This document shows, one piece after another, positions 1-24,412 of a DNA stretch of 24,412 bases. Made by a program: the position numbers and the translations under genes. The stretch lies in IMG/VR virus record IMGVR_UViG_3300001473_000108, positions 1 to 24,412 of that record. One strand, written 5' to 3'. Each line of letters starts with the position of its first letter. Within the stretch, counting starts at the first letter, position 1. The notes under the pieces were generated by a model that saw only the letters and a list, made by a program, of their open reading frames with translations, did no database searches and was not told where the DNA came from. The stretch is from a virus.

Positions 1-480
1 GTGAAGCAGGAGGAAAACAAGAGACGAGAGGCGTTGGAGCAGGAGCTCACAGCCGTCAGGACAAAGCTACAACACGCCAGGTCCGAGAATTGGCTTGAAC
101 GTTACTCCAGGCCCAGCAACGACGGCGAGCGACCCTATCCTCTATCGATCCTCTGGGTCGTGATACCCGTGATTGCCGTGTGCGCAAGTCTCCTGCTCAA
201 GCGCATGAGCGACCCCCCGCGCACAAGGACGTGGCGCATTCTGGATCTCGCCAACGAGGTCCGCTTTGCTGTCATCGTGATCTTTTTGTGGCATGCTCCG
301 CATTCTTTCTTCGAGGTTCTCCTCTTTGTCAGTGCCTTGCTTGCCAGCGGCTTCACGGCAACGTTGTACCGGAAAAGTATTGCGCTAGGCTTGGATTCTG
401 AGCCACATCGTCAAGTCATGGAGCTGAGGGTATCCGAATTCGTAGTGTGGATGCTAATGCTGTTGATCATCAGCATCTAG
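1..480 (+). CDS. Small multi-span membrane protein, possibly 5'-partial
   Basis: A 159-residue frame opens with GTG at the first base of the window, so the true start may lie upstream. The first ~40 residues are charged and helical (coiled-coil-like, rich in E, K, R). Hydrophobic segments follow at about residues 49-67, 87-117 (probably two spans) and 146-159, ending directly at the C-terminus. I do not recognise a family. Its stop overlaps the stop of the convergent small-terminase gene: the four bases CTAG at 477-480 serve both strands. Base composition looks less GC-rich than the packaging genes. A lysis accessory or superinfection-exclusion membrane protein would fit the topology, but nothing in the sequence proves it. 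Confidence 0.6.
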   Translation: MKQEENKRREALEQELTAVRTKLQHARSENWLERYSRPSNDGERPYPLSILWVVIPVIAVCASLLLKRMSDPPRTRTWRILDLANEVRFAVIVIFLWHAPHSFFEVLLFVSALLASGFTATLYRKSIALGLDSEPHRQVMELRVSEFVVWMLMLLIISI

Positions 481-959
481 CCCAGCAGTTTGTCGATCCC
501 ATCGTCCGTCTCACCAGTCTTGTCGCCGCGCGCCCCGGGAGTCTTGTTGGTGTCGATGCGCTCCCAGTCGTAGGGCGTGAGCCCGTAGCGGACGCAGAGG
601 CGTTCGAAGCTACGGCGTGCGTCGTTGAGCGCCTGCACCGCCGGGTGCTTCTTCATCTCGCCGCCACGGCCTTTGACTGCGACTCCCTCTTTCTGAAGCG
701 TCTTGCGGTGCTGGAGGATCTCGCACCAGTACTGAGCGAGCTGCTCCAGCCCGAAGACGTGGATCTCTTCCAGGCCGACGCCGGACTTTAGCAGCCGGGA
801 TTCCATCGCGCGGTAGACGGCGCGCTCCTCTTCGGAGGTCAGCGAGGAGAGTTGATCGAGCGGCGTGATCGCCAGCAGCGGCCGTTCCTCGCGCTGCTTC
901 TTCTTCGAGCGACCGCCGTCGATCACGTCGAGAGCACGGGGTTTGCGGGGAGTGGGCAC
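477..959 (-). CDS. Phage terminase small subunit, P27-like
   Basis: Small terminases recognise the packaging site and recruit the large subunit. The 160-residue product has the P27-type layout: a basic N-terminus (residues 18-25, rich in K, R and Q), helices from about 40, a segment running through EGVAVKGRGGEMKKHPAV (91-108), then helices with RSFERLCVRYGLTPYDWERI (116-135), close to the family's usual FGLTP-type ending. I chose the GTG at 959 because it overlaps the stop of the upstream peptidase gene (TAGTG), indicating translational coupling; an open extension to 1181 reads through the peptidase gene and looks like shadow sequence. Unusually, the gene faces away from the large terminase, which lies on the plus strand from 1593. 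The family call rests on motif pattern alone. Confidence 0.75.
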   Translation of the reverse strand: MPTPRKPRALDVIDGGRSKKKQREERPLLAITPLDQLSSLTSEEERAVYRAMESRLLKSGVGLEEIHVFGLEQLAQYWCEILQHRKTLQKEGVAVKGRGGEMKKHPAVQALNDARRSFERLCVRYGLTPYDWERIDTNKTPGARGDKTGETDDGIDKLLG

Positions 960-1300
960 TATACGATCCCCGCGTTGATGGGAGTCTTGGGCTGGAACTC
1001 CACGTGGATATGGCTCCCTTCCGAGATCACGTCGAAGTCGTCGCCGAGGGCCTGGCCGAGGGCGTCGGCATAGTCGGCCACCGGGACCCTCAAACCGCGA
1101 GCCGAGATGTCGAACGCCTGCCCGGCGTAGTGAAGCGAGCCGCGGCTGTGCCTGCCCTCGGCACCCGAGGACATCTCCCAAGTCGACTCGGGCGAGAGGT
1201 CCTCGAGCACGAACATCGAGAGCGTTGCGGCAAAGAGCGTCTCCGGTCGCAGGCCAGCGATGCGGGCTCCGCGCTGACCGGGCTTGATGCGGGTCTCCAT
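959..1300 (-). CDS. Peptidase M15-like peptidoglycan hydrolase (endolysin-type)
   Basis: The 113-residue product carries the M15 zinc-peptidase signature SLHYAGQAFD (residues 55-64), whose His57 and Asp64 would bind zinc, and a second metal motif GSHIHVEF (95-102) contributing His99. The N-terminal stretch GARIAGLRPE is typical of short phage M15 proteins. Such enzymes cut peptide bonds in peptidoglycan during lysis or DNA entry. There is no signal peptide, so a holin or other export route would be needed; a holin-like protein lies at 6968. The gene begins with ATG at 1300 and its TAG stop overlaps the GTG of the small terminase, so the two form a leftward operon. At 113 residues it is a catalytic domain with no cell-wall-binding domain. 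Confidence 0.8.
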   Translation of the reverse strand: METRIKPGQRGARIAGLRPETLFAATLSMFVLEDLSPESTWEMSSGAEGRHSRGSLHYAGQAFDISARGLRVPVADYADALGQALGDDFDVISEGSHIHVEFQPKTPINAGIV

Positions 1301-1592
1301 GCGGAAGAGACTGCCACGAGTTCGGTTGCGGTGTCCCTGTGTTGGGGCGTGTGCCCTCTCCCCGAAGCGGAGAGGGACTTCAAGGCCCTGCCAAGTCTCC
1401 CCGTACTATCTGCTTCGGTTGCCCCCGGGGTGGCCCCTATCGGCGTTTGGTTCTATCCGAGGCCTAGGCCCATAGGAGTTGGGGCGAGCGCAAAAGTTTT
1501 GTCAAACGACACCTCCTTCTTTGCTCGCCCTCATCGTACCAGAGTCCGACGGAGACAACGCACCAGCTTTCGGGGCACCATCGCGACTGTAG
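1301..1592. other. Divergent intergenic region between peptidase/TerS and TerL
   Basis: This 292-bp stretch separates the leftward peptidase/small-terminase pair from the rightward large terminase, and I see no gene in it. It holds a perfect 8-bp hairpin at 1354-1376 (arms CCCTCTCC and GGAGAGGG, loop of 7) and an imperfect long-range inverted repeat around 1483-1530 (GGGCGAGCGCAAAAG against CTTTGCTCGCCC). It must hold promoters for one or both directions, but I found no convincing -35/-10 pair. A packaging (cos or pac) site could also lie here; that is inference from position. Confidence 0.5.
1354..1376. repeat. Perfect 8-bp inverted repeat (hairpin)
   Basis: CCCTCTCC at 1354-1361 pairs with GGAGAGGG at 1369-1376 across a 7-nt loop. 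No T-tract follows on either strand, so it does not look like a standard intrinsic terminator. It lies 53 bp upstream of the peptidase start, inside the divergent intergenic region, and could be an operator or RNA leader structure. Confidence 0.6.
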
Positions 1593-3224
1593 ATGTATGA
1601 CCGCGCCAAAGCCGAGCGCCCGGTGCGCTTCTACGAGCGTCTGCTTAGGCTCACTGCGGGGCGGTTCCTCGGCAAGCCGTTCCAGCTCGCTGCCTGGCAG
1701 GCGTTCGCGATCACGCAGATCTTCGGCCACGTCGACTCCAACGGTGAGCGGCTCGTCTCTGAAGCCTTCATCCAGATCGCGAAGAAGAACGGCAAGTCCG
1801 AGTGGGCGGCCGGACTCGCGCTCTATCTGTTGTTGGCCGACAACGAGCCGGCGGCCGAGATCTACGGCGCCGCCGCATCCCGCGCCCAAGCGGGGCTCGT
1901 GTTCAACGTGGCGGCCAAGATGGTGGGCCAGTCGCGCGAGCTACATGACCGGTTGAAGGTGTTCCGGCGCTCGCAGCGCATCGTGAAGCGGGCCGATCCT
2001 TGGAGTTTCTACCAGGTGATCTCGGCCGACGCCAACACCGGCGACGGCGTCAACCCGCACGCCTGCATCTTCGACGAGATCCACCGGCAGCGACATACGG
2101 AGCTGTACAACGTCCTCAAGTTCGGCATGTCGGCGCGATCGCAGGGCCTCATGCTCGGGATCACGACCGCCGGCGCACAGGACGCCTCGCCCCTCGCTCG
2201 TGGGCTCTACGAGAAGGCGCGGCGCGTGCAGCGCGGTGAGCTGAAGGACCCGAGCTTCTTCGGGCTGGTCTTCGAGGGCGATCAGAAGCGATGGCAGAAC
2301 CGTGGCAAGCCCGGTACCGCTCAGAGCCGCGAGGCGATCCTGTCGGGCAAGGCCAAGAGTCCGTGGAAGCGAAAGCCGACCGGCTGGTACGCAGCCAACC
2401 CCTCGCTTGAAGGCAACCCCGGGGGCTTCCTCCGCCTCGCAGATCTCGAATCGGACTGCCGAGACGCCGAGCAGAGTCCGGCCCAGCTGAACGACTTCCT
2501 CCGTCTTCGGCTCGACCTGTGGACCGAGTCGGTCGTGCGCTGGATCCCGCAAGAGAAGTGGGACAGCTGCAAAGGCGACGTCTATGAAGCCGACTACTAC
2601 GGCGGCCGCCGTTGCTTCATCGGCGGCGATCTGTCGAGTACTCGCGACGTCACCGCGATCGTTTACCTGATCGAAGACGGCGCCGGGTGGACTCTGCTCC
2701 CCAAGCTCTACCTGCCGGAAGTCGGCGTCGAGCTGCGTTCGCGGGCCGACGGCGTGCCCTATGCGCACTGGGCCGCACAGGGCTATCTCACCCTAACTCC
2801 GGGCCCCACGATCAACTACGACTACATCCTCCGCGACGTGCTGGAACTCTCAAAGATTTTCTCCGTCGATTCGGTTACGTTCGACAGATGGAACGCCCAA
2901 GGGCTGGCGCAGGACCTCGACGACGAGGGCTTTACGGTCCGGCTGATCTCCCAAGGGTTCGGGGACATGTCGCCGGCGGCGAAGGAGTTCGAGCGGTTGG
3001 TCTATGCGGGCGAGCTGATCCACGGAGGGAATCCGTTGCTCGACTGGATGGTCAGCTGCACTGAGGTCGCGACGAACACGACCGGCGAGATCCGGCCGAA
3101 GAAGCCGGACCGGCAGACGTCGACGAAGCGGATCGACGGAGTGGTCGCGGCGATCAACGCGGTGACGGGACTGATGCGGGACGAAGGAGACGGCGGGATT
3201 GGCATCACGGTTCTCAGTGCTTAG
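1593..3224 (+). CDS. Phage terminase large subunit (HK97-type)
   Basis: This 543-residue ATPase/nuclease packages DNA into the prohead through the portal. Residues 11-41 (VRFYERLLRL and GKPFQLAAWQ) match the adenine-binding N-terminus of Terminase_1 proteins. A Walker A-like motif AKKNGKSE sits at 63-70, and Walker B ACIFDEIH at 157-164 gives Asp161 and catalytic Glu162. The C-terminal RNase H-like nuclease is marked by GGDLSSTRDVTAIV (about 345-358), VTFDRWNAQG and a late RIDGVVAAINA carrying the last acidic ligand. An in-frame TAG directly precedes the ATG, fixing the earliest start; no clear ribosome-binding site is visible. The N-terminus is on the short side for the family. Its last 26 nt overlap the next gene. 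Confidence 0.95.
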   Translation: MYDRAKAERPVRFYERLLRLTAGRFLGKPFQLAAWQAFAITQIFGHVDSNGERLVSEAFIQIAKKNGKSEWAAGLALYLLLADNEPAAEIYGAAASRAQAGLVFNVAAKMVGQSRELHDRLKVFRRSQRIVKRADPWSFYQVISADANTGDGVNPHACIFDEIHRQRHTELYNVLKFGMSARSQGLMLGITTAGAQDASPLARGLYEKARRVQRGELKDPSFFGLVFEGDQKRWQNRGKPGTAQSREAILSGKAKSPWKRKPTGWYAANPSLEGNPGGFLRLADLESDCRDAEQSPAQLNDFLRLRLDLWTESVVRWIPQEKWDSCKGDVYEADYYGGRRCFIGGDLSSTRDVTAIVYLIEDGAGWTLLPKLYLPEVGVELRSRADGVPYAHWAAQGYLTLTPGPTINYDYILRDVLELSKIFSVDSVTFDRWNAQGLAQDLDDEGFTVRLISQGFGDMSPAAKEFERLVYAGELIHGGNPLLDWMVSCTEVATNTTGEIRPKKPDRQTSTKRIDGVVAAINAVTGLMRDEGDGGIGITVLSA

Positions 3225-3402
3225 GCAGAGCCAGTTGCGGCACGTCGCCGCGATTGCCTTGGCGTTCCTGCCGGACGTCTTGTTGCTGCTCGGGCTTGGA
3301 GGGCTGTTCGTCGGTCTGGAGCGGATCCATCACGGTCTCGGCTGGGCCGTCAATGGAGCGTTGCTGGTCGGGATCGGCCTGCTCAAGGGGAGGGCCGTCT
3401 AG
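3199..3402 (+). CDS. Small two-span membrane protein between TerL and portal
   Basis: A 67-residue product with two hydrophobic segments, roughly residues 15-38 and 47-61, separated by a short loop containing ERIHHG. It starts at TTG 3199 inside the large-terminase gene; a GTG at 3217 is an in-frame alternative, also overlapping the terminase stop. It ends directly before the portal ATG at 3403. Small hydrophobic proteins in this slot are familiar from siphophage genomes, but their role is not established to my knowledge. The call rests on position, tight packing and topology. Confidence 0.7.
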   Translation: MASRFSVLRQSQLRHVAAIALAFLPDVLLLLGLGGLFVGLERIHHGLGWAVNGALLVGIGLLKGRAV

Positions 3403-5289
3403 ATGTTCCTCGCCGACGCCCTCAGTCCTCGACAGCTTCGCTCGAACCTGGAGAACCCGAGCGTCCCGCTGATCGAAGCCTTCACCGGGGGCATGTCGAC
3501 CTATACTGGCCGGTTCGTCTCCGAGCAAACGTTGACGCAGCTGTCGGTCGTCTTCGGGATCTTGAAGATTTACTCGGAAAGCTCCCGCCAGCTGCCGTTG
3601 AACCTCTACCGGATCGCAGCCGACGGCTCGCGCACGCTGTCGAACGACGACCCGCGGTCGCGGCTGCTCAACTTCGCGGTGAACCCGTTCATGAACGCCG
3701 ACGTATTCCGTGGGCTGATCCTCTCGCACGTGTTGGGTTGGGGCAACTTCTACGCCGAGATCGAGTTCAACCAGGCGATGATCCCGACGGCGCTGTGGCC
3801 GCTTCCTCCGAGCCGAGTCCAGCGCAAGCTGGACCTCGCGCGCATGAGCGACCTGTACGAGTTCTACGCCGACGACGGGCAAACGATCACGATTCCGGCC
3901 GAGCGCATGCTACATGTCATCGGCCCAAGCTTCGACGGTTATCACGGGGTCTCGCCGCTGCGACACTTCAAGCAGACCGGCGCCCTCGGCCTAGCACTCG
4001 AGGAATACACGGCTCGGTTCGCCGGAAACGATATGCAACCGACCGGCGTGCTCTTGGCTCCGGGGGCCATGTCCAGCGAGAAGCGGACCAGCTTGCTCGA
4101 AGGCTGGCGGGAAGGCTTCTCGGGCATGGAGAACAAGCATAAGATCGCTGTGCTCTCCGGCGGAGTCGAGTACAAGCAGATCACGATCGACCCGGCCAGC
4201 TCGCAGCTGCTCGAAACTCGCAAGTTTACGAACGAGGAGTTCTGCCGGCTGTACCGCTGCCCGCCGCACATGCTGGCGATCCTCGATCAGGCGAGCTTCA
4301 ACAACGTCGAGATCCTCGACATCGGCTTCGTGAAGCACTCGCTGCGGCCGTTGCTGAAGGCGATCGAGTGCGCGCTGATCGTGAGCCTGTTCACACCGGG
4401 TGACTGGATGCGCTGGCGGTTTGAGCACGACGTCTCCGACTTGCTGCAAGGCGATCCGGAGAAGCAGGCGAAGGTCGACGAACTGCACGTCCGCATCGGA
4501 GCGAAGAACTCGAACGAGATTCGCCGACGGCTGGGCCTCAACCCGCGAGCGGACGGTCTCGGCGACCGCTACATGCAGTCGGTGCAGTTCATGGTCGCCG
4601 GCGCGGACGAACCGGAAGAGGATCCGGACGCCGAGCCCGAACCGGAAGCCGACGACGGCGCCGACGAGCGCAGCGTGCAAGCCGCTCGCTCGCGACTGCG
4701 GATCCAGAAGTCGACCGCGCTGCGGGGACTGGTCGAGGCGGCGATCTCGCGGGTCGTCGCGATGGAAGAGCGCGAGGTCCGAGCGGCGACGAAGAAGAAC
4801 CGAGATCTCGGCCAGGCGCTGCGCGGTCGCACGGCCGACATGACCCGGCAGATGGCGCCCGCCTTGGAGGCCACGCGCGAGCAGCTCGTCGAGGCCATCC
4901 GCGCCGAACTCGGGATCGACGATGAGACGCCGACTCCGGAGACCAAGAGCGGCGGCCTACGTTCCGCCACCTGGTGGGCGAACCGGCACGTCGCCGAGAC
5001 GCTGCGAGTACTCGAGGAGTCCGATTCGATCGAAGACCAGCTCGAGGAGTTCCGCTCCAGCCGCGCTGCGGCCGAGGCCGCTTCGGAGCATCGAAGGTTC
5101 TGCTCGGCCGTCGCGGCCGATCTGTTCGCCGCCTTTGGAGTGCGCAAGCTCCGTTGGGTCGTCGTCGGCCGTTGCAAGAGTTGCGGCGATCGCGAGAACC
5201 AGACGGTCCAGGTTGGCCAACGCTTCGCCGGTGCGAAGAAGCATCCGCCGTTCGACCAGGACTGCGACTGCATGCTGTTTCCGGCCTGA
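3403..5289 (+). CDS. HK97-type portal protein with C-terminal MuF-like extension
   Basis: The portal forms the dodecameric ring at the unique vertex through which DNA is packaged. The first ~400 of 628 residues have the portal order: an N-terminal helix, SSRQLPLNLYRI (about 60-71), an insert with WPLPPSRVQRK, YHGVSPLRH, and the segment EEFCRLYRCPPHMLAI (about 281-296), a recognisable portal feature. An acidic linker (EEDPDAEPEPEADD) follows near 409. The last ~200 residues are extra: long charged helices, then RCKSCGDRE and PPFDQDCDCML at the C-terminus. This Cys/His arrangement resembles the ending of Mu F-type minor head proteins, so I read the gene as a portal-MuF fusion. Typical HK97 portals stop around 400-450 residues. 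The protease gene starts 15 nt downstream. Confidence 0.92.
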   Translation: MFLADALSPRQLRSNLENPSVPLIEAFTGGMSTYTGRFVSEQTLTQLSVVFGILKIYSESSRQLPLNLYRIAADGSRTLSNDDPRSRLLNFAVNPFMNADVFRGLILSHVLGWGNFYAEIEFNQAMIPTALWPLPPSRVQRKLDLARMSDLYEFYADDGQTITIPAERMLHVIGPSFDGYHGVSPLRHFKQTGALGLALEEYTARFAGNDMQPTGVLLAPGAMSSEKRTSLLEGWREGFSGMENKHKIAVLSGGVEYKQITIDPASSQLLETRKFTNEEFCRLYRCPPHMLAILDQASFNNVEILDIGFVKHSLRPLLKAIECALIVSLFTPGDWMRWRFEHDVSDLLQGDPEKQAKVDELHVRIGAKNSNEIRRRLGLNPRADGLGDRYMQSVQFMVAGADEPEEDPDAEPEPEADDGADERSVQAARSRLRIQKSTALRGLVEAAISRVVAMEEREVRAATKKNRDLGQALRGRTADMTRQMAPALEATREQLVEAIRAELGIDDETPTPETKSGGLRSATWWANRHVAETLRVLEESDSIEDQLEEFRSSRAAAEAASEHRRFCSAVAADLFAAFGVRKLRWVVVGRCKSCGDRENQTVQVGQRFAGAKKHPPFDQDCDCMLFPA

Positions 5290-5303
5290 GGGGAGGTTTT
5301 CTG

Positions 5304-5873
5304 ATGGATCTAGCCAACGTGAACTACGAACGCCGCTCGACGCCGATCTCCGCGCTCGAACTCCGTGACGACGGCGACAAGACCGTGATCGAGGGCCTGG
5401 TCGTCCCGTTCGGACAACGGTCCGAAGACATGGGCTTCTTCACCGAGGAGTTCCGGGGGATCACTCCGGATCCCGAGAACGTCTTCGCGTTGTGGGCCCA
5501 CGATGTACGGGATCCGCTCGGATCGACTCGCGAGGGCGCGCTCTCGTTGAAGGTTGAGACGCGGGGCCTCGTGATGCGGCTCGAGAAGCCGGTGATCAGC
5601 GCGGAGCGGATGGAGATGCTCCGGCGCGGGATCTTGCCGAACGCCTCGTTCGGGTTCGTCGACGCCACGGCCGAATGGGTCGAGGAAGAAGGGAAGGAAC
5701 ACCGGGTCATCCACGACGCGAAGCTGATCGAGGTCTCGGTCGGCGTGGCCTTCCCGGCCTACAAACAGACCGACATCAAGGCCGCCCAGCGCTCGCTTGA
5801 GGCCGCACGCGAGGAGCGCTGGAGAGTCGACCAGCAGCTGATGGAGATGGAGGCGCGGGTCCGCACCGCGTAA
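5304..5873 (+). CDS. HK97-type prohead maturation protease
   Basis: This 189-residue S78-type serine protease would cleave scaffold and capsid domains during head maturation. A plausible catalytic triad is visible: His66 in FALWAHD, Ser115 in NASFGF, and Glu143 in KLIEVSVGVAFPAY. DPLGSTREG (70-78) is the usual segment after the His motif. The ATG at 5304 is preceded by GGGGAGG at good spacing, favouring it over the longer open frame that runs back into the portal gene. The C-terminal helix (from about 158) is charged. In other phages the major capsid gene follows directly; here it does not. Confidence 0.93.
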   Translation: MDLANVNYERRSTPISALELRDDGDKTVIEGLVVPFGQRSEDMGFFTEEFRGITPDPENVFALWAHDVRDPLGSTREGALSLKVETRGLVMRLEKPVISAERMEMLRRGILPNASFGFVDATAEWVEEEGKEHRVIHDAKLIEVSVGVAFPAYKQTDIKAAQRSLEAAREERWRVDQQLMEMEARVRTA

Positions 5874-5902
5874 AGAGGGAGAGAGGAAACGGAGGACTGA
5901 AA

Positions 5903-6676
5903 ATGCTTCAACGAAAGACACCCCTAATCGCTGTGGCCGCCGTCGCGCTGGCCGCGGTCTTCGTGTTGGCGCCGCGGCTGTCTGAGCCGCCAGGCGCTCT
6001 GGCGGCGAACGTCTTCTCGACGCCCGACGTCGAGTTCATGGACGACTTTCTCGGCACCGAGTTTCTGAAGAGCGAGGCCGGTTCGGACGGCGTGTGGTCG
6101 ACGACCGAGACGGCGCTGAACAACGCGATTGCGGTGGATCCCGACGCCGAGAACGGCGTACTGGTCTTGCAGCTCGACGCCGACGTGAACGCCGAGGAAG
6201 CGACCGTCTACTGGAACGACCAACGCGGGATTGACCTCAACCAAGACGCCTACGTCGAGATGAGGGTACAGGCGACCGTCCTGCCGACGCTGACCGCGGA
6301 GGTGGTCTTCGGGCTCGCCGGCGATCGCGCGGCGGCCGCGGACTCTGTCGCCGAACATGCCTGGTTCAAACTCGACGGATCGGGCGCCGTCGTGATGGAG
6401 TCGGACGACACGACGAACGACAACGACGACGCGGTGACCAACGTCACGTTTGCGACCGACGTCTGGTACACGATTCGGATCGACTTCTCGGATCTGGCGG
6501 ACGTGAAGTTCTACGTCGACTCGGGCCAGGTCTCGGCCGGACAAACGTTCGACATGTCGAACCTGACGACCGGCGAGGCGATCATGCAGCCGTACGTGAT
6601 GCTGTTCAAGGGCGCCGACGCCGGGCTCGGGACCTTCAAGGTCGATTACGTGCGGGTGGTGAGCCGGCGGACCTAG
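5903..6676 (+). CDS. Signal-bearing beta-rich structural-type protein
   Basis: The 257-residue product has a strong ribosome-binding site (GGAGG about 8 nt before ATG). Its N-terminal hydrophobic segment (residues 8-24) is followed by ALAAN, a plausible signal-peptidase site near residue 34, which is odd for a gene in a head module. The rest alternates short beta-like segments with DDFLG (47-51), FGLAGDRAAAA, WYTIRIDFSDL and the ending VDYVRVVSRR. I associate this ending with lectin/jelly-roll-like phage structural or surface proteins. It is not an HK97 capsid fold by any motif I can see. It may be a decoration, receptor-binding or secreted lysogenic-conversion protein. It is the last gene before a 13-bp hairpin. 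Confidence 0.7.
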   Translation: MLQRKTPLIAVAAVALAAVFVLAPRLSEPPGALAANVFSTPDVEFMDDFLGTEFLKSEAGSDGVWSTTETALNNAIAVDPDAENGVLVLQLDADVNAEEATVYWNDQRGIDLNQDAYVEMRVQATVLPTLTAEVVFGLAGDRAAAADSVAEHAWFKLDGSGAVVMESDDTTNDNDDAVTNVTFATDVWYTIRIDFSDLADVKFYVDSGQVSAGQTFDMSNLTTGEAIMQPYVMLFKGADAGLGTFKVDYVRVVSRRT

Positions 6677-6685
6677 TTCTCTAAC

Positions 6686-6723
6686 GGTCTAGCTCCCGTG
6701 GGTTGCGTTGCGGGAGCTAGACC
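6686..6723 (+). terminator. Strong hairpin after the structural module
   Basis: A perfect 13-bp inverted repeat, GGTCTAGCTCCCG at 6686-6698 and CGGGAGCTAGACC at 6711-6723, closes a 12-nt loop, starting 10 nt after the stop of the preceding gene. No T-tract follows (ACCAAACC), so termination would be atypical, perhaps bidirectional or factor-assisted, or the hairpin may protect the mRNA 3' end. It divides the packaging block from the accessory block. Confidence 0.65.
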
Positions 6724-6967
6724 AAACCGTCCCCGGCACTCGGTGTAGAAGGGCGCCGGAGCGGCAAACAAGCATAGCGGATCTCGGCTCTGGCTAGGGG
6801 CCTGTGGAAAGCTCCTCGAACTGGCCGATGCAACTGAAGAGTTCGGTGGACTGGCCTCGGTTGCAAGGGGGCCGCCAGTCCACCGAAGTAGATCGAGGAT
6901 GCCTTGGGGCAAGCTCGAACCACGACGAGCATGTTAGCCAACGTCCACGAACGGAGACCGAAATTCC
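6724..6967. other. Structured intergenic region, candidate RNA element
   Basis: No convincing gene is seen between the terminator hairpin and the holin-like gene. The region contains a perfect 14-bp inverted repeat (6842-6855 with 6874-6887). The loop carries GTTGCA (6860-6865), complementary to an upstream TGCAAC (6829-6834), which would allow a pseudoknot. It could be a small RNA, a leader or a protein-binding site. Such a long non-coding stretch is unusual in this compact sequence. Confidence 0.45.
6842..6887. repeat. Perfect 14-bp inverted repeat
   Basis: TTCGGTGGACTGGC at 6842-6855 is the exact reverse complement of GCCAGTCCACCGAA at 6874-6887, with an 18-nt loop. No T-run follows on the plus strand. 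An arm-like ACTGGCC also occurs upstream at 6820-6826. Confidence 0.8.
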
Positions 6968-7171
6968 TTGGACCTCGAACACACTCTCGCAATCCTCTCG
7001 CTCATCACGATGGGCGGCACCTGGCTCGGCGCCTTCCTGGCGGTCAAGCACGGGCTGAACGGCGCTCGAAGCGACATCGCGGAGATCCGCACGCAGGTCG
7101 GCAAACAGGGCGAGCTGCTGACCGACGTGGACAAGAGGATGGCCGTGTTGGAATCGCGTGTGGAGAAATGA
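6968..7171 (+). CDS. Small holin-like protein: one membrane span plus coiled coil
   Basis: The 67-residue product has one membrane segment at about residues 6-28 followed by an amphipathic helix (about 33-66) with heptad-like spacing through IAEIRTQV and VDKRMAVLESRVEK. This resembles XhlA/haemolysin-type and related small phage lysis or anchoring proteins. The start is TTG 6968, with GGAGA about 12 nt upstream, a weak context. By location it could be the holin for the M15 peptidase, although that gene is 5.7 kb away on the opposite strand. The function is inference from topology. Confidence 0.6.
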   Translation: MDLEHTLAILSLITMGGTWLGAFLAVKHGLNGARSDIAEIRTQVGKQGELLTDVDKRMAVLESRVEK

Positions 7172-7245
7172 GTTGCAGGGCTAGCTGGACGCCCGGGCAA
7201 ACGTCATGCTACTCTCTGCGAGTTTAGAGCATACTTGGAGAATTT

Positions 7246-7845
7246 ATGAGATTGCCTGTTGTTTTTGTCGGTTCGGCAAGTGAAACCGGATCGATAGTTC
7301 CCGCAATCCAGCGGAATATGGAGAAGGACGCCTACGTGCTGGACTGGAAAAATGCGTTCACGGTTAGTCACTACACGATCCAGGATCTTCAGGAAAGGGT
7401 TCAGCAGGCCGATTTTGCCATATTTGACCTGACTGCGGTCGGTCAGCGAGCGGAGCGCGATAGCGTCACGCCTGCTGCGAATCAGAACGTGTTGTTTGAG
7501 ATTGGCCTCTTTATGGGAGTCCTTGGAAGAGACCGCACGTTCCTTCTCGTGAACGAGGACGCTCCACCAAGCCTGCCGAGTGACCTCGAAGGCGTTACCT
7601 ACGAGAAATACCGTCCAGACGCTTCCAATATGCGAAACGCACTTGGCCCAGCCTGCGCAACCTTTAGCGCTCGAGTGCGGGAACCTACTGGAATTCATGA
7701 GTTCCGTGCGGTTTGCGAAAGTTCGGATGATCTGCTGATGACGTCGACCATGTTCTGGGAAACGGCCGTCTCGGGGTCGCAGCGCGACGAGGCGTTCGCC
7801 TCGAGAAACATCGAAGTGAGATCCCGGCTTCTACCAGTGCCATGA
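7246..7845 (+). CDS. TIR-like nucleotide-binding protein, putative NADase effector
   Basis: The 199-residue product has the pattern of the bacterial TIR-like family often annotated as predicted nucleotide-binding protein: beta-1 LPVVFVGSAS (3-12), YTIQDLQERVQQADFAIFDL (43-62), NVLFEIGLFMGVLGR (81-95) and LPSDLEG (110-116). Glu85 is the candidate catalytic glutamate by analogy with TIR NADases that act in CBASS, Pycsar and TIR-STING systems. Residues beyond about 140 are not recognised. GGAG lies 6 nt before the ATG. Its stop overlaps the next ATG (ATGA), so the two genes form a coupled pair. The sequence looks less GC-rich than the phage core, consistent with an acquired moron. It likely depletes NAD on activation; the trigger is unknown. 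Confidence 0.78.
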   Translation: MRLPVVFVGSASETGSIVPAIQRNMEKDAYVLDWKNAFTVSHYTIQDLQERVQQADFAIFDLTAVGQRAERDSVTPAANQNVLFEIGLFMGVLGRDRTFLLVNEDAPPSLPSDLEGVTYEKYRPDASNMRNALGPACATFSARVREPTGIHEFRAVCESSDDLLMTSTMFWETAVSGSQRDEAFASRNIEVRSRLLPVP

Positions 7846-8624
7846 CAACCGGCAAAAAGGGTTTCGGCGAGACCGCCGAGGCGTTGGCGCGAAATCCACT
7901 CGGCATCATTGCCCTCTTCATCGTCCTGGTGTACGGTTTCGCTTCGTTCGTCGTATCCAGCGGCCACTCGCTTACGCCAGAAGAGCGCCTTCCTCTGATC
8001 TATTTCCTGGTCGCATTTCCGGTCTTGGTCCTTTGTGTATTTGCCTGGCTCGTCAGCAGCCATAGCACGAAGCTGTTTGCACCAAGCGATTTCCAGGACG
8101 AGGAGAACTACGTCAAGATGCAGATGGAAGTAGTGGCGTCGCTCACGGCGGCCACCGCTAAGACGGATACCTTGGCATCTGCGACCGATTTGGACCAAAT
8201 CGTAGAGGCCGTTCGTTCCGCTGGCCCGGCGGCCGTCGCCACGAGCGATGAGTGGCGAAACCAGATCCTCTGGGTCGATGATCGTCCAGAGAACAATACG
8301 CACGAGCGGAAGGCGTTCGAGGCTATGGGGCTTAGTTTCGTGTTAGCCCTTTCGACCGACGACGCGTTCGAGCGACTGTCGAGCAACAAGTTCGCTGCGA
8401 TCATCTCGGACATGGGGCGGCGCGAGGGGCCGCGAGAGGGTTATGTCCTTCTGGATCGGCTCCGAGCGGAGGGCGATGCGACTCCTCTGTTCTTCTACGC
8501 TGCTTCGAGCGCCCCTGAGCACAAGCGCGAGACACGTGAGCACGGCGGACAGGGTTGCACAAGACACGCACAAGAGTTGTTCGAAATGGTCACTCGCGCA
8601 GTGATCCTGAGGCAAGCCAACTAG
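7842..8624 (+). CDS. Membrane-anchored receiver-domain protein, partner of TIR gene
   Basis: The 260-residue product has two membrane spans, about 19-38 and 50-71, followed by SSHSTKLFAPSDFQDEE and a linker, then a response-regulator receiver domain from about 141. ILWVDDRPENN (142-152) supplies the acidic pair Asp146/Asp147, AIISDMGRREG (186-196) the probable phosphoacceptor Asp190, and LFFYAAS (216-222) the switch region. The lysine-proline motif usual near the receiver end is not evident (EHGGQGCT at 233-240), so phosphorylation chemistry may differ. No output or kinase domain follows. Being translationally coupled to the TIR-like protein, it most likely senses a signal at the membrane and controls, or is controlled by, the TIR partner. 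No kinase gene is present here. Confidence 0.78.
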   Translation: MTTGKKGFGETAEALARNPLGIIALFIVLVYGFASFVVSSGHSLTPEERLPLIYFLVAFPVLVLCVFAWLVSSHSTKLFAPSDFQDEENYVKMQMEVVASLTAATAKTDTLASATDLDQIVEAVRSAGPAAVATSDEWRNQILWVDDRPENNTHERKAFEAMGLSFVLALSTDDAFERLSSNKFAAIISDMGRREGPREGYVLLDRLRAEGDATPLFFYAASSAPEHKRETREHGGQGCTRHAQELFEMVTRAVILRQAN

Positions 8625-8683
8625 GCGAAGTTGTCTACCGTCCCGCGGGCTTGCGTGTTAGGTCCTAGCGGTGTCCGACATCC

Positions 8684-8887
8684 TCAGCGCAGCCCCTCCA
8701 AGCCCGAGGACCCGCCGGCCAACAGGTCGGCGCCTCCGATGGCGGCGACGGCCATCACAATCACGGCCAGGACGGCGCTGATCGCGTAGCCGGACTTCGA
8801 GTGGAAGCGGTCCTGCTTCAGAAGAATGGACTCGACAGCCCGGAAGAACGCGTACGAGGCGATGATCAGCCCTATCGTCGGAATCAT
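8684..8887 (-). CDS. Small two-span membrane protein
   Basis: The 67-residue product starts at ATG 8887 with an excellent ribosome-binding site on the minus strand (AGGAG, 7-nt spacer). Two hydrophobic segments, about residues 2-20 and 33-56, flank a polar loop (LLKQDRFHSKSG). No family is recognised. It lies downstream of, and on the same strand as, the restriction endonuclease gene, 154 bp away, and converges with the receiver-domain gene. It could be a small effector, toxin or holin. Confidence 0.65.
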   Translation of the reverse strand: MIPTIGLIIASYAFFRAVESILLKQDRFHSKSGYAISAVLAVIVMAVAAIGGADLLAGGSSGLEGLR

Positions 8888-9041
8888 GTTGTTGCTCCTG
8901 GAGTCCTCTCTCGGTTGCGATTTGCGGGGTGCTCCTCTGAAATAGCCGAAGCGCCCCTGGTTGGCTCGGTACTGGCGATGGAGAGTGGATGAGGACGAAG
9001 TGGGGCGAGAGGCTATCGGCTGGCTACCGGATTTCTCGTCT

Positions 9042-9773
9042 CTATGATTTGATCAGCTTGCCTTCGTGCGACCGATAAAAGTCCGAGTTACGCTGTGCGA
9101 GGAGCTCGATCAGTTCGTCGAACACCATGTCAACTTCGATCGGATCGCTAGGGTTCCCGGCCAGGTAGAACTCGTAGCTGGGCATGAACGGGTTCGCGTC
9201 GACGAGGCAGATGTACATTCTCTCAAGCTGCTCGTCCCGTCCTGCTGGGTCTTCCCGCCCCGTAAACATCTGGAAGCGGGCGTGTGCGTTCAGAAACGTG
9301 GATTGCCGATTCTTAGAGTCGTCCTTGGCGGCTCCCCGATCAAAGAAGAACACGCCCGCTAGAACGGCGAACGGGAAACGCCGGTGTAGAGTGACGGATT
9401 CGAACAGCATGTCGCCGCGCCTGTTGGTCAGATTCTTTTGATAGTTGTTCGTGCGGCCGTCTGCGAAATTGATCGATTTGATCGATATCGCCAGCAGCAG
9501 TCCCGACTCCTCGGTGGCCCAAGTGACGTCTACTTTCTTGGCGCCAATCCCACCCGACATCCGGCGCTCTGCACCCGAGATACCCGCATCTCCGGGCGGC
9601 GCGGGAAGTGCACCTACCAATCCTCGTCTCCGTAGCTCCGCCCCGAAGGCGTACGCAACGCTCTTAGAGAGTTGCTCGGAATAGGCCTTCTTTTCACTGG
9701 CTTTTGCGCTTTCGCCCGGCTTCGGAGGCAGGTCCTTCAAAGCCGCAGTCAGGAGATCGCTGGCCTTACTCAC
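9042..9773 (-). CDS. Putative type II restriction endonuclease (PD-(D/E)XK-like)
   Basis: I recognise this only by pattern and partnership. It overlaps the end of an N6-adenine DNA methyltransferase gene. I start it at GTG 9773, which overlaps the methylase stop and has GAGG 7 nt upstream, giving 243 residues; an ATG at 9824 gives 260. A candidate nuclease core is GAKKVDVTW (78-85, Asp82), then LLLAISIKS (92-100, Lys99), where the residue two before the lysine is Ser rather than Asp/Glu, a variant to check. NYQKNLTNRRGDMLFES (110-126) and HRRFPFAVLAGVFFFD (130-145) look strongly conserved-type. The product would cut unmodified invading DNA at the methylase's site. It is not obviously PaeR7I or XhoI; specificity is unknown. 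Confidence 0.7.
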   Translation of the reverse strand: MSKASDLLTAALKDLPPKPGESAKASEKKAYSEQLSKSVAYAFGAELRRRGLVGALPAPPGDAGISGAERRMSGGIGAKKVDVTWATEESGLLLAISIKSINFADGRTNNYQKNLTNRRGDMLFESVTLHRRFPFAVLAGVFFFDRGAAKDDSKNRQSTFLNAHARFQMFTGREDPAGRDEQLERMYICLVDANPFMPSYEFYLAGNPSDPIEVDMVFDELIELLAQRNSDFYRSHEGKLIKS

Positions 9774-11397
9774 CGCGGGTCCTCGATCGAGCCAAGCGGC
9801 GATCAAACATGGCTCGCCGAGCATCCCTAATGGAGTCGAGCTGACTCTTCCTCGTCTTTAGATGACCAGTTAGCAGCACTCGATCTACCAGGTTCACGAC
9901 CTTGGCGAGGTCTCCGTTTCGAAGGTGAAGGGCTAGCTGCGGCCGCAGCGACTCCAGCTCGCTCTCGACATCCCTTAGGGTCGATTCCGAAGGAACAGGC
10001 CAGAGGTCGGCTTCGCGCGGTTCGAGCTTTAGCATTCCGCCGCCATAAGAGCGGCCGCATAGCTCGGCTCCAAGTAGAGTGACGCTGTTCAGCATTGAAA
10101 TCGGCAGCAAGGCAGTTCCGATCGCTCGATTTCGGTCCTTGAGATAGACGCAGTGAATCGAATTGAGACATTCGACGCCGGCTTCGTTGGTCACAAGCCT
10201 GGGAGCGTCGTGATTCATGTACGTGAGAAACAGGTCTGGAGCCGGCACGCGAGGAACCTTCCACCAGGGACTTCGGACTCTACACTTGTACGCATCTTGG
10301 ACCCCGGACGCCTCGCCTGATGCAATGTAGACCTTGCTCGCAGCCGAAAGCTGCCTCTGATCGGGACGAAAAAGGTAGACGCGCGCCCCTAAGTCGCGCA
10401 TCTCTCGCCATGCCTTTTCCGAGAAGGTGAGGCCGCGCAAATGACGCGATCCTGGCGGCGAGATTCGAAGCAGGTCTTTCTTCCTTAGGCCCAGCTCGCT
10501 GGCCTCTGAAGCTGATAGACAGAAGAACCGATTGTTCCCGGTCACCATTCCGAGGCTTGTGTCGCCCCAGTCCTTCAGGGGAGTGAATGCGTCGCTCTCC
10601 ACCAGCGTCTTGTAGTTCTGCGCAGCACCTTGCGGGATGAGTGCAGAGAGCCACTTGTCTTGACCGTCTGGGCTCCACCGATGCCATCGAAGATTGGCAA
10701 GATCTTCTAGGTTCTGCGCTTGGTGAAGCTCACAGTGATCAGTGGGCCCAGTCCCCTCGGCGAGCAAAAGCACGACTTCCTCGGAAACACCCGGGAACGT
10801 ACGCTCTTCAAACAGGATCAGTTTCACGCTTCCGAAACGCTGCATTAGGAACCGGCGTACAGCAGCGGCATAGTTCACCGAGAGCAGCTCCGCGGGCAGC
10901 ACCAGTGCCAGTCTTCCAGCCGGTTTCAGGAAGGCCGCAGCATGAACTACGAATGGAGCCCACGAACTTGCGAGACCGGTCACTCGTACGCCCTGAGCGA
11001 GAGCTGCTCGGGCCCCTTTCTCGCGCGCTTCGCCAGCGAAACTTTGGTACCGAACGTACGGTGGGTTGCCGACAACAGCGTCAAACACTGGGTTTGGTTG
11101 CCGGTCGAAAAAGTCGCCGCAATCGAGCGCGGCGCCTGCGCCCACACGAAGCAGCTCCGCCTCGGCGTACCGAATCGACTCCCGATGGATGTCAATACCT
11201 TCGATCTGAGTCGGACTAGGCTCAGCCCCCAGTGCTCTTAATCGTTCGATCCCCGCGGTTAAGAAAACTGCCTCCCCGCAAGACGGCTCCAGCATCTTCT
11301 CGTCGTGGTGCCGAATGGCCCAACTCGCCAGAAACTCCGCTACGATCGGCGGCGTGAAGAACGCCCCTCGCTCCTTCCGATGCGCGACTTCAAGCAT
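9766..11397 (-). CDS. N6-adenine DNA methyltransferase of an R-M pair
   Basis: This 543-residue gamma-type adenine methyltransferase shows the SAM-binding motif EPSCGEAVFL (37-46), acidic GIDIH (67-71), DCGDFF (92-97) and the catalytic NPPY in VGNPPYVRYQ (109-118). The N-terminal ERGAFFTPP is typical of TaqI/Eco57I-class enzymes. The C-terminal half (from about 270), containing WGDTSLGMVTGNNRFF, would be the target-recognition domain. It lacks an N-terminal nuclease domain, so cleavage is left to the neighbouring 9042-9773 gene. The ATG at 11397 has no obvious ribosome-binding site. The pair is transcribed leftward, against the early operon, and looks less GC-rich than the phage core, suggesting acquisition as a unit. 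Confidence 0.9.
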   Translation of the reverse strand: MLEVAHRKERGAFFTPPIVAEFLASWAIRHHDEKMLEPSCGEAVFLTAGIERLRALGAEPSPTQIEGIDIHRESIRYAEAELLRVGAGAALDCGDFFDRQPNPVFDAVVGNPPYVRYQSFAGEAREKGARAALAQGVRVTGLASSWAPFVVHAAAFLKPAGRLALVLPAELLSVNYAAAVRRFLMQRFGSVKLILFEERTFPGVSEEVVLLLAEGTGPTDHCELHQAQNLEDLANLRWHRWSPDGQDKWLSALIPQGAAQNYKTLVESDAFTPLKDWGDTSLGMVTGNNRFFCLSASEASELGLRKKDLLRISPPGSRHLRGLTFSEKAWREMRDLGARVYLFRPDQRQLSAASKVYIASGEASGVQDAYKCRVRSPWWKVPRVPAPDLFLTYMNHDAPRLVTNEAGVECLNSIHCVYLKDRNRAIGTALLPISMLNSVTLLGAELCGRSYGGGMLKLEPREADLWPVPSESTLRDVESELESLRPQLALHLRNGDLAKVVNLVDRVLLTGHLKTRKSQLDSIRDARRAMFDRRLARSRTRGE

Positions 11398-11774
11398 GGA
11401 TGCAGTCAGAGTAGCGCGCCGCGGGGGTCTAGTGGGTCTGAAACGTTACTGAATCGCATTGTTCTGGCCTCAACAGTACCACGGAGGGCCAGTACCTGGA
11501 ATGTGAGCGCGCACACCCCTCCGACGACGCACAGAAGTCGAGCCTAGGCGCCAGGTCGATTTCGCCTCAGGGCGAACTGGTACTTCCGCTGGCTAGCTTC
11601 GCCGGAGGGCGGCCAATAACTTCTCCAACCGCCTCCGAATCTGCCTTAGGACGCGCAGGTGTCCACGCATCTCCGCGATGTCAATTTTCGGGTGCATGAT
11701 CTCTCACATGCACGCCGGCAGCGCCCGCAGTCTAGAAGGCGCAGACCTCGAATGGCGGCCGGCTCGCGACTTAG
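11398..11774. other. 377-bp stretch without a supported gene
   Basis: This lies between the methyltransferase start and the end of the leftward regulator gene. It should hold the restriction-modification promoter and possibly a controller site, but I found no clear -35/-10 pair or C-protein box. One short hairpin is visible at 11561-11576 (TTCGCC, loop TCAG, GGCGAA). Open frames here look like noise: they are Arg/Ser-rich and lack ribosome-binding sites. Confidence 0.5.
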
Positions 11775-12257
11775 TTAGCTTTCGGACATCTGCTCGCGCT
11801 CCACCTGTTTCCGAGTCTTGGCGTAGTCGTCCGCTGCGCCAACGGCTTCAAGCAGGATGCCGCGAAATGGGTTCTGCTTGTCCCGGAGCGCCGACAGAAC
11901 GAGGCGCACAACCTTCTCTTCGCGAGCTGTCCTAGGGCCTTGGTTCTCGTCGTCAGCGTCCTTCCCGGATAGATCTCTAGTGATCAGGCGCTCAACTTCG
12001 TCTAGCGACGGAGGACCCTCCTCGCCGAAGTGTTGGGTCCATAAGGCGACTGCGCTGAATAGTCGGAGGTATGGCTCAAGGCCTTCACGCGAGTAGCGGA
12101 AGCCCTCATCAATCTCCTCGTAGAACTCAAACGCCTGCCGAACGATGTCGGTGTAGGGCCGATCCAGAGATGTCGCGGCCAGTTTGAGATTCCGGCGCTG
12201 TTCCGGGGTAGCCCAGAAGAAAATTTTTACTCGTTCCGAATCAGGCATTTGAGGCAT
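11775..12257 (-). CDS. Ribbon-helix-helix-like regulator, leftward from the switch region
   Basis: The 160-residue product begins with SERVKIFFWATPEQRRNLKLAA-type sequence: a short beta strand, then helix-turn-helix elements through DRPYTDIVRQAFEFY, as in Arc/CopG ribbon-helix-helix or similar antitoxin N-termini. The rest is helical and charged without known motifs. I chose ATG 12257; ATG 12248 is an alternative 9 nt in. The gene is divergent from the 64-residue protein at 12339, and both share a control region packed with AGGCAC repeats. A role as lysogeny repressor of the early operon is inference; an antitoxin without a visible toxin is another option. Confidence 0.65.
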   Translation of the reverse strand: MPQMPDSERVKIFFWATPEQRRNLKLAATSLDRPYTDIVRQAFEFYEEIDEGFRYSREGLEPYLRLFSAVALWTQHFGEEGPPSLDEVERLITRDLSGKDADDENQGPRTAREEKVVRLVLSALRDKQNPFRGILLEAVGAADDYAKTRKQVEREQMSES

Positions 12258-12352
12258 ACATAGGTGCCTTGAGGCACATAGTACCTTGACAGTGAGGCAC
12301 CAAGGCACCACAATTGGTGCATCAGGGGCAGCCCCAATATGTCACAAGGCAC
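12243..12352. promoter_or_regulatory. Divergent operator array of AGGCAC/AGGCAT motifs
   Basis: Within 110 bp there are AGGCAT at 12243 and 12252, a perfect palindrome GTGCCT-TG-AGGCAC at 12264-12277, AGGCAC at 12295 and 12303 (8 bp apart), and AGGCAC at 12347 just inside the rightward gene. This lies between two divergent genes that both encode ribbon-helix-helix-like proteins, a family that binds such short repeated half-sites. It is the best candidate for the element's transcriptional switch. Confidence 0.65.
12286..12314 (+). promoter_or_regulatory. Candidate rightward early promoter
   Basis: TTGACA at 12286-12291 matches the -35 consensus exactly. A 17-bp spacer leads to CACAAT at 12309-12314 (4 of 6 in the -10 consensus). 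Two AGGCAC half-sites fall in the spacer, so a bound repressor would block polymerase. Transcription would start about 20 nt before the 12339 gene and drive the early operon. Confidence 0.6.
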
Positions 12353-12533
12353 CAAAACCAGCAATCACGTCGTGGTCAAGCTGAAGATCCCGACTGAGAT
12401 CCACCACCAACTCAAGGTCTTCGCGGTGCGCCGCGGCGTCTCGTTGCATGACACCTGCATCGAGTCGATCGCGGACTACCTGCAAAGGAACGCCGAGGCT
12501 GCGGACTCTCCTGTAGCTCAGTCGGCTGCCTAG
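12339..12533 (+). CDS. Small ribbon-helix-helix (Arc/CopG-like) DNA-binding protein
   Basis: The 64-residue product has the compact layout of a ribbon-helix-helix protein: beta strand HVVVKLKIP (10-18), helix A TEIHHQLKVFAVRRG (19-33), turn and helix B SLHDTCIESIADYLQ (35-49), then a short polar tail. It is the first gene of the long rightward operon, immediately after the candidate promoter and AGGCAC repeats. By analogy with phage switch regions it could be the Cro-like autoregulator of the early promoter. Start ATG 12339 has only a weak AGGGG upstream. Confidence 0.75.
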   Translation: MSQGTKTSNHVVVKLKIPTEIHHQLKVFAVRRGVSLHDTCIESIADYLQRNAEAADSPVAQSAA

Positions 12534-12542
12534 GAGACACGA

Positions 12543-12956
12543 ATGTCGCGCCTCCTGAGCAAGTTTCCGCCGGGCAAGGCGGAGTCGTCTACGGGCGATC
12601 TGGACCACCTGGGTCCGACCGCTAGGGTCATCTTGGACCGGTCGTCGGACCCAGCGCGAGAAGTGCTTCAGAAGCGCTTTCGTGCGGCTTGCGCTGCATG
12701 GAAGACCGCCACCGACAACACGAACGACGGCCTGGCCGATGCGCTCGGCTGTTCCGCACTTCAACTTAAGCACTGGCTCTCTTCTGATCGGAGCCGCCGG
12801 GTGCCCTCCGAAGTCGTCGACATCGTCGAGCGGATGGCGCAGCAGGCGAAATCAGGTCTCAGCCGCGACCAGATCATCGACGCGGTCGCTGATCTCTGCC
12901 GCGCCGAGGCGCGGTTTGACCGCATTCGAAAGATGCTACTGGAGGCCACGGCATGA
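12543..12956 (+). CDS. HTH-like phage protein, first of two tandem paralogues
   Basis: A 137-residue protein with AGGAG 6 nt before ATG. Its centre reads as a helix-turn-helix: RFRAACAAWKTA, then LADALGCSALQLKHWL followed by SSDRSRRVPSEV. The same order and the near-identical LSSD-x-SRRVP segment occur in the next gene, so the two are paralogues. The helical C-terminus has no known motif. It overlaps the next gene by ATGA. Likely an early transcription regulator. Confidence 0.65.
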   Translation: MSRLLSKFPPGKAESSTGDLDHLGPTARVILDRSSDPAREVLQKRFRAACAAWKTATDNTNDGLADALGCSALQLKHWLSSDRSRRVPSEVVDIVERMAQQAKSGLSRDQIIDAVADLCRAEARFDRIRKMLLEATA

Positions 12957-13297
12957 TGGCCCCGACCGCGGCCGCCAAGCAACGGCTTCGTCAGGCGTAC
13001 TACGCGTGGCGAGTCGCCAAGCAAAACCGCTACAAGCGAGAAGACTTCGCGGCCGAACTCGACATTACGTTCTTCGCCTTGAAGCAGATGCTCAGTTCGG
13101 ACGCCAGCCGACGGGTACCTAATCGGCTTCTGATTCGTGCCGAAGCGCTCGCCCGCCAAGCTCTCCAAGAATCCCTGCGGGAGTTTGAGGCCTACGTACG
13201 TGGCAGTGAGCTGACGCCCGAGGAGCCGCTTCCGTCCAGTGCCGATCCCGCGTTTGCGCTGCGCGATCTTCCGGAGTTCCAGGGGGAAGCAGCTTGA
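12953..13297 (+). CDS. HTH-like phage protein, second tandem paralogue
   Basis: This 114-residue product aligns with its upstream neighbour through RLRQAYYAWRVAK, the candidate recognition region FAAELDITFFALKQML and SSDASRRVPNRL. It lacks the ~35-residue N-terminal extension of the first copy and has a different, acidic/proline-rich C-terminus. The start is ATG 12953 inside the previous stop; ATG 12956 is a one-codon alternative. It overlaps the following TTG start by 4 nt, so expression is coupled. Confidence 0.65.
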   Translation: MMAPTAAAKQRLRQAYYAWRVAKQNRYKREDFAAELDITFFALKQMLSSDASRRVPNRLLIRAEALARQALQESLREFEAYVRGSELTPEEPLPSSADPAFALRDLPEFQGEAA

Positions 13298-13473
13298 ATC
13301 ACACGCCCCACTGCTGCGAAGCCCAAGTGCCGTCCGCCGGCGGCTTCACGCAGGACGGCGAGCGGTGGGACTGCCCGACGTGCGGGACGCGCTGGATCCA
13401 CGTGGTCGAGGAGTCCGAAGGCTGCTGGTGGGAGCGGGTGGACGACGAAGACCAAGACCGGGAGGCCGCATGA
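13294..13473 (+). CDS. Small zinc-ribbon protein
   Basis: A 59-residue frame starting at TTG 13294 (overlapping the previous stop as TTGA, with GGGGGA upstream) and ending as ATGA with the next gene. Cys7/Cys8 and the pair in DCPTCGTRW (Cys27, Cys30) form a likely zinc site; the C-terminus is acidic with several Trp. Its place in the chain of 4-nt overlaps supports reality. Function unknown; single zinc ribbons of this kind are common in early phage regions. Confidence 0.7.
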   Translation: MNHTPHCCEAQVPSAGGFTQDGERWDCPTCGTRWIHVVEESEGCWWERVDDEDQDREAA

Positions 13474-13739
13474 AGCTGATCACCCTCCGCCCGGATCACG
13501 AGGTCGGCGTCATCGTCGGCGGCCCGAGGAAAGCGCTGCCGACCTCGAAGAAGTCGAAGTGCGACACCTGCGGCTCCGAGGTCTGGCTGGCGCCGTCGTC
13601 TCTGAAGCTGATCGAGCGCCAGAACCCTGAGATCGCCTGTTTGCAGTGCGTGATCGATGCCGGGGGTTTCCCCGAGCAGGCGGCCGTTGCCTCGGCGGAA
13701 GAGTATCTCCGAGATCTCGGAGCGGGAGGTCTGAATTAG
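13470..13739 (+). CDS. Small zinc-finger protein
   Basis: An 89-residue product starting at ATG 13470, overlapping the preceding stop by 4 nt. It carries CDTCGSEVWL (Cys31, Cys34) and ACLQC (Cys57, Cys60), a four-cysteine zinc-ribbon arrangement, followed by a short helix. The N-terminal segment has no membrane or signal features. No specific family is recognised; a transcription- or replication-associated accessory is plausible. Confidence 0.7.
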   Translation: MKLITLRPDHEVGVIVGGPRKALPTSKKSKCDTCGSEVWLAPSSLKLIERQNPEIACLQCVIDAGGFPEQAAVASAEEYLRDLGAGGLN

Positions 13740-13743
13740 CGCC

Positions 13744-14271
13744 ATGCGACTGCTTGAAATCCTGTTGACCAAACCGCAGGCGAAACCGGAACCGGCGCCG
13801 GTGATCGAGTTCCCGGGTCGGGACGAAGGCTACGAGCACAAGTTGCGGGTCATGTCGACGATCTGGCAGGAGTCGGCGATCCGAACGCTCGACACCCTGG
13901 CGGAGATGCACTTCCCGTCGTCGCCGAACTGCTGTCGGGTGCGCGATTTCGACTGCGCGGACGACGTCAGTCACGACGGGGTCGAGTGGTGGGCCGAGAG
14001 GCGGAACGCACTCATCGACCGCGCCTACAGTCTTCGGAAGCGTCCTGGGATCGACGCGGACATTCGCGAGTTGCTGGTACGGATCGCCTCGGAAGAGAAG
14101 ACCTACAAGCTCACCGAGATCACCCCGGGGACCTGTCGGCCTTGGTGCGAACTGATCGTCGCGGCGCGGATCCAGATAGGCTGGCTCGGGCTCCCGTGGG
14201 ACGGCTACCCGTGGCGGGACGACGAGGCTCCCGACGAGATTGAGGCGTTCAAGAGGAGCGTGGACCGATGA
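13744..14271 (+). CDS. Unrecognised early phage protein
   Basis: A 175-residue soluble protein, 4 nt downstream of the previous stop and overlapping the next start by ATGA. It is mainly helical, with a His/Cys cluster (HFPSSPNCCRVRDFDCADD, about 59-77) that might bind metal, and a Trp-rich C-terminal part (WLGLPWDGYPWRDDEAP, about 147-163). I cannot assign a family. The operon position, between zinc proteins and recombination genes, suggests an early host-takeover or accessory role. Confidence 0.65.
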   Translation: MRLLEILLTKPQAKPEPAPVIEFPGRDEGYEHKLRVMSTIWQESAIRTLDTLAEMHFPSSPNCCRVRDFDCADDVSHDGVEWWAERRNALIDRAYSLRKRPGIDADIRELLVRIASEEKTYKLTEITPGTCRPWCELIVAARIQIGWLGLPWDGYPWRDDEAPDEIEAFKRSVDR

Positions 14272-14543
14272 CGGACGTCGAGATCAAAGACACGCTCGCC
14301 AGGGCGTTCGCTGAGATGCGCGGGTCCTCGGAGCGGGTGCCTGAGTGGTTTGGCGGTCGGCAGCTGGAGCGCACCGAGGAACTCGCGGCCTTGACTGTGG
14401 TCACGCTCCGATTGATTTCAATCGGCATACCCCCAGACCGCGCCATCGCGGGCGCCATCTCGAGCGGAATCTATCTTGGCCTGCGCATGTCCGAGCTGAA
14501 CGAGACCGACAAGGCCGTCGAGTCTGTGGAGCGTGCGTCGTGA
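14268..14543 (+). CDS. Small helical early phage protein
   Basis: A 91-residue, mostly helical soluble protein with a semi-hydrophobic middle (LTVVTLRLISIGIPPDRAIA, about 42-61). Start ATG 14268 overlaps the previous stop (ATGA) and its end overlaps the next GTG start (GTGA). No motif identifies it. The chain of overlaps is the main support. Confidence 0.6.
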   Translation: MTDVEIKDTLARAFAEMRGSSERVPEWFGGRQLERTEELAALTVVTLRLISIGIPPDRAIAGAISSGIYLGLRMSELNETDKAVESVERAS

Positions 14544-14731
14544 CCGGCTCCAAGCAGCCGAGGCCGTTTGAGCAGACCGTCGCGCGGGCACGTCTGATGC
14601 GCTCGTTCGAGTTGATCGAGCAGCTCGACCGCTGCTACGGCCGGCACGCCTGGACGGGGCCGGTTCCCGAGGCGACGCTCGATGCCGCGCTCTTGCTGAC
14701 CAGGCAGTCGCTACAGGAGCGCAATGCTTGA
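14540..14731 (+). CDS. Small early phage protein
   Basis: A 63-residue protein from GTG 14540, overlapping both neighbours by 4 nt (GTGA, TTGA). Basic N-terminus, then helices (RARLMRSFELIEQLDRCYG). No domain is recognised. It is kept because it fills a gap of the right size in a coupled operon. Confidence 0.6.
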   Translation: MTGSKQPRPFEQTVARARLMRSFELIEQLDRCYGRHAWTGPVPEATLDAALLLTRQSLQERNA

Positions 14732-15063
14732 CCGAAGCGGTGACCGCAGAGACATGCGCTCGTTGCGGATCGCCGCTCAAGGGCTCGCACCTGGTGCGCC
14801 GTCGCTACGACGATCGCGCCCAAGAGACGTTCGCGGCGTTCGTCGAGAGCTGCGGTTTGTGCCCTGTTCACCTGGCCGAGCGGCTCGATCGAGATCTCGC
14901 GGAGTTGGCGCGGCTGCGTGAGTACAAGCGCGAGTTCGCGGGTCGGATGCGGAAGAAGGAATCCGAGATCCGCTGGCTCGATGAAGAGGCGGGGCGCCTG
15001 CGGGTCGAACTCGACCGGGCGCAACGACGGTTGAAGGCGATAGGAGGGAGACGAACGGTATGA
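14728..15063 (+). CDS. Zinc-binding coiled-coil early protein
   Basis: A 111-residue protein from TTG 14728. The N-terminal zinc site uses ETCARCGSPL (Cys10, Cys13) and SCGLCPVH (Cys42, Cys45, His48). The rest (about 50-105) is a charged heptad-rich helix (LAELARLREYK, ESEIRWLDEEAGRLRVE), probably a dimeric coiled coil. A zinc head with a coiled-coil stalk suggests a binding or adaptor protein; no family name is certain. Ends as ATGA with the next gene. Confidence 0.65.
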   Translation: MTEAVTAETCARCGSPLKGSHLVRRRYDDRAQETFAAFVESCGLCPVHLAERLDRDLAELARLREYKREFAGRMRKKESEIRWLDEEAGRLRVELDRAQRRLKAIGGRRTV

Positions 15064-15644
15064 AGCACTACACGATTGAACAGGTTTTCGGCCCGGCGCC
15101 GGTGAGCGAGAGCTACCACGGCCAACCCCACGGTAAGGACTGGCAGGCGGCTCGCAACGAGTGGGACCGGCTCGTCGCGGGTTTCGTCGGCGTGAAGGCG
15201 CGCATCGACTCGGACGGAGAGATCCTGGCGCCGATGGGCGAGCTGAACGCGAAGCAGCTCGCTCAGATCGAACCGGCACGGCGCGTGGCCGTCAAGCTCG
15301 AAACCACCGTCCACGTGGTCCTGTGGGATCTCGGCCACGGGAAGCTGCACGCCGTGACGAAGGACGTGACGGCGCCGGGCTCGAGCGTGCAGAACAACGT
15401 CCTGCGCGAAGTCCGGCCGTTGCGGTTGCCGCTCGACTTCTTCGGCAAGCCTGGGCTGGGCGACGACGAGGTCGACAAGATGATCGTCCGCGAGTTGATC
15501 GAGCGGATCGACAAGGGCATTCCGATTCTCTTGGCCGACGACGGGTTGCTCCCGCCGTCGAAGCGCCAAGAGAACAACCGGCTGTTGCGCGAGCAGGCCG
15601 ACGCCGAGGATCTTCCGGGCGTCGAGGCGCTGCCGTCGCTCTAG
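15060..15644 (+). CDS. Unrecognised early phage protein, 194 aa
   Basis: Starts at ATG 15060, overlapping the previous gene by 4 nt. The centre has alternating beta-like segments (ARRVAVKLETTVHVVLWDL, HAVTKDVTAP), then an acidic helical C-terminus with EVDKMIVRELIERIDKG. No catalytic motif or membrane span is visible. It is followed, 13 nt later, by a small membrane protein. Function unknown. Confidence 0.65.
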   Translation: MKHYTIEQVFGPAPVSESYHGQPHGKDWQAARNEWDRLVAGFVGVKARIDSDGEILAPMGELNAKQLAQIEPARRVAVKLETTVHVVLWDLGHGKLHAVTKDVTAPGSSVQNNVLREVRPLRLPLDFFGKPGLGDDEVDKMIVRELIERIDKGIPILLADDGLLPPSKRQENNRLLREQADAEDLPGVEALPSL

Positions 15645-15657
15645 GAGCCGTTTCCCG

Positions 15658-15822
15658 ATGTACGTGTTCCTCGCATCGTTAGTCGCGTTGCTGGTCGTCG
15701 CACTGATCGTGATCGTTTCGTTCGGGATCGCCCTCGCGGCGGCCGCGCGGGACGTGAGCGGGCGGCTCGTCGAGCAGCCGTCGCCTAGCCGCCGAACGAG
15801 TCGTCCCTGGCTCAGAACGTAG
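15658..15822 (+). CDS. Small single-span membrane protein
   Basis: A 54-residue frame, ATG 15658, with AGGAG 10 nt upstream. Residues 2-30 are a long hydrophobic segment (VFLASLVALLVVALIVIV), followed by a basic, Pro/Arg/Ser-rich tail ending RRTSRPWLRT. The orientation is probably N-out, C-in by the positive-inside rule. It may be an early inhibitory or exclusion peptide; no family is known to me. Confidence 0.55.
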   Translation: MYVFLASLVALLVVALIVIVSFGIALAAAARDVSGRLVEQPSPSRRTSRPWLRT

Positions 15823-15850
15823 GCACCGAAGAAGGAGGAGTTGGAAAGGT

Positions 15851-16093
15851 ATGGATCTCGGAATCACCGTCAAAGACAAGATCACGGGCTTTACCGGCAG
15901 GACGACCGGACGGGCGGCCTACATCACCGGCTGCGACCAGTACCTAGTGGCGCCCAGCGTATTGGCTGACGGCTCGTGCCCCGATTCACGTTGGTTCGAC
16001 GAGACGCGTCTCGAACGAACGGACGAGAACGAGGAACCGCTTCAACTCGAAGCGGAGAAGCCTGGCGCCGACATCCAAGCTCCGGTCAAGTAG
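15851..16093 (+). CDS. Conserved small phage protein (ITGFTG family pattern)
   Basis: An 80-residue protein with a purine-rich ribosome-binding site (GGAGGAG) ahead of ATG 15851. The core VKDKITGFTGRTTGRAAYIT, CDQYLV and the ending SRWFDETRLE follow a pattern I recall from many phage proteins of about 80 residues, predicted as a small SH3-like beta barrel. The role is unknown. It lies directly before the RecB/Cas4-like nuclease. Confidence 0.75.
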   Translation: MDLGITVKDKITGFTGRTTGRAAYITGCDQYLVAPSVLADGSCPDSRWFDETRLERTDENEEPLQLEAEKPGADIQAPVK

Positions 16094-16095
16094 AG

Positions 16096-17064
16096 ATGGC
16101 CGAGCTGTGGCAGTACCACGTTTCCGAGCTGATGCTGGTAGCGAAGTGCGCCTATCGGTGGCAGCTCGAGAAACTCGAGGGGAGGCGGCCGGGCTTGACC
16201 CGGTCGTACCTCGCCGTCGGCAGCGGCGTCGACAAGTCGGTCGGGAGTAACCTCGGAACCAAGATCGAGGAAGACGAGCTGCTGCCGGTCGACGTCTGCC
16301 AAGACATCGCGCGAGACGATACCGCAGAGCGCCTACGGGACGGCTTCGAACCGGACGAGGACGAGCGCAAGATCGGGCTTGAGCGTGCGAAGGGGAAGGC
16401 GATCGACAAGGCCACTCGGATGGCCGAGGCGCATCGCGAGTTGATCGCGCCCGCCATGCGGCCGGCGAACGTGGCCGCGAAGTTTACGATCAAGGTCCCG
16501 AGGCGCGACTACGAGATCGTCGGTGAGATCGACGTTCGAGAAGTCTACGCGCAAGGCGTCGCGATCCGAGACACGAAGACGACGGCGACCAAGCCGTCAG
16601 CGGACACGGCGTTTCAGTCGACGCAGCTGACGATGTACGCGATGGCCGAGTACTCGGTCTTCAGTGATCACGTCCTACCGGTCGCGTTGGGGTTGGACTT
16701 CCTCATCGACTACAAGGCGAAGCCGCGCAGCGGCCCCGGTCACGACGCTTGGGTGAAGGCGGAGGCGGCGCTCGGACGCAAGCCGCCGGCGGTTCCGATG
16801 ACGCAGCAGACGCACAGGTCGATCGACGACTTCGAAGCGCTGCTCGCTCGCATCGACATCTTGGACGGGATGCGTCGACGCGGCGACGACCTGGTCGCCG
16901 AGGGTAAAGAGCGCCTCGATCTGTTTCCCGCGGACGCGAGCAACAAGGGCGCGTGGTGGTGCTCGAAGGAGCACTGTCCCCACTGGGTCTACTGCAAGTT
17001 CGTGAGACGGCCGGTCTCGGCCAACGTGCCGAAGCTGGTGCAACTCGGAGAAGAGGCGGCGTAG
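16096..17064 (+). CDS. Cas4/RecB-like PD-(D/E)XK exonuclease with Fe-S cysteines
   Basis: This 322-residue nuclease would resect dsDNA ends to give ssDNA for annealing. The PD-(D/E)XK core is visible as VGEIDVRE (142-149, Asp146) and AIRDTKTT (156-163, Asp159 and Lys161), followed by a QSTQLTMYAMAE segment equivalent to the RecB Q-x-x-x-Y motif. Cys18 in VAKCAYRW plus Cys289, Cys294 and Cys300 in CSKEHCPHWVYC form the split four-cysteine pattern of Cas4/AddB-type 4Fe-4S nucleases. ATG 16096 lies just after the previous stop. The next gene is the putative annealing protein, a classic exonuclease-annealase pairing. No Cas genes or CRISPR array are nearby. Confidence 0.85.
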   Translation: MAELWQYHVSELMLVAKCAYRWQLEKLEGRRPGLTRSYLAVGSGVDKSVGSNLGTKIEEDELLPVDVCQDIARDDTAERLRDGFEPDEDERKIGLERAKGKAIDKATRMAEAHRELIAPAMRPANVAAKFTIKVPRRDYEIVGEIDVREVYAQGVAIRDTKTTATKPSADTAFQSTQLTMYAMAEYSVFSDHVLPVALGLDFLIDYKAKPRSGPGHDAWVKAEAALGRKPPAVPMTQQTHRSIDDFEALLARIDILDGMRRRGDDLVAEGKERLDLFPADASNKGAWWCSKEHCPHWVYCKFVRRPVSANVPKLVQLGEEAA

Positions 17065-17075
17065 GGAGGCTGAAG

Positions 17076-18413
17076 GTGAGCGAAGGAAGCATGACGACGG
17101 CGTTGGCGCCGCAACAAGAGACAGGCGTGGATCTGGCAGGCGCCCGACAGAAGTCCGAGGCCGTGGCGACGGTCGAGGCGCAGGTCTTCATGGCGAAGCA
17201 GTTCCCGCGCAACGAGGACGCCGCCTATCAGCAGATCGTCAAGACCTGCCAACGGCCGAGCTTCGCGCTCGATGCGACGTTCAGCTTTCCGCGCGGCGGA
17301 TCCACGGTCGAGGGCGGGTCGATCGCTCTCGCGCGCGAGATGAAGCGCCACTGGGGCAATATCGACTCGGGCAATCGGATCGTTCGCGACGACGGCAAGA
17401 CGATCTTTGGCGAGGCCTTCGCTTGGGACTTCCAGACGAACACGCGCGAACGCCGCGAGTTCCAAGTCTCGAAGTACATCTGGAAGCGCGGCAAACGCGG
17501 TCAGCCCGGCCGTCACGTCTTAGTCGGCGCACAGCGCGGCGAAGACGAGAAGGATCTCGAACGCGACCTACGCGAGAAGTTCCAGAACATCGCGGCGCGC
17601 GCCGAGCGCGAGTGCATCTTTCACCTGATGCCGAGCGACTTCCGGGAGGAGGCGGTCGCCGAGGCGAAGGAGACGATCCGCAGCCGAATGCAGGACGATC
17701 CCGACTCGGTAAAGAAGCTCGTGATTCGCGGCATGGCGCGGGTCAACGTCACCGCCGAGATGATGGAAGAGTTCTTGGGCTGCAAGTTGGCCCAAGCGAG
17801 CCCCACGCAGATCGAGCAGCTGCGCGAGCTGTATCAGAAGATCCACGGCGGCGAGGCCACGTGGCGCGACCTGACGGCGCCTGAGCCGCCGAAGAAGGAA
17901 GAGCGCAAGACGGGGTCGATCGATCCCGACGAGCTGACGGCCTCTCCCAATCCGAACCGCGGTCATGACCGCTCCAACCCGAGTTCCCCGTCTCACTCCA
18001 CGGGCGGGGCCGAGGCTTCCTCAGAGACGCAATCGGGCGCGACCTCTGAGGGGGCCTCGGAGAGTTCCTCCGACAGCGGCACGGAGGATGTTCCTCCTTA
18101 CGCAAAACGTCAACCAGCCGAGGGCGTGGCCGCGACGCCCTCGGCGCAACACCAGAGCGACGGGCCGAAGCGGCTGAAGCTGGCCGACCTGGATCCCGAC
18201 GAGACGGCCGCCGTCTCGCCGTACCTGACCTCCCAGGCAGGACCGGCGAAAGCGGACCAGAACGTCTGGCTGTCGAAGTTCGACGGCGACAAGGCGACCT
18301 TGCTCGAGGCCGCCGGCGACTACAACGAGCGCAACGGACTCATGCCCGACGGCACGCGCCGCGAGCCGGGTACGGCCTCAGGGAAAAAGTCTCAGCAAGC
18401 TCTGAAGATGTGA
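17076..18413 (+). CDS. Putative single-strand annealing recombination protein
   Basis: I prefer GTG 17076 (AGGGAGG with a 6-nt spacer) over ATG 17091, giving 445 residues. The N-terminal ~250 residues match a phage family I recall by AKQFPRNEDAAYQQIVKTCQ, FSFPRGGSTVEGGSIALARE, HWGNIDSG and AWDFQTNTRE, usually placed next to exonucleases and suspected to be annealing recombinases. The middle (about 275-380) is a low-complexity Ser/Glu/Pro linker. The C-terminal ~65 residues include DLDPDETAAVSPYLT and a basic tail. The partner is the upstream Fe-S nuclease. The annealase role is inferred from context and remembered family pattern. Confidence 0.7.
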   Translation: MSEGSMTTALAPQQETGVDLAGARQKSEAVATVEAQVFMAKQFPRNEDAAYQQIVKTCQRPSFALDATFSFPRGGSTVEGGSIALAREMKRHWGNIDSGNRIVRDDGKTIFGEAFAWDFQTNTRERREFQVSKYIWKRGKRGQPGRHVLVGAQRGEDEKDLERDLREKFQNIAARAERECIFHLMPSDFREEAVAEAKETIRSRMQDDPDSVKKLVIRGMARVNVTAEMMEEFLGCKLAQASPTQIEQLRELYQKIHGGEATWRDLTAPEPPKKEERKTGSIDPDELTASPNPNRGHDRSNPSSPSHSTGGAEASSETQSGATSEGASESSSDSGTEDVPPYAKRQPAEGVAATPSAQHQSDGPKRLKLADLDPDETAAVSPYLTSQAGPAKADQNVWLSKFDGDKATLLEAAGDYNERNGLMPDGTRREPGTASGKKSQQALKM

Positions 18414-18426
18414 GGGAGAACGATCC

Positions 18427-18942
18427 TTGGCGAGACGAAACAAGACGATCACCTTTCCGCAGTGCCGATTGCACAAGGTCACTGCGACGGCGAGAGAGGG
18501 CGCCCACGGCCACTACTGCCGCGGCGTGATCCACCTAAAGGGCGAGATGGCGGCGGCGCTGGCGAAGCGGCTGGGCGTCGAAGACTCGTTCAAGAACCCG
18601 GCGATCAGCGAGTTCCAGATCCCGGGCGAGAAGCTCTCAGACTTCGATCCCGACAGCCGGAACTACTCGATGCAACTGCTGTCGATGAACAGCCGCTCGG
18701 TCCAGCTGAGCGTGGGCGTGGTCTCGGTCTACGCGATCAAGTGTAAGCGCGGGGGCGGGGAAGTCTCGCTGAGCTTGCAGATGGCGTTCGACTCGCGGGT
18801 CGGCCGTGCGGTCAACGAGTTCTGCTGGGACACGCCCGGCTGGTGCGGCTACGTCGAGATCGCGCCGACCCAAGAGGCGCTCGACTTCGACCCGACCGAC
18901 GACGACGAGCCGGAAGAGGAAGAGCAGCCGGAGGCGGCATGA
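18427..18942 (+). CDS. Unrecognised protein with acidic C-terminal tail, SSB-like position
   Basis: A 171-residue protein from TTG 18427 (GGGAG upstream). The body mixes beta-like stretches (LSVGVVSVYAIKCKRGGGEVSLSL, about 98-121), and the extreme C-terminus is strongly acidic (DDDEPEEEEQPEAA). The acidic tail and the place directly after the annealase recall single-stranded-DNA-binding proteins, but I see no certain OB-fold signature. It overlaps the next gene by ATGA. Confidence 0.6.
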   Translation: MARRNKTITFPQCRLHKVTATAREGAHGHYCRGVIHLKGEMAAALAKRLGVEDSFKNPAISEFQIPGEKLSDFDPDSRNYSMQLLSMNSRSVQLSVGVVSVYAIKCKRGGGEVSLSLQMAFDSRVGRAVNEFCWDTPGWCGYVEIAPTQEALDFDPTDDDEPEEEEQPEAA

Positions 18943-19163
18943 GGATCACGGTCGAGAGCACGACCCGCACGTGCTTTCTCAACGGCGTCGAGTGCCGTCT
19001 CTGGGAGGGGGCCACCGAACGAGGCCAACGCGTCCACTGCTTCATCGCGCTCGTAGGAGCGGACAAGAGTTGCGATCTGTCCGAGTTCGAGCGCGACCTC
19101 AAGGAAAGGCGTCCGCCCTCGGCTGAGCTGGCCGAGACCGTGCCCGCGAGGATGATCCTGTGA
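18939..19163 (+). CDS. Conserved small phage protein
   Basis: A 74-residue protein starting at ATG 18939 within the previous stop. The pattern VNGVxxRLWEG-TERGxxVHCFIALV followed by CDLSEFERDLKE is one I have seen in many early phage proteins; predicted as a small beta-rich domain with a helical end. Function unknown. It overlaps the HNH gene start by GTGA. Confidence 0.7.
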   Translation: MRITVESTTRTCFLNGVECRLWEGATERGQRVHCFIALVGADKSCDLSEFERDLKERRPPSAELAETVPARMIL

Positions 19164-19735
19164 CGACTGCCGCACACGCGGTCAAGCTCCCTGACGGGCT
19201 CGTAGCCAAGCGCTATGCGTCCGTCAGCCGCTACGCGCATGCGACGGACACGCGGCCCGCCAGGCCTCAGTTGAAGCCCAAGTTCACCCGAACCGATCTC
19301 GAACGTTGGCTGATCAAACACAGCGTTCAACAGCGCGGCAGCATCTGGGAATGCACCTATCGCTTCCCTGGGTGCACCGTCCACCTAGGACCGAACGACG
19401 TTTCGCTCGACCACGTCGAGCCGATCGTCCGCGGCGGTCTCACCACGCTCGACAACCTGGCCGTCTGTTGCCAGGACTGCAACCGCATCAAGTCGAGCGA
19501 TACGCTCCAAGACGCGCTCACGCTGAGGGACTTCCTAAGTGGGAAGCGGCCCGCAAGCGGAGCGTCTCTCGACCTCAGCCGCAGCATCATCAAGCGGCTG
19601 AAACAACCCCCTAACTACCACCTTGGAAAGAAGCGTCAGGACGGCTCCAAGCCGCGACCTCGCCGCCGCTTCCCGCGTGGCCATAAGCCCGAATTCGGAC
19701 GGCGCGACGAGCTGTTCGAGGACAAGGATTTCTAA
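19160..19735 (+). CDS. HNH endonuclease
   Basis: This 191-residue protein starts at GTG 19160. It carries a zinc-braced HNH core: WECTYRFPGC (Cys65, Cys72), SLDHVEPIVRGG (82-93, His85), LDNLAVCCQDCNRIKSS (97-113, Asn99, Cys104, Cys107, Asn108). The C-terminus is very basic (PRPRRRFPRGHKP), suiting DNA binding. In phages such enzymes act near cos packaging or as homing/nicking nucleases. Its place inside the replication operon, upstream of the initiator, rather than next to the terminase, favours an early role. Only weak translation signals separate it from the next gene. Confidence 0.85.
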   Translation: MTTAAHAVKLPDGLVAKRYASVSRYAHATDTRPARPQLKPKFTRTDLERWLIKHSVQQRGSIWECTYRFPGCTVHLGPNDVSLDHVEPIVRGGLTTLDNLAVCCQDCNRIKSSDTLQDALTLRDFLSGKRPASGASLDLSRSIIKRLKQPPNYHLGKKRQDGSKPRPRRRFPRGHKPEFGRRDELFEDKDF

Positions 19736-19755
19736 GGCTGTCGTGATGTTGATCG

Positions 19756-20625
19756 ATGCTCAGCGGAATCGTCAAACTGCTACGTGGAGCCGGAGAACAC
19801 CTGGCCGCTCTCTCAGATGCCGAACTACGGGTGTTCATTATCTTGCTGCTCAATGCGGATTCCACCGGACAGAACCGCGGCGTCTTCGTAGGGACGCAGC
19901 TCGATCTCGCCAGACTTGCAGGCGGCTCTACATCGCGCGTCAATCGCGCGGTGAGAGACCTGATCAAGAGGCGTTGGATTGCCAAAGTTCCGCGGGTAGG
20001 ATTCGAGATTCTCGGGTACGACGGGGACGAGGACGGGGCGCCGGAAGCCGCTCCGAAGAAGGTCGAAGAATCCCGCCAGCGGGATATTCAGACCCCGCAA
20101 AAAATCCCGCCAGCGGGATATTTGGAGCGCGAGAAAGGCGAAAGGAAATCCCGCCAGCGGGATATTTCCGATGCGAAAAAATCCCGCCAGCGGGATATTC
20201 GGGGGTCACAAAAATCCCGCCAGCGGGATTTACCACCGAGCAGCGGGATCGCTACACCACTTCTTTCTATAGAAGAAGAGAAGAAGATAAGAACCCCCCC
20301 CTTACCCCCCCCTGCTGGGGGGGAATTGGTGGGGGGAGAACACGCCAAAGCTTTCGATCTTTGGTACGGGGTTTACCCTCGCAAGGTCGCCAAGCAGGAC
20401 GCCCGCAAAGCCTTCCTCGGCGTCATCCGAACGGCCGACGATTGGCGGCTGTTGCTGGCCAACTCGAAGGCCTGGATCGAGAGCGATTTCGCCGAGCGCT
20501 CGACGGACAAGATCCCGTACCCGGCGACCTTCCTGCGGCGAGGAGATTGGCAGGAACCGCCCCCCGAAAGGCGCGGCGGATCGACCCGGCTGCGCAACGC
20601 CGTCGACGAACTGAGGGACCTGTGA
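19756..20625 (+). CDS. Winged-helix replication initiator (lambda O-like), gene contains origin
   Basis: The 289-residue protein begins with a winged-helix DNA-binding domain: ALSDAELRVFIILLLNA (18-34), LDLARLAGGSTSRVNRAVRDL (about 49-69), RRWIAKVPRVGFEIL. The middle is low complexity and contains five near-identical short segments encoded by DNA iterons (SRQRDI four times in one frame, IPPAGY in another). After a Pro/Gly stretch, the C-terminal domain AFDLWYGVYPRKVAKQDARKAF ... IPYPATFLRRGDW resembles the helicase-recruiting end of phage replication proteins. Lambda O has the same design, with its origin inside the gene. The next gene overlaps by 1 nt (TGATG) and sits where the helicase loader would be. 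Confidence 0.85.
   Translation: MLSGIVKLLRGAGEHLAALSDAELRVFIILLLNADSTGQNRGVFVGTQLDLARLAGGSTSRVNRAVRDLIKRRWIAKVPRVGFEILGYDGDEDGAPEAAPKKVEESRQRDIQTPQKIPPAGYLEREKGERKSRQRDISDAKKSRQRDIRGSQKSRQRDLPPSSGIATPLLSIEEEKKIRTPPLPPPAGGELVGGEHAKAFDLWYGVYPRKVAKQDARKAFLGVIRTADDWRLLLANSKAWIESDFAERSTDKIPYPATFLRRGDWQEPPPERRGGSTRLRNAVDELRDL
20069..20293. other. Probable replication origin: five palindromic iterons plus AT-rich tract
   Basis: The 18-mer TCCCGCCAGCGGGATATT occurs at 20071, 20105, 20149 and 20182, and in variant form at 20215, with a half-site near 20242. Each has a 7-bp inverted repeat, ATCCCGC-CA-GCGGGAT, usually preceded by A's. Start-to-start spacing is 34, 44, 33 and 33 bp, close to whole helical turns. 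Downstream, 20261-20293 is an A/T- and purine-rich stretch (with palindrome TTCTATAGAA), matching the melting region that follows iterons in lambda-like origins. Copy 2 is translated in a different frame from the others, so DNA sequence, not peptide, is being conserved. Confidence 0.85.
20294..20336. repeat. Poly-C/poly-G hairpin tract beside the origin
   Basis: The run is C8, TTA, C8, TGCT, G7, AATTGGT, G6. The second C-run and the G7 can form a perfect 7-bp G:C hairpin with a 4-nt loop, and the first C-run can pair with the last G-run around it. G-quadruplex or i-motif formation is also possible. It encodes a Pro/Gly stretch in the initiator and is a likely site for slippage. Confidence 0.75.
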
Positions 20626-21095
20626 TGATCGATCGCGACACCGCCCGAGCCATCGTGGCCAGCTTCTCGAACCAGCCCGGCTACCCGGAAACGCGAGAAG
20701 GTCTGGCGGTCCTGATCGACGCCTTCGAGCGAGAGTCCGACGATCGGGACCACGCCTGGCAGATCGCCGAGGAGCTTCGGATCGAGAATCACTTCGCGCC
20801 GACGGTCGCCGGCGTTCACCGGATCGCCTCGGCGACGCGGAAACCGAAGCCCGAGCGCGGGTGCGAGCGCTGCGAGTCGGGTTGGCTGGAAAGCCGGACG
20901 GAGGTTGACATCCGCGGCGTGAAGCAAGAACTGTCGGCGGTGCGCCGTTGCCCGGACTGCTACCCGGAACGCACCCAACTCGAGGGCGGTGAGGCGCGGC
21001 CGAGGAAGCTGATCGGCGCCGCCGGCGCGAGCGGGCTGGAAGATGCGGGCCACATCGCCAAGAGGCTGTTGGGCGGTGGCGGGGAGATTGCTTGA
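20625..21095 (+). CDS. Zinc-binding protein in helicase-loader position
   Basis: The 156-residue product starts at ATG 20625, overlapping the initiator stop by 1 nt; longer open frames upstream in this phase are shadow of the initiator. The N-terminal ~70 residues are helical (RDTARAIVASFSNQPGYPE, FERESDDRDHAWQIAEEL), and a four-cysteine zinc site follows: GCERCESG (Cys80, Cys83) and RCPDCYPE (Cys109, Cys112). In lambda-like operons the gene after the initiator encodes a helicase loader; no helicase gene is visible here, so recruiting the host helicase would make sense. The role is inferred from position. Confidence 0.65.
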   Translation: MIDRDTARAIVASFSNQPGYPETREGLAVLIDAFERESDDRDHAWQIAEELRIENHFAPTVAGVHRIASATRKPKPERGCERCESGWLESRTEVDIRGVKQELSAVRRCPDCYPERTQLEGGEARPRKLIGAAGASGLEDAGHIAKRLLGGGGEIA

Positions 21096-22291
21096 ATGGC
21101 TTGGCTGTATGTGCCGGGGTTGGCGGACTCGAGCTTGGGCTCCGAGTTGCTCTCGGAGACGCCTATCGAACTGTGGGCTACGTCGAGCGGGAAGCCAGTG
21201 CGGCGGCCGCTCTCGTGGCGCGGATGGACGAAGAGGCCTTGGATCGAGCGCCTGTGTGGGACGATCTCGCAACCTTCCCGAGCGGCCTCTATCGCGGCCG
21301 AGTGGATCTCGTCTCTGCCGGTTTCCCCTGTCCGCCCGTCAGCGTCGCCGGCGAGCGGAAAGGAGTCGAAGACGAGCGGTGGATCTGGCCGCTCGTCTGG
21401 CGTACCGCTCGCGACGTGGGAGCCCGCTGGCTGTTCTTGGAGAACGTCACAGGGCTCACTTCTGACCGGCGAGCTTTCGGAGCCGTTCTCGGGGACCTGG
21501 CCGAAGGCGGGTTCTCTTCACAGTGGCTGTGTCTACGAGCGTCCGATGTCGGCGCTTCGCACCGGAGGGACCGCTGGTTCTGCCTGGCCCACCACGAGCG
21601 CGGCGGACGGGGAGCGACAGACCCTCTACTGCCGCAGGAAGGAGAGGAACCCGACACTGGAAGGAGCGTCCCGCGGTTGGGAGTGGCTGACTCCGACGAC
21701 CTCGGACACCTGCGGATGCCGGGAGGAGGACGGAAAGCGCAGCGGTGGGCTGAACACGCAATCGAGCGAGTGGCCGACCCCGGACACACCGAACGGCGGA
21801 CGCACCGCAAGCCGGGAGGAGGTCGAGACCCGCGGCACGACGAATCAGGGCAAGCGGCAGATCGGGTTGTCGATGGCGTCTCGGTACTGGGCCACTCCGA
21901 ACGCGGCCGTAGTCAACGATCGGGAAACCCCGCAGACCTGGATCGCGAGGCAAGGGCGCAGAGAAAAGGCGTTCAGCGAGCCGCTAACCATTCAAGTTTG
22001 CAGCTTCCAGACTTCGCACTCGCCCGAGACGATGCGAGATGGTCGGATGTACTCGTCGGCCGAGCGGATCTCGCGCCCGCTGTGCCGCTTGTTGGCGGCC
22101 ACCTGGCGCGCCGACTCGCGCGGGTTGCTCAGGCTGAACCCGAACTTCGTGGACTGGCTGATGGGCTGGCCCATCGGTTGGTCCATGCCCGAATCGATCG
22201 GCTTCGGGCGACCGGAAATGGAGTCGTACCTCTCCAGGCAGCGGCTGCGTTTGTGGAGCTTGTTCGACGCACGGAGGGCGGCGTAGAGTGA
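21092..22291 (+). CDS. C5-cytosine DNA methyltransferase
   Basis: The 399-residue frame begins at TTG 21092 and shows the C5-methyltransferase motif order: motif I CAGVGGLELG (7-16), motif IV GFPCPPVS with catalytic Cys80, motif VI FLENVTGL (Glu117), motif VIII SHRRDRWF (156-163) and motif X ATGNGVVPLQAA (373-384). Residues ~170-365, the expected target-recognition region, are Arg/Gly/Asp/His-rich and look unlike a folded domain. Over this stretch the alternative frame starting at 21096 looks more protein-like. A solitary phage methyltransferase would typically protect against host restriction. Its TGA overlaps the next GTG. Whether one chain, two chains or a frameshift product is made cannot be settled here. 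Confidence 0.85.
   Translation: MNGLAVCAGVGGLELGLRVALGDAYRTVGYVEREASAAAALVARMDEEALDRAPVWDDLATFPSGLYRGRVDLVSAGFPCPPVSVAGERKGVEDERWIWPLVWRTARDVGARWLFLENVTGLTSDRRAFGAVLGDLAEGGFSSQWLCLRASDVGASHRRDRWFCLAHHERGGRGATDPLLPQEGEEPDTGRSVPRLGVADSDDLGHLRMPGGGRKAQRWAEHAIERVADPGHTERRTHRKPGGGRDPRHDESGQAADRVVDGVSVLGHSERGRSQRSGNPADLDREARAQRKGVQRAANHSSLQLPDFALARDDARWSDVLVGRADLAPAVPLVGGHLARRLARVAQAEPELRGLADGLAHRLVHARIDRLRATGNGVVPLQAAAAFVELVRRTEGGVE
21096..22286 (+). CDS. Overlapping full-length second frame within the methyltransferase gene
   Basis: A 396-residue frame starts with ATG 21096, directly after the upstream gene's TGA, with GGGGAG nearby, and runs without a stop for the whole length of the methyltransferase gene in the +1 phase. 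It carries a repetitive pattern I recall from many phage proteins: SWRTSQGSLL (114-123), TWPKAGS (134-140), W-x-TP-type repeats at about 164, 197, 226 (WPTPDTPNGGR) and 264 (YWATPNA), then LNPNFVDWLMGWPIGW (347-362) and a Ser/Arg helix at the end. Function unknown. It may be a genuine overlapping gene, part of the methyltransferase reached by frameshifting, or a mirrored shadow. Confidence 0.5.
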   Translation: MAWLYVPGLADSSLGSELLSETPIELWATSSGKPVRRPLSWRGWTKRPWIERLCGTISQPSRAASIAAEWISSLPVSPVRPSASPASGKESKTSGGSGRSSGVPLATWEPAGCSWRTSQGSLLTGELSEPFSGTWPKAGSLHSGCVYERPMSALRTGGTAGSAWPTTSAADGERQTLYCRRKERNPTLEGASRGWEWLTPTTSDTCGCREEDGKRSGGLNTQSSEWPTPDTPNGGRTASREEVETRGTTNQGKRQIGLSMASRYWATPNAAVVNDRETPQTWIARQGRREKAFSEPLTIQVCSFQTSHSPETMRDGRMYSSAERISRPLCRLLAATWRADSRGLLRLNPNFVDWLMGWPIGWSMPESIGFGRPEMESYLSRQRLRLWSLFDARRAA

Positions 22292-23181
22292 GCGCGAACA
22301 GCAGAATCGAGTGGACGACGCACACGCTCAACCCGTGGTGGGGCTGCGAGAAGGTCTCCCCGGCGTGCAAGCTCTGCTACGCCGAGACGTGGGCCAAGCG
22401 CACCGGACATCAGGTCTGGGGCGGCGACTCCCCTCGGCGCTTCTTCGGGGAGAAGCACTGGGCCGAGCCGCTGAAGTGGAACCGCAAGGCGGGCCAGGCG
22501 AAGGAGCGTGCTCGGGTCTTCTGCTCCTCGATGTCGGACATCCTTGAGATCCATCGAGACGCCGAGGTCGCCCATCGTCAGATGCGTGAGCGCAGACGCC
22601 TCGGTCACCTGATCGAGATCACCGAGCACCTGGACTGGTTGTTGCTGACGAAGCGGCTTCAAGACGGCGGCCGGTGCTTCACGGAGATGTTCGGCGACCG
22701 CGGCAAGTTCCCGAAGAACGTCTGGATCGGGACGACGATGGAAGACCAGGACCGGGCCCAAGAGCGCGCCCCGAGGCTGTGCAGCTTGACGTCGACTGTT
22801 CGATTCGTCTCCGCCGAGCCGCTGCTGGGGCGGCTGAGTTTGCGCGATCTCGACGTCGGCGGATACCTCGCCGAGCGCTACCCGATTCCCGGCGAGTTCG
22901 GGCACATCCCTGTCCGGCTCGATGCGCTCACCGGTTCCAACGACGGCCAGGCCATGGGCGGGACCAAGGCGCAGCCGGTCGATTGGGTAATCGCCGGCGG
23001 GGAGTCGGGGCCCGGGGCGCGGCCGACCGAGTTGTCGTGGTTCCGCGATCTACGCGACGAGTGCGCCGACGCGGGCGTGCCGTTCTTCATGAAGCAAATC
23101 ACCGAGCGCGGTCGCAAGATCCCGTTCGACGACTGGCCGGACGATCTCAAGGTCCGGCAGTTCCCGGAGGTACGCGCTTAA
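22288..23181 (+). CDS. Phage Gp37/Gp68 family protein (DUF5131), radical-SAM-like
   Basis: The 297-residue protein starts at GTG 22288 (overlapping the methyltransferase TGA) and opens with the family hallmark IEWTTHTLNPWWGCEKVSPAC then KLCYAE, giving Cys20, Cys27 and Cys30 (C-x6-C-x2-C). Later family segments are FCSSMSDILEI, LDWLLLTKR, NVWIGTTMEDQ, VRFVSAEPLLG, DWVIAGGESGPGARP and VPFFMKQ. The barrel-like pattern and three-cysteine cluster suggest an iron-sulphur, radical-SAM-related fold; the substrate is not known to me. Next to a DNA methyltransferase, a role in modifying DNA or repairing bases is an attractive inference. It is the last gene of the early operon. Confidence 0.9.
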   Translation: MSANSRIEWTTHTLNPWWGCEKVSPACKLCYAETWAKRTGHQVWGGDSPRRFFGEKHWAEPLKWNRKAGQAKERARVFCSSMSDILEIHRDAEVAHRQMRERRRLGHLIEITEHLDWLLLTKRLQDGGRCFTEMFGDRGKFPKNVWIGTTMEDQDRAQERAPRLCSLTSTVRFVSAEPLLGRLSLRDLDVGGYLAERYPIPGEFGHIPVRLDALTGSNDGQAMGGTKAQPVDWVIAGGESGPGARPTELSWFRDLRDECADAGVPFFMKQITERGRKIPFDDWPDDLKVRQFPEVRA

Positions 23182-23206
23182 ACAGTCTCCCGCGAGCGCG
23201 TTTTTC
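23172..23206 (+). terminator. Intrinsic terminator of the early operon
   Basis: A perfect 7-bp stem, ACGCGCT at 23172-23178 with AGCGCGT at 23195-23201, is followed by a run of five T's (23201-23205). The stop codon of the preceding gene lies in the loop. Confidence 0.8.
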
Positions 23207-23257
23207 ATGCCCAGCAGACTCAGCCAAGTCGCTACGCTTTTCCCCACGGAGGAAGAG

Positions 23258-24412
23258 ATGGGGAGACGCCGGTACCAGCGCCCGAAGGTCGAGAAGCGCA
23301 CGGACGTGAAGCGGCCGTACTGGACGGCCCGTGTACGCAAGCAAGCGAATGTCGAGGGGAGGCGCGCCCGGCCCCGTCTGTTTCTGGGCTACTGTCCGAC
23401 GACGACCGATCCCGAAAAGCGCAAGGAGCGCGGAGAACTCACCAAGCCGGAAGCGGAACGAAGGCTGGCGAGGGTCTTGGAGGAAGTGAACGCGCCGAGC
23501 ACCGTCGCGACCGGGTCAGACGTAAAGCTCGGGGAGTTCGCGCGGTCGCACTGGATTCCGCGACACGTCTCCAACGTCGGTACAGGGACGGCCAAGAAGT
23601 ACCGGCTTCATCTCAAGAACCATATCCTGCCCGCTCTCGGCTCGCTGAGGTTGGGAGACGTTACGACGTTAAGGATCCAGGACCTGGTCAACGATCTCAG
23701 GGCGCGGGGCAAATCTTGGCACTTGCGCAACGACGTGCTGGGGATTCTCTCTTCGATGTTTTCGAAGGCGCAGGCCTGGGGCTTCTACCCGGATCCTCGA
23801 AACCCCTGCCGCGATGTTGAACTCGGGAGAAAGACGGCGGTCCGAGAGAAGCGCTATCTCAAGCCGGATCAGGTGCAGCTTCTCATCGACTCCCTGGACG
23901 ACGTTCCCGCCCTCCTCGTTCTGCTGTGCGACGAGACCGGATGCCGCATCTCAGAGATTCTTGGTCTTCAAGAAAAGCACATCGACTACCCCGAAAAGGG
24001 CCAGGCGCTCATCGCGCAGCGGTGGTCAAGAGGCGATCTAGCCGAGACCAAGAACGACGGCGCCAAGCGCCTAGTCGGGCTCGGCGGAGCCGCCTCTGGG
24101 ATCCGATCGATGATGACCGGAGACCCAGAGCACTTCATCTTTGACCGCGGCGACGGCCTGCCGCTCGACGATGACCGGGTTCTGGGGGATTCGGTGCGTC
24201 CGGTGCTGAAAGCGCTCAAGCTCTGGACCGAGGGCATGGGGTGGCACTCGTTCCGCCGGAAGGCGATCACCGAGTGGCAGGCCGCGGGCGCCAGCGCGAT
24301 TGAAGCGGCGAAGATGGCCGGCCACTCGAAGCCGGTCACCACCTTCGACTACACGATTCTCGATCCCGAGAGGGCCAAGGAAATCCGCCGAAAGCGGCGG
24401 GAAGTCATGTGA
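23258..24412 (+). CDS. int: Tyrosine-recombinase integrase
   Basis: The enzyme catalyses site-specific integration and excision. I start it at ATG 23258 because GGAGG stands 5 nt upstream; an in-frame ATG at 23207 would add 17 residues inside the terminator region. The 384-residue product has a basic N-terminal arm (GRRRYQRPK), a SAM-like core-binding domain (about 90-190) and the catalytic domain: Arg230 in ETGCRISEI, Lys265 in ETKN, His330 and Arg333 in GWHSFRRK, His356 in MAGHS and nucleophile Tyr365 in TTFDYTI. All are present, so it should be active. It is set apart from the early operon by a terminator. No attachment site is visible; attP would be expected just beyond the window end. 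Confidence 0.95.
   Translation: MGRRRYQRPKVEKRTDVKRPYWTARVRKQANVEGRRARPRLFLGYCPTTTDPEKRKERGELTKPEAERRLARVLEEVNAPSTVATGSDVKLGEFARSHWIPRHVSNVGTGTAKKYRLHLKNHILPALGSLRLGDVTTLRIQDLVNDLRARGKSWHLRNDVLGILSSMFSKAQAWGFYPDPRNPCRDVELGRKTAVREKRYLKPDQVQLLIDSLDDVPALLVLLCDETGCRISEILGLQEKHIDYPEKGQALIAQRWSRGDLAETKNDGAKRLVGLGGAASGIRSMMTGDPEHFIFDRGDGLPLDDDRVLGDSVRPVLKALKLWTEGMGWHSFRRKAITEWQAAGASAIEAAKMAGHSKPVTTFDYTILDPERAKEIRRKRREVM

Follow-up and report, generated by a model that had tools for sequence, protein, structure and literature searches.

A candidate operator array over an early promoter of an uncultured phage, next to a gene for an Arc/Mnt-type ribbon-helix-helix protein

Ribbon-helix-helix (RHH) regulators of viruses recognise repeated sites close to the promoters of their own genes and work by occluding the promoter, in many cases cooperatively (PMC5569661). 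In archaeal viruses, the sites overlap the regulators' own promoters, further sites are filled cooperatively, and transcription is blocked (PMC5569661). One RHH protein, F55 of SSV1, is reported to keep the virus lysogenic by occupying tandem repeats at its own and other early promoters (PMC5569661). A second precedent is the immI region of P22, where Mnt acts as the repressor of both arc and ant, and Arc as a repressor of mnt and a moderator of ant (PMC11016777). In the immI locus that we compared, a 90-bp gap separates the divergent mnt and arc genes, and the Arc operator lies inside the ant promoter.

Here we describe a locus with features of these systems in an uncultured phage. The window analysed, 24,412 bases, is the entire IMG/VR record IMGVR_UViG_3300001473_000108, which is classed as linear and is probably a fragment; it carries a tyrosine integrase gene. 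A leftward gene for a 160-aa protein and a rightward gene for a 64-aa protein diverge from ATG codons at 12257 and 12339, leaving an intergenic gap of 81 bp (frames read by eye).

The likeness to P22 immI lies in the divergence of small candidate regulators approximately 80-90 bp apart, in a first rightward gene that encodes an Arc/Mnt-type RHH protein, and in a rightward promoter that encloses operator sites, putative ones in our case. The operators differ: immI contains a single operator each for Arc and Mnt, with no hexamer in more than two copies in the intergenic region, whereas the present locus carries a repeated array. The gene under immI control is an antirepressor, and the circuit ranks second to a CI-type switch; here, in place of ant, the downstream genes encode HTH-like proteins, followed by exonuclease, recombination and replication genes. 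The immI arrangement of two divergent RHH genes is reproduced on one side, as the rightward partner alone is Arc/Mnt-like and the 160-aa leftward protein is not detectably Mnt-like.

SSV1 F55 offers the combination of an RHH protein with repeats at an early promoter, and binding at our locus is predicted; F55 differs in its archaeal host and promoter type, and in having ATAGATAG repeats at several promoters where the array here is in one place. The locus resembles lambda-type CI/Cro regions in its repeated putative operators, its divergent control region and its position ahead of an early operon. Unlike those regions, its first rightward gene encodes an RHH rather than an HTH protein, and no CI-type repressor was found among the ORFs scanned in the record; as the record is probably a fragment, this does not establish that the phage lacks one. 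With the plasmid repressors CopG and ORF56, to which the sequence match is weak, the locus would share a replication operon headed by the gene for a small RHH autorepressor, autorepression being our inference here. The difference is that this is a phage operon with an integrase, and a plasmid replicon is not shown. Because RHH-based viral switches are already known, the locus would represent a variant of them, distinguished by one array of several sites at a main early promoter.

The left part of the record carries genes for the terminase, portal and head protease. A match to the P27-type terminase small subunit (PF05119, E=1.4e-11) lies at 477-1181 on the minus strand, opposite the large terminase, which is an unusual orientation. 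No tail genes were seen across 1593-8624, where the protease is followed by a 257-aa concanavalin-like protein and then by accessory genes; this organisation fits a fragment and a tail-less or satellite element alike. At 7246-8624, a gene for a TIR-domain protein (PF10137 CAP12/Pycsar TIR, E=8.6e-23) overlaps one with a weak receiver-domain match, and the two may constitute a defence unit between the structural and regulatory genes. Rightward from 12339, the genes include those for the exonuclease, a phrog_3657 protein, an HNH protein, a replication initiator and the tyrosine integrase. Five palindromic copies of approximately AAATCCCGCCAGCGGGATAT, approximately 33 bp apart and followed by a purine-rich tract, sit at 20069-20244 within the replication-initiator-like gene (19756-20625) and resemble an iteron origin of the lambda O type. 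The whole window yielded no matches in Rfam and tRNA scans.

Querying with the terminase gave no match in GTDB genomes; in IMG/VR the hits were near-identical fragments or sister fragments (L005, L006), which end short of the control region. The terminase, portal and protease region of L005 is identical to that of the record, and this contig reaches 760 bases further left. Searches for relatives of the regulators returned nothing usable, whether in IMG/VR (64-aa, 160-aa and HTH-like (HTH1) proteins), in GTDB genomes (160-aa protein) or by tblastn of phage and plasmid records. PF01402 was looked for in 20 of the fetched records and was absent from them. An exact search of IMG/VR for AGGCACCAAGGCACC returned 30 contigs; in those whose context was read, the matches fell in coding sequence or unrelated repeats, and no comparable divergent array was seen.

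The region 12243-12352 had been predicted to contain at least five AGGCAC and two AGGCAT sites, with one AGGCAC pair forming a perfect palindrome, and the exact positions bear this out. The palindrome is the inverted repeat GTGCCT-TG-AGGCAC, with 6-bp arms and a 2-nt centre; its arms lie at 12264-12269 on the minus strand (matrix rank 1 in the window) and 12272-12277 on the plus strand (rank 4). Two further plus-strand copies at 12295-12300 and 12303-12308, recovered by both hexamer search and matrix, form a direct repeat with a period of 8 bp. The fifth copy (12347-12352, plus strand, matrix rank 2) is inside the rightward ORF at codons 3-5. A degenerate AGGTAC site at 12281-12286 on the minus strand is a weak matrix match (rank 47). 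Both AGGCAT variants are on the plus strand: the one at 12252-12257 doubles as the ATG-CCT with which the leftward ORF opens and is the ninth non-training match, and the one at 12243-12248 has a low matrix score, not above 2, and is a Met-Pro codon pair of the same ORF. Because these two sites are exactly Met-Pro codons at the leftward ORF start, they are weaker evidence.

The weight matrix was built from the five AGGCAC sites and run over the whole 24.4-kb record, comprising 48,797 non-training positions. In leave-one-out runs, each omitted site ranked among the top four non-training positions. The best of all 48,797 non-training positions was CTGATGCACCAA at 12317-12322 on the minus strand, in the same region, for which the chance is approximately 0.0045. 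This sixth site, absent from the original prediction, coincides with the predicted transcription start.

The array overlies a sigma-70-like promoter on the plus strand (12286-12314), which was the sole promoter match in the 2 kb scanned. Its TTGACA (12286-12291) and CACAAT (12309-12314) are separated by 17 nt and match the consensus at 10 of 12 positions, where shuffles give 0.4 expected matches in 2 kb; the -10 hexamer matches at just 4 of 6. The direct pair at 12295 and 12303 falls within the 17-nt spacer, as had been proposed; the broader claim, that both genes share a control region in which an operator-like array covers the promoter of a long rightward early operon, is likewise supported. 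We conclude that the array is likely an operator. A small inverted repeat read from the sequence, GGGGCAGCCCC, lies in the short 5' leader on the same strand (12325-12335) and adjoins the probable ribosome-binding site of the 64-aa gene; any function for it is conjectural.

Sequence comparison places the 64-aa protein (12339-12533, plus strand), encoded by the first gene of the rightward operon, in the Arc/Mnt-type RHH class. It matches phrog_582 (E=4e-5), as do P22 Arc (2e-5) and Mnt (6e-6). Smith-Waterman alignment with P22 Mnt gave Z=6.75, a value reached by none of 1000 shuffles; the relation is a distant one, since BLASTP reports no alignment between the two. The Pfam RHH_10 score of the protein falls under the cut-off. 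A single-chain model (mean pLDDT 69.5) contains helices at residues 19-31 and 38-55 and no strand, and Foldseek with this model found nothing below 0.001. We infer that a missing strand is to be expected in a single chain because the RHH strand forms only in the dimer.

These features are consistent with an operator-promoter region of the rightward early operon that is autorepressed through the array by the 64-aa RHH protein, a reading in which we have moderate confidence. RNA polymerase would start at approximately 12321 from TTGACA-17-CACAAT, in the midst of at least six AGGCAC-type half-sites, which are spread from ahead of the -35 through the spacer and the start site to the first codons of the first gene. 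The spacing is 8 bp in both the inverted and the direct pair. Dimers of the 64-aa protein would most likely fill the half-sites side by side and exclude polymerase, putting the whole operon under negative autoregulation of the Arc/Cro/CopG kind. A protein on the leftmost sites would, in addition, mask the beginning of the divergent gene; in this way one array could balance both directions. The repeats, the promoter match and the RHH class of the 64-aa protein are observed. That the RHH protein occludes the promoter by binding these repeats is the predicted part of the scheme; autoregulation by it is likely, and control of lysis and lysogeny by this locus is possible. The array could also be bound by the neighbouring HTH-like proteins or by a host factor.

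The chief alternative gives the leading part to the 160-aa protein, which would silence the early promoter through the array as a Mnt- or CI-like repressor, with the 64-aa RHH protein as its lytic antagonist in the manner of Arc or Cro. We regard this two-protein lysogeny switch as possible, though clearly less probable than autorepression. The layout is divergent and places the 160-aa gene (11775-12257, minus strand; taken from the ORF list, with ATG 12257 assigned by codon reading) in the position of a repressor, the operon includes exonuclease, replication initiator and integrase genes, and P22 immI provides a precedent (PMC11016777). The P22 Mnt/Arc pair is, however, a secondary immunity region only, no sigma-70-like leftward promoter matching at 8 or more of 12 positions was found in 12200-12420, and no lysogen or host is known. 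The 160-aa protein, moreover, has no homology to any DNA-binding family: it gave no match in Pfam, PHROGs, NCBIfam or the PDB beyond one chance-level PHROG hit to its C-terminus (E=0.12), and its alignments with P22 Mnt, Arc and the 64-aa protein were at shuffle level. Its structure model, at pLDDT 48.8, is too low in confidence to use, although its helix lengths are RHH-like. By eye, the first 55 residues could be an RHH domain, which no test supports, and neither sequence nor fold matching assigned the protein to that class. Thus, of the two different RHH-like proteins in the original prediction, the rightward one stands, on phrog_582 and the Mnt alignment, and the leftward one has no detectable RHH similarity. 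A part for the 160-aa protein as the lysogeny-side partner, and with it lysis-lysogeny control, is a guess.

To the left of this gene, 9042-11397 encodes a type II restriction-modification pair whose endonuclease belongs to no Pfam or PADLOC family. The endonuclease is 55% identical to the product of a gene that follows the methylase on plasmids of Bradyrhizobium and Mycobacterium, an arrangement seen in two of three plasmid relatives. We rejected the 160-aa gene as a control gene of this cassette, as none of the three plasmid relatives of the methylase has such a gene upstream. Because the restriction-modification relatives lack it, the 160-aa gene is more likely part of the phage control region, a point in favour of the autorepression reading and the two-protein switch alike.

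Binding of the array by an HTH-like protein of Cro/CII type, with the RHH protein regulating something else, appears unlikely. The candidates are a 137-aa protein (12543-12956) and its 114-aa paralogue (12953-13297), 35% identical to each other and encoded on the plus strand directly after the RHH gene. They show weak YdaS- and CII-like scores that are, however, under any cut-off. Against this alternative, it is typical of RHH proteins to control their own synthesis through sites at the promoter of their gene, and the array extends into the RHH gene itself.

RHH proteins act in both partition and plasmid copy control. The repeats might accordingly be a partition or copy-control site, and the 64-aa protein a centromere-binding or CopG-type protein, as suggested by its weak PDB match to the plasmid protein ORF56 (E=0.055) and by the replication initiator in the operon. 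We consider this very unlikely, as the scanned ORFs showed no ParA/ParM-type ATPase, the record carries an integrase gene, and the sites overlap the promoter and form no separate array.

The count of AGGCAC in the whole window shows no enrichment (9 seen, 11 expected), and 37 of 300 whole-window shuffles (12%) give some hexamer five copies in some 110-bp window. In local dinucleotide shuffles of the divergent intergenic region, any hexamer occurs five times at a frequency of at most 1e-4. The unusual point is the location at the divergent intergenic region, to which the cluster is confined, together with this local rarity. Although the whole-window shuffles and the Met-Pro reading of the AGGCAT sites would allow for chance clustering with a start-codon coincidence, the exact placement of the cluster at a divergent promoter, the local shuffles and the independent sixth site at 12317 make that explanation scarcely credible.

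As it stands, the locus is a well-placed operator array made of ordinary parts. Should the main early promoter prove to be governed by the RHH protein through a multi-site array, RHH control of the P22 immI type would extend from a side circuit to the primary early operon of a bacterial phage, and searches for CI-type repressors would be expected to miss some temperate phages. A stronger form of the idea, to which we assign a low probability, is a primary lysis-lysogeny switch of a bacterial phage without a CI-type repressor, in which a shared array of AGGCAC half-sites is contested by an RHH protein of the Arc/Mnt type and a divergently encoded protein unrelated to it.
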